Shown here: piece after piece, positions 1 to 64,000 of the stretch
How the letters are laid out: each line of letters opens with the position of its first letter
Position numbering within the stretch: position 1 is the stretch's first letter
NCBI GenBank assembly: GCA_944326245.1
Contig: CALVDF010000003.1
Coordinates: 1-64,000, forward strand
Length of the DNA: 64,000 bases
Source of the DNA: an uncultured Bacteroidales bacterium
Lineage (GTDB): Bacteria; Bacteroidota; Bacteroidia; Bacteroidales; UBA932
Reading direction: 5' to 3'
Translations under genes and position numbers: made by a program
Notes under the pieces: generated by a model
The model's input: only the letters and a program-made list of their open reading frames with translations
Told to the model about the DNA's origin: nothing
Databases searched by the model: none

Positions 1-61
1 CCAGCATATTTTTTATAACTTGCCACTGTTTATCAGTCAGGTTGGTTGGGTACTTATGCAT
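1..61 (-). CDS. IS5-type transposase, N-terminal fragment cut by window edge
   Basis: Read on the minus strand from an ATG at 61, twenty codons run off the left edge without a stop. They contain YPTNLTDKQWQVI, which resembles the conserved start (DUF4096-like) of IS5-family transposases, commonly written YPxDLTDxQW. The product would be a DDE transposase acting on the element's ends. Only the N-terminus is in the window, so I cannot tell whether the gene is intact or which IS subgroup it belongs to. The start codon lies inside an 11-bp inverted repeat (59-93). Confidence 0.72.
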   Translation of the reverse strand, partial: MHKYPTNLTDKQWQVIKNML

Positions 62-93
62 AACTTTAATGTCTTGACAACCTTAAAGTTATG
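59..93. repeat. 11-bp perfect inverted repeat around the IS start codon
   Basis: CATAACTTTAA at 59-69 and TTAAAGTTATG at 83-93 are perfect reverse complements separated by 13 nt. In transcripts reading into the transposase from outside, the ATG at 61 would be paired in this hairpin. Such a structure is known to limit translation of transposase from external transcripts in other IS families. It could also form part of the terminal region of the IS, whose outer end I cannot fix. Confidence 0.6.
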
Positions 94-159
94 AAAAATA
101 TTCCAATTAACCTACTGATTTACAACTAATTATAAATAAATTTAAACAGCTTCTCAGAG

Positions 160-1203
160 ATGAGAGATGAGATGAATGTAGAACCGGTGGATTCGGAATT
201 GAATCGGCTTGCAGACAGTATCGCTGCATTGGTCAACGAAGCCAAAAAACATTTGGCCAGGTCTGCGAATGTAGTGATGTTGGCATCATATTGGAATATA
301 GGCAAGTATATTGTGGAGTTCGAGCAGGAAGGAAATTCAAAAGCAAAATATGGGACAGCTCTACTATCATCTCTTTCAAAAATATTACGGGCAAAATTAG
401 GAAAGGGGTATAGTCATCCCAATCTGAATAATATGCGGAAATTCTATCTCCTGTATCCAAATTTTCAGACACTGTCTGAAAAATTAAGCTGGTCCCATAT
501 CTGTGAACTGATTACTATAGAAGACGATCTGGAACGAAGTTTTTACGAAAAAGAATGCATTGCTTCCGGCTGGAATGTACGTTCATTGCGCAGGCAGATA
601 GACAGCGCATTGTATTTAAGGCTTGCTGCAAGTAAAGATAAGGAGGGCATACTTAGACTTGCTCGTGAAGGATCCTTGATTCAGCGGCCTGAAGATATAG
701 TAAAAGATACGTATACTTTGGAATTTTTAAATCTACCTGAGAAAAACCGGTATACCGAACAGGATTTGGAGCAGAGATTAATAGATAATCTGCAGACATT
801 TTTGTTGGAATTGGGAAAAGGATTTGCCTTCATAGGACGGCAATATCATATAACCATAAACAACAGACATTATCACATTGATTTGGTCTTCTATCATCGG
901 ATACTGAAATGTTTTGTCCTGATAGACCTTAAGAAAAATGCAGTAAGGCATCAGGATATAGGTCAGATGAATATGTATTTGGGATACTTTGCAAAGGAGG
1001 AGAGTGCACCGGATGATAATCCTCCTGTAGGTATAATATTGAGTCATATCAAGGATGAATTATTAGTGGAGTATGCTACATACGGAATGGATTCCAAGCT
1101 ATTTGTTTCGAAGTATGAGTTATATCTCCCGAATAAAGAAGAATTGAGAAGATTGGTCGATGGTGTAGTTTCAGATGAGTTGAATAAAAACAATAAAAAA
1201 TAG
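160..1203 (+). CDS. YhcG/DUF1016-family PD-(D/E)XK nuclease-like protein
   Basis: 347-residue protein with the two-part layout of the YhcG (DUF1016) family. An N-terminal helical region (about residues 10-170) includes YWNIGKYIVEFEQEG and SHPNLNNMRKFY. A C-terminal PD-(D/E)XK nuclease-like domain (about 190-330) has IDLVFYH followed by LIDLKKNAV and QDIGQMNMYLGYF. The usual active-site E-L-K appears here as D-L-K. Family members are often found near type I restriction systems or as stand-alone accessory genes; their function is poorly defined and DNA cleavage is inferred. ATG 160 is the first start; ATG 172 is an alternative. The gene is AT-rich and sits between an IS and a GC-rich fucosidase gene that begins 2 nt after its stop, which suggests recent acquisition. 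Confidence 0.85.
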   Translation: MRDEMNVEPVDSELNRLADSIAALVNEAKKHLARSANVVMLASYWNIGKYIVEFEQEGNSKAKYGTALLSSLSKILRAKLGKGYSHPNLNNMRKFYLLYPNFQTLSEKLSWSHICELITIEDDLERSFYEKECIASGWNVRSLRRQIDSALYLRLAASKDKEGILRLAREGSLIQRPEDIVKDTYTLEFLNLPEKNRYTEQDLEQRLIDNLQTFLLELGKGFAFIGRQYHITINNRHYHIDLVFYHRILKCFVLIDLKKNAVRHQDIGQMNMYLGYFAKEESAPDDNPPVGIILSHIKDELLVEYATYGMDSKLFVSKYELYLPNKEELRRLVDGVVSDELNKNNKK

Positions 1204-1205
1204 AT

Positions 1206-2552
1206 ATGAGCAAATTATCGAAATTAATCATCACTATTCCTGTATGGATAATAGCCGCCTCTTCTGCCTCGGCGCAGGAGAACTATCAGCCTTCACCCGA
1301 GATTGTCAAGGCGCAGGAGCAGTTCCGGGACAACCGGTTCGGAATTTTCATTCACTGGGGCATTTACTCCATGTACGGCCAGGGCGAATGGGCCCTGAAC
1401 TACAACGGCCTGACTCACGAGGAGTACAGCAAGATGGCCGGGGGCTTCTATCCTGCGGACTTCGATGCGGCTGAGTGGGTGAGTGCCGTCAAGGCCGCCG
1501 GAGCCAAGTACATCTGCATCACGACCCGGCACCACGACGGCTTCTCGATGTTCGACAGCAAATGCACTGACTACGACATCATGGACGCGACCCCGTTCAG
1601 GCGCGATATCATCGCTGAGCTGGCCGAGGAGTGCGAGCGTCAGGGAATAGCCCTGCATTTCTACTACTCGCTCATCGACTGGGGGCGCAACGACGCGCCG
1701 CGCGGACGTACCGGGCAGGGGACAGGCCGTCCCGAGGCCACCGACCCGGACACCTATTTCGACTTCATGAAATGCCAGCTGACCGAGCTGCTGACCCGCT
1801 ACGGCAATGTGGGCTGCATCTGGTTTGACGGCAACTGGGACCACGAGGACGGCGAGCAGCCCTACGACTTCCGCTATGACGAGCTGTATCCGCTGATTCA
1901 TGGACTGCAGCCCTCCTGCCTGATCGGCAACAACCACCATATCACGCCTTATCCCGGAGAGGACATCCAGATATTCGAGCGGGACATCCCCGGGGAGAAT
2001 ACCGCCGGCTGGCATAGCGGCGGAGTCAGCACGACGCTTCCGCTGGAAACCTGCCAGACCATGAACGGCTCCTGGGGCTACCGGATGACCGACCAGAACT
2101 ACAAGAGCACGGATGAGCTTATCCGCTATTTAGTCTCAACAGCCGGACGTGACGCCAACCTGCTGCTCAACGTGGGACCTCAGCCGGACGGCAACATCCC
2201 CGCAGCGGCTCTCGAGCGTCTGGCCGCGATGGGCGAGTGGCTTGCTGTCAACGGCGAGACCATCTACGGCACCCGCAGCACCCTAGTGAAACCCCAGCCC
2301 TGGGGCGTGACCACCCATAAGGACGACCGGATGTGGCTGCACGTCTTCCCCGCCGACGCCTTCAAGGCCGCCTCTGACGGACAGATCTACGTGCCCTACA
2401 AGGCCGGACGCAAGGTGGCCTCAGTCACTCCTTTCGGCTCGCCTGACGTGAAGCTCGGCTTCAAGCAGTATAAGGAAGGCCTCTTCGTGACCCTGCCCTC
2501 CGACATGCCTGCCGACGTGCCGGACTATATCGTCGAGGTGACTTTTAAGTAG
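1206..2552 (+). CDS. alpha-L-fucosidase, GH29
   Basis: 448-residue exported glycosidase that hydrolyses terminal alpha-L-fucose from glycans such as mucin or host oligosaccharides. A Sec signal peptide covers about residues 1-23 (ends SASAQ). The GH29 barrel shows FGIFIHWGIYSMYGQGEW near the start, TRHHDGFSMFDSK in the middle and GCIWFDGNWD, whose Asp matches the family's catalytic nucleophile position. LLLNVGPQPDGNI, a hallmark of the family, follows at about 320. A C-terminal beta domain completes the protein, and the length is normal for bacterial GH29. No lipobox is seen, so it is probably periplasmic. It starts 2 nt after the YhcG gene but differs sharply from it in base composition, so the two are probably not functionally linked. 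Confidence 0.93.
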   Translation: MSKLSKLIITIPVWIIAASSASAQENYQPSPEIVKAQEQFRDNRFGIFIHWGIYSMYGQGEWALNYNGLTHEEYSKMAGGFYPADFDAAEWVSAVKAAGAKYICITTRHHDGFSMFDSKCTDYDIMDATPFRRDIIAELAEECERQGIALHFYYSLIDWGRNDAPRGRTGQGTGRPEATDPDTYFDFMKCQLTELLTRYGNVGCIWFDGNWDHEDGEQPYDFRYDELYPLIHGLQPSCLIGNNHHITPYPGEDIQIFERDIPGENTAGWHSGGVSTTLPLETCQTMNGSWGYRMTDQNYKSTDELIRYLVSTAGRDANLLLNVGPQPDGNIPAAALERLAAMGEWLAVNGETIYGTRSTLVKPQPWGVTTHKDDRMWLHVFPADAFKAASDGQIYVPYKAGRKVASVTPFGSPDVKLGFKQYKEGLFVTLPSDMPADVPDYIVEVTFK

Positions 2553-2566
2553 TTTATACAGGAGCA

Positions 2567-2591
2567 ACAGCCCCAGTACGATTCCGAATGT
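2567..2591 (-). pseudogene. 3'-end remnant of a barrel protein paralogue
   Basis: The minus strand reads ACATTCGGAATCGTACTGGG, encoding TFGIVLGL. This nearly matches the last codons of the complete gene at 2818-3348, which ends NTFGIVLGLVF. Similarity stops outside about 25 bp. It looks like the eroded tail of a duplicated gene. A chance match cannot be excluded at this length. Confidence 0.45.
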
Positions 2592-2730
2592 CGCTGGTGA
2601 GTCTTCTTTCTTTTCCCTGCTTTATAGCAGAAACTTTTCGATATTGTCCGGTGTGACGGCCTTGAAACTGGAATGTAATCCCGAAAATAACATTGTCTGC
2701 TCACGTGAGATGACCTTGTCAAATAATTAT

Positions 2731-2779
2731 ACCTCCGGAAGTCCGTCCCAACTTCACGGGTTCAATGCTTTCCGGAGGT
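2731..2779 (-). terminator. terminator-like stem-loop after the barrel protein gene
   Basis: ACCTCCGGAA (2731-2740) and TTCCGGAGGT (2770-2779) are perfect reverse complements with a 29-nt loop. On the minus strand the stem is followed by AT-rich sequence (ATAATTATTT). It lies 38 bp past the stop of the minus-strand gene ending at 2818. The long loop is unusual for a simple intrinsic terminator. Confidence 0.45.
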
Positions 2780-2817
2780 ATTGCTGTTTGCGCTTGAGAT
2801 GACGTGCTTCAAGATGA

Positions 2818-3348
2818 TCAGAATACCAGTCCCAGTACGATTCCAAATGTGTTGAGGCTGTTGTTCACTATCACATTATCCATCGATATCGGCATGCACC
2901 AGATATCGTATTGTATGCCGATGTTTATACCCATTCTTTTGCCAAGCTCGAAGTTGAATCCGAATTCGGGACCGGCATAGAAGCGGGAGATGGACTGGCC
3001 TATCCAGTGCTTTACTCCGATGTCAGTGCCCAGGAACATGTTCACTCTTTTGGCTATGGGACCATAGCCTCTTACATTGACGTATATCGGAGCAGTCCAG
3101 TTGGCGACTCCGGCCTCCAGGCCTACTCCTATTCCGGCGTAGAGGTACGGGTTGAACCTTATTCCGGAGAGGATGTCCGCTCCGAAGTTGATACTGTAGC
3201 TGGTGAGTCCTCCGGTCAGGCTGAACTCTCCCTGGTAGCGCAGAACTTTCTTCTCGGGAAATTGGATGTACCTCTCGCGTGCGGAGGTGGTGCTGATTGG
3301 GGCAAGGAGTAGCAGGGCTGCCAGAAGGGTAAAGGAAAAATTTCTCAT
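2818..3348 (-). CDS. exported beta-barrel-like protein of unknown function
   Basis: 176-residue protein with a Sec signal peptide (about residues 1-23, ending STTSARE). The mature part alternates short amphipathic strands rich in Gly, Tyr and Phe (YLYAGIGVGLEAGV, FYAGPEFGFNFELG) and ends NTFGIVLGLVF. That pattern is typical of small outer-membrane beta barrels of the OmpW/porin-like type in Bacteroidota. No enzymatic motif is seen. It stands alone on the minus strand between a fucosidase and an Rpn-family gene. A 25-bp remnant of a related 3' end lies just downstream at 2567-2591. The specific role is unknown. Confidence 0.7.
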   Translation of the reverse strand: MRNFSFTLLAALLLLAPISTTSARERYIQFPEKKVLRYQGEFSLTGGLTSYSINFGADILSGIRFNPYLYAGIGVGLEAGVANWTAPIYVNVRGYGPIAKRVNMFLGTDIGVKHWIGQSISRFYAGPEFGFNFELGKRMGINIGIQYDIWCMPISMDNVIVNNSLNTFGIVLGLVF

Positions 3349-3576
3349 AAATTTAACATTTCTATGTTACAAACTTAACAAACTTACTTCAAAATTTAAA
3401 TTGAACAATAAAAACAGATGTTTCATGCGGCAAATATAGCGGATTTCCGGTAAAATTCTGTTTCCGGAGCGGGCGTTCCGCAGGTTGTGGCTGAGGAAGT
3501 CGGAGTGAATTTACCATTTCTGTAAAATAATGATAGTCAAAGGGTAAAATGTGGTGACAATATCCTGGAATTTGAT

Positions 3577-3584
3577 TACATTTG
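3577..3584 (+). promoter_or_regulatory. -7 box TACATTTG upstream of the Rpn-type gene
   Basis: TACATTTG matches the Bacteroidota -7 consensus TAnnTTTG, 28 bp before the ATG at 3613. I see no good -33 TTTG at the usual 19-21 nt spacing. Confidence 0.5.
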
Positions 3585-3612
3585 CTCCCGTTAACCAATA
3601 AATTTTCTGAAG

Positions 3613-4650
3613 ATGAGCAAGTATTTGGATCCAAAGGCCGACCTTACATTCAAGAAAGTGTTCGGTGAGCATCGGGACCTGGTGGTGAGTTTCCTGAATG
3701 CTCTGTTGCCCTTCGATTCACCGGAGGAGGAGATAAAGGAAGTATTGGAGTATTTAGACCCGGAGCTGATGCCGCGCAATCCGCTGAAGAAGTACAGCGT
3801 GGTGGACTTGCGCTGCCGTGACGCGCGCGGCAGGCAGTTCGTGGTGGAGATGCAGATGATGTGGACCTCGGCGTTCAAGCAGAGGGTGCTGTTCAACGCC
3901 TCGAAGGCGTATGTGAGCCAGCTGGAGACAGGCGATGAGTATGAGCTTCTCCAGCCGGTGTATTCGCTGAATATCGTTAACGACGTGTACAGCGACAGTC
4001 CGAGCTACTATCATGACTACCGCATAGTGGCGATAGAGGAGACGGACGAGGTGATAGACGGACTGAGATTCATCTTCATCGAGTTGCCGAAGTTCAATCC
4101 GAAGTCCTACAGCGGGAAGAAGATGCAGGTCCTGTGGCTCCGTTACCTGACGGAGATCAACGCCAAGACACGCGAGGCACCCAAGGAACTGATGGCTGTG
4201 CCGGTTATACGCAAGGCGGTCAGGCAGTTGGAGGAGGGTGCGTTCACAGACCAGCAGCTGCTTCTTTACGACAGGTTCTGGGATATGGTGAGCACGTCGA
4301 GGACTCTGATTAACGGGGCCACGCGGGAGGCCATGAGGAAAGGACTTAAGGAGGGCATGGAGAAAGGCATGGAGAAGGGTCTGGAAGAAGGTCGCCGCAA
4401 GGGGTTGGAGCAGGGCCTCCAGGAAGGCATTCAGCAGGGTATTCAGCAGGGTATTCAGCAGGGCCTCCAGCAGGGCATTGAAGAGGGTATCCGGCAAGGT
4501 GTAGAGACTGGACTGCTTCAGGAGCGGTTGAGGATAGTGCGGAAACTTAGGGAAATGGACATGCCGGAGGAGTCCATTGCACAGCTTACGGGACTGACAA
4601 CGGAAGATCTGGCCGTTTTGGACAGCCCTACAGATTCAGGTCGCGGATGA
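3613..4650 (+). CDS. Rpn family PD-(D/E)XK nuclease with C-terminal 4-residue repeats
   Basis: 345-residue member of the Rpn / PDDEXK_2 group (recombination-promoting nuclease or 'transposase-like' PD-(D/E)XK proteins). The N-terminus has YLDPKADLTFKKVFG and the catalytic core is VVDLRCRDARGRQFVVEMQM, with the Asp and the E-x-Q positions in place. Characterised Rpn proteins are DNA endonucleases that stimulate RecA-independent recombination; the cellular role here is inferred. Residues about 240-300 form a run of G-x-x-x-G units (EGMEKG, QEGIQQG), a variable tail seen in many Bacteroidota members. The C-terminus (QERLRIVRKLREMDMPEES) looks like a short helical domain. The gene ends tail to tail with the corrinoid operon, overlapping its last gene by 23 bp. 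Confidence 0.88.
   Translation: MSKYLDPKADLTFKKVFGEHRDLVVSFLNALLPFDSPEEEIKEVLEYLDPELMPRNPLKKYSVVDLRCRDARGRQFVVEMQMMWTSAFKQRVLFNASKAYVSQLETGDEYELLQPVYSLNIVNDVYSDSPSYYHDYRIVAIEETDEVIDGLRFIFIELPKFNPKSYSGKKMQVLWLRYLTEINAKTREAPKELMAVPVIRKAVRQLEEGAFTDQQLLLYDRFWDMVSTSRTLINGATREAMRKGLKEGMEKGMEKGLEEGRRKGLEQGLQEGIQQGIQQGIQQGLQQGIEEGIRQGVETGLLQERLRIVRKLREMDMPEESIAQLTGLTTEDLAVLDSPTDSGRG
4336..4512 (+). repeat. in-frame 12-bp tandem repeat in the Rpn gene
   Basis: The 3' part of the Rpn gene is built of 12-bp units. ggcattcagcag (4426-4437) is followed by two identical ggtattcagcag copies (4438-4461), with diverged units on both sides. Each unit encodes four residues ending in Gly-Ile/Leu. The near-identical central copies suggest recent slippage that keeps the frame. 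Confidence 0.75.
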
Positions 4651-6289
4651 GGGTAATCTCGGTGGACTGCTCGCCGGTCCAGCCGCCCTTGGCCTGGACG
4701 CCGCACTGGATCTTGATGAAGTCGATGTACTTCAGGCCGGCGGACTGTCCGTCCCAGCGCACTGCGTCGGAGATGCTGAACTTGTCGATGTCGGGGTCGG
4801 TCTCGCTCCAGTTGTCTGCGTATCCCCAGTCGAACGGATGTCCTATCCATAGTGTACCGTTGCCGCTTTCGTCGACGAGGCGGTCCTGGAGGCGGGTGCC
4901 GCGCAGGGTATAGCTGTCAGCCGTAATCCAGAGCGGGAAATAGGTCTCCTGACTGTGGTATGCGGGGATATAGTCCACGGTGCCTGAGCTGCCCCTGTTG
5001 TCCGTCCATTCGATACTCGTCCCGTTGGAGGAAGGCCGGTAGTAGGTGACGGCATAGTCCTGCCAGGTCTCCGGCTTGCCGTATTCGGAGCCGCGGAGCT
5101 CGTACCAGGTGTCGTCGGGCAGGCCGTTGCCGTTCTCGTCCTGGCTGACCCAGATGATGCCGGGTTCGGACGAGGAGCTGTGGGCGTTGCCGGTAATCTG
5201 CAGGTCCAGGGCTCCCTCGCCGCCGCTTTCCACGCTGTGGTCGAAACCGACGATGATATAGCCTCCGAAGGCCCCGAGCGAGACAAATGCTCCCTCACTC
5301 AACCGTCCGTAGGCGTAGTCGCAGGCCTCCTGCATGGTGGTGGCGGTGTAGCCCTCGTTGATGAACTGACCCGGCGCGGGGGTGTATTCGCAGACCCGGG
5401 AGATGAACGCGCTGCTGGAGGCGTCCGCCGCCCGGAAGTAGGTCCCTTCGGCCGGCAGTACCGTCACCGTAAGGTCCTGCGAGGCGGTGGTATAGGAATT
5501 ACGCATGGTCACATTCACTGCATGGGGGCCTTCCGCTGTAAGGTCAAATACGAATTCCGGCGCCTCCCCGCTCTGTACCTCAGCCCCGTCCACGCTCCAG
5601 GTGTACACGGCATCTAGGGGATGCTCTATGTCCAGCGGCCGCAGCAGCAGGCTCCGTCCGGAGCATATCCCGTATTCCGTCCGGTCAAATGTCCAGGAAA
5701 ATGCCTCCCCGGGACTGAGCACCTCTACGGTAAATTCCACTTCGTCCGCTCCGTCCCGGTTCTCGACGCGGAGCCTTCCTTCAAACGTTCCGGTCTCCCC
5801 GGTAGGGAATGTGTAGACCGAATCAGCGGAGACCTCCTCCCCGTCCACCGTCCAGGAATAGGCGACAGGCAGGGCGGAAGAGACCTCGGGCGCAAGCACC
5901 AGGAGGGAGTCCTGCAGGACTGAGAAACCCCGGGAGGCTCCGGGCAGGGACACTTCCGGCGGCATGGTCTCGTAGACGTCTATACGCAGCTCGGCCCTGT
6001 CCTCTCCTGCGGAATTGCCGACCGTCAGCAGTATCCAGTATTCTCCCCGCTCCCCGCTCTCAAACGTGAGGGCCGGTCCGGTGGAAAGCGTCTCTCCTTC
6101 GCAGGTCCAGAGATACACGGTCTCCTCCCCGCAGTTCTCGTACTCCGGAGTGACGGTTACCGGCTCTCCGACGACCGTCTCGTAGAGCTGCTGCTGAAGC
6201 ACAATTACCGGAGGCAGGGACTCGCGCTGTTCCCTGCACCCGGTAATAACAAGAACTATTAAAAATATGAATGCAGAAAAATGTTTCAA
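4628..6289 (-). CDS. PKD/Ig-like surface lipoprotein, last gene of the corrinoid uptake operon
   Basis: 553-residue lipoprotein; the signal peptide ends in a lipobox (LVITGC, Cys about 18). Residues about 25-275 contain three PKD/Ig-like beta-sandwich modules, each with a Y-x-W-x-x-(D/E)GE core (YLWTCEGE, YSWTVDGEE, YTWSVDGAE). The C-terminal part (about 280-553) is a separate domain with IIVGFDHSVE, GIIWVSQDENGNGLPDDTW and YIDFIKIQCG. Similar 'cell surface protein' genes occur downstream of BtuG-like propellers in Bacteroidota cobalamin loci. Binding of corrinoid or of a corrinoid-bearing ligand at the surface is inferred. It is the fourth gene behind the riboswitch, 12 bp after the DUF4465 gene. 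Confidence 0.8.
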   Translation of the reverse strand: MKHFSAFIFLIVLVITGCREQRESLPPVIVLQQQLYETVVGEPVTVTPEYENCGEETVYLWTCEGETLSTGPALTFESGERGEYWILLTVGNSAGEDRAELRIDVYETMPPEVSLPGASRGFSVLQDSLLVLAPEVSSALPVAYSWTVDGEEVSADSVYTFPTGETGTFEGRLRVENRDGADEVEFTVEVLSPGEAFSWTFDRTEYGICSGRSLLLRPLDIEHPLDAVYTWSVDGAEVQSGEAPEFVFDLTAEGPHAVNVTMRNSYTTASQDLTVTVLPAEGTYFRAADASSSAFISRVCEYTPAPGQFINEGYTATTMQEACDYAYGRLSEGAFVSLGAFGGYIIVGFDHSVESGGEGALDLQITGNAHSSSSEPGIIWVSQDENGNGLPDDTWYELRGSEYGKPETWQDYAVTYYRPSSNGTSIEWTDNRGSSGTVDYIPAYHSQETYFPLWITADSYTLRGTRLQDRLVDESGNGTLWIGHPFDWGYADNWSETDPDIDKFSISDAVRWDGQSAGLKYIDFIKIQCGVQAKGGWTGEQSTEITLIRDLNL

Positions 6290-6301
6290 TGCAGATAGGT
6301 T

Positions 6302-7075
6302 TTATTCATAAGGAAACAATGTCTTGACGGTAACATCGTCGTATGCGAAATATGCCGGTACTGCCATGCCGTATTCATTCTGGATGGAAGAGGTGATGTC
6401 GAACGTCACTTTTACCGGTGAGCCCAGGGATGTAAGATCCCAGCGCGTCCATTCGTTGATACTTTCCCCGTTTTCTGTCAGGTAGAACTCACTGGTTCCG
6501 GTAACTTTACCGTCCCCATCATATCCAGTTGCAGTAATCTTGGTCCAGTCGGTGTCTGTGGCCAGAGTCTCGACAGCCCCGAGGTAGTAGGATGTGTTTG
6601 TGACATACATGCTTTCAATCGTGCGGTTGATGTTTTCACCGTCATCGAAGTAGAAATAACCTGTCACACTGGAGTATTCGCTGGTGAATCCGTTGTGTAC
6701 GCAGAAATTCTTCGAACCGTCGTGACCGCTTTCAAGGGGTATGGCCAGCTGTAGGGTATAATCCGTAGTCGGCTCCTGTCCTTCATAGTTGGATATGGCG
6801 TGGCCACCGTTCCAGTAAATTGCGGCGCCGTAGCTCTCGCAAAGCTCAGATGCGAGGAAGGTGTTGCCCTCATCGACCCAACTGTAGTCGACTCCGCTGA
6901 CCATGTCACCGTAAAGCAGAGGTCCGCCGTACTGCGGATTGTCCACGAGCGCATCCCAGTACTCGCCCTCGAAAGTCAGAGTATTGTAGGTGGTGTAGCC
7001 CTTATGTTTCTCGCATGATGCGGTGAGAATAACTGCGGCAGCGGCCGCGATGGAAACTTTAACAATGTGTCTCAT
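6302..7075 (-). CDS. DUF4465 lipoprotein, BtuH-like candidate
   Basis: 257-residue lipoprotein with signal peptide and lipobox (LTASC, Cys about 21). The mature part begins TLTFEGEYWDALVDNPQYGG and carries GYFYFDDGENINRTIESMYVTN and WTRWDLTSLGSPVKVTFDI, a beta-sandwich pattern typical of DUF4465. DUF4465-type lipoproteins are found in cobalamin-riboswitch loci, and surface B12-binding lipoproteins named BtuH have been described in gut Bacteroidetes. I believe this is that kind of protein, but assignment by name is from memory. It lies between the propeller gene (20 bp gap) and the PKD lipoprotein gene in one operon. Confidence 0.75.
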   Translation of the reverse strand: MRHIVKVSIAAAAAVILTASCEKHKGYTTYNTLTFEGEYWDALVDNPQYGGPLLYGDMVSGVDYSWVDEGNTFLASELCESYGAAIYWNGGHAISNYEGQEPTTDYTLQLAIPLESGHDGSKNFCVHNGFTSEYSSVTGYFYFDDGENINRTIESMYVTNTSYYLGAVETLATDTDWTKITATGYDGDGKVTGTSEFYLTENGESINEWTRWDLTSLGSPVKVTFDITSSIQNEYGMAVPAYFAYDDVTVKTLFPYE

Positions 7076-7095
7076 TTTTATAAAAATTTTAAAAT

Positions 7096-8277
7096 TTAAA
7101 TTTTTTCTATGGGTTTTAACTGTTTGCGGGTGAATACTATGTGACCGGGGATATCACCGGTGGTGGCCGACCACTTCCGCACTCCGTCCTGCCCGTAGCA
7201 GTGGATGCGGCCGGGGGTGACATGGTCCTTGGCATCGGTCAGGAAGATGTCTCCGTTGGAGGGGTTGACGGCGATGCAGTAGGGGGTGGTGATTTCCTCC
7301 TCCGTGCCGTCGGTGACGAAGTTGCGTGTGACGGTGATGCCTTCACGGGTGTCGAATATGGCGTAGCCGGTACTGTAGTCCAGGGAGACATTGCTCCAGG
7401 AGTGGGATATCACATAGAGCGAGTCGCCGAAGACGGCCATGTCGCTGTTCTGCAGCAGCTGGAGCTCGCGGACCACCTCGTCCGTGGAGGGATCCACCAC
7501 CCAGGTCGAGGACTGCTTCCCGTAATAGTCCCCCCGGGAGGAGATGTAGAGCATCCCGTCCCCGCCGAGTTTGACCTGATGGAGGTTCGGAGCCACTTCT
7601 ATTTCGTTGCATACCTCGAAAGTGGAGAGGTCGATGACCGATACCGTGAGGTCGTAGTCCGGAGCCATGTAGCCCCCGGAATTGGCCACGTAGAGCCGTC
7701 CGTCCACCACCGCCATCTCCTCCGGCTGGTAGCCCACTCCGCAGGTGTCCACCACCTGCATTGTCACCGTGTCTATCTTGGCTACGTAGCCCCTGCGGTA
7801 CTCCGGGTCGAATTCTACTGCCCCGGCGTAGGAGCTGACGTAGGCGTAGCCTCCGTCGAATGCGATGTACCGGCAGTTGGGCAGGGGTATCTCCGCTATG
7901 TGCCGGGCGGTCTCCACGTCCATGACCTCCACGAGGTTGGAGCAGTTGATGACGGCGTAGAGCCTGCCCCCGTAGATGCCGAGGTCATTGCCAACATCCC
8001 CGAGCTCGAGGGCCACTCCCGGATTGCGCTCTGCGAATATGTTGCGGGTGTAGACCCCTGTGGCATAGTCGAAATAGTCGAGAGTGGCCTTGTTGCTGCC
8101 CATATTGCCCTCGTTGAGCAGGAAGAAGCCCTTGACCTCCCCCGCCTCCGAGCCGCCGGTGACCTCATTGCCCGTAGAGGGGGTGATGGGCTCAATCCCC
8201 CGGCAGGAGGTTATGACCGCGCCGGCCAGACATACGGACAGCAGTCCGAAAAGAGTATATGCAGTATTTATTCTCAT
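7096..8277 (-). CDS. btuG: BtuG-like surface beta-propeller lipoprotein
   Basis: 393-residue lipoprotein with lipobox (AVITSC, about residue 25) and a seven-bladed YncE/DUF5074-type propeller. Blade motifs include FFLLNEGNMGSNKATLDYFD at the first blade, then YVSSYAGAVEFDPE, LYVANSGGYM, MLYISSRGDYYG and DIFLTDAKDH. In Bacteroides, BtuG caps BtuB on the outer surface and captures cobalamin with very high affinity before TonB-driven import. The evidence here is the family, the lipobox and the position directly behind btuB: the ATG overlaps the btuB stop by 4 bp (8274-8277), so translation is coupled. Expression is governed by the cobalamin riboswitch at 10583-10800. Confidence 0.85.
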   Translation of the reverse strand: MRINTAYTLFGLLSVCLAGAVITSCRGIEPITPSTGNEVTGGSEAGEVKGFFLLNEGNMGSNKATLDYFDYATGVYTRNIFAERNPGVALELGDVGNDLGIYGGRLYAVINCSNLVEVMDVETARHIAEIPLPNCRYIAFDGGYAYVSSYAGAVEFDPEYRRGYVAKIDTVTMQVVDTCGVGYQPEEMAVVDGRLYVANSGGYMAPDYDLTVSVIDLSTFEVCNEIEVAPNLHQVKLGGDGMLYISSRGDYYGKQSSTWVVDPSTDEVVRELQLLQNSDMAVFGDSLYVISHSWSNVSLDYSTGYAIFDTREGITVTRNFVTDGTEEEITTPYCIAVNPSNGDIFLTDAKDHVTPGRIHCYGQDGVRKWSATTGDIPGHIVFTRKQLKPIEKI

Positions 8278-10463
8278 AGGATGAAATTGACTTTAATCAT
8301 GAAGTTGGTGCCCGGCATCGGGTAGCACTTGACCACCTCGTACTGCTGGTTGAGGATGTTGTTGACCAGGGCCGTGGCCTGCAGCTCCCACCCCTTGAAG
8401 AGGAAGGACTTGGTCAGGGATATGTCGTGGGTGTACCAGGGCTGGGCGTAGTTCTCGGGGATGTTGGCCGAGGATTCGTAGCGCTCGCCGGTGTAGATGA
8501 AGCTGTAGTTGAAGGACCAGCTGCTGTAGGCCGCGCCGAGGGTCACAGAGCAGCTGTGCAGGGGGATGTAGGCCACCTGTCCGCCGTACCATTCGGATGT
8601 CGGGTCGGTCAGGTCGCGGGCCCGCTGGAAGGTGTAGTTGACTCTGGGGGAAACGTCCACCGGTCCGAACCGGAAGTAGCCCTGGGCCGCCGCGTCCACT
8701 CCGAGTATCTCCACGTAGCCGAGGTTCATCATCGTCCAGCGGAACTGGTTGGAGGTGGGCATGGCTATGATCTTGTTGTCTATCTGGTTGAAATACACGT
8801 CGGCCTGTATGTCCAATCCGCGGAACCAGCCGCGGCTGCGTATCAGGTGCCAGGTGGCCCCGAAGTCGTACTGGACGGTCTCCTCCGGCTCCAGCCAGGA
8901 TGCACCGGTGAAGGTGTAGTAGAGGTCGTTGAAGGTGGGCATGCGGTAGTTCTTCTTGTAGAATGCCCTCAGCTCTAAGTCGATATCCCTGAAGGGCTTC
9001 CACGAGGCAATGACGGCGGGGGAGAGCTGGTGCCGGTCGTCCATCTCGGCGTCCGAGGCTCTCAGCACATCATGGATATAGGTGTAGAGGAGGGAGGCGG
9101 AGAGTTTCAGTCCTCCGAATTCGAAGGCGGTGGCGGCAGCTCCGTATCCGGCGTAGCGCAGGGGGTAGACGAAGTCCCGCAGGTCGGCGTCCAGGCTGTT
9201 CCACTGGAAGTCGGTGGCGAGGGACAATGTCCACCACCTGAAGGGTTTGAAACGGTGCGCGGCGGAGAGGTAGGCCTCCTGCTGGCGGTAGCGGTTGTCC
9301 ACGTACATGGCCGTCACGTCGAGACGGGGATCTGCGAGGTAGTGGAGGTAGTCGTAGGCGTACTTGCCGCTCAGCTGTAGGGAGTACCACGGGGTGAAAT
9401 CCTTCTTGAAAGAGCCCTGGGCGAAGAAATTGTCGTCCCATTGCCGGTCCTGGTGTACGAACTGGCCGCGTACCACAGCCCCCGGATAGCCCCGTTCCGA
9501 ATCATAGAAATAGACCTTCGCCCGCCAGTATCCGTCCTCGATGTCCCCGAACAGGGCCACTTCGGCGCGGGTCATCCTCACGTCTCCGTTCTGGCGTATG
9601 CCGGTGGTGTCGTAGCCGTCCTGCTTGGCATAGGTGAACTTGTACCGGCCTGTGGTATAGAGGAATTCGGTGCTGGCCGAGAGGGACAGGCGGTCCGATA
9701 TCTTATGCTCCCAGAGCACCGACGGGTTGACGGTCATGAACGAGCCGCCCTTGAGCCCGAAGTTCCAGTTGTTGCGCTTGCCGTCGGTGAAGCGGGGCTT
9801 CTTGGTCCGGAGGTAGACGGCGTTGGCGGAGGCGTAGTCCTTGGCGGACTGGAGGGTGGCGCTCTTCTGGCCGTTGTAGAGGGAGACCGACTCCATGTTG
9901 TCGAGGGAGAAACGGCCGAGGTCCACTATGCCGTTCTGGGCGTTGCCCAGCTCCACTCCGTCGTAGAATACCCCTACATGCTGGCTGCCGAGACTCCGGA
10001 CATTGATGCTCTTGAGTCCGCCGATGCCGCCGAAGTCCTTGATCTGTACTCCGGAGAAATATCTGATGGCATCGGCAATGGAATGGGTTCCCAATATGCG
10101 TAGCTTCTCGCCTGAAAGCATCTGTACCGGGGCCGCTTCCTGTGAAGTACGGGATGCCACGACCATTACTTCGTCCAGGCTGTAGGTAGTATCCGGTGCG
10201 GGGATGGTGTCAGAAGCGTTGCCGGTCCCATACGAGTTGCCGGTCCAGGATGTGTCGCTGGTATTAGAGCTGGTTTCGGTCAGTGTGTATCCGTTGATGG
10301 CGGTATCTGCATAATTCCAGGACATTGTGCAGTCATGGGCCAGAGTGGTCCCTGCATGGCACAATGCCAGCATTGCGGCGCATAGTGTCAATGCCTGCCG
10401 TGCGATGGATCGTGCCAAGGATCGTGCACTGGATGATGTCCTGTATTTTCCGTTTACTGCCAT
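8274..10463 (-). CDS. btuB: TonB-dependent corrinoid (vitamin B12) receptor BtuB
   Basis: 729-residue outer-membrane receptor with a long signal region (residues about 1-42). The likely TonB box is YSLDEVMVVASR near residue 92. The plug domain follows (LGTHSIADAIRYFSGVQIKDFGG, SINVRSLGSQHVGVFYDGVELG) and then a 22-strand-type barrel ending in a terminal aromatic strand (MIKVNFIL). Without an N-terminal carboxypeptidase-like domain it matches BtuB rather than SusC. The ligand is inferred from the cobalamin riboswitch in its 5' leader and the adjoining BtuG-like gene. It is the first gene of the operon. The segment between signal and TonB box is unusually long and Ser/Thr/Asn-rich. Confidence 0.88.
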   Translation of the reverse strand: MAVNGKYRTSSSARSLARSIARQALTLCAAMLALCHAGTTLAHDCTMSWNYADTAINGYTLTETSSNTSDTSWTGNSYGTGNASDTIPAPDTTYSLDEVMVVASRTSQEAAPVQMLSGEKLRILGTHSIADAIRYFSGVQIKDFGGIGGLKSINVRSLGSQHVGVFYDGVELGNAQNGIVDLGRFSLDNMESVSLYNGQKSATLQSAKDYASANAVYLRTKKPRFTDGKRNNWNFGLKGGSFMTVNPSVLWEHKISDRLSLSASTEFLYTTGRYKFTYAKQDGYDTTGIRQNGDVRMTRAEVALFGDIEDGYWRAKVYFYDSERGYPGAVVRGQFVHQDRQWDDNFFAQGSFKKDFTPWYSLQLSGKYAYDYLHYLADPRLDVTAMYVDNRYRQQEAYLSAAHRFKPFRWWTLSLATDFQWNSLDADLRDFVYPLRYAGYGAAATAFEFGGLKLSASLLYTYIHDVLRASDAEMDDRHQLSPAVIASWKPFRDIDLELRAFYKKNYRMPTFNDLYYTFTGASWLEPEETVQYDFGATWHLIRSRGWFRGLDIQADVYFNQIDNKIIAMPTSNQFRWTMMNLGYVEILGVDAAAQGYFRFGPVDVSPRVNYTFQRARDLTDPTSEWYGGQVAYIPLHSCSVTLGAAYSSWSFNYSFIYTGERYESSANIPENYAQPWYTHDISLTKSFLFKGWELQATALVNNILNQQYEVVKCYPMPGTNFMIKVNFIL

Positions 10464-10472
10464 CTTGTTTTC

Positions 10473-10508
10473 CGTATGTATATACCGGTTCGTATGTATA
10501 TACTGGCA
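10473..10508. repeat. 18-bp direct repeat in the btuB leader
   Basis: CGTATGTATATACCGG (10473-10488) is repeated as CGTATGTATATACTGG (10491-10506), an 18-bp period with one mismatch. It lies between the riboswitch core and the btuB start codon, where an expression platform or translation control element would be expected. Confidence 0.6.
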
Positions 10509-10582
10509 GCAGCTTTGGGCAGATGAGCCTTGAAGACCTTCAGAGTCCGGAGCCTAAACACCCGTAGGCCGCTGATCCGTAT

Positions 10583-10800
10583 TGCAAGGCAGGTCTTCTG
10601 ACTTGTTCCGTTCCGGACGCCTTCCCGAGATGGCGGAGACGGTCAATCTTCCGCGGTCTCAGTGGCAAAAGTGCCGGATAATGAAGGGACTGGCCCTTCG
10701 GAACTTACAGCAGCGGGAACTGTCCGGGAATCTCACCCGGTTCCCTTTTAATCCTGAAGGCCTGTGCCGTAATGGCGCAGCCTTATTAGGAACCATTGCA
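10583..10800 (-). promoter_or_regulatory. cobalamin riboswitch controlling the btu operon
   Basis: On the minus strand the leader carries the AdoCbl-class hallmarks in order: GGGAACCGGGTGAGATTCCC, CCGCTGCTGTAAG, a GCCACTG element and the 3' B12 box GTCAGAAGACCTGCC (plus strand 10588-10602). The core sits directly after a promoter at 10805-10836 and about 120 nt before the btuB ATG. The expected effect is reduced btu operon expression when cobalamin is bound. Whether it acts on transcription or on translation cannot be told from sequence alone. Confidence 0.93.
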
Positions 10801-10804
10801 GCCG

Positions 10805-10836
10805 CAAATGTAGAGATAAATTTCAAATTTCCCAAA
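10805..10836 (-). promoter_or_regulatory. promoter of the btu operon
   Basis: On the minus strand, TTTG (10836-10833), 20 nt, then TACATTTG (10812-10805): an exact match to the Bacteroidota -33/-7 promoter. Transcription would begin at about 10800, exactly at the 5' side of the cobalamin riboswitch. Confidence 0.8.
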
Positions 10837-10885
10837 CAATGCTGCTGCGCAGGCCTCTTGCGGAACTTGTTATATCAAGACTACG

Positions 10886-11172
10886 CAACCTAACATGCGG
10901 ATATTTTGGTAATATATTGTATATCAGCTAATATGTTTTTTTGAGCAATGTTAGGATGGGGGCGTTCCGGCCGTTTTGAGGCGGTTCGGGTGCATCCTAA
11001 CATTGCGTGTGTTTTTCAAGTTGCTGGTTCTTAGTTGTTTGGGCGAAAGGGGCGATGTTAGGATGGGGGCGTTCTGGCCGTTTGGAGGCGGTTAGGGGGC
11101 ATCCTAACATTGTGCGGATTTTACAAGTTGCTGGTTCTTAGTTGCTTAGTCGGAGGTGCCGATGTTAGGATG
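10886..11172. repeat. REP-like arm array, RAYT downstream side (three units)
   Basis: Arms CATCCTAACAT (R) and its complement ATGTTAGGATG (L) alternate. R lies at 10886 (one mismatch), 10993 and 11100; L lies at 10948, 11055 and 11162. Every R-to-L interval is exactly 51 nt (73-bp units) and both L-to-R intervals are 34 nt, giving a 107-bp period. Units 2 and 3 are also similar inside (caagttgctggttcttagtt), while unit 1 keeps only the arms and the length. The L-to-R interiors are G-rich. This is the pattern expected of REP/BIME elements served by the neighbouring RAYT. Apart from this array, 10837-11455 contains no gene. Confidence 0.8.
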
Positions 11173-11455
11173 GTGTATGTTGCGGGTTGCTATCGCCTGT
11201 TTCGCCGGTTGCAGTTGCCCACCGTGCTGAGTTGTCGTCAGTTGGCTGGCGTCCGTTGCCGGTTGACTACTATCAGCCGTCCGTTGCCGGCCGTCTACTG
11301 TCGGTCGCTCGTTGTCGGTTGTCTGCTGTCCGCTGCCGCGTGCTGTGGTCCGCAGACCCGTTTTCTGCTGCAGGCCGTCTGCTGTTGGCTGTCGGCTATC
11401 GGTTGCTGGTGCCTGTTACCTGCTGTACGTTGCCAGTGCGGGGTGCCCGTTGCTG
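11173..11455. repeat. decayed low-complexity repeat tract
   Basis: About 280 bp made of short degenerate words on the plus strand (gttgccggttg, tgtcggttg, gtctgctgtc, ggttgcta) with no credible gene. It directly follows the last L arm and runs to the end of the RAYT gene. It resembles an old short tandem repeat that has diverged. Confidence 0.5.
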
Positions 11456-12529
11456 TCAAGAGCCGCCGAGACATCTCATGGCCTGTTCCGTGCTTATGTG
11501 GAAACGGTCTTTAAGCGTTTGTGCGATCTGTTTTTTCTGCTCGTTTCCTATATGTATATATGAAGGTATTGTCAATCGCGGCAACAGTTCCCTGTCTATG
11601 TACCGGCATAGTTCCAGGTCGGTCATGTGTATTCTGAAAGAACCGTTCTCATAGGCCCGCATTTCCTTTTGGAGATGTGAACAAGTGGGTTCCGCGGTTT
11701 CAAGGGAGACTATCCCGTCCGTGATTTTGGCATTTGCCTGTTCCCGCTCCCAGTCTTCAGTGTTCCATCTGTTCATGGAGTGGATGAAGTTTCTGGATGT
11801 CCTGAAGAGGTATTCGACCATACCTGCATTGACCAAGTACTCCAGTTCTATTCTGCCGGTACTGTCAGTCGGCAGCCTCAGTGCTTTCCTGCCGTCACGG
11901 CTGATGCAGTATTCTTCCGGCTGACCGTCCATTGTCTGCCTCCCGGACATCGCCCCTTTACAGGCGGTTGAGTGTCTGCCGGACATTGATTCCGTGCAGC
12001 GCCTGTTTGCTCCATCATTGCCTCCCTTATTGTCTCGATGGTCCATGTGTTGGCAATGGCCCATGTGGGTTTCCCTTGTGCCCTTTGTGCCGGATGGGGA
12101 CAGTGCATCGGGGAAGTATGCGCTGATGGAAGAAAACGGGTATTGGAAAGGGGTTTCGCAGATGCCGTGATGCATGGGGTTGCGCAGGATGTAACTGATC
12201 ATGACCCTTTGTCTCAGATACCCGCGGACTACCTGGCAGTAGCTGTATGTCATCAGCGGTCCGGTCCTGCCGTATTTTCTGTTGAAATATCTCGTGTATC
12301 CTGACTTTATACGGAGAATGAGTCCGGCCGTGTCAGTGCATGAGACTGCAATGTGCGCATGGTTGGACATTACCGCATATGCAAGGACTGAAACATTGCT
12401 CTTCCGTGCAGATGCACCGATCTGGTTCTCGAGAAAAATGTAGTTATGCCGGTCCCGGCAGATCACTTCCGTCTTTGAAGAAAGTACAATATGAAATAAA
12501 CTTTCGCCCGCCTTTTCCATACCCTTCAT
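11456..12529 (-). CDS. REP-associated tyrosine transposase (RAYT), Y1 HUH family
   Basis: 357-residue protein. Residues about 10-160 form a Y1_Tnp (IS200-like) domain: the HUH metal motif is in AYAVMSNHAHIAV and the candidate catalytic Tyr is in MISYILRNPMHHG, the RAYT counterpart of YIHLNPVRAG. RAYTs nick and join single-stranded DNA at REP hairpins and are thought to spread them. The protein is longer than simple RAYTs. A Lys/Arg/Ser-rich linker (about 165-215) leads to a C-terminal helical region (about 215-357) with an apparent HTH near the end (QKKQIAQTLKDRFHISTEQAM). It is flanked on both sides by 11-bp arms (L at 11162, R at 12659) belonging to the local arrays. ATG 12520 is an alternative start. 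Confidence 0.85.
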   Translation of the reverse strand: MKGMEKAGESLFHIVLSSKTEVICRDRHNYIFLENQIGASARKSNVSVLAYAVMSNHAHIAVSCTDTAGLILRIKSGYTRYFNRKYGRTGPLMTYSYCQVVRGYLRQRVMISYILRNPMHHGICETPFQYPFSSISAYFPDALSPSGTKGTRETHMGHCQHMDHRDNKGGNDGANRRCTESMSGRHSTACKGAMSGRQTMDGQPEEYCISRDGRKALRLPTDSTGRIELEYLVNAGMVEYLFRTSRNFIHSMNRWNTEDWEREQANAKITDGIVSLETAEPTCSHLQKEMRAYENGSFRIHMTDLELCRYIDRELLPRLTIPSYIHIGNEQKKQIAQTLKDRFHISTEQAMRCLGGS

Positions 12530-12537
12530 GTTTATTC

Positions 12538-12575
12538 GTTACTGCAAAGTTATGTGTTGTTACTGCAAAGTTGTG
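12538..12575. repeat. 21-bp-period direct repeat upstream of the RAYT
   Basis: GTTACTGCAAAGTTATG (12538-12554) recurs as GTTACTGCAAAGTTGTG (12559-12575), 16 of 17 identical. It lies 9 bp before the RAYT start codon, so it may be its promoter or operator region. On the RAYT strand the second unit contains CAACTTTGCAGTAAC. Confidence 0.55.
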
Positions 12576-12658
12576 AAGATTCCGGCAATAAAACAATAGG
12601 GAGGCGGGACCGTGGAGGGTAATCGGGACGGATTTCAGTGATTTTCAGTGATGCTTGG

Positions 12659-12851
12659 CATCCTAACATTTTGATGATTTTGGTAAAATGTATGATTATG
12701 AGCGTATTAGACGGTGGTTCAAAGGCCCGGATCCATGTTAGGATTGGCCAAAACAGGCAAAAAACAGCTGTTTCGCATCATCCTAACATGAATCCGAAAA
12801 TGTAAATGTCGGTTTTTCAGATATTTGCGCGAAGAGTTCAATGTTAGGATG
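12659..12851. repeat. REP-like arm array, RAYT upstream side (two units)
   Basis: R arms CATCCTAACAT at 12659 and 12779; L arms at 12735 (ATGTTAGGATT, one mismatch) and 12841 (exact). The second R-to-L interval is again exactly 51 nt. The first is 65 nt. The L-to-R interval is 33 nt. Interiors differ from those on the other side of the RAYT, so arms and spacing are conserved while the inside is not. Together with 12852-13133 this is a gene-free stretch. Confidence 0.78.
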
Positions 12852-12861
12852 CTGGTTTTGT

Positions 12862-12978
12862 CCAGGTTCGCCCAGGTTCGCCCAGGTTCGCCCAGGTTCG
12901 CCCAGGTTCGCCCGGTTCGTTCGGTTCGTCTAGGTTCGCCCAGGTTCGTTCGGTTCGTCCAAGTTCGTCCGGTTTGTC
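12862..12978. repeat. 10-bp minisatellite CCAGGTTCGC
   Basis: Five perfect tandem copies of CCAGGTTCGC occupy 12862-12911. Diverged copies (cggttcgttc, taggttcgcc, aagttcgtcc) continue to about 12978. The tract starts 10 bp after the last L arm. The region beyond (12979-13133) is also low complexity, with four ATGCGTG-like words. No gene is supported here. Confidence 0.8.
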
Positions 12979-13133
12979 CAGGGCCTGTCAGAGTTCAGCC
13001 GCTTTTCCTTAGTATGTGTACATGTGAGTGAGTGTGTCCATGGATGCGTGCCCCGAGATGCGTGCCTTGGATGCGTGTGGGACTTGTCGGGGTTGAGGGC
13101 GCTGAGGGTGCCGAGGGTGTGTGCGGATGCGTA

Positions 13134-13174
13134 AATAAAATGCCGGGGCAATCCGTCATTGGACTGTCCCGGCA
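13134..13174 (-). terminator. intrinsic terminator of gpmI
   Basis: ATGCCGGG (13140-13147) pairs with CCCGGCAT (13167-13174), with extra pairing inside (aTCC/GGA). On the minus strand the stem is followed by TTATTTAC. It lies 32 bp past the gpmI stop codon. Confidence 0.7.
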
Positions 13175-13205
13175 TCTGTTGTCGGTCGAATGATGCTCCG
13201 GCTCT

Positions 13206-14750
13206 TTAGAACAGCGGCTCGCCGGTCATGTCGGCGGGGGCGGGGATGCCCATGAGCTTGAGCATGGTCGGTGCAATGTCCGCCAGCCGGCCGTTGTGCA
13301 GGGCCTTTACGTCGTCGTCCACGGCGATGAAGGGCACTACGTTGAGTGAGTGTGCGGTGTTGGGCGTGCCGTCATCGTTGACTGCATGGTCGGCATTGCC
13401 GTGGTCGGCCGTAATCAGTACGGAGTATCCGTTGGCGCGGGCTGCGTCGACTACCTTGGCCACGCATTCGTCCACTGTCTTTACGGCTTTGCGGATGGCA
13501 TCGTAGACACCGGTGTGGCCTACCATGTCTCCGTTGGCGAAGTTGAGGATGACCATGTCGTATACGCCCTTGTTCAGTTCTGCGATCAATGCCTCGGTCA
13601 CTTCAGGGGCAGACATCTCAGGCTTGAGGTCGTATGTGGCGACCTTGGGAGAGTTGATGAGGATGCGGGACTCGCCTTCGAAAGGCTCCTCGCGTCCGCC
13701 TGAGAAGAAGAATGTGACGTGGGCGTATTTTTCCGTCTCGGCTATGCGCAGCTGCTTGCGTCCTGCCTTGGAAACCACTTCTCCGATGGTGTCGGGCACG
13801 TTTTCCTTGTCGAAGAGGATATGGAGTCCGGTGAACTTGTCATCGTAGGGGGTAAGGCAGCAGTAGTAGAGAGGAATGGTCTTCATTCCCTGCTCGGGCA
13901 TATCCTGCTGGGTAAGTACCGAGGTGATCTCGCGGGCGCGGTCGTTGCGGAAGTTGTAGAAGATCACTGCATCGCCTTCGCTCACCTTGCCGAGCGGTCT
14001 GCCGGAGGCATCCACTATGCAGCGGGGCTTTACGAACTCGTCGGTCACTCCCTCGTCGTAGGAACTCTGGATGGCAGCCACAGGGTCTGTGAATTTTTCG
14101 CCTTCTCCGTTGACAATAAGGTCATAGGCGAGCTTGATGCGCTCCCATCTCTTGTCGCGGTCCATGGCGTAGTAGCGCCCTACGATGGTGGCGATTACGG
14201 GACCCTGTGAAGGATCGGGATACTGTGCACGCAGTGCTTCGCACTTTGCGTTGAGCTCTTCTATGAAGCCTTTTCCGCTCTTGGGGTCGCAGTCGCGTCC
14301 GTCCATGAAGCAGTGGATGTATACTTTGGGAAGTCTGTACTGTGCAGCTACTTCCAGGAATTCATACAGATGGTTGAGGGAGCTGTGTACTCCGCCGTGG
14401 GAGCACAGTCCGAAGAAGTGCAGGGCCTTGCCGCTGGAGGCGACATAGTCGTAAGCAGCTTTGATCTCCTTGTTTTCAAGGAGTTTGTGCTGGGCACATG
14501 CCATGTTGATCTTTACCAGGTCCTGATAGACGATGCGGCCTGCGCCGATGTTGAGGTGTCCTACCTCCGAGTTGCCCATCTGGCCGGCGGGCAGGCCGAC
14601 ATCCTCACCGCAGGCTTTGAGGAATGATACCTGGTATTTGGCCCTGAGTTTGTCCAGATTGGGGGTTCCTTGCGTGTAGATGGCGTTGGAGTGGTCATGT
14701 TTGCCTTCTCCCCAGCCGTCAAGGATCATAAGTAGTACTTTCTTGTCCAT
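13206..14750 (-). CDS. gpmI: cofactor-independent phosphoglycerate mutase
   Basis: 514-residue cytosolic enzyme interconverting 3- and 2-phosphoglycerate in glycolysis and gluconeogenesis, using two metal ions (usually Mn). The alkaline-phosphatase-like fold shows [13 protein letters not shown] at the start, the phosphoserine motif [14 protein letters not shown] at about 62, [14 protein letters not shown], and the metal-binding [11 protein letters not shown] near 445. Length is typical of the family. The gene is transcribed alone from TACTTTTG at 14785-14792 and ends at the hairpin at 13134-13174. Confidence 0.97.
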
Positions 14751-14784
14751 AATCCTAATTCCTTTTGCTATTCTTTTTAGGGCG

Positions 14785-14792
14785 CAAAAGTA
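14785..14792 (-). promoter_or_regulatory. -7 box of gpmI
   Basis: TACTTTTG on the minus strand (plus CAAAAGTA) matches TAnnTTTG and lies 35 bp before the gpmI ATG. No clear -33 TTTG is visible at the normal spacing. Confidence 0.5.
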
Positions 14793-14807
14793 GGAAAAAA
14801 TCGGATT

Positions 14808-15893
14808 TTATTGAATTTTCCTTAGTACCAATTTGTAGTGATCCTCCGTCTTTTCCGGAATGACTTTTGAAATCAGCCACCCGTTGCGGCAGTCGGAGAG
14901 AATGCCCATGTTCTCAGACGTGCTCTTGTAGATGGTGCGGGAGTTTCTGTCAGCAAGGAAATATACGGATTCCCCGTATTCCATAAGTTGGCCTATTACA
15001 AGGCTGTCAGTGAGAAGCAGAATCTGGCTGAGGTACACATGCCCTTTCATGATCTCAATGTATAGCATGTCATCATCTCCGAGGCCGGCTATGTCATCGT
15101 ATGTAAGGGCGTCATGGCCGAGGTCGAGCCGGTAGTGGCGGGTGATGCTCCCGGAACCGGCGTCAATCAGATACACGTCCGGGTCGATAGGGTGGTTGTG
15201 GAGGTATCCGTCCGATGTGGGACAAAGGCTGCCATTTCCGAATCCGTAGACCGGATGGGGACCGTGGCTGTAACGGAGCAGCTCCCTGCGGCCGTCTTTG
15301 CGGAACATCGTGTCTGTTACGGCGATATCTATCAGAGTGGAGTCCCATTGCGAAACATTGACAAGCACTTTTCCGTTTTCGAGAAATTCCATGTTGTCAA
15401 TGTCGTACGGCATCGGATAGGTGTCGGTGTACTCGAGGCTGCTGCTGTAGTGGAGCATGTTGTCCATGCCTGCGTCATTGATCCACAGGCTTCCGTCCGG
15501 AGCCACCGCGAAATCGGATATCACGAAATACTCTCCAGGTCCGCGTCCCTGCCTGCCGATTTTCTGCATCAGCCTTCCGTCGCTGTCGAAAGCGAGCATC
15601 TGCCATTTCCTCGGTCCTTGGTTGTCAAGCACGTATATGCGGTCTGCCGTGAATTTTACCCGTTCAGGGTATACCGGGACAGTCAGGTCTTCTCCTGCCG
15701 AAAGTTCTATTACTCTGATTTCCTGTGCCATGCTGTCCAGCATTCTGTCCGTCAGCATTCCCCCGTCCTCATACCCGGACAGGTCGACAATCTCAATACC
15801 GTTGTCTTTCCCTCCGCATCCGCTGAGAAAAAGCATGCCTGCGGTGAGGAAGATGGCCGCGGCTGTCTTCAATAAACTGTCATGATGTCTCAT
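14808..15893 (-). CDS. 6-bladed beta-propeller lipoprotein
   Basis: 361-residue lipoprotein: signal peptide with lipobox (LFLSGC, Cys about 26), then a 6-bladed beta-propeller of the type common in Bacteroidota (BF3164/DUF4934-like). The family signature GRQGRGPGEYF is at about 115, with further blade cores VAPDGSLWINDAG and DDMLYIEIMKG. Members usually lie in the envelope and are often encoded next to small exported peptides or transporters, but here the neighbours are gpmI and rnr. Function is unknown. It is transcribed from TATATTTG at 15913-15920, which abuts the rnr promoter. Confidence 0.8.
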   Translation of the reverse strand: MRHHDSLLKTAAAIFLTAGMLFLSGCGGKDNGIEIVDLSGYEDGGMLTDRMLDSMAQEIRVIELSAGEDLTVPVYPERVKFTADRIYVLDNQGPRKWQMLAFDSDGRLMQKIGRQGRGPGEYFVISDFAVAPDGSLWINDAGMDNMLHYSSSLEYTDTYPMPYDIDNMEFLENGKVLVNVSQWDSTLIDIAVTDTMFRKDGRRELLRYSHGPHPVYGFGNGSLCPTSDGYLHNHPIDPDVYLIDAGSGSITRHYRLDLGHDALTYDDIAGLGDDDMLYIEIMKGHVYLSQILLLTDSLVIGQLMEYGESVYFLADRNSRTIYKSTSENMGILSDCRNGWLISKVIPEKTEDHYKLVLRKIQ

Positions 15894-15898
15894 AGGCG

Positions 15899-15929
15899 TT
15901 TGTATTTCTGTTCAAATATAGTAAATTTG
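15899..15929. promoter_or_regulatory. back-to-back promoters of rnr (+) and the propeller lipoprotein gene (-)
   Basis: For rnr, TTTG at 15899-15902, 19 nt, then TAAATTTG at 15922-15929. For the minus-strand gene, TATATTTG (plus CAAATATA, 15913-15920). The two -7 boxes are one base apart, so the two transcription starts probably interfere with each other. Confidence 0.62.
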
Positions 15930-15952
15930 TCGCTGATAACAGAATAGCGTAT

Positions 15953-18265
15953 ATGACAAGAAAGAAAGGACCTTCTTCCCGTCGAAAGCACGGGAAGAAT
16001 CAGGCGCCGGAGGAAAAGGCGCTCAGGAAGGAAATGAACCTCAAGAGGAAGGAGCGTGGAGGAGGCAAAAGGAAATCCAAGGGGAAGAAGGAGCGTTTCA
16101 ACAAGGAAGAGCTTACAGGTACCGTCAGCATGACGCGCGAAGGGTATGGATTCGTGGAGGTCACCGGCCGCGATACCGACATCTTCGTACCTCAGCACAA
16201 GATGCGCGGGGCGCTCAACGGAGACATTGTAAAGGTATTGACCACAAAGGCCAAGGGCATAGACAAGGACGGGAAACCGAAGCGCATTGAGGGAGAGGTT
16301 TTTACGGTCCTGGAGCGTTCCAGTAAACCTCATATCGGGGTATTGCAGATATCCCGCGGAGAGGCATGGCTGATAATGGAAAGCCGCAACATGCCGTACG
16401 ACATCAGCATTCCTATGAGCGAGATAGACCGGTGTTTCGGAGAAGACGGGCAGCGTACATGGAAGCCTGCCGACGTGTCCGGGCTGAAGGCGGCTGTCAT
16501 AGTGACGGACTGGCCCAGAAAGGCTCCTGCACCGATAGGACGTATAGTGGATGTGCTCGGAGTGCCCGGGGCCAATGATACGGAGATGCATGCCATTCTG
16601 GCCGAATACGGTCTGCCGTACCGTTTCGATCCGGAAGTGGAGGCTGCCGCCGAAGCCGTTTCCGACAAGATAACTCCGAAAGATCTGGCCGACAGGAGGG
16701 ATTTCCGCAAGATTACCACCTTTACGATAGATCCGGCGGATGCGAAGGATTTCGACGATGCCCTCTCGTACCGCGAGCTGGAGGACGGCAATATGGAAGT
16801 CGGGGTGCATATCGCCGACGTTACATATTACGTGACTCCGGGCTCGATCATAGACAAATGTGCTTACGAGCGGGGAACATCCGTCTATCTTGTGGACCGT
16901 ACCGTACCTATGCTCCCCGAAAAGCTTTCCAACAATCTTTGCTCCCTTAGACCGGGAGAAGAAAAGCTTTGTTTTTCAGCAGTTTTCGATATTTCTCCTA
17001 CAGGAGTGGTCAAGAAGAGCTGGTTCGGCAGGACTGTGATAAAGTCGGACATGCGCTTCAATTACGATGAGGCCCAGGCTATCATCGAGACCGGTCAGGG
17101 ACCGCTGGCCAAGGAAATAACGGCACTCCACAGGATAGCGTCCATACTGAGGAAGAAAAGGTTTGCTGCGGGGGCTATAGCTTTCGACCGTCCGGAGATG
17201 AAGGTCGAGGTCGACCAGGACGGCAAACCGGTGAGGGTCTATGAAAAGATATCCAAAGAGGCCAACTGGCTTATAGAGGAGTTTATGCTTCTGGCCAACC
17301 GTTCTGTGGCGGAATATGTGGGCAAGGTCCCCAAGACCAGGCAGGCCAAGACATTTGTATACCGTGTCCACGAGGATCCCAACGAGGAAAAGCTGGGTGT
17401 GCTCCGCAAGTTCGTAAGGCTGTTCGGCTATGATTTCCCCATGGAGCAGAGCTCTGGCGGCGGAGATGCCAAGGAGGAGCCGAAGCAGTTCCCTCAGGGT
17501 GTGAAGGTAAAGGAAATCAAAGGCAAGAACATAGCCCAGCGCATCAACAATCTCCTGGGAACGGTCAAGGGCCGTCCGGAAGAGGAAGCTGTCGTGATGA
17601 TGGCCCTGCGGTCGATGGCCAGGGCACACTATACCACGGACAATGTGGGACATTACGGTCTGGCATTCAAATACTACACTCACTTTACCTCACCTATCAG
17701 GCGATATCCGGACATGATGGTGCACCGTCTTCTGGCGATGTATCTTGCCGGTGTCGAATCCCAGAACAAGGAATACTACGAGACATGCTGCCAGTATGCA
17801 TCCCAGAGGGAGCAGATCGCTGCGGATGCCGAGCGTTCGAGCATCAAGTACAAGCTGTGCGAGTATATGCAGGACAGGATCGGACAGATCTTCCCCGGTA
17901 CCGTTTCAGGCCTCACCGAATGGGGACTCTATGTCGAGACAGAGCCTGACAAGGTGGAGGGAATGGTCTCCATAAGGGACATCCCTGGAGATTTCTATCA
18001 GTTTGACGAGGAAACGTACTCCATAGTCGGACGCTCGCGCGGCCGCCGTTTCACGATGGGGGACAAGGTATGGATAAGGGTGCTCAGGGCTTCACTCGAA
18101 CAGAAGATCATAGATTACGAACTGGTCGAACCGGAGGAGGCGGATACCACTCAGAACGGCACTCAGGATCAGGCACTGCATCCTGTAGAGGAGGCAGTGG
18201 ACAAGGTTCCGGCAAAGCCCTCTTCCGGAAGTAGACGGAAGCGTGCTCCAAAGAAAGATAAATAG
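15953..18265 (+). CDS. rnr: ribonuclease R (RNB-family 3'-5' exoribonuclease)
   Basis: 770-residue processive 3'-5' exoribonuclease acting in RNA decay and quality control. A Lys/Arg-rich N-terminal tail (residues 1-50) precedes cold-shock/OB domains (TGTVSMTREGYGFVEV at about 58). The RNB catalytic domain begins RRDFRKITTFTIDPADAKDFDDAL, with the clustered aspartates that bind Mg. The S1 domain is at about 640-715 (FPGTVSGLTEWGLYVE), and a basic C-terminal tail ends the protein. Domain order and length fit RNase R rather than RNase II. It is the first gene of a run with rdgB (5 bp gap) and recO. Confidence 0.96.
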   Translation: MTRKKGPSSRRKHGKNQAPEEKALRKEMNLKRKERGGGKRKSKGKKERFNKEELTGTVSMTREGYGFVEVTGRDTDIFVPQHKMRGALNGDIVKVLTTKAKGIDKDGKPKRIEGEVFTVLERSSKPHIGVLQISRGEAWLIMESRNMPYDISIPMSEIDRCFGEDGQRTWKPADVSGLKAAVIVTDWPRKAPAPIGRIVDVLGVPGANDTEMHAILAEYGLPYRFDPEVEAAAEAVSDKITPKDLADRRDFRKITTFTIDPADAKDFDDALSYRELEDGNMEVGVHIADVTYYVTPGSIIDKCAYERGTSVYLVDRTVPMLPEKLSNNLCSLRPGEEKLCFSAVFDISPTGVVKKSWFGRTVIKSDMRFNYDEAQAIIETGQGPLAKEITALHRIASILRKKRFAAGAIAFDRPEMKVEVDQDGKPVRVYEKISKEANWLIEEFMLLANRSVAEYVGKVPKTRQAKTFVYRVHEDPNEEKLGVLRKFVRLFGYDFPMEQSSGGGDAKEEPKQFPQGVKVKEIKGKNIAQRINNLLGTVKGRPEEEAVVMMALRSMARAHYTTDNVGHYGLAFKYYTHFTSPIRRYPDMMVHRLLAMYLAGVESQNKEYYETCCQYASQREQIAADAERSSIKYKLCEYMQDRIGQIFPGTVSGLTEWGLYVETEPDKVEGMVSIRDIPGDFYQFDEETYSIVGRSRGRRFTMGDKVWIRVLRASLEQKIIDYELVEPEEADTTQNGTQDQALHPVEEAVDKVPAKPSSGSRRKRAPKKDK

Positions 18266-18270
18266 CAGGT

Positions 18271-18897
18271 ATGGAGATAGTTTTCGCGACAGGCAATCTG
18301 CACAAACTCGAGGAGGCATCCCAGATCCTCGGGCCGGAGTTCCGTCTGAGGACTCCTGCAGAGCTTGGCATTACGGAGGATATACCGGAGACATCGGGTA
18401 CTCTGGAAGGCAATGCCAGGCAAAAGGCTGAATATGTGTTCAGGCGCACCGGGCTTCCGTGCTTCTCTGACGATACCGGCCTTTTCGTGGATGCTCTCGG
18501 CGGTCAGCCCGGGGTGCTCTCCGCCCGTTATGCCGGTCCGGGAAAGAATGCTGCGGACAACGTGCGCAAACTCCTGCATGAGCTCGCCGGTGTTCCTGAG
18601 GAAAAGGACGGCCGCAGGATGCGTACGGCCCGTTTCCGCTGTGTCGTGGCTTACGTCAGCAACGAGGGTTGCAGGCTTTTCGAAGGTAAGGTGGAAGGGG
18701 AGATAGCGGCCTCTCCCAGAGGTGAAGGGGGGTTCGGCTACGATCCTGTGTTTCTTCCTGCCCGTTACGGACTGGAACGCAGCTTTTCGGAGTTGTCCCA
18801 CGAGGAGAAGAATGCGATTTCCCACCGCGGCGAGGCGATGACAAGGTTTGCGGAGTGGATACGCGGCAGACATGCGGAAGTGGATACGGAGCGGTGA
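18271..18897 (+). CDS. rdgB: XTP/dITP pyrophosphatase (RdgB/HAM1)
   Basis: 208-residue cytosolic house-cleaning enzyme that hydrolyses dITP, XTP and related non-canonical purine NTPs to monophosphates, keeping them out of DNA. The family motifs are all present: FATGNLHKLEEA at the N-terminus, DDTGLFVDALGGQPGVLSARYAG at about 70, and GFGYDPVF then LSHEEKNAISHRGEA near the C-terminus. Length is slightly above the usual 195-200. Its TGA overlaps the recO ATG by one base (TGATG), so the two are probably translationally coupled. Confidence 0.96.
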   Translation: MEIVFATGNLHKLEEASQILGPEFRLRTPAELGITEDIPETSGTLEGNARQKAEYVFRRTGLPCFSDDTGLFVDALGGQPGVLSARYAGPGKNAADNVRKLLHELAGVPEEKDGRRMRTARFRCVVAYVSNEGCRLFEGKVEGEIAASPRGEGGFGYDPVFLPARYGLERSFSELSHEEKNAISHRGEAMTRFAEWIRGRHAEVDTER

Positions 18898-19568
18898 TGA
18901 TAGTCCTTCATACTGTCCGGTACGGTGATACATCCCTTATCGTGCATGGGTACACGAGGGAAGACGGCAGGATGAGTTTCATGTTGAAGGGAGCTTTCGG
19001 ATCTTCTGCCAAACGCCGTCCGTCCCGTGCGGGAGTGGCACTCCTGCATCCGCTGAGTATCGTGGATTATGTAGCAACCAGAAGCCCGAGGGCCAGCATG
19101 GCCTATCTTAGGGAATATTCCCCGAAGTACCGTCTCCATTCGCTCCGGGAGGATTTCCGGAAAATGTCCGTGGCAATGTTTGTCAGCGAGCTGCTCTACC
19201 GTACCCTGCTGCATTCCGAGCGGGATGAGGAACTGTACGATTTCCTCGAGGATGCCGTGTTGCGGCTCGAGGCCATGGATGGCAGTCCCGCCAATTTCCA
19301 TATCTGGTTCCTGGACCGTTACGCTGCCTTTCTCGGATTTCCCTTTGAAAAGGGCTTCAACCTGGATTTCAACCCTTTTACACCTTTGCAGGTCTCGCGT
19401 CTTAATTCCATCCACGAGTGCGGTTTTGAAGCGGCGATGTCCGTGCCGATGACCGGAAACGACCGGAAAGAGCTGATTGAGGCTATCCTCAAATGGCTGG
19501 AATATCATACAGGTTCGCGGATTGAGCTGCGCTCGCTGGAAGTACTGCACCGCATATCGAAAATTTGA
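18897..19568 (+). CDS. recO: DNA repair protein RecO
   Basis: 223-residue RecO-like protein, a RecA-loading mediator of the RecFOR pathway that anneals SSB-coated DNA. The N-terminal OB fold starts MIVLHTVRYGDTSLIVHGYT and continues GRMSFMLKGAFG. The rest is the helical C-terminal domain, with LLYRTLLHSERDEELYDFLED. The zinc-binding cysteines of some RecO proteins are not evident, which is common in Bacteroidota. The ATG overlapping the rdgB stop at 18897 is preferred over one 42 bp upstream, because it begins exactly at the conserved RecO N-terminus. Confidence 0.92.
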   Translation: MIVLHTVRYGDTSLIVHGYTREDGRMSFMLKGAFGSSAKRRPSRAGVALLHPLSIVDYVATRSPRASMAYLREYSPKYRLHSLREDFRKMSVAMFVSELLYRTLLHSERDEELYDFLEDAVLRLEAMDGSPANFHIWFLDRYAAFLGFPFEKGFNLDFNPFTPLQVSRLNSIHECGFEAAMSVPMTGNDRKELIEAILKWLEYHTGSRIELRSLEVLHRISKI

Positions 19569-19597
19569 CTAATTTCGCGGTACTTAAAATACTAAAA

Positions 19598-21139
19598 ATG
19601 TCACTGGTCAATAAGGCTGTAATGGCGGCACTAAGTCCGCTGCTGAGGGATTTTGACAGGGGGTGCGAACATCCCGGAGCTGTTCAGGAACACGTGTTCA
19701 GGCAGTTGCTGGAAGCAGGCAAGGATACGGCGTTCGGAGCGGAGCACGGTTTCGGCAGCATCAGGGATTATCAGGACTACAGAAGGAAAGTTCCGGTACG
19801 GGAGTACGACGGTTTCGCCCCGTATATCACGCGTATGCGGAAAGGGGAGGACTATGTGCTGTGGAACCAGAAGGTCAGATGGTTCGCAAAGTCGAGCGGC
19901 ACGAGCTCGGACAGGAGCAAATACATACCGGTGACCCCGGCCAATCTTGCCGGCTGTCACTACCGCGGGTTCAAGACCATGCTGGCAACATACATACGCC
20001 GTTACCCCGATTCGGGACTTTTCAACGGAAAGGCCCTTACTCTGGGCGGTAGTGTGCGTGTGGACGAGATGTCCGGCAAAGGTGCCAGAAACGGGGATCT
20101 CTCCGCCATCCTGCTGAGCAACAGTCCGGCACTGGCGGAGATTGTCAGGACGCCGTCCAGAGACATAGCCATGCTGGCGGATTTCAGGGAGAAGATAGAC
20201 GGGATATGCAGGGTGTGCTCAAAGCAGAATGTAACCAACTTCTCAGGCGTACCTTCGTGGAATCTGATCATGATTGAGAGGCTGCTGGAATACAATCACG
20301 CGGAGCATCTTACGGACATATGGCCCAATCTTGAACTTTTCATGCACGGAGGTATCGGTTTCGGTCCCTATAGGGAGAAGTACATGCGTCTCATCCCTTC
20401 GGACAGGATGCATTATCTGGAGAACTACAATGCCTCGGAGGGGTATTTCGCACTTCAGGATGATCCTTCACAGACCGGGATGGCCCTGACGCTGGACAAT
20501 GGAGTATTCTTCGAGTTCATCCCCATGGGCGCACTGGACAGTGTTATGGCCGGAAAGTCCGAAGAGGTCTATACGGTGGATGAAGTACGGACAGGCGTAA
20601 CATACGCCATGGTCATCACTACTTCGGGCGGCCTGTGGCGTTATCTTATCGGGGACTGCGTGGAATTCACGTCCCTCTGTCCGCACAGGATTGTCATAAC
20701 AGGGCGCACACAGCTTTACATCAATGCTTTCGGAGAAGAACTCATGATCCACAATGCAGAGGAGGCTATGTCAGAGGCATGCAGGGAATGCGGGGTGGAG
20801 GTCTTGGATTATACGGTGGCTCCTGTGTTCATGGACGATACGCACGCCAAGGGAGCGCACCAGTGGGTTGTGGAATTCTCTGCCGCCAGTCAGGAGGCAA
20901 TGCGTGATCCTGTCAGGCTGGAACGGTTCAGGAATGCGCTGGATGCGGCTCTGTGCCGTCATAATTCCGATTATGACGCCAAACGCAGCGGCGATGTTAC
21001 CATGACCATGCTGGAGCTTACGCCGGTGCCTTCAGGGACATTTTTCAGGTGGATGGAAAGCCGCGGCAAGATAGGGGGCCAGAACAAGGTGCCCCGTCTG
21101 TGCAATGACCGCCGTTTTATTGACAGTATATTGGGATAA
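19598..21139 (+). CDS. GH3-like acyl-acid-amide synthetase family protein
   Basis: About 513-residue protein of the GH3 auxin-responsive family, ANL-type adenylating enzymes that in plants join acyl acids such as jasmonate to amino acids. Visible motifs are WFAKSSGTSSDRSKYIPVTP (ATP-binding loop), LENYNASEGYFALQDD at about 285, and GLWRYLIGDCVEFTS then ITGRTQLYINAFGEELM. Bacterial members are widespread in Bacteroidota but their substrates are unknown. The start at MSLVNKAV is chosen; an in-frame ATG 33 bp upstream overlaps recO and adds residues atypical of the family. An intrinsic terminator follows at 21154-21210. Confidence 0.9.
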   Translation: MSLVNKAVMAALSPLLRDFDRGCEHPGAVQEHVFRQLLEAGKDTAFGAEHGFGSIRDYQDYRRKVPVREYDGFAPYITRMRKGEDYVLWNQKVRWFAKSSGTSSDRSKYIPVTPANLAGCHYRGFKTMLATYIRRYPDSGLFNGKALTLGGSVRVDEMSGKGARNGDLSAILLSNSPALAEIVRTPSRDIAMLADFREKIDGICRVCSKQNVTNFSGVPSWNLIMIERLLEYNHAEHLTDIWPNLELFMHGGIGFGPYREKYMRLIPSDRMHYLENYNASEGYFALQDDPSQTGMALTLDNGVFFEFIPMGALDSVMAGKSEEVYTVDEVRTGVTYAMVITTSGGLWRYLIGDCVEFTSLCPHRIVITGRTQLYINAFGEELMIHNAEEAMSEACRECGVEVLDYTVAPVFMDDTHAKGAHQWVVEFSAASQEAMRDPVRLERFRNALDAALCRHNSDYDAKRSGDVTMTMLELTPVPSGTFFRWMESRGKIGGQNKVPRLCNDRRFIDSILG

Positions 21140-21153
21140 CGCAAAAAGCAACG

Positions 21154-21210
21154 CCCTGAATACATGAATCCCCATACATGTATCCAGGGTGCAGGAAGTT
21201 TTTCGTCTTT
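21154..21210 (+). terminator. intrinsic terminator of the recO/GH3 transcript
   Basis: CCCTGAATACATG (21154-21166) pairs with CATGTATCCAGGG (21177-21189), 12 of 13 positions, with a 10-nt loop. A T-rich tract (gtttttcgtctttt) follows. It lies 14 bp past the stop codon. Confidence 0.75.
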
Positions 21211-21257
21211 TAATTTTAACAGTAGCCGATTGTAAATGTAGGCATTATACAGAAATG

Positions 21258-21379
21258 TTGCAAAAAAACAGTCTTAGCAGGTTAGTTTTTGCAAATAATT
21301 GTAAATGATGGAATTATGCCATTTTGTTAAGATTCCGTCAATGCCTACAGGTGTGATACATTTGTACAAATACCTGTAG
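21258..21379. repeat. two stem-loops in a convergent intergenic region
   Basis: First structure: TTGCAAAAA (21258-21266) with TTTTTGCAA (21286-21294). Second: CTACAGGT (21345-21352) with ACCTGTAG (21372-21379), enclosing the perfect palindrome ATTTGTACAAAT (21360-21371). They lie beyond the stop codon of the minus-strand TPR gene. The first may be its terminator; the nested second one looks more like a protein binding site. I see no gene in 21140-21415. Confidence 0.5.
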
Positions 21380-21415
21380 TACAGATATTTGGAAAAGTAA
21401 GAGAAATTAATTCTG

Positions 21416-23104
21416 CTAAGATTGCCTGTATTCCTTAAGGGCCTTTGAAATGAAATCTGACAGGCGGATTCCATCCCCGATTTTTTTGGCGATACGTGTC
21501 TTCTCTACGTAGAGTGAACTCTCTGATATTCTGCGCAATGCGCATATTGTGCCAGTGGAGAAACCGCATGCCATCAGAGCTATAAGGTAGATGTCCTTTT
21601 CCTTTAGGGCCGGGTATGATGCCTCAAGGCTTGAAAGGAAGCCTGGATATGTGGCATCGACTATCCTTCTGACCCTGGTCATTGTGCCCTCTTCAGGGAA
21701 ATGGGTTTTAAGTATTGATTTAACTTGATCTGCTATTACTCTGGTTTTACCGTACTTGTAATAGGCTTCCATAAGTTCGTCGGCTACTTTCAGCATCTCT
21801 TCGGAGATATTTATGCTTTCTCTGTCGTGCATATTTGATGTATTGCTTACAGTAGAACCTTTTCCTTCATTGATACTGCGTATGATATCCGTGTATTTTT
21901 CGACTTCACGTTTAAGTCTGGTGTTTCTGATATAGATTATGGCTCCTATTACAACTATTCCACACATGATTCCCAGCATGATCATGGATGTGGATACGCA
22001 TCTGCTCCTGAATATGGAGAGCTGTCTGCTCATGCGGTTTGCCTCGAAGTGTTTTTCCACTCCCCTGAGGTGGATGGCGTAGCCTGAGGCGAGTATGCTG
22101 TCTGCCAGTCTCTCTCCATTGACATGGTGGTACAGTGCGGTCTTGTAGTCTTTTTTACTCAATGCGATATCATATTCCAGAAAATGCCTCGATGCGCCGT
22201 TGAGGGTTTTTTCAGGTATCAGTGAGGCTATGATGCGTGCAGAGTCCGGTTTCCCGCTTCTGGCGTAGGCTTTACTGGCATTGTAAAGGATATTGGTCCC
22301 CGCGCTGTTTGTCCAGAATATGGGGTTTCTGAATCTGCGGTATGTATCATGCGCAACACTTATTGTGTTCCGGTAGTCACGTTTCAGGAAGTGGTAAGTG
22401 GTCTCCATGTCTCTTGCGGCAAGCATCATTGTACTGTCATTCAGTTCTTTGGCTATTTTTTCGCCCTCCAGGATGTTGACAATGGCTTCTCTGGCGGAAA
22501 TGGGCAGAAGGGCCCTTCCCAAAGCCAGTCTGGCCCTCATGACCATATCGTCCCTGTCTGTCATCATGAAGCACTCCAGGGCTTTTCTGTACCTGTATAC
22601 AGTCATGGAATCATTGACATACGTTTGCTGATAAAGTTCGGCAATGCGGGTATGCAGCAGTCCGGATTCTATAGGGTCGAAAGCAAGTTTGTTCCTGATC
22701 CTTTCAGCTTCCTTGTATTCTTCAAGGGCGGAAATCAGCAGTCCGCGTTCCGTGTAGACCGCTCCTTGCATGGTAAGTGCCGCCGCATACCGTGATTTGG
22801 GTCCTTTGCGCTTGTAGAAGCTGACAGCTTCGTGGATGGCAGTATCTTCGCTGACAGGCAGCCAGCATTTGTATCTGGCCTGAGTTTTGAGTAGGAAATA
22901 TTTTGCCCTGTCCCTCTTGTTGAGTTGAGGGATTTCAGTACTGTCTATGGACATTATGCTGTACAATGCGGCGGAGGGATCGGTGCCCATGAGTGAATCT
23001 GCAGCCGCCAGCATGGCCTTTACCTCCCCTTTCTGCTGGATGCAGGAGGAAAACAGAAAACATGCTGCTGCTAATATAAGAGGCAGTAAATATTTTTTGT
23101 CCAT
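21416..23104 (-). CDS. membrane-anchored TPR transcriptional regulator-like lipoprotein
   Basis: 562-residue protein with a lipobox-like signal (CFLFSSC, Cys about 21) and TPR repeats across about 25-370 (ALTMQGAVYTERGLLISALEEYKEAE is the clearest). One transmembrane helix is at about 375-400 (SMIMLGIMCGIVVIGAIIYI), followed by a coiled linker and a C-terminal HTH-like domain (YPALKEKDIYLIALMACGFSTGTICALRRIS). This order suggests a periplasmic sensor joined to a cytoplasmic DNA-binding domain, as in Bacteroidota TPR/HTH regulators. It is a clear paralogue of 44314-46083 (both contain ARYKCWLPVxEDTAI). No obvious target gene sits beside it; the CobW gene is divergent. The function is inferred. 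Confidence 0.78.
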   Translation of the reverse strand: MDKKYLLPLILAAACFLFSSCIQQKGEVKAMLAAADSLMGTDPSAALYSIMSIDSTEIPQLNKRDRAKYFLLKTQARYKCWLPVSEDTAIHEAVSFYKRKGPKSRYAAALTMQGAVYTERGLLISALEEYKEAERIRNKLAFDPIESGLLHTRIAELYQQTYVNDSMTVYRYRKALECFMMTDRDDMVMRARLALGRALLPISAREAIVNILEGEKIAKELNDSTMMLAARDMETTYHFLKRDYRNTISVAHDTYRRFRNPIFWTNSAGTNILYNASKAYARSGKPDSARIIASLIPEKTLNGASRHFLEYDIALSKKDYKTALYHHVNGERLADSILASGYAIHLRGVEKHFEANRMSRQLSIFRSRCVSTSMIMLGIMCGIVVIGAIIYIRNTRLKREVEKYTDIIRSINEGKGSTVSNTSNMHDRESINISEEMLKVADELMEAYYKYGKTRVIADQVKSILKTHFPEEGTMTRVRRIVDATYPGFLSSLEASYPALKEKDIYLIALMACGFSTGTICALRRISESSLYVEKTRIAKKIGDGIRLSDFISKALKEYRQS

Positions 23105-23164
23105 ACGGTACGCTGTGCTTGTAAGTTTGTCGGGGCAAAAATATAAAAAGAATGGATAATTGGT

Positions 23165-23172
23165 TATTTTTG
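23165..23172 (+). promoter_or_regulatory. -7 box of the CobW-family gene
   Basis: TATTTTTG matches TAnnTTTG and lies 23 bp before the ATG at 23195. It supports that start over an in-frame ATG at 23174, which would leave almost no leader. Confidence 0.5.
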
Positions 23173-23194
23173 CGTGACTTTAAATACAAGAAAC

Positions 23195-24442
23195 ATGAAT
23201 AGTAGAAAGGAAATTCCCGTGCTGCTCCTTACCGGATATCTGGGCAGCGGGAAGACTACGCTGGTGAACCGTATTCTCTCCAATGAAAAAGGAATCAGGT
23301 TTGCAGTTATCGTGAACGATATCGGAGAAGTGAACATCGATGCGGATCTGATCCAGAGGGGCGGAGTCGTGGGCAGTCAGGATGACAGTCTTGTGGCTTT
23401 GCAGAACGGATGTATATGCTGTACCCTGAAGACCGACCTGATGAACCAGATTTCAGACCTGATAGGGATGGCCCGTTTTGACTATATCGTAATAGAAGCC
23501 AGCGGCATCTGTGAGCCGGAGCCTATTGCCAGGACGATATGCAGTATGCCACGGATGGACCCTAGGCTGGATAAGTACGGCACGGTCCCGCGGCTGGACT
23601 GCATAGTCACGGTTGTGGATGCGCTCAGGCTGCAGGACGAGTTTTCCTGCGGGGACAGCCTCATGCGCAAGGATCTGGAGGAAGATGACATCGAGAACCT
23701 GATCCTTCAGCAGATAGAGTTCTGCAATATAGTCCTGCTCAACAAGGTATCTGAAGTGACGGTTGAGGAAAAGGAGCGTATCAGACGGATAATATCGGCA
23801 GTACAGCCTTCGGTGCGCATCATTGAGTGCGATTACGGCGACATAGACCTGAACAGTATAATCAATACCCGAATGTTTGATTTCAACAAGGTGGCGGCAT
23901 CAGCCGGCTGGGTGCACGGTATCGAGTCCACCCCTACGGAGGAAGAGGAAGCCGAGGCCAGGGGACATGAGCACCATGACGGGGAAGAACACGGACACGG
24001 GCATGCGCATCATCATGACCATGAGCATGGAGAAGATGAGGGTGAGGCCGAGGAATACGGCATAGGCACATTCGTGTATTACCGCAGGCCGGCATTCGAT
24101 ATCAACAGGTTCGACAATTTCGTGATAAAGCACTGGCCCAAGGAGGTAATCAGGGCAAAGGGCATCTGCTACTTCACACAGGACCCGGACATGTCCTACA
24201 TGTTCGAGCAGGCCGGCCGCCAGAAGCAGCTCAAGGAGGCCGGACAGTGGTATGCCACGGCTCCTGAAGATGAGCTGGAGCAGCTCAAGGCGGGGGATCC
24301 CGGCTTTGCCCGGGACTGGGACGACTATTACGGGGACCGCATGCAGAAGATAGTCTTCATCGGCCAGCACATGGACGTGGAGCAGATCAAGAAGGATCTG
24401 GATTTCTGCCTGGACCCTACGGCGGACATTTCCGGCATGTAA
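23195..24442 (+). CDS. CobW/COG0523-family GTP-binding metallochaperone
   Basis: 415-residue G3E-family P-loop GTPase. Walker A GYLGSGKTTLVNRIL is near residue 13, the metal-binding motif NGCICCTL (CxCC) at about 77, IVIEASGICEPEPI matches the family's E-x-S-G region, and LLNKVSEV is the specificity loop. The CobW C-terminal domain covers about 290-400. Between them is a His/Glu/Asp-rich loop (HGHGHAHHHDHEH within about 250-285), typical of proteins that handle zinc or cobalt. The family delivers metals to client enzymes, or cobalt for B12. The specific metal here is not known. It lies divergent from the TPR regulator and 33 bp before the S41 protease gene. Confidence 0.88.
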   Translation: MNSRKEIPVLLLTGYLGSGKTTLVNRILSNEKGIRFAVIVNDIGEVNIDADLIQRGGVVGSQDDSLVALQNGCICCTLKTDLMNQISDLIGMARFDYIVIEASGICEPEPIARTICSMPRMDPRLDKYGTVPRLDCIVTVVDALRLQDEFSCGDSLMRKDLEEDDIENLILQQIEFCNIVLLNKVSEVTVEEKERIRRIISAVQPSVRIIECDYGDIDLNSIINTRMFDFNKVAASAGWVHGIESTPTEEEEAEARGHEHHDGEEHGHGHAHHHDHEHGEDEGEAEEYGIGTFVYYRRPAFDINRFDNFVIKHWPKEVIRAKGICYFTQDPDMSYMFEQAGRQKQLKEAGQWYATAPEDELEQLKAGDPGFARDWDDYYGDRMQKIVFIGQHMDVEQIKKDLDFCLDPTADISGM

Positions 24443-24475
24443 TTTGTTTCAAGTCCACGAAACCGTTAACCGTAA

Positions 24476-26206
24476 ATGAAACAAAGCAAGATGAATTCTG
24501 TAATCGCAAATATCAGGAAAGCCGCAGTTTCAGCGGCAGCAGTCTTTGCTGCCGTATCCGCACTGTCGGCCCAGTCGGAAGAGTTCAACACCGGCAAATA
24601 TCTGGAAATCCAGTCCATGATCCTGAGGACGCTCCAGTCCCAGTATGTAGACACCGTGGCCATGGACGATCTGCTCCACAAGGGCATCGATGCCATGCTG
24701 TCCACCCTGGACCCGTATACGGTATTCATACCTGAGGAAAACGAGGAGGATCTGGATATTATGACTACGGCCAGCTATGGCGGAGTGGGAGCCCTTATAC
24801 GCAAGACTCCCCAGGGCTACATCATGATAGCCGAGCCCTACGAGAACTCGGCGGCAGTCAAGGGAGGCCTGCATCCCGGGGATACGGTCATAGCCATAGA
24901 GGGCGTAAGTACCAAAGACCTGACGGCGGACGAGTGCAGCGGCAAGATGCGGGGACGTCCAGGTACGGCACTCAACCTGACAGTGGTCAGAGGCCGTGGA
25001 GGGGATACGGCGGCTGTAACGGTGACAAGGGAGCGTATCCACATCCCCGATGTCGTCTACTACGGATTCCTCAATGATTCTACCGGATATATACAGATTG
25101 GCGGATTTACGGTGGACGGTTCCAGGGATGTCCGCAAGGCTTTCGAGGCTCTCAAGTCCGACGGCAGGATGAAGCGCCTGGTCATAGACCTCAGGGGCAA
25201 CGGAGGCGGCCTGATGAATGAGGCTGTAAATATTGTCTCGCTGTTCGTGCCGCAGGGCACACTGGTGGTGTCGGCAAAGGGCAAGCATCCGGCGGCCGAC
25301 TTTGAGTACAGGACCGAAACCGCACCGGTGGATACGCTGATGCCTCTGATGGTGATGGTCAATTCTTCTTCGGCCTCATCTTCGGAGATAGTGGCAGGAG
25401 CGCTTCAGGATATGGACCGCGCAACGATTGCCGGTGTCCGTACATACGGCAAGGGACTGGTCCAGACCATACGTCCGGTCGGGTACAATACTTCGCTCAA
25501 GGTCACCACCTCAAAATACTACACCCCGAGCGGCCGCTGTGTCCAGGCGATAGACTACAGTCACCGCAATGAAGACGGAAGTGTGGGATCTGTTCCTGAT
25601 TCGCTGAAGAAGGCGTTCAGGACCCGCAACGGCCGCACCGTGTATGACGGCGGAGGCATCACTCCGGATATCGAAGTCGAGCCCAGATATTACAGCAGGC
25701 CTGTCATCTCGTTGATCTACAGCAATGTCCTCAGTGACTATGCCATAAAGTACTACAATGCCAACGACAGCATTGCTCCGGCAGGTGAGTTCTCCCTGAC
25801 GGATGAGGAATATGAGGATTTCGTGAAATATGCAGAGCAGAAGGAATTCGATGCCAGGACGGAAGCCCGTATCGCCATGGAGGAGGTACTGGAGGCGGCA
25901 GGACGTGAAGGGCTGGACAGCAGTATCGGGGGACTTAAGGAGGAGATGGATTCGCTCCTGGACCGCATGTCCCTGACCAAGGAGGAATTCCTCGAGACCG
26001 GCAAACCTGTTATAAAGCCTCTGCTGGAGGATGAGATCGCCCTCAAGTACTACCTCAGGCGCGGAGGGGCGGAGTCAGCCCTCAGGCAGGATGTGCAGCT
26101 GCACAAAGCCCTTGAGCTGTGGGACGGTACGATCCCAGTGCAGACTGCCGGAGCCGAAAAGGATACTCCGGAAGCCGGTGAGCAGGCCGCGGAACAGGCT
26201 GAGTAA
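24476..26206 (+). CDS. S41 family C-terminal processing protease
   Basis: 576-residue exported serine protease with a signal peptide (about residues 1-33, ending ALSAQS). The PDZ domain is at about 85-175 (YGGVGALIRKTPQGYIMIAEPYENSAA, GLHPGDTVIAIEGV). The S41 catalytic domain has LRGNGGGLMNEAVNIVSLFVP, the nucleophile region MVNSSSASSSEIVAGALQD and the Lys of YGKGLVQ. Tail-specific proteases trim or degrade periplasmic proteins from the C-terminus. A C-terminal helical extension (about 440-576) is rich in Glu and Lys. The stop is 12 bp from the convergent MATE gene. Confidence 0.93.
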   Translation: MKQSKMNSVIANIRKAAVSAAAVFAAVSALSAQSEEFNTGKYLEIQSMILRTLQSQYVDTVAMDDLLHKGIDAMLSTLDPYTVFIPEENEEDLDIMTTASYGGVGALIRKTPQGYIMIAEPYENSAAVKGGLHPGDTVIAIEGVSTKDLTADECSGKMRGRPGTALNLTVVRGRGGDTAAVTVTRERIHIPDVVYYGFLNDSTGYIQIGGFTVDGSRDVRKAFEALKSDGRMKRLVIDLRGNGGGLMNEAVNIVSLFVPQGTLVVSAKGKHPAADFEYRTETAPVDTLMPLMVMVNSSSASSSEIVAGALQDMDRATIAGVRTYGKGLVQTIRPVGYNTSLKVTTSKYYTPSGRCVQAIDYSHRNEDGSVGSVPDSLKKAFRTRNGRTVYDGGGITPDIEVEPRYYSRPVISLIYSNVLSDYAIKYYNANDSIAPAGEFSLTDEEYEDFVKYAEQKEFDARTEARIAMEEVLEAAGREGLDSSIGGLKEEMDSLLDRMSLTKEEFLETGKPVIKPLLEDEIALKYYLRRGGAESALRQDVQLHKALELWDGTIPVQTAGAEKDTPEAGEQAAEQAE

Positions 26207-26218
26207 GGAGATCAGCTG

Positions 26219-27568
26219 TTATGCCGGTATCCTGGCAAAGACCTGCTTCCGTGCCGTTGCCGTCATGTAGACGTCGCGGGCTATGAGGTGGGCGAAGTAG
26301 GCCATGTACAGGGCCTGGATGCCCATTGCGCCCTTGAAGGCAAAATAGCAGGCATAGAAAGAGATGCAGGCCCAGATCATGCCGTTGCGGATGGCCCGGG
26401 CCGCTGTGGCTCCGATGAAGATCCCGTCCCACATGAAGGCCAGGCAGCTGAATGCCGGCATTATCACCAGCCATATCATATAAGGCTTCGAGGCGGCTAT
26501 GACGGATGCCTCAGTGGTCATCATGCCGACCATCCACTGTCCTCCTATACCGTAGGCCACGGTGGATATGACTGCAAGTCCTGCCGTCCATGAGAAAAGC
26601 AGGCGGACGGCCTTGTTGAGGGAAGGTCTGTCCTGTGCCCCGATGTACCGTCCGGTAAGGGCCTCTCCGGCATATGCAAATCCGTCCAGTATGTAGGAAT
26701 ATAGCATGAGCAGCTTCATGATGATGGTGCTGACAGCCAGCTGGACATCCCCGTAGCGGGCAGCCAGGGAAGTGAAGCCGCAGTAGATGAGCATGAAACA
26801 CAGGGATCTCAGGAAAAGGTTGGCATTCATGACGTAGAAAGACTTCATGTAGCGGAATCTTACGTGTTGCCTGATGCTGACATGCCGCATCAGCTTGCCG
26901 TAATGCGTGAGCATCAGTACCGATGCCAGTATCAGGCCCGTGTACTGCGCGATGACTGTGCCCAGGGCCACACCGGCAAACCCGAGAGGGGTATGGAGTC
27001 CCAGCAGTATGCTCATGCACAGGTTGACGACATTGACGGTTATATCCACTGCCATCGGGAATACGGTGTTCTGCATGCCGATGAACCAGCCTTTGAATAC
27101 CATAAGCGAGAGGGTGGCCGGGGCGTCCCATATCCTGATGAAGAAGTATTTGCGGGCCAGTTCCTGTACCTCTGCGGAGCAGTCTATGAAGAGGAATGCC
27201 GCTTCCACGAATAGCCATTGGATCAGAATCAGGAAAGATGCCGACAGCAGGGCCGTAGCCTCGCCCTGTACGAAGTATTTCATTGCCCCGGGAAAATCCC
27301 TGCGTCCGTAGGCCTGGGCCGTGAGTCCTCCCGTGCCTACCCTCAGGAACCCGAAATTCCAGTAGAGAAGGTCGAAGAGCATGGATCCTACCGCTATGGC
27401 GCCTATTGCCGCCACATTTCCAAGACGGCCTGATACCCCGATGTCCACCATCCCCACGAGCGGGACGGTGATGTTGGCCAGGATGCTGGGTACGGCCAGA
27501 TGCAGTATCCTGCCGTTCATCGATCTGGAAGCCGTTCTGTCCTTGTGTCCGTTCATTGCGGGTGTCAT
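26219..27568 (-). CDS. MATE family multidrug/toxin exporter
   Basis: 449-residue inner-membrane protein with about 12 hydrophobic helices in two homologous halves, for example ILHLAVPSILANITVPLVGMVD at the start and WLVIMPAFSCLAFMWDGIFIG late. It resembles the DinF/NorM-type branch of MATE exporters, which extrude drugs or metabolites against Na+ or H+. The substrate is unknown. ATG 27568 is chosen because it overlaps the rsgA TGA (ATGA), showing coupling. An upstream in-frame ATG inside rsgA would add a non-membrane arginine-rich extension. Confidence 0.9.
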   Translation of the reverse strand: MTPAMNGHKDRTASRSMNGRILHLAVPSILANITVPLVGMVDIGVSGRLGNVAAIGAIAVGSMLFDLLYWNFGFLRVGTGGLTAQAYGRRDFPGAMKYFVQGEATALLSASFLILIQWLFVEAAFLFIDCSAEVQELARKYFFIRIWDAPATLSLMVFKGWFIGMQNTVFPMAVDITVNVVNLCMSILLGLHTPLGFAGVALGTVIAQYTGLILASVLMLTHYGKLMRHVSIRQHVRFRYMKSFYVMNANLFLRSLCFMLIYCGFTSLAARYGDVQLAVSTIIMKLLMLYSYILDGFAYAGEALTGRYIGAQDRPSLNKAVRLLFSWTAGLAVISTVAYGIGGQWMVGMMTTEASVIAASKPYMIWLVIMPAFSCLAFMWDGIFIGATAARAIRNGMIWACISFYACYFAFKGAMGIQALYMAYFAHLIARDVYMTATARKQVFARIPA

Positions 27569-28539
27569 TGCCTGTATTTTCCTTCTTCCTCCAGCATGCC
27601 CAGATAGGACATGTACCTTTCCGGGGAGATGCTTCCGTTCTCCACAGCCTCCAGGACGGCGCAACCCGGTTCATGGGTGTGGGTGCAGGGCTTGTACCGG
27701 CAGTTGTCGGCCACGCGCAGCATTTCCGGGAAATAGGTGGAGATCTCTTCCGGCTCTATCTCCACCAGGCCGAAGCCCCTGATGCCCGGGGTGTCGATGA
27801 TGAACCCTCCGCCGTGGACGGGGTAAATTTCATAGAATGTCGTGGTGTGGCGGCCCTGACGGTATTTGTCCGAAATTTCCGAAGTCTTGGGGTCGAGTGC
27901 CGGGTCGATTGCCTTGATGAGCGAGGATTTTCCCACTCCGGAGACTCCGCTGAAAAGGGAGATGCCGCCCCGGTTGCATTGCTGCCTGAGTGTGTCCACG
28001 CCTTCGCCGGTCAGGACCGATATGTCCATTATGCTGTAGCCTGCATCTTCGTAGATGGCGTGGAACAGCTGGCTTTTGGCGCTGAGCTCCCCGCTGCCGC
28101 CGTACAGGTCAGTCTTGTTGAGGATGATGGTGACAGGTACTTTGTAGGCCTCGCAGGTGACCAGAAAACGGTCGATGAAGGGCCATTTGGTGTCCGGGCA
28201 GTCGAGCGTCACGATGAGGTAGGCCGTGTCGATGTTGGATGCCAGGATGTGGCACTGGCGGGAGAGATTGGTGGATTTGCGGATGATGTAGTTCTTCCGC
28301 GGGAGGACCTTGGTGATGGTTGCCTCGTCCGACGGCTCGCCCTGTGCGTCTACAGGGACGGAATATTCCACGCGGTCCCCCACTGCCACCGGATTTGTGG
28401 CTGTGGATCCGCTCAGGCGCAGCTTGCCCCTGACCACTGCCTTGACAGGTTTCCATTGCGGAAGTTCCGAGAGCAGATAGTGGCTGCCCGTGTTTTTGAC
28501 CACCGTGGCGGTCGATGTATGTGTGCCGGTCTCGCCCAT
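27565..28539 (-). CDS. rsgA: small ribosomal subunit biogenesis GTPase RsgA
   Basis: 324-residue circularly permuted GTPase that checks late 30S subunit maturation. The N-terminal OB fold (about 1-85) includes VAVGDRVEYSV. The G domain has ILNKTDL (G4), then FSGVSGVGKSSLIKAI (G1) and IIDTPGIRGFG (G3), in the permuted order typical of the family. The C-terminal zinc motif is C-x-H-x-H-x-C-like (CRYKPCTHTHEPGC). The start at MGETGTHTS is chosen; upstream ATGs lie beyond the divergent polyprenyl synthase promoter. The gene is followed by the MATE gene with a 4-bp overlap. Confidence 0.95.
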   Translation of the reverse strand: MGETGTHTSTATVVKNTGSHYLLSELPQWKPVKAVVRGKLRLSGSTATNPVAVGDRVEYSVPVDAQGEPSDEATITKVLPRKNYIIRKSTNLSRQCHILASNIDTAYLIVTLDCPDTKWPFIDRFLVTCEAYKVPVTIILNKTDLYGGSGELSAKSQLFHAIYEDAGYSIMDISVLTGEGVDTLRQQCNRGGISLFSGVSGVGKSSLIKAIDPALDPKTSEISDKYRQGRHTTTFYEIYPVHGGGFIIDTPGIRGFGLVEIEPEEISTYFPEMLRVADNCRYKPCTHTHEPGCAVLEAVENGSISPERYMSYLGMLEEEGKYRQ

Positions 28540-28585
28540 GTATTTCTTTTGTGGCGCGAAGATACTAATTTCGGGGAGATTGTCG

Positions 28586-28593
28586 TATCTTTG
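28586..28593 (+). promoter_or_regulatory. -7 box of the polyprenyl synthetase gene
   Basis: TATCTTTG matches TAnnTTTG and lies 23 bp before the ATG at 28617, between the divergent rsgA and prenyl synthetase genes. No clear -33 box. Confidence 0.5.
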
Positions 28594-28616
28594 CGCGGAA
28601 GGAAAATCCATAAACA

Positions 28617-29594
28617 ATGTATACTCTACCAGAAATAGACAAGATCGTCTCCAACGGGATATGTGCGCTTGACCTCAAGGGTGAGCCGTCGGAGCTGTAT
28701 GCACCTATTGAATATATGATGTCGATCGGCGGGAAGCGGATACGTCCGCGTCTGGCCCTGCTGGCATGTTCGCTTTTTTCCGACAAGATAGAATCGCCGC
28801 AGGTGTATCCTGCGTTGGGACTGGAGGTATTCCATACTTTCACCCTTATCCACGACGATATCATGGACAAGGCCGATATCCGCCGCGGACAGCCTACCGT
28901 ATGCCGCAAATGGAACGGGAACATAGCGATTCTTTCAGGTGACGTGATGTGCATACAGGCGTACGAATATGTCTGCAAGGCTCCGGCCGACAAGCTTCAG
29001 ACCGTGCTTGCCATATTCAGCGATACTGCCAGGAAGGTGTGCGAAGGACAGCAGTATGACATGAACTACGAGACCATGCCGGTGGTCACGATGGAAGACT
29101 ATATCATGATGATAGGGCTGAAGACCTCGGCCCTCATAGCCGGTTCCGCAAAGCTCGGGGCAGTCCTGGGAGGGGCCGACGAAAAGTCTGCGGAGGCTCT
29201 GTACCGCTACGGATACGATCTGGGTCTGGCTTTCCAGATAACGGATGACTATCTGGATACCTTCGGCGATCCGGCCGTCTTCGGCAAGAGCATAGGAGGG
29301 GACATAGTGAACAACAAGAAGACATGGCTCTATATAGAGGCTGCACGCCTGGCTTCAGGGGAGATGAAGGCCCGTTTCGAGGAGACATTCGGGATGGGAG
29401 AGGACAGGGCGTCTGAAAAAGTGGCAGCGGCCCGGCAGCTTTTTACGGAGCTGGGAGTAAAGGAAAATGCTGAAAAGGCCATAGAGCACTATTTCCACAA
29501 GGCCATGGAAACGGTCGACGGACTTTCGCTCGGGCCCCAGAAGATGTCCCTTCTGGAGGAGTTTGCAACACAGATAACGTACCGCCGCAAATGA
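28617..29594 (+). CDS. polyprenyl diphosphate synthase
   Basis: 325-residue trans-isoprenyl diphosphate synthase that extends allylic diphosphates with IPP, feeding menaquinone side chains or other isoprenoids. The first aspartate-rich motif LIHDDIMDKADIRRGQPT is at about 80 and the second, FQITDDYLDTFGD, at about 208. GGKRIRPRL near residue 38 binds the diphosphate. I cannot fix chain length from sequence, although the small residues before the first motif (FHTF) leave a medium or long chain possible. Its TGA overlaps the next gene's ATG by 4 bp, so the U32 gene is in the same operon. Confidence 0.93.
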   Translation: MYTLPEIDKIVSNGICALDLKGEPSELYAPIEYMMSIGGKRIRPRLALLACSLFSDKIESPQVYPALGLEVFHTFTLIHDDIMDKADIRRGQPTVCRKWNGNIAILSGDVMCIQAYEYVCKAPADKLQTVLAIFSDTARKVCEGQQYDMNYETMPVVTMEDYIMMIGLKTSALIAGSAKLGAVLGGADEKSAEALYRYGYDLGLAFQITDDYLDTFGDPAVFGKSIGGDIVNNKKTWLYIEAARLASGEMKARFEETFGMGEDRASEKVAAARQLFTELGVKENAEKAIEHYFHKAMETVDGLSLGPQKMSLLEEFATQITYRRK

Positions 29595-30832
29595 GCAAGG
29601 GACACAGACTGGAGATAATGGCTCCTGCAGGGTGTTTCGAGGCCCTCACTGCCGCTGTCCAGGCGGGGGCGGATTCGGTATATTTCGGAGTGGAAGACCT
29701 GAACATGCGCTCGCACAGTGCAAACAATTTCACCCTTTCCGACCTTCCGGAGATAGTGCGCTACTGCTCGGAAAATGATGTGAAGACCTATCTGGCCCTG
29801 AACATCATCCTGTATGACGAGGATGTGCCCAAAGCCTGCAGTACACTCGATGCCGCAAAATCGGCAGGGGTTACGGCTGTCATCGCTTCGGACATCACTA
29901 CCATAGAATATGCCCGCCGGATAGGCCTGGAGGTGCATATATCCACCCAGCTCAACATATCGAACACCGAGGCACTTCGTTTCTATTCGCGGTATGCCGA
30001 TGTGGTGGTCCTGGCCAGGGAACTCAATCTGGAACAGGTGCGGGCAATCAGCGACAGGATAGCATCCGAGGGTATCACCGGTCCTTCGGGCCGTCCGGTA
30101 CAGATCGAGATGTTCTGTCACGGTGCCCTCTGCATGGCTGTCTCAGGCAAATGCTATCTGAGCCTGCATGAGAACGGCAAGTCTGCAAACCGCGGCTCCT
30201 GCCTTCAGATATGCCGTCGCGGCTACAAGGTCACGGATCTGGAGACTGGCTACGAGCTGGAGATAGACAACAAGTACATAATGTCCCCCAAGGACCTGTG
30301 CACCATAGAATTTCTGGACAAGATGGCTGAGGCCGGCGTGTCTGTGTTCAAGATCGAGGGCCGTGCCCGTCCGGCAGAGTATGTGCAGAAGGTGGTGAGT
30401 GCGTACCGTGCAGCTGCCGATGTAGTGGAGGCCGGAACCTTCACTCCCGCGTTCGGGGCTTCGTTCCGGGACCAGCTTTCACAGGTATTCAACCGCGGCT
30501 TCTGGGACGGCTACTACCAGGGGGCGCGACTGGGAGAATGGAGCAGTGTCTACGGCAGCAGCGCGACCATGAAGAAAGTATATGCCGGGAAAGTCAACAA
30601 TTATTTCTCCAATCTCGGGGTGGCCGAGATACTGGTAGAGGCAGCTCCGATCAAGGTCGGACAGCATATCCTGATCATAGGACCTACGACAGGCGTGGTG
30701 GAAATGGACATTCCCGAGATACGTGTCGACCTGGTGCCTTCAGAGACTGCACCGCAGGGTGTCGCCTGCTCGATACCCGTGCCGTCCCGGGTACGCCGTG
30801 CCGACAAGGTCTATATCTTCGAAAGGAAGTAG
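29591..30832 (+). CDS. U32 family protein (TrhP/YegQ-like tRNA hydroxylation or RlhA-like)
   Basis: 413-residue member of peptidase family U32. MAPAGCFEALTAAVQAGADSVYFG at the start is the family's barrel entry. The conserved Cys cluster is FCHGALCMAVSGKCYLS, then RGSCLQICRRGY at about 205. FKIEGRARPAEYV and YQGARLG follow. U32 proteins of this type are now known as enzymes for prephenate-dependent hydroxylation of tRNA uridine (TrhP) or 23S rRNA (RlhA), with the Cys set likely holding an Fe-S cluster. Which target applies here is not decided. It overlaps the prenyl synthase stop by 4 bp and the convergent propeller gene by 22 bp. Confidence 0.87.
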   Translation: MSKGHRLEIMAPAGCFEALTAAVQAGADSVYFGVEDLNMRSHSANNFTLSDLPEIVRYCSENDVKTYLALNIILYDEDVPKACSTLDAAKSAGVTAVIASDITTIEYARRIGLEVHISTQLNISNTEALRFYSRYADVVVLARELNLEQVRAISDRIASEGITGPSGRPVQIEMFCHGALCMAVSGKCYLSLHENGKSANRGSCLQICRRGYKVTDLETGYELEIDNKYIMSPKDLCTIEFLDKMAEAGVSVFKIEGRARPAEYVQKVVSAYRAAADVVEAGTFTPAFGASFRDQLSQVFNRGFWDGYYQGARLGEWSSVYGSSATMKKVYAGKVNNYFSNLGVAEILVEAAPIKVGQHILIIGPTTGVVEMDIPEIRVDLVPSETAPQGVACSIPVPSRVRRADKVYIFERK

Positions 30833-31920
30833 CTGTACCTGACCAGACATTCGTTGTCTGTATCCAGCAGATAGAGATATCCGTTTTCAGGGTCGAAACC
30901 GTAGCCTGAAACTCCTGCCGGAACAGGAATCTCTGCAAGCGCTTGTCCTTCGTAGCTGTATATGCGGATGCATTTCTCCTTGGCTTTCATATTCCAGTGC
31001 AATGCAGTAAAGAAGTCCTGATATGCTTTCGGCCGCATGGTCATACATTCGTCCACCGTATTCCCGTCGATAGAGGAAATATCGTCCGGACTGTCGCCAT
31101 AGGTGCATACAGTCCTGGCATATCCGCCGTCCGGTGAAAATATGTTGATGGTATTCCGGGTCTTTTCTGCTTCTATGACCAGACCGCGTACCGGTTCGTA
31201 GGCATAGTTTCCGCTGATATGATTGAAGCCTGGAACGGTGAAAGCCACCATTTCGCCAGAGCCAGCAACCATACCGGTACCCGATTGCGTATCCTTTTTC
31301 ACAATTGCCTTGTTCAGTCTTTCAAGCGGAGACGTCACTTTCGTATTCCCGTCCAGTGAGAGCACGCAGCGTTTTATGGAGTTGCGGTCACTTCCCGCCA
31401 GAACGATCAGGCATTCCCCGTCAGGAAGCGGAAGTACATCCAGCAGCCACGGAGAATCTTCCAGGTTGAGGTTTCGGGAAACCAATGCCGATTGGCCGCT
31501 TTGCAGCGAAGCCGTGACATCCCATACTGTCACTTCCCCTGTATAGTTGGACCATGTGGCCTCCAGGTGGCCGTTTTCCGCAGTACTGAAATGCACAAAA
31601 CTGACCCCTGGAAAGTCTACGATCTCGCCCGGTCCCCTTCCTGTACGCAGAAACCTGCCCAGCACCGTGCCGTCCATCTCCAGTACAGTCACCCGGCCTG
31701 AGTTGTCCCTGTTGCTTACGATAAGAAGTGAATCCTCTATCGCAAAATCATTAACACCCAGCACCGGTATGCTCAGTGTGTCCCCGCCGGCCAGTTCAAT
31801 GACCGGGGGACAATTGTCCTCGACATATACTACATCATCGAATGAAAGTGAGTTTTCCGGTACTTCCCGGCATCCTACGGCCGCCAATGCTGCCATAACG
31901 GTCAATTTCCATAAATTCAT
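30811..31920 (-). CDS. 6-bladed beta-propeller lipoprotein (BF3164-like)
   Basis: 369-residue lipoprotein with a signal peptide and a likely lipid-modified Cys at about 17 (AAVGC). The propeller signature LRTGRGPGEIVDFPGVSFV is at about 90. Blade-like strands follow, and the end is YGFDPENGYLYLLDTDNECLVRYSYF. It is the same broad family as 14808-15893 and 46957-48027, but only the motif pattern is shared. No peptide or transporter gene lies beside it. Function is unknown. The promoter TATATTTG is at 31950-31957. Its last 22 bp overlap the convergent U32 gene. Confidence 0.78.
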   Translation of the reverse strand: MNLWKLTVMAALAAVGCREVPENSLSFDDVVYVEDNCPPVIELAGGDTLSIPVLGVNDFAIEDSLLIVSNRDNSGRVTVLEMDGTVLGRFLRTGRGPGEIVDFPGVSFVHFSTAENGHLEATWSNYTGEVTVWDVTASLQSGQSALVSRNLNLEDSPWLLDVLPLPDGECLIVLAGSDRNSIKRCVLSLDGNTKVTSPLERLNKAIVKKDTQSGTGMVAGSGEMVAFTVPGFNHISGNYAYEPVRGLVIEAEKTRNTINIFSPDGGYARTVCTYGDSPDDISSIDGNTVDECMTMRPKAYQDFFTALHWNMKAKEKCIRIYSYEGQALAEIPVPAGVSGYGFDPENGYLYLLDTDNECLVRYSYFLSKI

Positions 31921-31949
31921 GATATCTTCTTTCTGTTGATAAGTTCTGA

Positions 31950-31998
31950 CAAATATAGTGAAATCGATAGGAAGGCGGAAGAAATAATGCTACATTTG
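31950..31998. promoter_or_regulatory. divergent -7 boxes for the propeller gene (-) and dnaE (+)
   Basis: Minus strand: TATATTTG (plus CAAATATA, 31950-31957), 30 bp before the lipoprotein ATG. Plus strand: TACATTTG (31991-31998), 22 bp before the dnaE ATG chosen at 32020. The second box rules out the in-frame ATG at 31936 as the main dnaE start. Confidence 0.58.
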
Positions 31999-32019
31999 CA
32001 GACAGAAATCCGGAAAATC

Positions 32020-35000
32020 ATGTCATTCGCCCACCTGCATGTACATACCCAGTATTCGATTCTTGACGGTCAGTCCAAGATAGGTGACCTGATAGATACG
32101 GCTGTGGCCAACGGGCAGCCGGCGCTGGCGATTACCGACCATGGCAACATGTTCGGGGTGAAGGAGTTTCTGGATACAGTAGCCAAGAAGAAAGCCCCAC
32201 TGAAGCCCATCGCAGGCTCGGAATTCTATGTGGCCGGAGCCAGCCGCTTTGACCGCAAGGGACGCGAGGACCAGAGTTCCTATCACCTGATAATGCTGGC
32301 CAAAAACATGGAGGGCTACCACAATCTCATAAAGCTTTCGTCCAAGGCCTACATCGAGGGATTCTACTATAAGCCTCGTATCGACCACGAGCTGATAGAG
32401 CAGTATCATGAGGGCATCATCTGCTGCTCTGCCTGTCTGGGCGGAGAGGTGCCGCAGGCTATCATGGAAGGGGATATCGCCAGGGCGGAAGAGATTGCGG
32501 CATGGTACAAGTCCATATTCGGTGAAGACTATTACCTGGAGGTGCAGCGGCATGAAACGGACGTGCCAGGGGCCGAGACGAGGACCTTCGAACACCAGCA
32601 GCAGGTCAACGGGGTGATTTTCAAGATAGCTGAGAAGCTGGGCATCAAGGTGGTGGCGACCAACGACGTGCATTTCGTGCGTAAGGAGGACGGTGCCGCC
32701 CATGACCGCCTGATCTGCATCAGTACCAACTCGGACTTCGATGACCCCAAGCGTCTGCGCTATACCCAGCAGGAGTATCTGAAGAGCACTGAGGAGATGT
32801 CGGCCATCTTTGCCGACCACCCGGAGGTGATCTCCAACACCATGGAGATAGTGGACAAGGTGGAGACGATAGATCTCAACCACGACCCGATCCTGCCTGT
32901 ATTCCCACTTCCTGAGGGATTTACGGATTCCAATGATTATCTGCACTACCTTACTTACGAAGGGGCGCACCGCCGTTACGGGGAGGATATTCCGGAAGCT
33001 ACGAAGGAGCGCATAGATTTCGAGCTGGCTACCATCAGGAAGATGGGCTTCCCGGACTATTTCCTCATTGTCCAGGATTTTATCAAGGCTGCCCGCAATA
33101 TGGGCGTATGGGTCGGTCCGGGGCGAGGCTCCGCGGCCGGTTCCGTAGTGGCCTACTGCCTGACCATTACCAATATCGACCCCATCAAATACGACCTGCT
33201 GTTCGAGCGTTTCCTTAATCCTGACCGTATATCCATGCCCGATATCGACATAGACTTCGATGACGAGGGCCGCTACAGGGTGTTCAAGTACGTGGAGGAC
33301 AAGTACGGCAAGGACCATGTGTCCCATGTGATAACTTTCGGAACCATGGCCACCAAGAGTGTCATCCGCGATGTCGGCCGCATACAGAAGCTGAGCCTGG
33401 ACCAGACCGACCGTCTGGCCAAGCTGGTTCCGCGCAAGATTACCGTACAGAAAGAAAAGGAGATAGACGATCCTGACAATCCGGGACAGAAGAAGAAGGT
33501 GATGGAGTCCAAGGATGTGGATCCTACCATCAGCCTGTGCCTGGAGAAGGTGCCTGAGTTCAAGGAGGCATTCAACAGCGGTGACGAACTGGTGCACGAT
33601 ACCCTCATGTATGCGGAAAGGCTGGAGGGAACCGTGCGCAATACAGGCGTCCACGCCTGCGCCACCATAATCGGCCGCGACGACCTTACCAATTTCATCC
33701 CCCTGAGTACGGCCAAGGACAAGGAGACGGGCAAGGATATTCTCGTTTCGCAGTTTGAAGGCAGCCTCATCGAGTCGGCCGGAATGCTGAAGATGGACTT
33801 CCTGGGTCTCAAGACCCTCACTATACTCAAGGATACTGTCGAGAACATCCGGCAGTCCAGGGGCGAGGAACTGGATGTCAATACCATCCCTATAGACGAT
33901 GCCGAGACCTATGCCCTGTTTTCGCGCGGAGATACTGTGGGTGTGTTCCAGTTTGAGTCCGAGGGCATGCAGAAATGGCTTATCGAACTGCAGCCGTCGC
34001 GTTTCGAGGACCTTATCGCCATGAACGCGCTCTACCGTCCTGGCCCTATGGACTATATACCGGATTTCGTGGCCCGAAAGCATGGCCGCAGCAAGATAGA
34101 GTACGACCTTCCGGACATGGAGGAGTTCCTGCACGACACCTACGGCGTGACAGTCTATCAGGAGCAGGTCATGCTGTTGTCCCAGAAGCTTGCAGGCTTC
34201 TCGAAAGGCAAGGCGGACAAGCTGCGCAAGGCGATGGGAAAGAAGCAGATCAAGGTTATGGCGGAACTCAAGGACGAGTTCTTTGCAGGAGGTCTGGCCC
34301 ACGGACATCCGGAGGCTACCCTCAACAAGATATGGAACGACTGGGAGGCATTTGCCTCTTATGCATTCAACAAGTCCCATGCGACCTGCTATGCCTGGGT
34401 CGGCTACCAGACCGGTTATCTCAAGGCCCACTACCGGGCGGAATACATGGCTGCAGTCCTGAGCAACAATCTCAACAACATAGACGAGATCACCAAGTTC
34501 ATGGATGACTGCCGCCGCAACGGCATGAAGATTCTCGGACCGGATGTCAACGAAAGCTACACCAAGTTCACGGTCAACAAGGACGGCAACATCCGTTTCG
34601 GCATGGCCGGAATCAAGGGAATAGGCATTGGGGCGGTGAACAGCATCATAGAAGAGAGGCGCAACAACGGTCCGTTCAAGGACATTTTCAATTTCATGGA
34701 GCGCGTCCCCTCCACTTCGGTCAACAAGAAAGGAGTGGAGGCACTGGCGTACAGCGGGGCATTCGACTCCTTCCCTGAAATCAACCGCGGCTCCTTTGCC
34801 ATGGAGGCGGGAAAGGGAGAAACATGCCTGGACCTTCTGATCCGCTACGGGTCATTGTTCCAGAAGACCGCCGAATCCATGAAAAACAGCCTATTCGGAG
34901 GCGGGGACCAGATAGATACGGTCCGTCCTCCTCTGCCAGTGCTGCCGGAGCTCGACCAGATCGAGATGCTGAAGAAAGAGAAGGAGCTGGTAGGCATGTA

Positions 35001-35661
35001 CATATCGGCCCATCCCCTCGACCGGTTCCGTTTCGAGATAGAGCATTTTACCACTATGGACCTGCCATCCTGGAACGATTATGCCGACAGGATCAGCTCC
35101 AGCCGCAACAGGGAGGATTTCGACAAGGACCAGTGGGTGGCGGGTCTGGTCAGCAGTGTGGAAGTACGTCCCAAGGCCAACGGCAACGGGGTGTTCTGCC
35201 GGTTGACCATAGAGGATTTCAAGGGTACCACTACATTTGCCCTGTTCGACAAGGACTATGAGGCAGTGAGCGGATATCTGCGTCCGCACGAGTTCCTGCT
35301 GATGAGGGTTTATGTCGCGCCGCGTTTCAAGGCAACTGGAGACAAGGAGAACAAGACGGTGGAAATCATCGGGGGACGTACCAAGATACGTGCCGTCTCC
35401 CTTCTGGCAAATGTCCGGGAGTCCATGGTCCGCGAGCTGGTGGTGGATCTGCCTCTGGAGAGGGTGGATGCGGCTTTCAGGAAAGGACTCAAAAAGGCAT
35501 TGTCCCGGAGCAAGGGGCATTCCCGCTTTGCTCTCAACGTCTATGACGCCAAGAGCAAGGTCAATGCCGAATTCATATCCAGAAAGTACAGTATAACGGC
35601 TACGGACGAGCTGCTGGAGTGGCTTCGTGCCTCCGGGCTCAACTATCATATCAACAAGTAA
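32020..35661 (+). CDS. dnaE: DNA polymerase III alpha subunit
   Basis: 1213-residue replicative polymerase subunit. The N-terminal PHP domain begins at residue 3 (HLHVHTQYSILDG). The polymerase palm carries GPGRGSAAGSVVAYC and the catalytic aspartates in MPDIDIDFDDEGR at about 405. YRPGPMDYIPDFVARKHG and YQEQVMLLSQKLAGFSKGKADKLRKAMGKK mark the fingers. Tandem HhH and an OB domain follow (about 1020-1110), then a C-terminal domain. ATG 32020 is chosen because the PHP domain starts there and a -7 box lies just upstream. It is followed by fbp 12 bp downstream, apparently co-transcribed. Confidence 0.97.
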   Translation: MSFAHLHVHTQYSILDGQSKIGDLIDTAVANGQPALAITDHGNMFGVKEFLDTVAKKKAPLKPIAGSEFYVAGASRFDRKGREDQSSYHLIMLAKNMEGYHNLIKLSSKAYIEGFYYKPRIDHELIEQYHEGIICCSACLGGEVPQAIMEGDIARAEEIAAWYKSIFGEDYYLEVQRHETDVPGAETRTFEHQQQVNGVIFKIAEKLGIKVVATNDVHFVRKEDGAAHDRLICISTNSDFDDPKRLRYTQQEYLKSTEEMSAIFADHPEVISNTMEIVDKVETIDLNHDPILPVFPLPEGFTDSNDYLHYLTYEGAHRRYGEDIPEATKERIDFELATIRKMGFPDYFLIVQDFIKAARNMGVWVGPGRGSAAGSVVAYCLTITNIDPIKYDLLFERFLNPDRISMPDIDIDFDDEGRYRVFKYVEDKYGKDHVSHVITFGTMATKSVIRDVGRIQKLSLDQTDRLAKLVPRKITVQKEKEIDDPDNPGQKKKVMESKDVDPTISLCLEKVPEFKEAFNSGDELVHDTLMYAERLEGTVRNTGVHACATIIGRDDLTNFIPLSTAKDKETGKDILVSQFEGSLIESAGMLKMDFLGLKTLTILKDTVENIRQSRGEELDVNTIPIDDAETYALFSRGDTVGVFQFESEGMQKWLIELQPSRFEDLIAMNALYRPGPMDYIPDFVARKHGRSKIEYDLPDMEEFLHDTYGVTVYQEQVMLLSQKLAGFSKGKADKLRKAMGKKQIKVMAELKDEFFAGGLAHGHPEATLNKIWNDWEAFASYAFNKSHATCYAWVGYQTGYLKAHYRAEYMAAVLSNNLNNIDEITKFMDDCRRNGMKILGPDVNESYTKFTVNKDGNIRFGMAGIKGIGIGAVNSIIEERRNNGPFKDIFNFMERVPSTSVNKKGVEALAYSGAFDSFPEINRGSFAMEAGKGETCLDLLIRYGSLFQKTAESMKNSLFGGGDQIDTVRPPLPVLPELDQIEMLKKEKELVGMYISAHPLDRFRFEIEHFTTMDLPSWNDYADRISSSRNREDFDKDQWVAGLVSSVEVRPKANGNGVFCRLTIEDFKGTTTFALFDKDYEAVSGYLRPHEFLLMRVYVAPRFKATGDKENKTVEIIGGRTKIRAVSLLANVRESMVRELVVDLPLERVDAAFRKGLKKALSRSKGHSRFALNVYDAKSKVNAEFISRKYSITATDELLEWLRASGLNYHINK

Positions 35662-35673
35662 CTTCAACAACCT

Positions 35674-37650
35674 ATGGCAAAAGATGTCAAGTATCTGGAA
35701 CTTCTCTCCAGAAGTTTCCCTACCATTCAGGCTGCAGTCACGGAAATCATCAACCTGCAGGCCATTCTCAACCTGCCCAAGGGCACGGAACATTTCATGA
35801 CGGACCTCCACGGAGAGTACGATGCCGTGCAGCATGTGCTGCGCAATGCCTCCGGAGCCATCAAACGCAAGATCGATGACCTTTTCGGATTCCAGCTCAA
35901 GGAGGACGAGAAGAAGGAGCTGTGCACGCTCATCTATTATCCCGAACGCAAGCTGAAGCTTGTAAAGGACAAGGAAAAGAACATGGCAGAGTGGTACAAG
36001 GTCAACATTATCAATCTTGTCCGCGTACTGGTGACTTCGGCCTCGAAGTACACCCGTTCGAAAGTCAGGAAGGCCCTGCCGCCGGAGTATTCCTACATTA
36101 TAGAGGAGCTCATCCACGAATCCCTGGCCGACAACAACAAGCATGAGTATATCTATGCGATACTCAACACCATCATCGCCACCGGCTCGGCAGACAGCTT
36201 TATCTGTGCCATGGCATATGTGATACAGCGGCTTACAGTGGACTCTCTGCATATCATAGGCGACATATACGACCGTGGTCCGGGAGCCCACAAGATCATG
36301 GACCTGCTTTGCGATTACCACAATGTGGACTTCCAGTGGGGCAACCATGACCTCATCTGGATGGGTGCCGCTGCCGGCAATGCTGCCTGCATGGCCAATG
36401 TCCTGCGCATAAGTCTCCGCTATGCCAACCTGGAGACACTGGAGGAAGGCTACGGTATCAACCTGCTGCCTCTGGCCACATTCGCAATGGACACTTACGG
36501 AGATGACCCCTGCGCATGTTTCCAGCCCAAACTGGACTCCGGAGCCACATTCGATGAGAAGACCGTCAAGCTGATAGCCCAGATGCACAAGGCCATAGCC
36601 ATAATCCAGTTCAAGCTGGAGGGGGAGATAGTCAGACATCGCAAGGAATTCGGTATGGCTGACCGCAACCTGCTGGAAAAGATAGACTTTGCCAACGGGA
36701 CCATACGCATAGGTGACAAGGACTATGTGATGAAGGACATGAATTTCCCGACGGTGGATCCGGAGCATCCCTACAAGCTCACTCCAGAGGAGAAAGGAGT
36801 GGTGGCCAAGTTATTGGGCAGTTTTACAAGCAATTCGCTGCTGGACCGGCACATACGTTGTCTCTACTCCAAGGGCTCCCTGTATCTGGTGCGCAATTAC
36901 AATCTGCTTTTCCACGGGGCCATGCCGCTCAATGAGGACGGATCCTTCCACGAAATGTCCATTATGGGCAAGAAGTACAAGGGGAAGGCTCTTTTCGATA
37001 TGGTGGACAAGATCGTCAGGGCTGCATATTATGAGGACAAGGACATGAAGTACCGTGCCTATGCCGGGGACTTCGTATGGTTCATGTGGTGCGGGCCTTA
37101 TGCTCCTCCGTTCGACAAGGACAAGATGACCACATTCGAGAGGTATTTCATAGCGGAAAAGGAGACGCACAAGGAGAAAAACGGCTGGTATCTTCAATAT
37201 AGGGACAACAGGGAGATATGCGAAAAGATTCTGGCGGAGTTCGGCCTTTCCGGGGAGCATACCCATATAATCAACGGCCATGTGCCTGTCAAGGCTTCGA
37301 AGGGCGAGTCCCCGATCAAGGCCGGAGGCAAGCTTCTGGTGATAGACGGAGGTTACTCCAAGGCATATCAGCCGCAGACCGGTATTGCCGGCTATACCCT
37401 GATTTACAACTCCCACGGTCTGACTCTGGCTCAGCATGAGCCTTTCAAGTCGATAGACAGGGCAGTGCGCGACGGGGTGGACATAAAGTCGTTCACGACA
37501 GTGGTGGATTATCTCGGAGACAGGATGAAAGTGGGGGATACCGACGTCGGAAAGGTTCTCAAGGGACAGATACGGGACCTTACGAGTCTGCTTGAGGCAT
37601 ACAGGGAAGGTATCGTTTTTGAAAAAAATATTCCGGCCAATCACAAATAA
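35674..37650 (+). CDS. fbp: fructose-1,6-bisphosphatase class III
   Basis: 658-residue gluconeogenic phosphatase converting fructose-1,6-bisphosphate to fructose-6-phosphate. The class III type is a large protein built on a metallophosphoesterase fold. The metal-binding motifs are FMTDLHGEYDA at about 42, GDIYDRGPGAH at about 197, WGNHDLIWMGA at about 226, and NGHVP with GGKLLVIDGGYSKAYQ near the C-terminus. Size and motif spacing match Firmicutes/Bacteroidota class III enzymes. The gene begins 12 bp after dnaE. Confidence 0.95.
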   Translation: MAKDVKYLELLSRSFPTIQAAVTEIINLQAILNLPKGTEHFMTDLHGEYDAVQHVLRNASGAIKRKIDDLFGFQLKEDEKKELCTLIYYPERKLKLVKDKEKNMAEWYKVNIINLVRVLVTSASKYTRSKVRKALPPEYSYIIEELIHESLADNNKHEYIYAILNTIIATGSADSFICAMAYVIQRLTVDSLHIIGDIYDRGPGAHKIMDLLCDYHNVDFQWGNHDLIWMGAAAGNAACMANVLRISLRYANLETLEEGYGINLLPLATFAMDTYGDDPCACFQPKLDSGATFDEKTVKLIAQMHKAIAIIQFKLEGEIVRHRKEFGMADRNLLEKIDFANGTIRIGDKDYVMKDMNFPTVDPEHPYKLTPEEKGVVAKLLGSFTSNSLLDRHIRCLYSKGSLYLVRNYNLLFHGAMPLNEDGSFHEMSIMGKKYKGKALFDMVDKIVRAAYYEDKDMKYRAYAGDFVWFMWCGPYAPPFDKDKMTTFERYFIAEKETHKEKNGWYLQYRDNREICEKILAEFGLSGEHTHIINGHVPVKASKGESPIKAGGKLLVIDGGYSKAYQPQTGIAGYTLIYNSHGLTLAQHEPFKSIDRAVRDGVDIKSFTTVVDYLGDRMKVGDTDVGKVLKGQIRDLTSLLEAYREGIVFEKNIPANHK

Positions 37651-37655
37651 AGTGC

Positions 37656-37663
37656 TACATTTG
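37656..37663 (+). promoter_or_regulatory. -7 box of the YidE-type transporter gene
   Basis: TACATTTG lies 5 bp past the fbp stop codon and 24 bp before the ATG at 37687. It suggests the transporter gene has its own promoter rather than depending on dnaE-fbp read-through. Confidence 0.5.
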
Positions 37664-37686
37664 CGCTCCATCTTTGAAAGTTGTGT

Positions 37687-39342
37687 ATGAACTGGTTGGA
37701 TTCACTGCTGTTCTCGGATAGCGTAGCGCATGCGATTCTGGTTATCTCCATTGTAATTGCTCTGGGGATTATGCTGGGGAAAGTAAAGGTCTTCGGCGTA
37801 TCCCTCGGGGTGACGTGGATACTTTTCGTCGGCATCATCCTTTCACATTTCGGATTTACCGTCAATCCGGCCGTGAGGAGTTTTGTCAGTGATTTCGGAC
37901 TGATACTTTTCGTGTTCTCCCTCGGCCTGCAGGTAGGACCCGGATTCTTCGCTTCTTTCAAGCGGGGAGGACTGCGTCTCAACATGCTGGCGGTCATGAT
38001 CGTGGTTCTGGGTGTGGTCCTGGCCCTGGCCCTGCACTTCATTACCGGCACCCCATTGCCTACAATGGTAGGCGTGATGTCCGGTGCCGTGACCAATACC
38101 CCGGGACTCGGCGCGGCCCAGCAGACGGTGAGCGACATGACCGGAGTGGTGGACGAGAGTATAGCTGCAGGCTATGCCGTCGCCTATCCTCTGGGCGTCA
38201 TCGGAGTAATCCTTACCTTGCTTGGTGTCAGGGCATTGTTCAGGATCAACATCAAGAAGGAAAAGTCCGATATGGCCAGTCAGGGGACCTCCGGGGACTG
38301 TGCATGCAAATTTGCAGTGGAGGTGCGCAACGAGTCCGTTTTCGGGCGTACCATATATGAGGTGGACCATCTGCTGAACAGGCATTTTGTAGTCTCCCGT
38401 CAGTATCATGCCGACGGGAAGATGGAGATTCCCAATTCGGAATCCGTGGTCAACAAGGGAGACAGGTTGCTGGTAATTACCTCTGCGGACAATGCGGACG
38501 TGGTAAGCGCGATGATCGGCAGGAAGATCGATATGGACCAGGGCGAATGGGAGAAGCTGGATACCAATCTGGTTTCGCGCAGGCTTGTGGTAACAAACAG
38601 TGAAATCAACGGCAAGAGTCTGGGGGATCTGAATATCCGCGCTCAGTTCGGACTGAACATCACCAGGGTTCACCGTGCCGGCATCGATCTTACCGCCACA
38701 CCGGACCTTCAGCTTCAGGTGGGTGACCGCATAATGGTGGTAGGAAGCGAGAAAGCGATTGCCAAAGTGGCGGCACTGGTAGGCAACGAGGCCCGCAAGT
38801 TGCGTGAACCCAAGCTCATCCCCATTTTCATAGGAATTTTCCTGGGTATAATAGTGGGGTCCGTCCCCATCATGCTGCCCGGACTTTCACAGCCCCTTAA
38901 GCTCGGATTGGCCGGAGGTTCCCTTGTGGTGGCCATACTCATTGCCCGTTTCGGCCCCCGATTCGGGATGGTCACCTATACCACTGCCAGTTCCAACATG
39001 ATGCTGCGGGAGGTGGGCATTTCGCTTTTCCTGGCTGCCGTCGGCCTTGGCGCCGGACAGGGCTTTGTGGATGCAGTGCTGGGAGGAGGCTATTTGTGGA
39101 TACTTTACGGCTTCCTGATAACGGTTGTCCCCCTGATAATCGTCTGCACGGTAGCCAGGCTAGTATTCAAGCTGGATTATTTTTCCATATCAGGGCTTGT
39201 CTGCGGATCCCATACCAATCCTACGGCCCTGGCTTTCATGAACAGTACCTTCGAGGAGCCCAGGATAGCCGTGGTGTACGCAACCGTCTATCCGCTGGCT
39301 ATGTTCATGCGGGTGATAGTGGCCCAGCTCATGGTTTTGTAA
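37687..39342 (+). CDS. YidE/AspT-type putative transporter with two RCK_C domains
   Basis: 551-residue membrane protein of the AspT/YidE/YbjL group. Two membrane halves of five to six helices each (about 10-185 and 375-550) flank a soluble centre with two TrkA-C (RCK_C) domains at about 200-285 and 290-370 ([40 protein letters not shown]). Each half has the repeat signature around [18 protein letters not shown] and [30 protein letters not shown] and [12 protein letters not shown] are the paired substrate-region loops. AspT itself exchanges aspartate and alanine; the substrate here is unknown. ATG 37687 is preferred over a TTG 6 bp upstream. Confidence 0.88.
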
Positions 39343-39373
39343 ACAACAGTAACAGAATATAAAATAAAAGGAT

Positions 39374-40474
39374 ATGTCTCTAAAATGCGGTATAGTAGGA
39401 CTTCCCAATGTGGGCAAGTCCACACTTTTCAACTGTATCAGCTCAGGCAAGGCCCAGGCTGCCAATTTCCCGTTCTGCACCATTGAACCCAACATCGGCT
39501 CCACGACTGTGCCCGATCCCAGGCTGCAGGTACTTGAATCACTGGTGCATCCACGCAGGGTGGTACCGGCGACGGTAGAGATAGTGGACATTGCGGGCCT
39601 GGTCAAGGGTGCCAGCAAGGGAGAAGGTCTGGGCAACCAGTTTCTGGCCAATATCCGTGAGACAGATGCCATCCTGCATGTGCTCCGCTGCTTCGATGAC
39701 CCCAATGTGACCCATGTGGACGGCAGCGTGGATCCTGTACGGGACAAGGAAATCATAGACCTCGAGCTTCAGCTCAAGGACCTGGAGACAGTAGAAAGCC
39801 GTCTGGGCAAGCTTCAGAAGCAGGCTACCGGCGGAGACAAGCATGCCAGGAAGGCCTGCGAAGTGCTGGTGCGCTACAAGGAGGCCCTGGAGGCCGGACG
39901 TTCCGCGCGTACCGTGGTGCTTGACAGTCCCGAAGAAGAAAAGATAGCACACGAATTCTTCCTGCTCACGGCCAAACCTGTGCTCTATGTCTGCAATGTT
40001 GACGAAGCCTCGGCGGCAACCGGCAATGCCTATGTCGACCGCGTACGTGAGGCTGTCGCCGGAGAGAATGCAGGTGTGCTGGTAATAGCCGCCAAGATAG
40101 AGTCCGAAATAGCCGAACTGGACAGTTACGAGGAGCGTCAGATGTTCCTCGGGGAGCTGGGTCTGGAACACTCCGGCATCGAACGTCTTGTCCGTGCCGC
40201 CTATGACCTGCTCGGCCTGCGCACCTACTTTACCGCCGGAGAACCTGAAGTCAGGGCCTGGACCATCAACAAGGGCGACAAGGCCCCCCGTGCCGCGGGA
40301 GTCATCCACTCGGACTTCGAGAAAGGCTTCATCCGTGCGGAGGTCATCAAATACGATGATTTCGTCAAGTACGGCTCCGAGGCCGAATGCCGCGCTGCCG
40401 GCCGCCTCGCCGTCCAGGGCAAGGACTACGTCGTCGAGGACGGTGACATCATGCACTTCCTTTTCAACGTCTAG
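39374..40474 (+). CDS. ychF: OBG-family ATPase YchF
   Basis: 366-residue cytosolic P-loop NTPase of the Obg family that prefers ATP, binds ribosomes and takes part in the oxidative stress response. G1 is [12 protein letters not shown] at residue 8. G3 is [20 protein letters not shown], and the altered G4 (VCNVDE in place of NKxD) fits ATP preference. A coiled-coil domain covers about 130-200. The C-terminal TGS domain ends with the family's [13 protein letters not shown]. It starts 31 bp after the transporter gene behind an A-rich leader. Confidence 0.96.
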
Positions 40475-40512
40475 CCCTGCCCGCGCAACGAGTCTTGTTT
40501 CCACGTGTGTGG

Positions 40513-42087
40513 TCAATGCCAGATCAGGATTGTGGGCAGCAGTAGGAGGAATCCTGTGACAATGAGTACAAGGATGAACTTCCATATCCAGCGGACCCAT
40601 TTGGCGTACGGGATGCCGGCGATGCCGAGTACGGCAATGAGGACGCCGGAAACAGGGGTGATCATGTTTGTGAAGCCGTCACCGAACTGGAAGGCGAGTA
40701 CTGTGGCCTGGCGCGATATCCCGATCAGGTCCGAGAAGGGGGCCATGATGGGCATTGTGAGTGCAGCCTTGGCTGTGGCGGAGGGCATGAACAGGTTGAT
40801 GCCGGTTTGGATGCCGTACATGGCTGCAAGTGAGCCGACTTTGCCGCTCTCCCCGAGACCGGAGGCCATAGCGTAGAGTATGGTGTCGATTACCCGTCCG
40901 TTTTCCAGTATGTGTATGATGCCTGCGGCAAGTCCTACGACCAGGGCGGCGGAGAAGATGTCCTTGGCACCGTCGAGGAACTCCCGTGCGATCCTGTTGG
41001 CATTGTACCCGGCAGCAATGCCGGAGAGGATGCCGAGCGCGAGGAACAGGGCGGCGATCTCTTCTATGTACCATGAGTATCCGAGAGCTCCTATGATAAG
41101 GTACAGTACCGTGAACAGCAGCATGGTAAGGATAAAATAACGTACATTGCGCCTGAGGGCAATGAAGCTCAGGATGATATAGCAAAGCGACACCGCCGGC
41201 AGCAGCCACGTTGCCCGGTAGCTGCCGTTCCCTATGCTGATGGTGCATCTGTCTGCGTAGAATACGGAAAAGAGTACGGCGGCCGCAGAGGAGAGGGCGA
41301 AAGCGATCCATGATGAACGGGTGCGGAGTACGTCCGGTACGGAGGAGGCGTCGGCCGTTTTTTCCCTCCATCGTGCATCCGCCTCGTACATGATTGACCG
41401 GCGGGGATCCTTGTGTACTTTCCGGGCATAGTCAAGTACAAAAACGATGAGTACTATGTTGAGCACTGCCCAGCAGACAAGCCTGTATTCGAAGCCTGAG
41501 AACATCTGCAGCCCCGAGAGGCTCTGCGCCACCCCGACTGTGAACGGATTGAGGACCGCTCCGGCAAAGCCCACGTGGGCAGCCACATACACCATGCACA
41601 CTCCGACTATGGAATCGTAGCCCATGGATACTGCCAGAGGCACTATCAGCACAGTGAACGCGATGGTCTCCTCGCTCATCCCGAACACCGCTCCGAAGAC
41701 GGAGAACATCAGCATGATAAGCACTAAAACGATATTGTTCACCCCGACAGCCCGCAGTACCCGGAACCTTTCCAGCCGCGAAGTGAAGGCCAGGAACGAA
41801 TGGATTCCCGCATCCACCGCCTTGGCCGAGTTGACGATCCAGAACGCTCCGCCGATGATCAGCAGAAATACGATGATCCCGGCCTGAGCCGTAAAACCCT
41901 CGTAAAGCGATGTCATTATCTGCCAGGTCTGCGGCACGGACTGCCGGCGTACAAATGTTACCCCGTCCGCCCCTGTCACGTACTCTCCTCCGGGGACAAA
42001 CCATGTGACTGCTGCGGCGATGAGCGTCACGGCGAAGATTATTACATAAGTGCTGGGGAACTCCGGTTTTCGGTTGAGCAGTCTCAT
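40513..42087 (-). CDS. YfcC-family membrane carrier, likely for arginine-pathway compounds
   Basis: 524-residue polytopic protein of the YfcC/DcuC-like group, with about 12 helices. It starts FPSTYVIIFAVTLIAAAVTWFVPGG and has the conserved FLLIIGGAFWIVNSAKAVDAG, SEETIAFTVLIVPLAVSMGYD and LFMPSATAKAALTMPIMAPF loops. Some relatives act as basic amino acid or C4-dicarboxylate carriers. A link to citrulline, ornithine or arginine is inferred only from the divergent rocD-ctlX pair. The start at MRLLNRKPE is chosen; an ATG 78 bp upstream lies inside the divergent rocD promoter region. Confidence 0.82.
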   Translation of the reverse strand: MRLLNRKPEFPSTYVIIFAVTLIAAAVTWFVPGGEYVTGADGVTFVRRQSVPQTWQIMTSLYEGFTAQAGIIVFLLIIGGAFWIVNSAKAVDAGIHSFLAFTSRLERFRVLRAVGVNNIVLVLIMLMFSVFGAVFGMSEETIAFTVLIVPLAVSMGYDSIVGVCMVYVAAHVGFAGAVLNPFTVGVAQSLSGLQMFSGFEYRLVCWAVLNIVLIVFVLDYARKVHKDPRRSIMYEADARWREKTADASSVPDVLRTRSSWIAFALSSAAAVLFSVFYADRCTISIGNGSYRATWLLPAVSLCYIILSFIALRRNVRYFILTMLLFTVLYLIIGALGYSWYIEEIAALFLALGILSGIAAGYNANRIAREFLDGAKDIFSAALVVGLAAGIIHILENGRVIDTILYAMASGLGESGKVGSLAAMYGIQTGINLFMPSATAKAALTMPIMAPFSDLIGISRQATVLAFQFGDGFTNMITPVSGVLIAVLGIAGIPYAKWVRWIWKFILVLIVTGFLLLLPTILIWH

Positions 42088-42125
42088 TTCGGTTGTGTTA
42101 TAATTTGAAAAGTCAAAAATAATAT

Positions 42126-42133
42126 TAATTTTG
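42126..42133 (+). promoter_or_regulatory. -7 box of rocD-ctlX
   Basis: TAATTTTG matches TAnnTTTG and lies 24 bp before the rocD ATG at 42158. It supports that start over the in-frame ATG at 42131, which overlaps the box. Confidence 0.5.
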
Positions 42134-42157
42134 CACAAATATAAAAATCTCAACCTT

Positions 42158-43384
42158 ATGAACATATCACCGAAAGCACAGCATTACATCGATCTGGAAG
42201 ACCGTTACGGAGCCCACAACTATCATCCACTGCCTGTAGTCCTCTCGCGAGGGGAGGGAGTCTATGTATGGGATGTGGACGGCAAGAGATATTATGATTT
42301 CCTGTCAGCCTACTCGGCTGTCAATCAGGGACACTGCCATCCCAAGATAGTAAAGGCCCTGTGCGACCAGGCACAGAGGCTCTGCCTCACATCCAGGGCA
42401 TTCTACAACGACTGTCTGGGCCCTTATGAGGAAATGGCGACAAAGTTCTTCGGGTACGACAAGCTCCTGCCCATGAATTCAGGGGCCGAAGCCGTAGAGA
42501 CTGCTCTCAAGCTGGCCCGCCGCTGGGGATATGTGAAGAAGGGTATTCCTGAGAACGAGGCACTCATCATCACCTGCGAGGGCAATTTCCATGGACGTAC
42601 CATCACCATCGTCTCCATATCCACCGATCCTGACAGCTATTCCCAGTACGGTCCTTTCACTCCGGGATTCATCTCAATACCCTATGATGACAGCGAGGCC
42701 CTGCGCAAGGTCCTCGAGGAAAAAGGTGACAGGGTAGCGGCCTTCCTTGCCGAGCCTATACAGGGCGAGGCCGGAGTCTATGTACCCCATGACGGTTATC
42801 TGAAAGAGTGCTATGATCTCTGCAGGAAACACAATGTGCTCTATATAGCAGACGAGGTGCAGACCGGTATCGGACGTACCGGACGCATGTTTGCCTGCGA
42901 CCACGAGGGAGTCCGTCCGGACATGATCACAATAGGAAAAGCTCTCTCCGGCGGTGTCCTTCCGGTATCGGCAGTGCTTGCCGACGATGAAATAATGCTG
43001 ACCATCAAGCCCGGTGAGCACGGTTCTACATTCGGAGGCTTCCCGCTTGCAGCCAAAGTGGCTGTCGCAGCCCTTGAAGTCATCCGCGACGAGCACCTTA
43101 CCGAGAATGCCGAGCGCCTTGGCAGAATCTTCAGGGAGGAAATCTCGAAAATCAAGTCTCCTTTCTTCAAGTCAGTACGCGGCAAAGGTCTGCTCAACGC
43201 TGTCATCACCGAGCCCCAGAAGGGCCTTGAGGCATGGGACATATGTCTGGCAATGGCTGAGAAAGGCCTTATCGCCAAGCCCACCCACCGCCACATCATC
43301 CGCTTCGCCCCTCCCCTCGTGATTACAGAGGAACAGCTGCGTGAGGCGATAGGCATCATCAGGGACGTATTCGAAAATCTTTAG
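42158..43384 (+). CDS. rocD: ornithine--oxo-acid aminotransferase
   Basis: 408-residue PLP enzyme that moves the delta-amino group of ornithine to 2-oxoglutarate, giving glutamate-5-semialdehyde. The class III aminotransferase motifs are [37 protein letters not shown], the Asp of [16 protein letters not shown] and the PLP-Lys of [20 protein letters not shown]. The sequence pattern [23 protein letters not shown] near the start is typical of ornithine rather than acetylornithine aminotransferases. It is followed 26 bp later by ctlX, so citrulline-derived ornithine would go straight to this step. Confidence 0.93.
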
Positions 43385-43410
43385 ATTTGAACTTATAAAC
43401 AGGACGTACT

Positions 43411-44307
43411 ATGCAGACGACATCCAGAGTGCTGATGGTAAAGCCTGCCCGTTTCGCTTTCAACCCGCAGACGGGTGACAACAACGCTTTTTCGCGTCCG
43501 GGCCGGGAGTCCTCGGCCCAGGAAAATGCTTTGCGCGAATTTACTTCCTACGTGGCTCTTCTTAGAGCCAACAAGATAGAAGTCGTCATCGCGGAAGATA
43601 CACCTCATCCGCATACTCCCGATTCCATTTTTCCGAACAACTGGTTCAGTACCCACGAAGACGGGACCCTCGTCCTCTATCCTATGGCCGCTGTCAACCG
43701 GCGGAACGAGCGGAAGCCGGAGGTTCTGGAGGTTATCCGCAGGAATTTCGGGATAAGGCGGGTCATCGACCTGACGTGGTGGGAAAATGACGGACTTTTC
43801 CTGGAGGGCACGGGGAGCATGGTTCTGGACAGGGATAACAAAATTGTTTATGCTTGCAAGTCGGTACGCACATCGGAGAAAGTACTTGGGGATTTCTGCA
43901 AACAGATGGGTTTTACTCCCGTATTTTTCGAGGCATATGACCGTAAAGGTGTTGCAGTCTATCATACCAATGTGCTGATGAGTCTCGGAACCGCATACTG
44001 TATAATCTGCAGTGAATCCATACGGCCGGAAGACAGGGAAAGGGTTCTCGGGTCCATTACCGGCAGCGGCAGGAAGATTCTGGACATATCGTTCGGCCAG
44101 CTGGAGAGTTTTGCAGGGAATATGCTGGAGCTCAGCAGCCCTTCCGGCCGTCCCGTTCTCGTGATGTCCGCCACCGCCCGCAAGAGCCTCACTACGGAGC
44201 AGAGCCGTGAACTGAGTGCCACTTACAAGCTGCTGTCCCCGCAGTTGGACTATATAGAGACCCATGGCGGAGGCTCGGCCCGCTGTATGCTGGCTGAACT
44301 GTTTTAG
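43411..44307 (+). CDS. ctlX: citrulline-utilisation hydrolase CtlX-like (amidinotransferase fold)
   Basis: 298-residue member of the arginine deiminase/amidinotransferase superfamily. Motifs are DSIFPNNWFSTHEDG at about 70, WENDGLFLEGTGSMVLDR at about 127, YHTNVLMSLGTAYCIIC, and GGGSARCMLAELF at the C-terminus, carrying the nucleophilic Cys. This set matches the CtlX group that hydrolyses citrulline to ornithine, CO2 and ammonia. Arginine as the substrate cannot be excluded. Position directly behind rocD and opposite a carrier gene supports a citrulline/ornithine catabolic role. The next gene, a TPR regulator, starts 6 bp later. Confidence 0.85.
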   Translation: MQTTSRVLMVKPARFAFNPQTGDNNAFSRPGRESSAQENALREFTSYVALLRANKIEVVIAEDTPHPHTPDSIFPNNWFSTHEDGTLVLYPMAAVNRRNERKPEVLEVIRRNFGIRRVIDLTWWENDGLFLEGTGSMVLDRDNKIVYACKSVRTSEKVLGDFCKQMGFTPVFFEAYDRKGVAVYHTNVLMSLGTAYCIICSESIRPEDRERVLGSITGSGRKILDISFGQLESFAGNMLELSSPSGRPVLVMSATARKSLTTEQSRELSATYKLLSPQLDYIETHGGGSARCMLAELF

Positions 44308-44313
44308 AAAAAT

Positions 44314-46083
44314 ATGCATTGTCGCTTCCTTTCCTGTTTCCTGCTGGCGGCGGCAGTGCTTCTGCTGCTGCCGGCTTCCTGCACGTACCGCGGCAGCCGG
44401 GTGCAGCCCGTCCTGGCAGCGGCCGACTCTCTGATGATGTCCCGGCCTGAGGCCGCCCTTGACACCCTTCTGACGCTGGACAGCACCGTAGCCTCCTCGC
44501 TGCGCGGACGTGAGCGTGCCGACTACACCCTCCTGATGACCGAAGCGCGGTACAAATGCTGGCTGCCCGTAGCGGAGGATACCGCCATAACCAAGGCAGC
44601 GGGCTACTACCGCCGCAAGGGGCCTGACAGCAGGCTCGCACGTGCACTGATGATGCAGGGGGCAGTATACCAGGAAGGCGGAGACCCTGTCCAGGCGCTT
44701 GTCTCATACAAGGAGGCGGAGCCGGTGATGGAGTCATCAGGGGATTATGAGCAGCTCGGCCTGCTGAATACTAGGATAGGGGAACTGTACCAGAAGACAT
44801 TTACGGATGGCCCATCCATGGTTTACCGTTACAGACGCGCAGTCGCATGCTTCGAAAAGGGAGAAACATACGGCCGTCTGCCGTCTGCCTATCTGAGTCT
44901 TGCCAGGGTCCTGTTGCCGGATAAAGACTCGTTGCAGGTGTGGGAAAATTATTATGCGAAGGGACTCGAATACGCCATCGCATGCAAGGATACAGCAAGG
45001 CTGGTAGAAGCGATGGACCAGAAAGCCACATACCTGCGGCTTTACAAAGAGGATTATGCTGAGGCTGCAAGGGTTTCGCTGGATGCACTTGAAAAGTACC
45101 GTAAATACCTGACTTTGAATTATTACACGGACTTCAACTTCATTGTATCCGAGTCATATCTGAAAATGGGCCTGACGGACTCTGCCAGGGTGTATGCAGA
45201 CAGAATTCCAGAATCGGATGCGGTTTCGAGAATGATCCGCGACAGACTGAATTCACAGATAAGCGGCAGTGCCGGAGAGTGGGAATCGGCGTACGGTTAC
45301 AGCATGAGCTCCCGTACCATTCAGGACAGTCTCCGTGGCTCGGGGGAGGGACTCATGCTGTCAGGACAGGAGAGGTCCATTGATGACCAAAGGACACAAT
45401 TGGCGCACAAGAAGGAAAAGCGGAATCTGAAAGCGGTCATTGTGACGGTAGTAGCCTTGGCAGTGGCAGTATGCATCCTGACAGTGAGCATTGCCGTCCG
45501 CCTTCGTGTGCTTCGGTCAAAGATAAGGAAAGCCATGGACGGCATCAATGTACAGGTTGAAGGTAACGAGAATGATGCGGAGAACATAAACATTCTGTCA
45601 TCATATGTCAAAGAATACTTCAATAGCCTGCAGGAGAGGGAGAATGCGTCTTCTGAAGTTTCTTCTGTCATGAAAACCCAGCTGTCCATTCTGGATGAAA
45701 TACTGGAGAATTATTATGTGTACGGGAGCGCAGAGAGCAGGTTGAGTTTCCGTATATCGGAGGTGATCGAAAGACGGCTGCGAAGAAGCAAGGCAAAGGA
45801 GGCCATAATGCGTGCAACATCTGTACTTTATCCGGGTTTCCCCGAGTACCTTCAGTACAAATACGGTTTTACAGAGACAGACCTGTTCTATACTTCATTG
45901 CTGTTGTGCGGATTCAACAATGGCTCACAGCAGGTCATCACCGGCAATAAGATGACATCGATTTCAGTTGCCCGCTCTAAGGCAGCTGCAAAGACCGGCA
46001 AGAACTGCAGACTTACGACATTCCTGATGGAAGAACTGGAAGTATTCAAGGCTGACAGAAGCTACCGTCAGGCAGGACAGTAG
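44314..46083 (+). CDS. membrane-anchored TPR transcriptional regulator-like lipoprotein
   Basis: 589-residue paralogue of 21416-23104. The lipobox is LLLPASC, Cys about 23. TPR repeats cover about 30-330 (ALMMQGAVYQEGGDPVQALVSYKEAE matches the paralogue closely). One membrane helix is at about 372-395 (AVIVTVVALAVAVCILTVSI), then a coiled linker and a C-terminal HTH-like domain (YGFTETDLFYTSLLLCGFNN) that ends TGKNCRLTTFLMEELEVFK. Sensor outside, DNA binding inside, is inferred. It starts 6 bp after ctlX but is functionally more likely tied to the following cassette, which begins after a palindrome and promoter at 46158-46232. Confidence 0.78.
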   Translation: MHCRFLSCFLLAAAVLLLLPASCTYRGSRVQPVLAAADSLMMSRPEAALDTLLTLDSTVASSLRGRERADYTLLMTEARYKCWLPVAEDTAITKAAGYYRRKGPDSRLARALMMQGAVYQEGGDPVQALVSYKEAEPVMESSGDYEQLGLLNTRIGELYQKTFTDGPSMVYRYRRAVACFEKGETYGRLPSAYLSLARVLLPDKDSLQVWENYYAKGLEYAIACKDTARLVEAMDQKATYLRLYKEDYAEAARVSLDALEKYRKYLTLNYYTDFNFIVSESYLKMGLTDSARVYADRIPESDAVSRMIRDRLNSQISGSAGEWESAYGYSMSSRTIQDSLRGSGEGLMLSGQERSIDDQRTQLAHKKEKRNLKAVIVTVVALAVAVCILTVSIAVRLRVLRSKIRKAMDGINVQVEGNENDAENINILSSYVKEYFNSLQERENASSEVSSVMKTQLSILDEILENYYVYGSAESRLSFRISEVIERRLRRSKAKEAIMRATSVLYPGFPEYLQYKYGFTETDLFYTSLLLCGFNNGSQQVITGNKMTSISVARSKAAAKTGKNCRLTTFLMEELEVFKADRSYRQAGQ

Positions 46084-46157
46084 CGGTCCATATTCGTCGG
46101 TCCGTTTCATGTATTTTCCCCCGTTTTGCCGATGACTAATATTTTGTTTTGTAGTAG

Positions 46158-46170
46158 GCTGATAATCAGC
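46158..46170. promoter_or_regulatory. palindrome GCTGATAATCAGC, candidate operator
   Basis: A perfect 6-bp inverted repeat around a central A, centred 61 bp upstream of the -7 box of the next gene and 75 bp after the TPR regulator's stop. Its location makes it a candidate site for that regulator. No second copy was found in the window. Confidence 0.4.
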
Positions 46171-46200
46171 TGTGTCTGTGAGCGAGACTAATGTTTTAAA

Positions 46201-46232
46201 TTTGGTTTTCAAGGTGAAAATCAAGAAATTTG
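46201..46232 (+). promoter_or_regulatory. promoter of the exported-peptide cassette
   Basis: TTTG (46201-46204), 20 nt, then GAAATTTG (46225-46232), one base off TAnnTTTG. The ATG of the first cassette gene is 26 bp further on. Confidence 0.55.
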
Positions 46233-46258
46233 CAGACAGATGACAAAACCTTTAAAAC

Positions 46259-46621
46259 ATGAAAAAAACTATTTCAGTTGTTCTTTTGTCGTTGCTGTAT
46301 TTCGCACCTGCGTTCTCAGGTTCCATTATTAACGGTGAGGATGAGATTGCGATATACAGAATAACGGATGCGACAACGCGCTCCTTGACGACATTGCCCG
46401 AAGCGTCCATCAGCCATGAAGTCCTGAGGGTCAGCTTTTCCACCTCAGGCATTTACAGCCTTACGGTGTCCGACAGCTTGGGCTCTCCAGTCTACATCTC
46501 GAGCTTGCCTGCCGACGGCATGGAGTACTCCTATGACCTCTCCGGTATCGGTGAGGGTACCTTTACCTTGACCCTCGAAGGCCCCTCAGGGGAATACGAG
46601 GGAGTATTCTGTATACATTAA
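46259..46621 (+). CDS. small exported DUF3244-like protein
   Basis: 120-residue exported protein with a signal peptide (about 1-20, ending FSGS). The mature part is one small beta domain: VLRVSFSTSGIYSLTVSDSLGSPVYIS then YSYDLSGIGEGTFTLTLEGPSGEYEGVF. This end-to-end pattern resembles DUF3244 (or secretion-tail-like) domains found as short exported proteins in gut Bacteroidota. Function is unknown. It is the first gene behind the promoter at 46201-46232, 30 bp ahead of the cysteine-containing peptide gene, downstream of a TPR regulator. It is more GC-rich than the next genes. Confidence 0.72.
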   Translation: MKKTISVVLLSLLYFAPAFSGSIINGEDEIAIYRITDATTRSLTTLPEASISHEVLRVSFSTSGIYSLTVSDSLGSPVYISSLPADGMEYSYDLSGIGEGTFTLTLEGPSGEYEGVFCIH

Positions 46622-46651
46622 TGCTTTAATTATCATTAAAAAAACAAAGTT

Positions 46652-46939
46652 ATGAAGAAGACTTACTCTATTCTGGCAATTGTTTCGATTGCTGTCCTTT
46701 CTTTTACTTTAGCTGTTGCTTCTCTCTCTACTCCTAAGCAGGAGGTATATGCTTGGTGTATGTCCTATGATATGGATAATAATCTTTATTATTTGTGTAA
46801 AGATGAAAGTTCCGAGATGTGTAGTGCTACTGTAAATGGCACTTATATGCAATGCATAGGGAAGTTGTATGTAGAAAAAGGTCTTGAAGAAGTTATTGTG
46901 ACTCCGGAACATCCTGTAGATCCTGTTCCTACTAACTGA
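46652..46939 (+). CDS. small exported four-cysteine peptide
   Basis: 95-residue protein: a signal peptide of about 28 residues (MKKTYSILAIVSIAVLSFTL), then a mature peptide of about 65 residues with four Cys (in YAWCMSYD, YYLCKDE, EMCSAT and MQCIGK) and an acidic Pro-rich tail (TPEHPVDPVPTN). The position before a propeller lipoprotein gene is that of NVEALA-type short peptides in Bacteroidota, although the NVEALA motif itself is absent. I do not recognise the family. The Cys pattern suggests two disulfides, or metal or cofactor binding. Codon use is clearly AT-rich compared with the rest of the window. Confidence 0.68.
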   Translation: MKKTYSILAIVSIAVLSFTLAVASLSTPKQEVYAWCMSYDMDNNLYYLCKDESSEMCSATVNGTYMQCIGKLYVEKGLEEVIVTPEHPVDPVPTN

Positions 46940-46956
46940 TTTAATTGAGTCTGGTT

Positions 46957-48027
46957 ATGGGAATGAAACAGGTATTTGGAAAGGGATTGCTATCATTCCC
47001 TTTCCTGTTTTTCCTTTTCTCATGTGATGGCCGGACTCCTGTGGATAGCATCCCCGATTCGGTTTTTGACAGGGCGGAAGTTCTGCTTCCTTCAGGAGAA
47101 TTGGATTATAAGCCTTCAGGAGGTGAGTCACAGATCTACGTTTTCGGAGATACGTTGTTGTTGGTGTGTGAAAAGCTCAGTGAAGCAGGCAGGCTATTCA
47201 CTGTATTGAATCTGAAAACAGGAGAGGATCTTACCCCTGACAGCCTGTTCCTTTATGGGGCTGAAGATGGTAAGCTAATGCCTAGCATTGTTTACAGACA
47301 TCGTGATACTCTGCTGATCAGTGATGTTGTCAAGCGCGATATTTATCTGATAAGTGTAGATGATCTGCTTGCAGGACGCAAATGTCCGCCGCTTGCCTCG
47401 GACATAAAATGGAGCGCAAATAAAATTCTGCCATACAGGGGACGACTCCTCTTTCTGAACTCCGAATGTTTTCCTGAAGTCTCTGAGGAATACCACAAGG
47501 ACGGTCCTCGTTTTGCATACACAGATTCTTCTTATAATTATGAAGCTCCGCAGTCAATGTATTCTACATTGTCAGTGGTAACTGGTGAGTACGATATTAA
47601 CTGGAGCAAGGGCAGGATAATTTTCGGAGATGATGATGTAAACCGGATAGAGGTATATGACACGGATTTAAAACTGCTCAGGATTCTTATGGGTCGTAAT
47701 CGCTTCATGCCCGAATATGCCTGTGTGCAAAACAGAGATGGTTATATTTTCGCTTACACAGGAGAGATATGTCAAGCTTATCGTGCTGTCGTGTCTACTG
47801 ACGAATTTGCCTATCTGCTCTATATGGATTCCGTGTGGATTGAGGATGAGGACAGGGATAGTTTCTGTTCTTATGTCCTGAAGATGGACTGGAATGGCAA
47901 TATTGTCACTTCTTACAGGATCGGAGCTTATGTGAAATCTCTGTCAGTGTCAGAGAACGATAGTTGTCTTTATGCCTTCTGTCTTGATGAACATGGTTAT
48001 AGAATTTTAAAATACGATTTGCAATGA
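46957..48027 (+). CDS. 6-bladed propeller lipoprotein (BF3164/TolB-like)
   Basis: About 356-residue lipoprotein with a hydrophobic signal (FPFLFFLFSC) whose Cys is the likely lipidation site. The remainder has repeating four-strand units (LLLVCEKLSEAGRLFTVLNL, TLLISDVVKRDIYLISVDDL, NRIEVYDTDLKLLRILMG, YILKYD-like end) and fits the BF3164-like propeller group. In other Bacteroidota loci such proteins sit beside short exported peptides, as here. The start at 46957 is likely, with ATG 46963 equally possible; a TTG at 46945 is less likely. Its last 4 bp overlap the next ATG (ATGA at 48024-48027). Confidence 0.72.
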   Translation: MGMKQVFGKGLLSFPFLFFLFSCDGRTPVDSIPDSVFDRAEVLLPSGELDYKPSGGESQIYVFGDTLLLVCEKLSEAGRLFTVLNLKTGEDLTPDSLFLYGAEDGKLMPSIVYRHRDTLLISDVVKRDIYLISVDDLLAGRKCPPLASDIKWSANKILPYRGRLLFLNSECFPEVSEEYHKDGPRFAYTDSSYNYEAPQSMYSTLSVVTGEYDINWSKGRIIFGDDDVNRIEVYDTDLKLLRILMGRNRFMPEYACVQNRDGYIFAYTGEICQAYRAVVSTDEFAYLLYMDSVWIEDEDRDSFCSYVLKMDWNGNIVTSYRIGAYVKSLSVSENDSCLYAFCLDEHGYRILKYDLQ

Positions 48028-48911
48028 GAAACATTAAGGGATTTGTCCAAGCATTTTTTATAGTTATAGTATCTGGTACATCATTACTGTATGCACAGAA
48101 CATGTCGATTACTTCCAAATACGACAAGATGGTTCTGTTTTTTGATAATGTAAAGCCAGAGAGACACAGCATAGGTCATGTGGAAATGAGGGTCTACTAC
48201 AATACCGAGACCGTAATAGATACTGCGGCCGGCACAGTCATGAGTGAGAGAACCGTTCTTGAAATAGGAGGAAAGAAGACCAAGTACATGACGTATAATC
48301 TATTTAAACTGGACTCTTTGTTGGAAACAACAGAATCCTCTCCGTTCGAGGTGTTTATCCGGCAACGGATGAGGGATTTTTATCCGCAGACTTTTTATGA
48401 GGTTTATTATACAGATTATGACAGTAGGACGATGCAGTGCACCGGCAGAATTGTGAATACGGATTTTATGTACAAGGAGAATGTGCCTGATTTGGAATGG
48501 ACAGTGACAGACAGTACCAAGAGCATTGGCTCCTGGGTTGTGCAGAAAGCAACATGTTCTTTCAGGGGCAGGAATTATACTGCGTGGTTCACGGCGGAGA
48601 TTCCTCTATCCTATGGGCCCTGGAAATTCTCCGGACTGCCCGGACTTGTTCTTGAGGTGTATGATGACAGTAGGGACTATGTTATCAGTATCCAGAGTAT
48701 TACGAGTGACTGCTCTGATGACATGTGGTTTACTGATTATGACTATCTTCGTCTGTCCCGAAAGAAATACCTTGACGCACGGGATAAGATTGTCTCCAAT
48801 TTCCTTTTGTATAACTCGGATTTCAACAAGGCTGATATAAAGTTCAGCCCTACAGGTGAATATCACAGGAAAGATCTTGCATATGGCTTTATGGAACTTG
48901 ATTACAAGTAG
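48024..48911 (+). CDS. GLPGLI family exported protein
   Basis: 295-residue exported protein, signal peptide about 1-25 (ends LLYAQ). The family hallmark is WKFSGLPGLVLEVYD at about 205, preceded by ATCSFRGRNYTAWFTAEIPLSYGP, in the typical order A-x-C/T...W...P...GP-x-x-F-x-GLPGLI. GLPGLI proteins are found only in Bacteroidota, usually next to TonB-receptor-like barrels, and have no known activity. That arrangement holds here, with the barrel gene four positions on. The start overlaps the propeller gene by 4 bp and the end overlaps the next gene by 29 bp. Confidence 0.87.
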   Translation: MRNIKGFVQAFFIVIVSGTSLLYAQNMSITSKYDKMVLFFDNVKPERHSIGHVEMRVYYNTETVIDTAAGTVMSERTVLEIGGKKTKYMTYNLFKLDSLLETTESSPFEVFIRQRMRDFYPQTFYEVYYTDYDSRTMQCTGRIVNTDFMYKENVPDLEWTVTDSTKSIGSWVVQKATCSFRGRNYTAWFTAEIPLSYGPWKFSGLPGLVLEVYDDSRDYVISIQSITSDCSDDMWFTDYDYLRLSRKKYLDARDKIVSNFLLYNSDFNKADIKFSPTGEYHRKDLAYGFMELDYK

Positions 48912-49434
48912 TGGTACGACAAGTGCTTTTAAATTTTCAGCGGCATTGCTGATTCTTTCAATATCTATGTCAAGCGCCTATAGTGCAGATGCCTCGACGC
49001 AAGAAAAGAACAGGTTGAAAAAGTTATTGTATGTCCATGATTTTGACAATATAAATTATGATATGCTGGCTGATGCAGATACAACTTTTTCGTACTTGTT
49101 TGACTTAGGGTCTGATAATACACTTTCCCTTGTTTATGAGGTGAATGCTGAGTGCTCAATGTGTATTGCGCAGTATATAGATTTCCTCAAGGCTTATTCA
49201 AAATATCGGGAAGCGGATTCTACTGGCAAAGTACCATTGTATGTGATTGCAAAAGGAAGTGATATCGAGATGCTGAAGTATTATTTGGAGAAGAACAAAG
49301 ATCTTTTTCCTGCAGTAGACGTAAAGGACATGACCTCCGGAATAATGCTTTCTGAGGAAACTGATGGATATGACGCATTGTACATTGTGGCAAAAGGAAA
49401 GATTCTCAACCGGGTTGTCTGGAATGTGGAATAG
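48883..49434 (+). CDS. exported CxxC protein, possibly thioredoxin-like
   Basis: About 183-residue protein. The start is ATG 48883, inside the end of the GLPGLI gene, followed by a hydrophobic signal (FSAALLILSISMSSAYS). The mature part has LVYEVNAECSMCIAQYIDFLKAY, a CxxC after a beta strand and before a helix, as in thioredoxin folds. Later YVIAKGSDIEMLKYYLEKN and ALYIVAKGKILNRVVW resemble the central and last strands of that fold. The cis-Pro of true thioredoxins is not obvious, so the assignment is tentative. A role in oxidising or carrying the cysteine peptide of the same operon is a reasonable inference. Confidence 0.65.
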   Translation: MALWNLITSSGTTSAFKFSAALLILSISMSSAYSADASTQEKNRLKKLLYVHDFDNINYDMLADADTTFSYLFDLGSDNTLSLVYEVNAECSMCIAQYIDFLKAYSKYREADSTGKVPLYVIAKGSDIEMLKYYLEKNKDLFPAVDVKDMTSGIMLSEETDGYDALYIVAKGKILNRVVWNVE

Positions 49435-50071
49435 GTTTCACTATACTGTATTTGTGTTATGCTTTCTTTTTCAGAACTGCACTTTATATGAGGTTGAAAA
49501 CAATTCGATGGAGCCTACGTTGATGGATGGGGATGTGCTAATCGGGGTAAGGATACAACAGAACGTTGGTGTTGAAGATTTGAGGGGCAGAATAGTGATA
49601 TCACATTTCCCTATAGTAGGAGAGGATGAGTTGTTTGTTAAAAGATGTGTAGCTGTTGCCGGTGACAGTGTCTGTATAGTGAGGGGAGTGTGTCTCAATA
49701 ATTCTGTTCAGGAAACATGGGGGAAAGAGATTGATATGGATACATTAAAGAACAGTTACGGTGTGTGGATGGTAATAACGAACAATAGTACTTACCATCG
49801 GGACAATATCTTGAATTTGTCGGAGATTCTGGTTCCGGCGGAAGGTGATACTGTAACTGTTTCAGAGGAAACCCTGGCATTGTATAGAGGGGCGCTTTTC
49901 TATGAGACGGTGCGATACGGAGGGAGTTTTCCGCTTTTGGGAGACAAATATGTGTTCAAAAGTGATTATGTGTTCTTGTGTGGGGATAATATGCTGCATT
50001 CCTTTGACAGCCGGCAATGGGGGGTAGTGCCTCTGGAATGTATGGTTTCTATGGTAATAAATATAAATTGA
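49424..50071 (+). CDS. signal peptidase I (S26) of the cassette
   Basis: About 215-residue membrane serine protease with one N-terminal membrane segment (YTVFVLCFLF). The S26 boxes are intact: the catalytic Ser in VENNSMEPTLMDGDVLI, the general-base Lys in LFVKRCVAVAGDSV and the C-terminal box FLCGDNMLHSFDSRQWGVV. Type I signal peptidases remove signal peptides on the outer face of the inner membrane. A housekeeping lepB usually sits elsewhere, so this copy is probably dedicated to the exported proteins of the same operon. The ATG overlaps the upstream gene by 11 bp. The gene is AT-rich like its neighbours. Confidence 0.88.
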   Translation: MWNRFHYTVFVLCFLFQNCTLYEVENNSMEPTLMDGDVLIGVRIQQNVGVEDLRGRIVISHFPIVGEDELFVKRCVAVAGDSVCIVRGVCLNNSVQETWGKEIDMDTLKNSYGVWMVITNNSTYHRDNILNLSEILVPAEGDTVTVSEETLALYRGALFYETVRYGGSFPLLGDKYVFKSDYVFLCGDNMLHSFDSRQWGVVPLECMVSMVININ

Positions 50072-50078
50072 AAGTAGT

Positions 50079-52706
50079 ATGTGGTTCAGGTATATTATAA
50101 TCTTTTGCCTACTGTCCGTATCGGCTACGGGTATGGCAGCTGTTGTTTCCGGTAGGGTAGTGGACGGAGAGGACGGCACTTTCCTTTATGGGGCGGTGGT
50201 GGTGCTGAAGAATAAGTCAGGTGCAGTGGTGAAATACACGGAGACGGATAAGGACGGATGTTTTTCATTGGATGTGGGAGGGGAAGTTCCGGCGGACTGC
50301 CGACTGGAGGTGAGAATGATGGGGTATGCTGTAGAGAGATTGATGCCACCGTTTGAAGAAGGGATGACGGTACGTATGACGGTGGAAAAATGGAAACTCA
50401 ACGAGGTTGTTGTGGAGGCGGAGAAAGTGGAAGTCAGAGGGGATACCATCTCGTATATTGTACCGACGATACTTGCCAAGGACGACAGGGTTCTGAGCGA
50501 TGTGCTTAAAAAGATAGCTGGGGTGGATGTAGATGTGGACGGGCGTGTCCAGTACAATGGCAAGCCGATTGTGAAGATGTATGTGGAAAATAATGACCTG
50601 TTGGGTTCGAGGTACAATATTGCTACCCAGAATCTCGACCCGAGGGATATTTCGGCCATAGAGGTGTATGAACGCCATCAGCCGGTAAAGGCTTTGGAAG
50701 GAATTGTGGGGTCGGATGCAGCCGCATTGAACATCAAGTTGAAGCCGAGTGCAAGAAGCAGGTGGATTGCCATTCTTGAGGCGCAGGCCGGAATATCTCC
50801 TGAGGCACCACATGTGCCGTATTCGGGGCGTGCCTTTCTGATGAATGTCGGTAGAAAGTTTCAGACTATTAATACTTTCCGCACTGATGCCACCGGCAAT
50901 AACATTGTTCGTTCCGGGGAATACTTGAGCCCTGAGGTCACTTCAGACCCTCAGGCGACAGATGATTTCTACAACCGTTACAAGCTGAAGGATTATTTGG
51001 GACTGTCCTTTTTCTCGGCGCCGCTGGAGGATTCCCGCACGCGCTTCAACACTTCCTATTCGCTTTCTACAGACAACACCATAGCCATTTCTGAAGGTTA
51101 TACGTTAGGAGTGTCAGCGGACTATGAGAACAATGTCCTGATGTCTGAACGTTCGGTGACCCAGACGTATTACAATGATGACGGTACGAAACTCACCTCT
51201 TTCCGGGAAGACGATGACAGCCGTTTCGGTGGTTGGTACGCCGCTGCTGGGGTAAGGCTCAAGACCAATACTTCCAAGTTGTATCTGGACAATCATCTTC
51301 GTTTCAACATGTCGGGCAACAATACGTCGAATGCGCTTGGAGGCACGGTTCTCAGGGATGAGTCGGCCTCTGGAAATGCCATGGATCTGTTGAACGACCT
51401 GAGTGTAGTGCGACGTTTTTCAGATAGGAAGTATTTTTCATTTTCAATGCTTACCCAGTACTCCGAGCAGGAAGAATCGATGTCTGTGTTTTCTTCCTCA
51501 GAGAGTGACAGTGCCCTTCAGAATGTCAATGTCCGCCTGTTTTACAACGATCTGAGCGGAGGATTCCGTCTGCGTCTCGGCGAGCGTCTGACACTTTCAA
51601 GCAGTACCAGCCTGCAGTTTCTGTGGAGGGATTTCCGTTCGTCTCTCGGAGGTTTTGAACTGCCGGAGGGAGATGCCGGTGTGCCGGTGAGTATGTCCAA
51701 TGATATCAATATGCTCTCCGTGAAGCCTCAGGAGAGGTTGTCTCTGAACTATCTCGGGCGGAAGACAGAGTTTTCCGTGTTTGTGGATGCATGGTACCAA
51801 TATGTGTATGGTATGCACAAGGCTGCGGCCAGTCCCGGAATGTCTTTCAAGTATACTTTCGGTCAGAGGCTGTATGTCTCGGCCAATGCTTCCTACAGTC
51901 TGTCTTCCATCAATGAGCAGGAGATGTTTGGAGGGCTGATTATGCAGAGCTACAAGTATCTGTCCTTAGGGCAGAACGACCTGATGAGCACTCCCTCGTA
52001 TTTTGTTGCAGCTTCTGTCAATTTCCGGGATCCCCTTTCCGGCTGGTACCTCCGGGGGAGTGTCAGCTATATGGGTGCCCGTTCATTTGAGACGGCGAGG
52101 TATTTTGTAGGGGACTACATCATTGTACAGAAGTCCGACAGGCAGGTTCCGTATTCGGTGCTTTCGGTGGGAGGAACTGCCGAGAAGGGATTGCTCGACA
52201 TTGCGGGGAAAATCATGCTTCAGGGCGGTTATTCGACTGCAAGTTCCTTCATAACCCAGAATATGGATATGGTCGGATATGTTTCAAGATTGGCCCATGC
52301 TGCTCTTGGCTTTGAGGGTGAGGCGGCCAGATGGCTGAAAATCCGGTATGACGGGCGGTATCAGTACCAGCGCATGGAGGCTGATACGCATCAGGAACAG
52401 GAGGCGGCCCATACATTCAGGCAGTCACTTGTACTGTCGTTTTTCCCTGCCGACAAGTTCGCTCTGGAGATTGGAGGTGAGCACTATCTCAACAGGTATC
52501 AGTCCAGGCAAGTGCAGAATACTGTCTTTGTGGATGCCTCTGCCAGATATTTTATATCCGACAAGATAGAATTGTATCTGGAGGCCCGCAATCTGATGAA
52601 TCAGGGAAATTATGTTAATTACAGCCTTATGCCGATGTTCACTTCCGTGCAGGAATACAGCATCCGTCCACTCAATGTTTTACTCGGTTTACAGATAAAG
52701 TTTTGA
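50079..52706 (+). CDS. TonB-receptor-like outer membrane protein with carboxypeptidase-like N-domain
   Basis: 875-residue protein with a signal peptide (about 1-21). The carboxypeptidase-regulatory-like domain at about 23-105 (VSGRVVDGEDGTFLYGAVVVL) is followed by a plug (VLSDVLKKIAGVDVDVDGRVQYNGKPI, SRYNIATQNLDPRDISAIEVYERHQPVKAL) and a large barrel ending RPLNVLLGLQIKF. The plug motif YNGKPIxKxYVENxDLL is typical of barrels paired with GLPGLI proteins. No SusD-like partner is present. The substrate is unknown; export or uptake of the cassette's small proteins is possible but not shown. It starts 7 bp after the peptidase gene and ends the cassette. Confidence 0.85.
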   Translation: MWFRYIIIFCLLSVSATGMAAVVSGRVVDGEDGTFLYGAVVVLKNKSGAVVKYTETDKDGCFSLDVGGEVPADCRLEVRMMGYAVERLMPPFEEGMTVRMTVEKWKLNEVVVEAEKVEVRGDTISYIVPTILAKDDRVLSDVLKKIAGVDVDVDGRVQYNGKPIVKMYVENNDLLGSRYNIATQNLDPRDISAIEVYERHQPVKALEGIVGSDAAALNIKLKPSARSRWIAILEAQAGISPEAPHVPYSGRAFLMNVGRKFQTINTFRTDATGNNIVRSGEYLSPEVTSDPQATDDFYNRYKLKDYLGLSFFSAPLEDSRTRFNTSYSLSTDNTIAISEGYTLGVSADYENNVLMSERSVTQTYYNDDGTKLTSFREDDDSRFGGWYAAAGVRLKTNTSKLYLDNHLRFNMSGNNTSNALGGTVLRDESASGNAMDLLNDLSVVRRFSDRKYFSFSMLTQYSEQEESMSVFSSSESDSALQNVNVRLFYNDLSGGFRLRLGERLTLSSSTSLQFLWRDFRSSLGGFELPEGDAGVPVSMSNDINMLSVKPQERLSLNYLGRKTEFSVFVDAWYQYVYGMHKAAASPGMSFKYTFGQRLYVSANASYSLSSINEQEMFGGLIMQSYKYLSLGQNDLMSTPSYFVAASVNFRDPLSGWYLRGSVSYMGARSFETARYFVGDYIIVQKSDRQVPYSVLSVGGTAEKGLLDIAGKIMLQGGYSTASSFITQNMDMVGYVSRLAHAALGFEGEAARWLKIRYDGRYQYQRMEADTHQEQEAAHTFRQSLVLSFFPADKFALEIGGEHYLNRYQSRQVQNTVFVDASARYFISDKIELYLEARNLMNQGNYVNYSLMPMFTSVQEYSIRPLNVLLGLQIKF

Positions 52707-52790
52707 CAGGTAGTTGTCTGTGCGTACATTGACAGGATTATCGAAGAACCCTCATGGGAATCGAGGATTTAATAACTAAAACAGCAGAAT

Positions 52791-53357
52791 ATGAGCAGAA
52801 AATCATTGAAACTTACCGTGGTCCTGGCCGCATTGATGCTTTCGGTCCCGCTGATGGCCCAGACCGAAGGGCATGACTTCAGCAGTGTTACCCTCAACGG
52901 CCTTTCCATATATGAACCGCATACGAAGGCAGAGCTATTCTCGGTCTTTGGAGATCCGGACAGGACAGATGACGGGGTGTTCCTGTATGACCGTGTTTTG
53001 CCTGTATCCAGAGCCGCGGGTGCAGGAGGCCTGTCATCGGGATCCGAGGCCCGCAGGACCGTGACGGATGAGATAGGGTATTATGCGAAAGAAGATGGTA
53101 CCATCATGATAGACGTATTCTTTATCTATTCCGACCGGATAGCGGTCAACGGCTTCGTCCGCGTAGGAGATCCAGTGAGCAAGGTGTACGAGATGGGCGG
53201 CACAACCCAGGAATGTACGTGGAGAGACGGATCAAAGTATGTATACTGGGCCCCTGAAGGCAGTCCTGACGATCCCTTCATAGAGTGGGGCTGCCATCCG
53301 TACTTCAACTACGACAGTGACGGGATAATCACCTCGATAAAATACTATTACGACTGA
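52791..53357 (+). CDS. exported protein of unknown function
   Basis: 188-residue protein with a signal peptide (about 1-24, ending PLMAQ). The mature part has LSIYEPHTKAELFSVFGDPDR near the start, then VFFIYSDRIAVNGFVRVGDPVSKVYEMGG, and ends HPYFNYDSDGIITSIKYYYD. The two halves around 'VFGDP' and 'RVGDPVSKV' are reminiscent of SmpA/BamE-type folds (a helix after a G-D-P turn), but I do not recognise a family. It lies 84 bp after the TonB-like gene, GC-rich again, so it may be separate from the cassette. Confidence 0.6.
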   Translation: MSRKSLKLTVVLAALMLSVPLMAQTEGHDFSSVTLNGLSIYEPHTKAELFSVFGDPDRTDDGVFLYDRVLPVSRAAGAGGLSSGSEARRTVTDEIGYYAKEDGTIMIDVFFIYSDRIAVNGFVRVGDPVSKVYEMGGTTQECTWRDGSKYVYWAPEGSPDDPFIEWGCHPYFNYDSDGIITSIKYYYD

Positions 53358-54159
53358 AGATACCGTCAGGCATCCGATTGTCCAGACAGCGGAGCCGTGC
53401 CAAATGTCGGTGCGGAATCCTCGGAGGACTGCAAACCGGGGTTGAACCTAGGAGCATCGCTTGGTATGCGCCTTGCGCCGCCTTTCCATGCCCACAGGGG
53501 GAAGTGTACCGGAAATGCGGGAAACCGGTTCACTTTCCCCTCCGGTTTGCGTAGGTGAACCCTTTCGCGCATTTCCGGTACACCTGCGGAAAGGGGAGGA
53601 CTGACAGGATGGCCTGCAGGGGTCTCTCGCTGGGGGTACCTCTCGCCATCGCCTGCACCGCCTGCGCAGGTGAACCCTATTCGGCCTTTTCGGTACACCT
53701 GCGGAAGAGGGAGGGCCGCATGTATGCCCTGTTGGTGTTTTGCGGCAGATGACGTTTGGGAAGGGAAAACATTCGGGGAATGGCAGGATGGCTGGTGTCG
53801 TCTGCGACGGTTGGCGGGTAATAATAGGGATGACTCTTCGAGTGAAAAGTTTGAGTGGGAATATTCTCAGGGTGCAAGATGACTTTTAAGTGCCTGATAA
53901 TCAAGAGTGGCTTGCCCCAAACGGGGCGTTTGAAACCTGCGTTTGGGGCGCTGGCGAAGTGCTATGTGCTGATTGATAGTGCGATAGGTTTTTCAAATGC
54001 CCCGGCGGGATTGTAAAACAGTGAAACAGTGAAACAGTGCATGGGGGTGCCTGTCGCGGGGTCTTGTGGGTATTGACGGATGCAGGTGACGGTGACGGTT
54101 TCGGTGTGTCCTATCTTCTGTCGGGAAGGAAGAGGCGGATGCCCGATGAGAATGGGATG
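53358..54159. other. gene-free stretch with REP-like palindromes
   Basis: No reading frame here shows protein-like composition or a recognisable motif. The content is three palindromic repeats at 53497-53703, an isolated perfect stem-loop GCCCCAAACG/CGTTTGGGGC (53914-53923 and 53940-53949), and an 8-bp triplet repeat AAACAGTG at about 54016-54039. No T tract follows the 53914 stem. Confidence 0.6.
53497..53703. repeat. three REP-like palindromic elements, core GTGAACC...GGTACAC
   Basis: Two 39-bp copies (53550-53588 and 53665-53703) begin CGYAGGTGAACC and end GGTACACCTGCG. Each is a near-perfect hairpin and both are in the same orientation. A third, inverted relative to them (about 53497-53540), keeps GTGTACC...GGTTCAC but has a different outer stem (GGGGGAAG/CTTTCCCC). 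Pairs one and two could also fold on each other. They differ in sequence from the arms around the RAYT. Confidence 0.68.
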
Positions 54160-54195
54160 AAAAAAGGCAGCCGGGGAAATTTCCGCCGACTGCCT
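54160..54195 (-). terminator. intrinsic terminator of the lipoprotein gene at 54218
   Basis: On the minus strand AGGCAG...CTGCCT forms a stem with extra pairing inside (CGG/CCG), followed by TTTTTT. It lies 23 bp past the stop codon. Confidence 0.75.
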
Positions 54196-54217
54196 GCTGA
54201 TATCATATCATGTTCAG

Positions 54218-55342
54218 TTAAAATCCGAAGTCAATCTCGCATACCTGTGTCGATGCGACGGATGTCAGGGTGCCGGTGTTGACATCGACTGCTACGGCGA
54301 ATGCTGTGAATTCCATTACTTCCCCTACCTGGATAGGGTCAGATGTTGCAGGGCCGATGAATGCCGTGTCCATCATGTAATCGTAGATGGACATTCCGAA
54401 GGCTGACACCATGTACAGGACTTCGTCCAGCATTTCCTGGTATGCCTGTGTTATTTCCTCAGGTGTGCCTGTGCTGTTGTAGATGTCCATGAGGTAGTAG
54501 ACATCGTCGCGGCTTGGTACGGCAGATATTGTCGCATAGGGGAATTCCTGGGTGACACTGAGTTCAAATGTCACGTCTGTATCTTCTACAGGCATGGTGG
54601 ATGTCTCGGCGTAATACATGCCTGTAAGGATGCGGCCTGTGGAGTCCATGCCGTATGCATAGACAACATATTCAGAGTCAGGAGAGAGGTCTTTGACGGA
54701 AGCTTCTGTTTTGCCTTTTTTAAGGATGCTTGCTTTCAGGAAGTCCTCGTAAGGTATGCCGCGTTCTTCGGCCATGTCCTGGAAGTACTTTATATCGTAC
54801 TGCATGTATTCTTCGTAGGAACTGAAGGAGTTCCATGTCGCTTTGTCCGTGAGCATGGTGACGTATGTAAGTTCGTCATCGGGGGGAGTTACGGTCCAGA
54901 ATACTTCTCCAGTGGTGTTGGGCCCTGTGGCAATGGCGAAGTGGCCGTATGTACGCGCTGTTTCCTGTGTGATGGTAAAGTCCAGTTTCTCATCACCATA
55001 GGTAAGGGTAATAACGGCTTCTCTGGTGAGGGTGGTGTCTGTGTTTTCAGCTGTCATAAAGCTCACTATTCCGTATGATCCTGTTTCATTGACGTCATAT
55101 ATCCAGTCTGCGTCAGGGGTTACGGTAGCTTTGACCGACTTTTCGGGGGATGGGTTCTCGATGCTGTAGAGGATTTCGTGTGCTGCGCTTTCAGGACCTA
55201 CAGTCATGTGGAGGTCTGAGGCCGGGGCAAATCCGGATGTTTCAGGGGTTGTCGTATTCTGTGTGTCACAGGAGTTGATAGAAAGGACTGCGGAGGCGAT
55301 GAGTGCGCCGATTGCAGCTGCATAGGTAATTTGTCTTTTCAT
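54218..55342 (-). CDS. exported lipoprotein, paralogue of 57260-58864
   Basis: About 374-residue lipoprotein; start MKRQITYAAA, lipobox LSINSC, Cys about 25. Residues about 30-140 look like a BACON/Ig-like beta domain (ADWIYDVNETGSYGIVSF, LTYGDEKLDFTITQET). The remainder repeats a fibronectin-like unit (LTYVTMLTDKATWNSFSSYEEY, SPDSEYVVYAYGMDSTG, VPSRDDVYYLMD), also present in the second lipoprotein. The role is unknown; surface binding of glycan or protein is plausible. The upstream promoter (55375-55406) and palindrome (55421-55440) suggest control by the TPR-AraC protein encoded just upstream. A start 63 bp further upstream is rejected, since it lies before the -7 box. Confidence 0.75.
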   Translation of the reverse strand: MKRQITYAAAIGALIASAVLSINSCDTQNTTTPETSGFAPASDLHMTVGPESAAHEILYSIENPSPEKSVKATVTPDADWIYDVNETGSYGIVSFMTAENTDTTLTREAVITLTYGDEKLDFTITQETARTYGHFAIATGPNTTGEVFWTVTPPDDELTYVTMLTDKATWNSFSSYEEYMQYDIKYFQDMAEERGIPYEDFLKASILKKGKTEASVKDLSPDSEYVVYAYGMDSTGRILTGMYYAETSTMPVEDTDVTFELSVTQEFPYATISAVPSRDDVYYLMDIYNSTGTPEEITQAYQEMLDEVLYMVSAFGMSIYDYMMDTAFIGPATSDPIQVGEVMEFTAFAVAVDVNTGTLTSVASTQVCEIDFGF

Positions 55343-55374
55343 GTTGTGTGCAGGTGTAATTGTTTTATTGAAGA

Positions 55375-55406
55375 CAAAACTACCTGAGCTGCAGTAAAGA
55401 TGCAAT
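55375..55406 (-). promoter_or_regulatory. promoter of the lipoprotein gene at 54218
   Basis: Minus strand: ATTG (55406-55403), 20 nt, then TAGTTTTG (55382-55375), matching TAnnTTTG exactly in the -7 box and three of four bases at -33. Confidence 0.62.
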
Positions 55407-55417
55407 TCGGAATGATC

Positions 55418-57169
55418 TCAATTCGACAATTTTGCCGAATCGTCATCATTATTGTCCTCTTCGGTCTTGTGGCTGCTGTTCATTGCCCTGACCTCTTTCA
55501 TGTATTTCCCTGCCGTTACTCCTGTCTCTTTCTGGAATGACCTGTAGAATACGGAGGTGGAGCTGTATCCAAGGTCATCGGCAAGCTGTTTGAGGGGGAT
55601 GTAGACGGACGTGTCCGCCATTATTCTTGTGGCTTCGATTATCCTCCAGGTGTTGAGATAGTCGCTGAAGGACTTGCCGGACATGTTGTTTATAGCTCTG
55701 GAGAGGTATGTGCGGTTGGTGCCCAGCATTTCCGCCAGCGAGTCCCTTGTCAGGGATTTCATCCGGTATACTTTCTGTTCCTGCATCATGTTCTCCACCC
55801 GCTCGAAGAGAGCCAGGTCTGTGTCGTTCTGTATGGGTTTTTCGGCTGTTTCCAGTGCTTTGGCCTTTTCCTTCTCCTTTTGGAACTGTTCCGCGTATTT
55901 CTGGTATTTTTCTACCAGCAGCCTGTAGGTGTTGCGTTGCCTGCGGTACAGGATAAGGAGAAAAATGCAGATTACGGCCACAAGTGTCAGTATGGCGATA
56001 TTGATCTGCATCCTCTGTCTGGACCGCAGGTACTGGAGTTCCGTGGCTTGTGCCTTGTTTTCGAACTCCACTCTCTGCATGGACATGAGCAGGGAATTGA
56101 ACTCCCTTTCTCTCTGGAGGTTGGAGACACTGTCCAGGTATGCCCTGTAGCTTGCTGCCAGAGCGGCGAGCCGCGTATTGTTGTGCGATTGTATGGCGTT
56201 GTCTATCAATGCGGACAGGAGCTCTTTCCGGCATTCATGGTTGTTGTTCAGATATGATATGTCAAGTCCTTTCTGCAGTATGGTTTCGGCCTTGCCGTAG
56301 TTGCCGGCTTTCTGGAGCATCCTGCCGTAGTCCAGACAGATCATGGTCTTTATGCCTGCGTCAGAGTATCCGGCATATTCGAGGGCCTTGTTGTAGTAGG
56401 CGGATGCCTGGCTGTAGTTGGAACCGGATGTCCATACGTCACCGTATATCTTGTATATCAGCGGATATAAAGTTATGAACCCGCCTTTTGACGCGAATGT
56501 GGCCGCCGAATCGATATAGCTGAGTGCGGCCGGTTCGTTGCCGGCGATGTGGTGCATCATTGCCATCATCATGTCGGCTGAGCATACATCTTCCATGGCC
56601 ATGTTTTCCCTGTGGGCCAGGCTGTGGGCCTCTTCGGCGTATTTCATGCCGTTGGCATCGGAGCGGATGTAGAATATGTATATGATATCCAGGAGTATGG
56701 CCAGCTGCTTGCTGACGTCTCCAGAGGCTTCGGCATAGCTGTACGCCCGGTTGTAGTATTCCATGGCCTTCGTATAGTTGAGCTCGGCCTTGATGGTGTA
56801 TCCGCCGCAGACACTCCAGTACAGGTACTTGAGAATGTTGTCATCCTGCATGCCGATATCCTTCCGCATGCGGTCCAGATAAGCTGCGGTCGAGTCTGTC
56901 TCTTCCATGAAGAGCCATGCCTGGGCCATGTATGTGCCGCAATACAGGGCTGTAAGTGTGTCGTTGCGTTCCAGGGATCTTCTCAGCAGTGGTCTGGTAT
57001 ATTCTATGAGAGCGCTGTCCTGGCCGGCAGTATTGAAGTCTCTCCATGCCTGTTTATAGGATTCAAGTTCTGAAGAGTCGTGGTTGCGGTTGTAAAAGCC
57101 TGACCCGTAGCATGATGACAGTAGTAAGCCAAGTATGGTGAGTATGATTGGACTGTATAGTTTCTTCAT
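55418..57169 (-). CDS. TPR-containing membrane regulator with AraC-type DNA-binding domain
   Basis: 583-residue protein. The signal/lipobox is LLLSSC (Cys about 20), TPR units cover about 35-360 (AMEYYNRAYSYAEASGDV, ASAYYNKALEYAGY), and one membrane helix is at about 393-413 (INIAILTLVAVICIFLLILY). A coiled linker leads to an AraC-type pair of HTHs at about 475-570 (LTRDSLAEMLGTNRTYLSRAINNMSG, LADDLGYSSTSVFYRSFQKETGVTAGKY). An envelope sensor directly joined to an AraC activator is inferred. The palindrome at 55421-55440 overlaps its last codons and serves the next gene. Its own -7 box is TATATTTG at 57192-57199. Confidence 0.85.
   Translation of the reverse strand: MKKLYSPIILTILGLLLSSCYGSGFYNRNHDSSELESYKQAWRDFNTAGQDSALIEYTRPLLRRSLERNDTLTALYCGTYMAQAWLFMEETDSTAAYLDRMRKDIGMQDDNILKYLYWSVCGGYTIKAELNYTKAMEYYNRAYSYAEASGDVSKQLAILLDIIYIFYIRSDANGMKYAEEAHSLAHRENMAMEDVCSADMMMAMMHHIAGNEPAALSYIDSAATFASKGGFITLYPLIYKIYGDVWTSGSNYSQASAYYNKALEYAGYSDAGIKTMICLDYGRMLQKAGNYGKAETILQKGLDISYLNNNHECRKELLSALIDNAIQSHNNTRLAALAASYRAYLDSVSNLQREREFNSLLMSMQRVEFENKAQATELQYLRSRQRMQINIAILTLVAVICIFLLILYRRQRNTYRLLVEKYQKYAEQFQKEKEKAKALETAEKPIQNDTDLALFERVENMMQEQKVYRMKSLTRDSLAEMLGTNRTYLSRAINNMSGKSFSDYLNTWRIIEATRIMADTSVYIPLKQLADDLGYSSTSVFYRSFQKETGVTAGKYMKEVRAMNSSHKTEEDNNDDDSAKLSN
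55421..55440. promoter_or_regulatory. 20-bp palindromic candidate operator, copy 1
   Basis: ATTCGACAATTTTGCCGAAT, palindromic at 18 of 20 positions. It is centred 48.5 nt upstream of the -7 box of the lipoprotein gene at 54218. It matches the palindrome at 58946 at 16 of 20 positions, with the same spacing to that promoter. Confidence 0.68.
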
Positions 57170-57191
57170 TTTGCAGTAAGTATATCTCCTG

Positions 57192-57199
57192 CAAATATA
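57192..57199 (-). promoter_or_regulatory. -7 box of the TPR-AraC regulator gene
   Basis: TATATTTG on the minus strand (plus CAAATATA), 23 bp before the ATG at 57169 and directly after the terminator of the upstream gene. Confidence 0.55.
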
Positions 57200-57233
57200 A
57201 AAAAAAAGGGGGCAGCTGTTGTTCTCTGCCCCC
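57200..57233 (-). terminator. intrinsic terminator of the lipoprotein gene at 57260
   Basis: Minus strand: GGGGGCAG, a 10-nt loop, CTGCCCCC, then nine T residues. A textbook intrinsic terminator 26 bp after the stop codon. Confidence 0.9.
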
Positions 57234-57259
57234 GACTGTATATGAAAATCTACTATTAT

Positions 57260-58864
57260 TTAGTCCGCATAACGGTCGCTGAGTTCTACATGACCTGTCC
57301 ATGAACCGGAGAATATTCTGGGTGTCGGCCTGTCGTCTTCAAGGCTGAATTCGAAGGTATATGTGCCGTCTCCATGGTTTGTAACAGTGATGGTGCCTCC
57401 TGTTGCAGGTGCTTTGGACTGAGGTTTGCCGTCTGCATCCCAATTGCCCTTGTACCATGTATAGAGGTATCCGTAGAAGTACTCGCCTGCAAGGAATTCT
57501 CCCGGCATAGGGTCGGAACTGTTTGCAGCCACTTTATAAGTTCCGGATACTATTCCGTCGTCATAGTTGGTGCTGTTGACAACCAGCTCGATGTCGAGTT
57601 CGTCGCATGAAACACCGTCTTCCGGTTTGATCTTGATCTGCCAGTTGTATCCGCCAGTCTGGTAGTAGTCCCTGTAGCATACGGCTGTACCGATTGCTGA
57701 GCTCAGGTCGAGGGTATAGTCCTCCTTGAGGGTTGACTCCCAGTCGCCTACTTCTTCAGTGGTGGTGAACTCCTTGAGCGTAGGAAGTGAATTGAATACA
57801 CCGGAAACAGAGTCGATGGCTATAGCGTATGCGGTGTAGTCTGTAGTGGCTACGAGCTCGTCAATGAGTTCGTTTGCAACGGGGCCTTTGGAGGCGATCC
57901 AGCTGACTATGGTTGCAATGTCTACTCCGGCTGCACCGTATGACAGGAACTCGGAGATGAGACCGCTGACATAGATCTGGTATTTTTCCATGATATCCTG
58001 CTGTGAATGTCCTTTGCCTTCAGTTACGGCAAACATATAGTAAATGTCGTTGCGGGAAGGAGTAATGTTCAGGGTTACATTGTTGAATGAAGGAGTACAT
58101 TCTATGTCGAATGTTGCATCTATCATCTCGATGGGATCTGTCTTGAACGTTTCCGAAACGACATCGGACAGGACTTCCTGCTGGGGATTCATTCCCAATG
58201 CGTATACAACGTACTCTTTATCAGGGGTTAGGGCTGAAACAGATATGTCTGTGGCATCGCCTGTCGTCAGGATGGTGTATTCGAGGTATTCTTCCAGAGT
58301 CATGGACTGTGCCGATGCATTCTGCTCCAGAACTTCAAGGTTGTAGGCAAGATACTCTTCGAAGGTGGGGAAGGAATCCCATGTAGCCTTGTCTACGATC
58401 ATGTTGAGGTAGGTCATCTCCTTGTCTTTTGCAGTGATGTCCCACTTGGCGGATACATAGTCTACATCGTGTATGGTGATGGTAAAGGGAGGAATGTATT
58501 CACCTTTGTTCTGGTGTACTGTAATGTCTATTGTGAGATTTTCGTAAGCAAGGTTGATGGTGGCTTCACGGGGTTCTTCCACTTCACTGAGTGCCACGTT
58601 GAAACGGACTACGCCGTATTCCTGCGCACTGAGATCGGTTATCCAGTCAATGCCATCCTGCAGTTTTGCGGTGACTGCACCGGTGGGGGTAGGATTGACG
58701 ATTTCATACTTGAATTCGCATGCTCCTCCCTCCTTGTTTACGTTGATAGTAGTTTCACTGAGAGGGTTAAACTCTGTCTTCTGCTCATCTACTTTAGTAG
58801 GTTTACATGCAGAAAACATTACTGCTGATGCCAGGAGGGCGGTCAAAAAAAGTTTTTTCTTCAT
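57260..58864 (-). CDS. exported lipoprotein with repeated Ig/Fn-like domains
   Basis: About 534-residue lipoprotein: start MKKKLFLTA, lipobox VMFSAC (Cys about 20). A BACON-like domain at about 35-125 (GGACEFKYEIVNPTPTG, IDWITDLSAQEYGVVRFNV) is followed by the same unit as in 54218-55342 (MTYLNMIVDKATWDSFPTFEEYLAYNLE, LTPDKEYVVYALGMNPQQ, PSRNDIYYMFAV). A C-terminal beta domain at about 390-534 (GGTITVTNHGDGTYTFEFSLEDD) is absent from the shorter paralogue. Surface location and ligand binding are inferred. It ends in a strong terminator and begins behind the promoter at 58900-58931 with the palindrome at 58946-58965. Confidence 0.77.
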   Translation of the reverse strand: MKKKLFLTALLASAVMFSACKPTKVDEQKTEFNPLSETTINVNKEGGACEFKYEIVNPTPTGAVTAKLQDGIDWITDLSAQEYGVVRFNVALSEVEEPREATINLAYENLTIDITVHQNKGEYIPPFTITIHDVDYVSAKWDITAKDKEMTYLNMIVDKATWDSFPTFEEYLAYNLEVLEQNASAQSMTLEEYLEYTILTTGDATDISVSALTPDKEYVVYALGMNPQQEVLSDVVSETFKTDPIEMIDATFDIECTPSFNNVTLNITPSRNDIYYMFAVTEGKGHSQQDIMEKYQIYVSGLISEFLSYGAAGVDIATIVSWIASKGPVANELIDELVATTDYTAYAIAIDSVSGVFNSLPTLKEFTTTEEVGDWESTLKEDYTLDLSSAIGTAVCYRDYYQTGGYNWQIKIKPEDGVSCDELDIELVVNSTNYDDGIVSGTYKVAANSSDPMPGEFLAGEYFYGYLYTWYKGNWDADGKPQSKAPATGGTITVTNHGDGTYTFEFSLEDDRPTPRIFSGSWTGHVELSDRYAD

Positions 58865-58899
58865 AAGCGGTAAATTGAATTTGTAATTGTTGTTTGATG

Positions 58900-58931
58900 C
58901 AAATGTCAATTAATGCAAAGAAATTTGCAAA
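58900..58931 (-). promoter_or_regulatory. promoter of the lipoprotein gene at 57260
   Basis: Minus strand: TTTG (58931-58928), 20 nt, then GACATTTG (58907-58900), one base from TAnnTTTG. Confidence 0.62.
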
Positions 58932-58945
58932 TCGGTGTTGTTACT

Positions 58946-58965
58946 ATTTGTCAAAATTGACAAAT
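58946..58965. promoter_or_regulatory. 20-bp palindromic candidate operator, copy 2
   Basis: ATTTGTCAAAATTGACAAAT, 9-bp arms around AA. Its centre is 48.5 nt upstream of the -7 box of the minus-strand lipoprotein gene, and 41.5 nt upstream of the TACATTTG box (58997-59004) of the divergent regulator pseudogene, so it could serve both. Confidence 0.72.
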
Positions 58966-58996
58966 TGTCGGAACCTGAGCATAGGGATAATTGTTT

Positions 58997-59004
58997 TACA
59001 TTTG
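58997..59004 (+). promoter_or_regulatory. -7 box of the degraded regulator gene
   Basis: TACATTTG matches TAnnTTTG, 20 bp before the ATG at 59025. Confidence 0.5.
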
Positions 59005-59024
59005 CAGAATAAAAGAAGTTTCCG

Positions 59025-60145
59025 ATGAGTGGATTTAAAATGTATATAATTGCTGCTGTTCTGATTATGGTTCCAGCAGCAGTGTCGGCCCATGAGGATT
59101 ACGACGGGTTCCGCGAAAAGTATTCGGAACTTATGCGTCATGAAGATTTTGAAGGGGCCCTTGAGTGTGCAAAGCTGTTCTGTGAGGAATCTTCCGGCAC
59201 GGAAAATGAGCTGTTGGCATTGAGATGTGTCGGTCAGTCTGCCATGGCCGTGGACGAGTATGATACTGCGCGTGTCTATCTGCAGAAGGCTATGAAGCTG
59301 TGGAGCGAAACGGACAGTCTTGACAGGACAGCGGATGATTACGCGGGGATTATTACAGTGTATAATGCGATGGGCATATATTCCATCAATCTGGATATGG
59401 ACTACCGCAAGGCAGTGGAATATTTTCTTGCCGGACTGAGGTATGCCCAGGGACATTTATGCCTATGGACAGAAATCAGGGGACGCCTATATACTCGGGT
59501 CAGGTCCCGTCAAATATCTATTGTCTTGAGGCCCGCCTGTCCGAAGAAAGGGGAGACGGCCCTGCTGTTACGGAGGAATATTATGATAAGGCGCTGGAAA
59601 CGGCCCAGTCTGTAACCGACCGTCTGCATGTCCGGCTGTACTATGGAAAATATCTGGTTTCAGCCGGAAGATACGGGGAGGCCCTCAATGTCCTTGGCAG
59701 TGGACTCCGGCTTGCGGATGCCAGGAATATGCGCATCTACAAGTACCGATTCTACGGCCAGATGTCCGAAGCATACGAGGGGGTAGGGGATTATGTCCGG
59801 GCGCTGGATTACTACAGGAAGTTCCAGAAAGAGTACAATGATGTCTACAGCATCGAGAAGGAGAGAGCCATCAGCGAACTGTCGCGGAAATACGAGAATG
59901 AACAGCATGAACTGGAGATGATGAAAAAGAGCCGCGAGCTCAGGACGGTTCTGCTGTTTGCATCTCTGGAAAAGACAATGAAAGAGGGACGGGCATACCG
60001 CGAAGCGGGTCTTACGGGGGACCGGCTGGCAAAGCTGGCAGGAACCAACCGGACATACCTTTCCAAAGTGGTCAATGAAATGACCGGAATGACACCTGCG
60101 AAATACAGGGAAAAGATAATCTATCTGTCAAAGAAAAGCATATAA
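59025..60145 (+). pseudogene. frameshifted and truncated TPR/AraC regulator
   Basis: The first frame (signal peptide MYIIAAVLIMVPAAVSA, TPRs up to AVEYFLAGLRYAQ) loses coding sense near 59450. A second frame briefly continues TPR-like sequence (DIYAYGQKSGDAYILGSGP) and a third carries the rest (NIYCLEARLSEERGDGPAV to the end), so at least two shifts are needed. In the last frame LRTVLLFASLEK keeps only a stump of the membrane helix, and the DNA-binding part stops after one HTH (LAKLAGTNRTYLSKVVNEMTG), where the intact relative at 55418 has two. Total length corresponds to about 373 codons against 583. It is probably a decaying paralogue; sequencing error would explain the shifts but not the missing segments. 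Confidence 0.72.
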
Positions 60146-60165
60146 ACGGATTTCATTTTTCATTT

Positions 60166-60178
60166 CCGTCAATTTACG
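60166..60178. promoter_or_regulatory. degenerate candidate operator, copy 3
   Basis: CCGTCAATTTACG: the central GTCAATTT equals the gene-strand half of copy 2. The imperfect palindrome CGTCAATTTACG is centred 48.5 nt upstream of the -7 box at 60221. Only one half-site is well conserved, so this may be a weak or decaying site. Confidence 0.42.
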
Positions 60179-60196
60179 TTTTTGGAATATTTAAGG

Positions 60197-60228
60197 CTTG
60201 GTTTTCACGGTCCCAGGGGATAATTTTG
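60197..60228 (+). promoter_or_regulatory. promoter of the BACON lipoprotein gene
   Basis: CTTG (60197-60200), 20 nt, TAATTTTG (60221-60228): an exact -7 box with a near -33 box, 32 bp before the ATG at 60260. Confidence 0.6.
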
Positions 60229-60259
60229 CGGAAAAGATTAACTCTAAAACTATTTTATC

Positions 60260-61546
60260 ATGAAACCGAAACTTGGATTTTTACCCTTATTTGCAGCATG
60301 TGCCGCATTTGTAATGTCATGTGCGGAGGAGGAACCTAAGGCTCCTGCCGAGTTGGCCATCGTTCCCAGTGTTGCTGAACTGTCTTTTGACGCAGCAGTT
60401 TTCGGATCGGAATCTTTTACTGTCAGTACGGATGCCGAGAGCTGGGATGCCGTTTCGGAAACTGAATGGATCAATATAGACAAATCCGATGCCGGCTTTA
60501 CAGTATCATGCAGTGTCAATACTTCCTATGATGACAGGAGCGGAGTTGTCACCGTTACATCCGGTGATGCATCCCCTGTAAATATCAATGTTCTGCAGAG
60601 GGGTCTCCAGATATATATGGGAGGAAATGAAAACGGTATTGCGGCATACTGGCACAACGGTCAAAAAGAGCTCATCGGTACGGGCAATGCGACATATATC
60701 AATGATATGTATGTAGATGGAAGCGGCAATATATATGTGGTGGGCCGTGCAGGATTCGGTACTTATTTCTGCGGATTCTACTGGAACAGCAATTCAGGCT
60801 GGCAGGATATAATAGGACTTTTGGACGCCGAGAACACTGTCAACGTGAGTGCCGTGGCTGTTGACGAGAGTACCGGTGACATATATTATTCCGCGTACGA
60901 AGGATGGACAAATGAAGACTGGTCGCAGACATGGGTGGCCTATACAGTCAAAAATTTCGTGGAGATGGATCAGCTGACAGAGGATGGCGTGTCACAGGCA
61001 GGAGACGTGGCATTCTACGACGGTGATCTCTACACTGTCATGGGCGGTGACAAGGTGGGCTATATGAAGAACGGTGACTTCACTGCCCTCGATATGCTGG
61101 GAGAAGGCATATATCCTTCGGACATGTATATCCATGACGGGGATGTATATATAGGAGGATGGTACCTGGCTGAGGCAGGAGGTGAATACATATATGCTCC
61201 TTGTTATTGGGTAAACGGTAAGGCTGTGAATGTCTCTTCAGAAGAATATGCACAGATTTATTGCATATATGTGGATGAAGAAGGCAATATATGGCTTGGC
61301 GGAAGTGTCGGCAGCGGACTGGACAGAGCAGCTGCATATTGGAAGAATGGAGAGAAAACTTTGCTTACAGATGTGAACAACGCTTGTCTGTCGGGAATTT
61401 TCGCCAGGGACGGCGTGGTGATAGCCGCAGGATTCGAGAGGGGCGATACGGGAAACACCGTTCTTAAATACTGGGTGAACGGAGAGGAAACGGCAGTTAC
61501 GGACGGAACGATGGACAGCTATTGCGAAGTCATGTATGTCAGATAA
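60260..61546 (+). CDS. BACON-domain lipoprotein with YWxNG propeller-like repeats
   Basis: 428-residue lipoprotein with lipobox (AAFVMSC, Cys about 21). A BACON-type domain covers about 35-115 (AVFGSESFTVSTDAESWDAV, WINIDKSDAGFTVSCSVN). The rest consists of about six repeats with the core Y-W-x-N-G (AYWHNGQKELIG, CYWVNGKAVNVS, AYWKNGEKTLLT, KYWVNGEETAVT), joined by strands such as DMYVDGSGNIYVVGRAG and CIYVDEEGNIWLGGS. This fits a small beta-propeller. BACON domains in gut Bacteroidota are linked to glycan or mucin binding; the ligand here is unknown. It has its own promoter with a degenerate operator and ends at the hairpin at 61571-61607. Confidence 0.8.
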   Translation: MKPKLGFLPLFAACAAFVMSCAEEEPKAPAELAIVPSVAELSFDAAVFGSESFTVSTDAESWDAVSETEWINIDKSDAGFTVSCSVNTSYDDRSGVVTVTSGDASPVNINVLQRGLQIYMGGNENGIAAYWHNGQKELIGTGNATYINDMYVDGSGNIYVVGRAGFGTYFCGFYWNSNSGWQDIIGLLDAENTVNVSAVAVDESTGDIYYSAYEGWTNEDWSQTWVAYTVKNFVEMDQLTEDGVSQAGDVAFYDGDLYTVMGGDKVGYMKNGDFTALDMLGEGIYPSDMYIHDGDVYIGGWYLAEAGGEYIYAPCYWVNGKAVNVSSEEYAQIYCIYVDEEGNIWLGGSVGSGLDRAAAYWKNGEKTLLTDVNNACLSGIFARDGVVIAAGFERGDTGNTVLKYWVNGEETAVTDGTMDSYCEVMYVR

Positions 61547-61570
61547 TAATGTGAGTTCAAATTAAAAAGG

Positions 61571-61607
61571 TGCCCGCCATTGACTTGTCTTGTGTCGATG
61601 GCGGGCA
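61571..61607 (+). terminator. intrinsic terminator-like hairpin before the str operon
   Basis: TGCCCGCCAT (61571-61580) pairs perfectly with ATGGCGGGCA (61598-61607), 17-nt loop, 24 bp past the stop codon. The T tract after it is weak (ttgtctgt). Confidence 0.68.
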
Positions 61608-61689
61608 TTGTCTGTATACTGGGATCTGTCTTTAACAAAGTTTTAACATCAAAAGTCTTCGAAAAATTAGGCATTTATGGATTTTTGTG

Positions 61690-61697
61690 TATCTTTG
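61690..61697 (+). promoter_or_regulatory. -7 box of the rpsL operon
   Basis: TATCTTTG matches TAnnTTTG, giving a leader of about 50 nt before the rpsL ATG. No good -33 TTTG is present, as is common for strong A/T-rich ribosomal promoters. Confidence 0.55.
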
Positions 61698-61749
61698 CAG
61701 CCCGTTTAATTTGACGGGAATAACGTAAAGTTTAGATTAACAAACATTT

Positions 61750-62139
61750 ATGCCAACAATTCAACAGTTAGTTCGCAAAGGACGCGAGGTTATCGTCGAG
61801 AAGAGCAAATCTCGCGCGTTGGATGCGTGCCCTCAGAAGAGAGGTGTGTGCGTGCGTGTCTACACCACCACTCCCAAGAAGCCTAACTCGGCTATGCGTA
61901 AGGTAGCCCGTGTGAGACTTACCAATCAGAAAGAGGTCAACGCATACATCCCCGGTGAGGGCCACAACCTTCAGGAACACTCCATCGTGCTGGTGCGCGG
62001 CGGCCGTGTGAAGGACCTTCCCGGTGTACGTTACCACATCCTTAGGGGCGCTTTGGATACAGCTGGTGTAGAGGGACGTACTCAGAGCCGTTCACTCTAC
62101 GGAGCCAAGAGACCGAAGAAGACAGCCGCTAAGAAGTAA
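61750..62139 (+). CDS. rpsL: 30S ribosomal protein S12
   Basis: 129-residue decoding-centre protein. It contains [13 protein letters not shown] at the start, [38 protein letters not shown] with the PKKPNSA loop where streptomycin-resistance changes occur (the wild-type Lys is present), and the universal [17 protein letters not shown]. It is the first gene of the str operon, followed 32 bp later by rpsG. Confidence 0.98.
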
Positions 62140-62171
62140 ACATTTATTAATTTTTTCTAAAGTATCAAAAA

Positions 62172-62648
62172 ATGAGAAAATCGAAGCCTAAAAAGAGGAT
62201 TCTACTTCCTGATCCCAAGTATCATGAAGTTCTGGTCACACAGTTTGTGAACAACCTCATGCTCCAGGGTAAGAAGAGTATCGCGTATTCTATTTTTTAC
62301 GACGCCATCGATATGGTGGGCGAGAAGATGAAAGATTCTGACAAGGCTCCTCTCGACATTTGGAAAAAAGCGTTGGAAAACATCACCCCTCAGGTGGAGG
62401 TAAAGAGCCGCAGGGTTGGTGGAGCGAACTTCCAAGTTCCGACCGAGGTGCGTCCGGAAAGAAAAGTCTCTCTCGCGATCAAGAATATGATAGTCTTCTC
62501 GCGCAAACGTTCCGGTCACTCCATGGCGGAAAAGTTGGCCGCAGAAATTCAGGCAGCTTACAATTGCGAAGGTGCTGCCTACAAGAGAAAAGAAGATATG
62601 CACAAGATGGCAGAGGCCAACAAGGCCTTCGCCCATTTCAGATTTTAG
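62172..62648 (+). CDS. rpsG: 30S ribosomal protein S7
   Basis: 158-residue primary 16S rRNA binder that nucleates assembly of the 30S head and contacts tRNA at the E site. Typical segments are [49 protein letters not shown] and [41 protein letters not shown] at the C-terminus. Length is standard. It lies between rpsL and fusA with short gaps. Confidence 0.98.
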
Positions 62649-62665
62649 CGTTTAAAGATTAGCTG

Positions 62666-64000
62666 ATGGCAAGGGATTTAAAATACACCAGAAATATCGG
62701 TATCATGGCTCACATCGATGCCGGAAAGACTACCACGTCTGAGCGTATCCTGTACTACACGGGAAAAACTCATAAGATAGGTGAGGTGCACGACGGAGCT
62801 GCTACCATGGACTGGATGGTCCAGGAGCAGGAAAGGGGTATAACCATTACTTCCGCTGCCACCACCGCTTTCTGGCATTACAACGGGGAGACATATCAGA
62901 TCAACCTGATCGATACCCCGGGCCACGTGGACTTTACCGTGGAGGTCGAGAGATCTCTGCGCGTACTTGACGGGACCATTGCGACATTCTGCGCAGTAGG
63001 CCGCGTACAGCCTCAGTCTGAGACCGTATGGCGTCAGGCTGACAAGTACCATGTTCCAAAAATCGCCTATGTAAACAAAATGGACCGCGTTGGAGCTGAT
63101 TTCTTCGCAGTCGTGGATGAGATACGTGAAAAGCTGGGAGCCAACCCTGTTCCCATCTGTATCCCTATCGGAGCCGAGGACAAATTTGCCGGCATCGTAG
63201 ACCTGATAGCCATGAAGGCCATCTACTACGACCAGGACAGCAAAGAGCTCGTCAACTACGAGATAAAGGATATTCCGGCCGATCTGCAGTCGGAGGCTGA
63301 GGATTGGAGAAACAGGGTGCTGGAGACTGTCGCCGAGTACGACGACCGTATCCTTCAGAAGTTCTTTGATGATCCGGCCACCATTACCGAAGAGGAAATC
63401 ATCGCTGCCCTCCGCAAGGCTACCATAGAAATGGCAGTCGTGCCCATGTGCTGCGGTTCTTCCTTCAAGAATAAAGGTGTACAGTTCCTTCTGGATGCAG
63501 TCATGAGGTATCTGCCTTCTCCGCTGGATGTTCCGCATGTAGAGGGTATCAACCCCGTAAATGACAAGCCGGAGGAGCGTCATCCCAATGCAAAGGATCC
63601 TTTCTGCGCTCTGGTGTTCAAGATTGCCACAGACCCCTTCGTAGGACGTCTGGCATTCCTCAGGGCATACTCCGGAAGGCTGGATGCAGGTTCATACGTT
63701 CTCAACACCCGTTCAGGCAAGAAGGAGCGTGTGGCCCGTCTGTACCAGATGCACTCCAACAAGCAGAATCCCATCGACTTCGTCGAGGCCGGAGACATCT
63801 GTGCAGCAGTCGGATTCAAGGAACTGCGTACTGGTGATACCATCTGCGATGAGAACCATCCTATAGTTTTGGAATCCATGACATTCCCTGATCCTGTGAT
63901 CGGACTGGCAGTGGAGCCCAAGACTCAGAAGGATCTCGACAAGCTTGGCATTGCCCTCGGCAAGCTGGCTGAGGAGGACCCCACATTCACTGTACGTTCC
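62666..64000 (+). CDS. fusA: elongation factor G, 5' part (runs off the window)
   Basis: Translational GTPase driving tRNA-mRNA translocation and, with RRF, ribosome recycling. Translation from ATG 62666 gives [20 protein letters not shown] and then [20 protein letters not shown]. The G domain shows G1 AHIDAGKTT, the switch I region [13 protein letters not shown]3 DTPGHVDF and G4 [10 protein letters not shown]. The frame stays open for 445 codons to the window end, where domain II is complete and domain III under way; the full protein is usually about 700 residues. Position 17 bp after rpsG marks it as the housekeeping EF-G rather than a paralogue. Confidence 0.97.

Follow-up and report, generated by a model that had tools for sequence, protein, structure and literature searches.

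A RAYT-like gene between arrays of long four-arm repeats in an uncultured Bacteroidales genome: a probable REPtron-like locus without the GTAG foot

The window analysed in this study (64,000 nucleotides, positions 1 to 64,000 of contig CALVDF010000003.1 from an uncultured Bacteroidales bacterium) contains a gene for a Y1/HUH transposase-like protein that is flanked on both sides by alternating copies of an 11-nt arm (R) and its complement (L) at nearly constant distances. The question raised by this arrangement is what relation the gene bears to the arms. The reading favoured here, with a probability of roughly 0.7, is a REPtron-like locus in which a single-copy RAYT lies beside its own non-autonomous, REPIN-like elements (the CATCCTAACAT elements), which lack a GTAG foot.

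The gene, its product and the flanking arms

Ten arms were found in the window (at 10886, 10948, 10993, 11055, 11100, 11162, 12659, 12735, 12779 and 12841), eight of them exact and two with one mismatch (CAACCTAACAT at 10886 and ATGTTAGGATT at 12735). Shuffled versions of the window gave 1.0 ± 1.0 matches and never reached 10, and the arm positions, order and intervals of the original prediction were all recovered. The gaps from R to L are, in order, 51, 51, 51, 65 and 51 nt, and those from L to R are 34, 34 and 33 nt. A 107-nt direct repeat lies within the 3'-side array, and the four-arm element on the 5' side has a first half that is 14 nt longer (Table 1). Degenerate short tandem repeats such as GGTTCGCCCA border the elements on the outside, and similar low-complexity repeats surround the copy of the element near groEL that is described below (window 12863-12980 and 11180-11460; locus L045 3400-3530 and 3720-3830). 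An Rfam search of the locus placed the repeats in no family; its sole match was a nearby cobalamin riboswitch (RF00174, 91 bits; window 10571-10812, minus strand) upstream of a gene for a 729-residue TonB-receptor-like protein (8274-10463).

Table 1. Positions of the RAYT-like gene, arrays, units and linkers in the window
Feature	Coordinates	Strand	Basis
RAYT-like Y1/HUH protein, 357 aa	11456..12529	-	Pfam, NCBIfam, motifs aligned over 15 homologues
3'-side array of the gene, three R-51-L units, 34-nt linkers	10886..11172	.	Arm search and array chaining
R-51-L unit, R arm 10886-10896 (1 mismatch), L arm 10948-10958	10886..10958	.	Arms and DNA fold
L-34-R linker, hairpin-capable	10948..11003	.	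DNA fold, z -5.0
R-51-L unit, both arms exact	10993..11065	.	Arms and DNA fold
L-34-R linker, hairpin-capable	11055..11110	.	DNA fold, z -4.6
R-51-L unit, both arms exact	11100..11172	.	Arms and DNA fold
5'-side element of the gene, R-65-L-33-R-51-L, 193 nt	12659..12851	.	Arm search and element alignment
R-65-L unit, L arm 12735-12745 (1 mismatch)	12659..12745	.	Arm search
L-33-R linker, hairpin-capable	12735..12789	.	DNA fold, z -3.7
R-51-L unit, both arms exact	12779..12851	.	Arms and DNA fold

The protein matches the Pfam family Y1_Tnp at 26.3 bits (cutoff 23) and the NCBIfam model REP_Tyr_transpos at 37.4 bits, which is under the equivalog cutoff of 80; the latter model is matched by all 15 homologues at E ≤ 0.01. 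The catalytic core comprises residues 12-133, and the HUH and tyrosine motifs, MSNHAH and YILRNP, are intact and fall in columns that are conserved among the 15 homologues. The profile of these homologues aligns along Escherichia coli TnpAREP (PDB 4ER8) over both motifs with a weak E-value of 0.13. A C-terminal domain (about residues 220-355) is also conserved in the homologues and corresponds to no Pfam family. The AlphaFold model has a mean pLDDT of 43 and is fairly confident in the last helices only. Judged by sequence, classification of the protein as a RAYT with a non-classical REP-like repeat is supported.

The genome (G000) contains one full copy of this gene, and the paralogues are 41% identical or less. 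Seven further RAYT-like genes (on contigs C4, C8, C11, C12, C38 and, two of them, C13) are 29-41% identical to it, and four of the seven encode the same C-terminal domain, a high variety of RAYTs for a 2.5-Mb genome. Near relatives of the long protein are almost limited to the genus, since a profile search at E ≤ 1e-20 in an order-wide sample of 294 genomes matched one other genome; the nearest named relatives are in Candidatus Coprenecus, placed in Rikenellaceae. Plasmid homologues amount to a single weak match (31%).

Dispersed elements and their match to RAYT clades

In the 2.49-Mb draft assembly (50 contigs) there are 65 exact copies of the arm as compared with one of the reversed control, counts from exact-pattern searches that are lower bounds, with several arrays also running into contig ends. 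Chaining of the arms gave 24 arrays. Of the 62 R-to-L distances in them, 60 belong to the 73-nt or the 51-nt class: 47 are 73 nt, to which comes one unit broken up by a spurious arm call, and 12 are 51 nt; the other two are 65 and 74 nt. The L-to-R distance is 33 nt in 33 cases, 34 nt in three, 44 nt in two and 32 nt in one, plus a spurious 20. Each of the four loci of the 51-nt class outside the window has the form R-51-L-33-R-51-L, 179 nt in total. The 73-nt class forms direct tandem arrays with a period of 128 nt and one orientation per array, and its interior is partly symmetric in register 0. An arm-only pattern had been predicted; the arms and their fixed intervals are conserved as proposed, but so is the centre of the R-L interval, where a TGATNATCA-like motif is present in 23 of 39 halves as compared with 4% in shuffled sequences. 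The two halves of the 179-nt class agree at about 21 of 51 positions in inverted and direct alignment alike (shuffle null 13.9 ± 3.1), and their relative orientation cannot be told because each half is itself partly palindromic. By crude ORF calling, the sampled elements lie mostly between genes.

The 44-nt linkers (33+11, in arrays on contigs C4 and C37) and the 73-nt interiors (51+22) point to length steps near whole helical turns, to which the 65-nt interior of the window unit 12659-12745 (51+14) is an exception. The arrays of the 73-nt class at L019, L022, L032, L035, L038 and L039 (contigs C3, C4, C9, C23, C25 and C37) lie in composite islands with common flanks, where they adjoin CGCAGGTGAACC hairpin arrays and, in many cases, hairpins of a third family (GCCACAACGCCCAC). 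A number of these arrays stop at contig ends. The CGCAGGTGAACC repeat is the cognate of a paralogous RAYT that it adjoins on contig C12; this genome has 75 copies of it, and other genomes have few, except for 14 in G063.

A search of the genome and its relatives had been set beforehand as the test of the partnership, and it gave many dispersed copies of the arm only where this RAYT occurs: 65 in this genome and none in 18 congeners (1 of 19 genomes), whose closest RAYTs are 42-56% identical to that of the window. Among 200 genomes of the family, the R..L pairs are confined to this one. Different RAYT clades coexist in the genus, frequently within a single genome, and the adjacent repeats that were recognised are clade-specific. 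When arm types were placed as labels on a tree of 29 RAYTs, they required seven changes, the fewest possible, a value as low as which was found in none of 200 shuffles, with nine rows that have no recognised arm taking one common label and near-copies inflating the test. The RAYTs with long elements, including that of the window, form one clade (support 100/99), and arm types follow the RAYT tree without conflict. Pairs of AGTCCAGCA arms occur in four genomes and always span 69 nt. Two genomes (G132 and G076) have many CACTATACATTTT elements, yet no RAYT of the corresponding clade was found in either; in this respect the coupling between element and RAYT in sister families is loose and not absolute. 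Concordance of arms and RAYTs within one genus can also come from shared descent without mobilisation.

Four RAYTs with 42% identity over the best segment, from Coprenecus and other Bacteroidales bins, have inverted-repeat units on both flanks. When the 177-nt units beside related RAYTs are aligned to the 179-nt elements of this genome, the arms fall in register, although their sequences differ. The 177-nt length is exact in 19 of 20 copies from seven congeneric genomes, with interior identity averaging 57% and falling to 44%, and the inner left arm is at one fixed position in all; because indels are nearly absent at such divergence, the length appears to be under constraint. In this class the halves match at 19.6 of 45 positions when inverted and 16.7 when direct (null 12.8), which weakly supports an inverted orientation of the two modules. 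Clear inverted duplication of the halves was rejected, the matches concerned being between units of different loci in opposite orientation. An asymmetric target site, with conservation of one flank only, was considered on account of the CTGTCGG that precedes three of four elements in this genome. It was likewise discarded, as the TTGY/RCAA-like ends of 20 sister elements are roughly symmetric.

An additional ~0.5 kb, with one 179-nt element in it, separates two convergent genes downstream of groEL in this genome; in G142 and G160, the 3' ends of groEL and ORF392 nearly abut. The inserted segment is wider than the element and does not capture exact transposition ends, so that the site shows a species-specific difference, not a precise transposition product. 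At a second site (contig C7), the neighbouring gene was not found beside the site in relatives. Co-distribution and the one species-specific insertion are indirect pointers to mobilisation by the RAYT.

Symmetry, folding and the readings weighed

Known REP recognition relies on a GTAG foot and a short hairpin. A GT[AG]G foot was found in none of 12 units of the 51-nt class, none of 33 linkers and 3 of 19 177-nt elements, in the last case without a shared column, and no conserved cut site was found among the elements examined. The modules (73 nt, or 95 nt in the 73-nt class) and the linker hairpins (55-56 nt) exceed the 20-40 nt hairpin of a canonical REP. The proposal of a non-classical REP class is thus upheld by both the foot and the module size.

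The observations on the accompanying proposal of a folded single-stranded substrate point both ways. As DNA, most single units have better folds than their shuffles, the L-33-R linker hairpins being the clearest case (z -3.4 to -5.0), and the arms are able to pair. The dyad register is genuine: outside the outer arms, 46% of positions are complementary in the dyad register as compared with about 20-32% in shifted registers, and over 16 sister elements 64% of cells pair across the dyad as compared with 37-41% when slid. Against the proposal, the same 16 elements have no excess of compensatory changes at the dyad; there are fewer than in shuffles, and all measures of covariation are below those of shuffles, so that conservation of a long base-paired hairpin as such is not supported. 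Because compensatory changes are fewer than in shuffles, the dyad symmetry is seen to be kept as sequence, a property compatible both with symmetric protein sites and with a hairpin.

This property bears on how the arms might be read. One possibility, which we regard as unlikely, is that the enzyme with its C-terminal domain would read them in duplex, helically phased DNA, within a synaptic four-arm complex, and not in a folded single-stranded hairpin. Pointers in that direction are the spacings of 51 and 73 nt (difference 22) and of 33 and 44 nt (difference 11), the scarcity of indels despite strong divergence and a dyad that is conserved without a compensatory excess. Less probable again is that a host DNA-binding protein uses the arms as operator-like or architectural sites, the elements having spread by passive recombination and the RAYT being flanked by them incidentally. 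The BIMEs of E. coli bind gyrase or IHF, and sites of this kind would agree with symmetry residing in conserved sequence and not in compensatory pairs, with R-to-L classes 22 nt apart and linker classes 11 nt apart, both close to helical turns, and with the mostly intergenic location of the sampled elements, as judged by crude ORF calling; however, the RAYTs of the long-element clade have clade-specific adjacent arms that track the RAYT tree, and a change of sites from one RAYT clade to the next is not what one would expect of a host protein.

There is little to recommend a third reading, that the arrays of the 73-nt class are separate satellite-like repeats in composite islands, expanded by slippage, that merely share arms with the RAYT-linked elements: their units have one orientation, a 128-nt period and common flanks beside other hairpin families, and none was seen beside the RAYT, but the arms and the 33-nt linker length are identical to those of the RAYT-linked elements and the 73-nt interior is partly symmetric in register 0. 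Least probable of all is a mobile unit consisting of the RAYT and its flanking elements (a composite IS or a TIR-bounded unit), which would draw on the framing of the gene by L and R arms, on relatives with complete units on both flanks and on the TIR-associated RAYTs described previously (PMC3733652), but is opposed by the single gene copy against 65 arm copies and the absence of a second locus with the gene and its arrays in this genome. The framing, taken in the original prediction to mean that the gene occupies one L-R slot, carries no particular significance: arrays almost always open with R and close with L, and the RAYTs of relatives lie between two complete 177-nt elements; the window gene is simply a gene between two complete arrays.

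In the favoured REPtron-like reading, the element of 177-179 nt consists of two related, partly palindromic modules of ~70 nt around a hairpin-capable linker of 33-37 nt, symmetric as a whole. Each module has an arm at either end and a TGATNATCA-like centre, with ~20 nt between the centre and each arm. The RAYT would recognise the arms, its Y1 tyrosine would nick adjacent to them while the DNA is exposed (e.g. on the lagging strand), and the enzyme would move or copy the element in trans into intergenic sites. Re-insertion next to copies already present, or unequal recombination, may have given rise to the tandem arrays (periods of 107 and 128 nt). The sequences directly show the intact catalytic motifs, the dispersal, the agreement of arms with RAYTs across clades, the constant geometry and a single species-specific insertion, whereas the binding, nicking and mobilisation steps and the form of DNA read by the enzyme are deduced.

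Relation to known RAYT systems

Atypical repeats beside Bacteroidetes RAYTs are already part of a 2018 survey, in which the passages on TnpAY1 subclass 2.6 (Bertels group 5; Quentin et al. 2018, PMC6006769) describe Bacteroidetes RAYTs with atypical, weaker flanking structures that lack GT[AG]G and have copies elsewhere in the genome. The flanks of the window RAYT are similarly atypical, without GTAG and with copies elsewhere in the genome. According to those passages, proteins of the subclass have a median length of 179 residues and the motifs NH[LIV]H and YIH[QN]NP, in contrast to the 357 residues, NHAH and YILRNP of the window protein, which is not filed in subclass 2.6 because its motifs and length differ. 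Nor do the passages describe a fixed four-arm geometry of 177-179 nt or a C-terminal domain of this kind.

The elements resemble REPINs, which are doublets of inverted REPs (Bertels and Rainey 2011, as summarised in PMC6006769), in having two modules and a spacer, symmetry as a whole, a dispersed distribution and a cognate RAYT in the genome. They differ from REPINs, as that summary presents them, in that the modules are ~70 nt and not short REPs, the GTAG foot is absent and the interior is fixed at 51 or 73 nt with a conserved centre. The locus shares a Y1/HUH core, a single-copy gene and flanking repeats with the E. coli REPtron, but E. coli TnpAREP recognises GTAG and a short hairpin in single strands (PMC8266576); here, the foot is absent and the C-terminal domain is extra. 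The TIRYT/TIRtron systems (Di Nocera et al. 2013, PMC3733652) are alike in that long inverted repeats take the place of REPs on the flanks of a RAYT and that some genomes have families of repeats at other sites. In the TIRtron the TIRs flank the gene itself, whereas here both flanks are complete elements, each having four arms. The IS200/IS605 elements are autonomous and have several near-identical transposase copies, unlike the single-copy gene of the window. The RAYT and its elements would act like a REPIN with its RAYT; the elements depart from the canonical REP in foot and size, and the locus seems to be an atypical form of the known partnership of RAYTs with small passenger repeats.

One clade within the genus has long, length-fixed four-arm elements without the GTAG foot. 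Matched pairs of enzyme and substrate, diverged from a common ancestor, form a natural set for questions of RAYT recognition, among them whether the function of the GTAG guide has passed to the extra C-terminal domain. Duplex recognition of the arms, if true, would mean that a RAYT can find its substrate by another logic.
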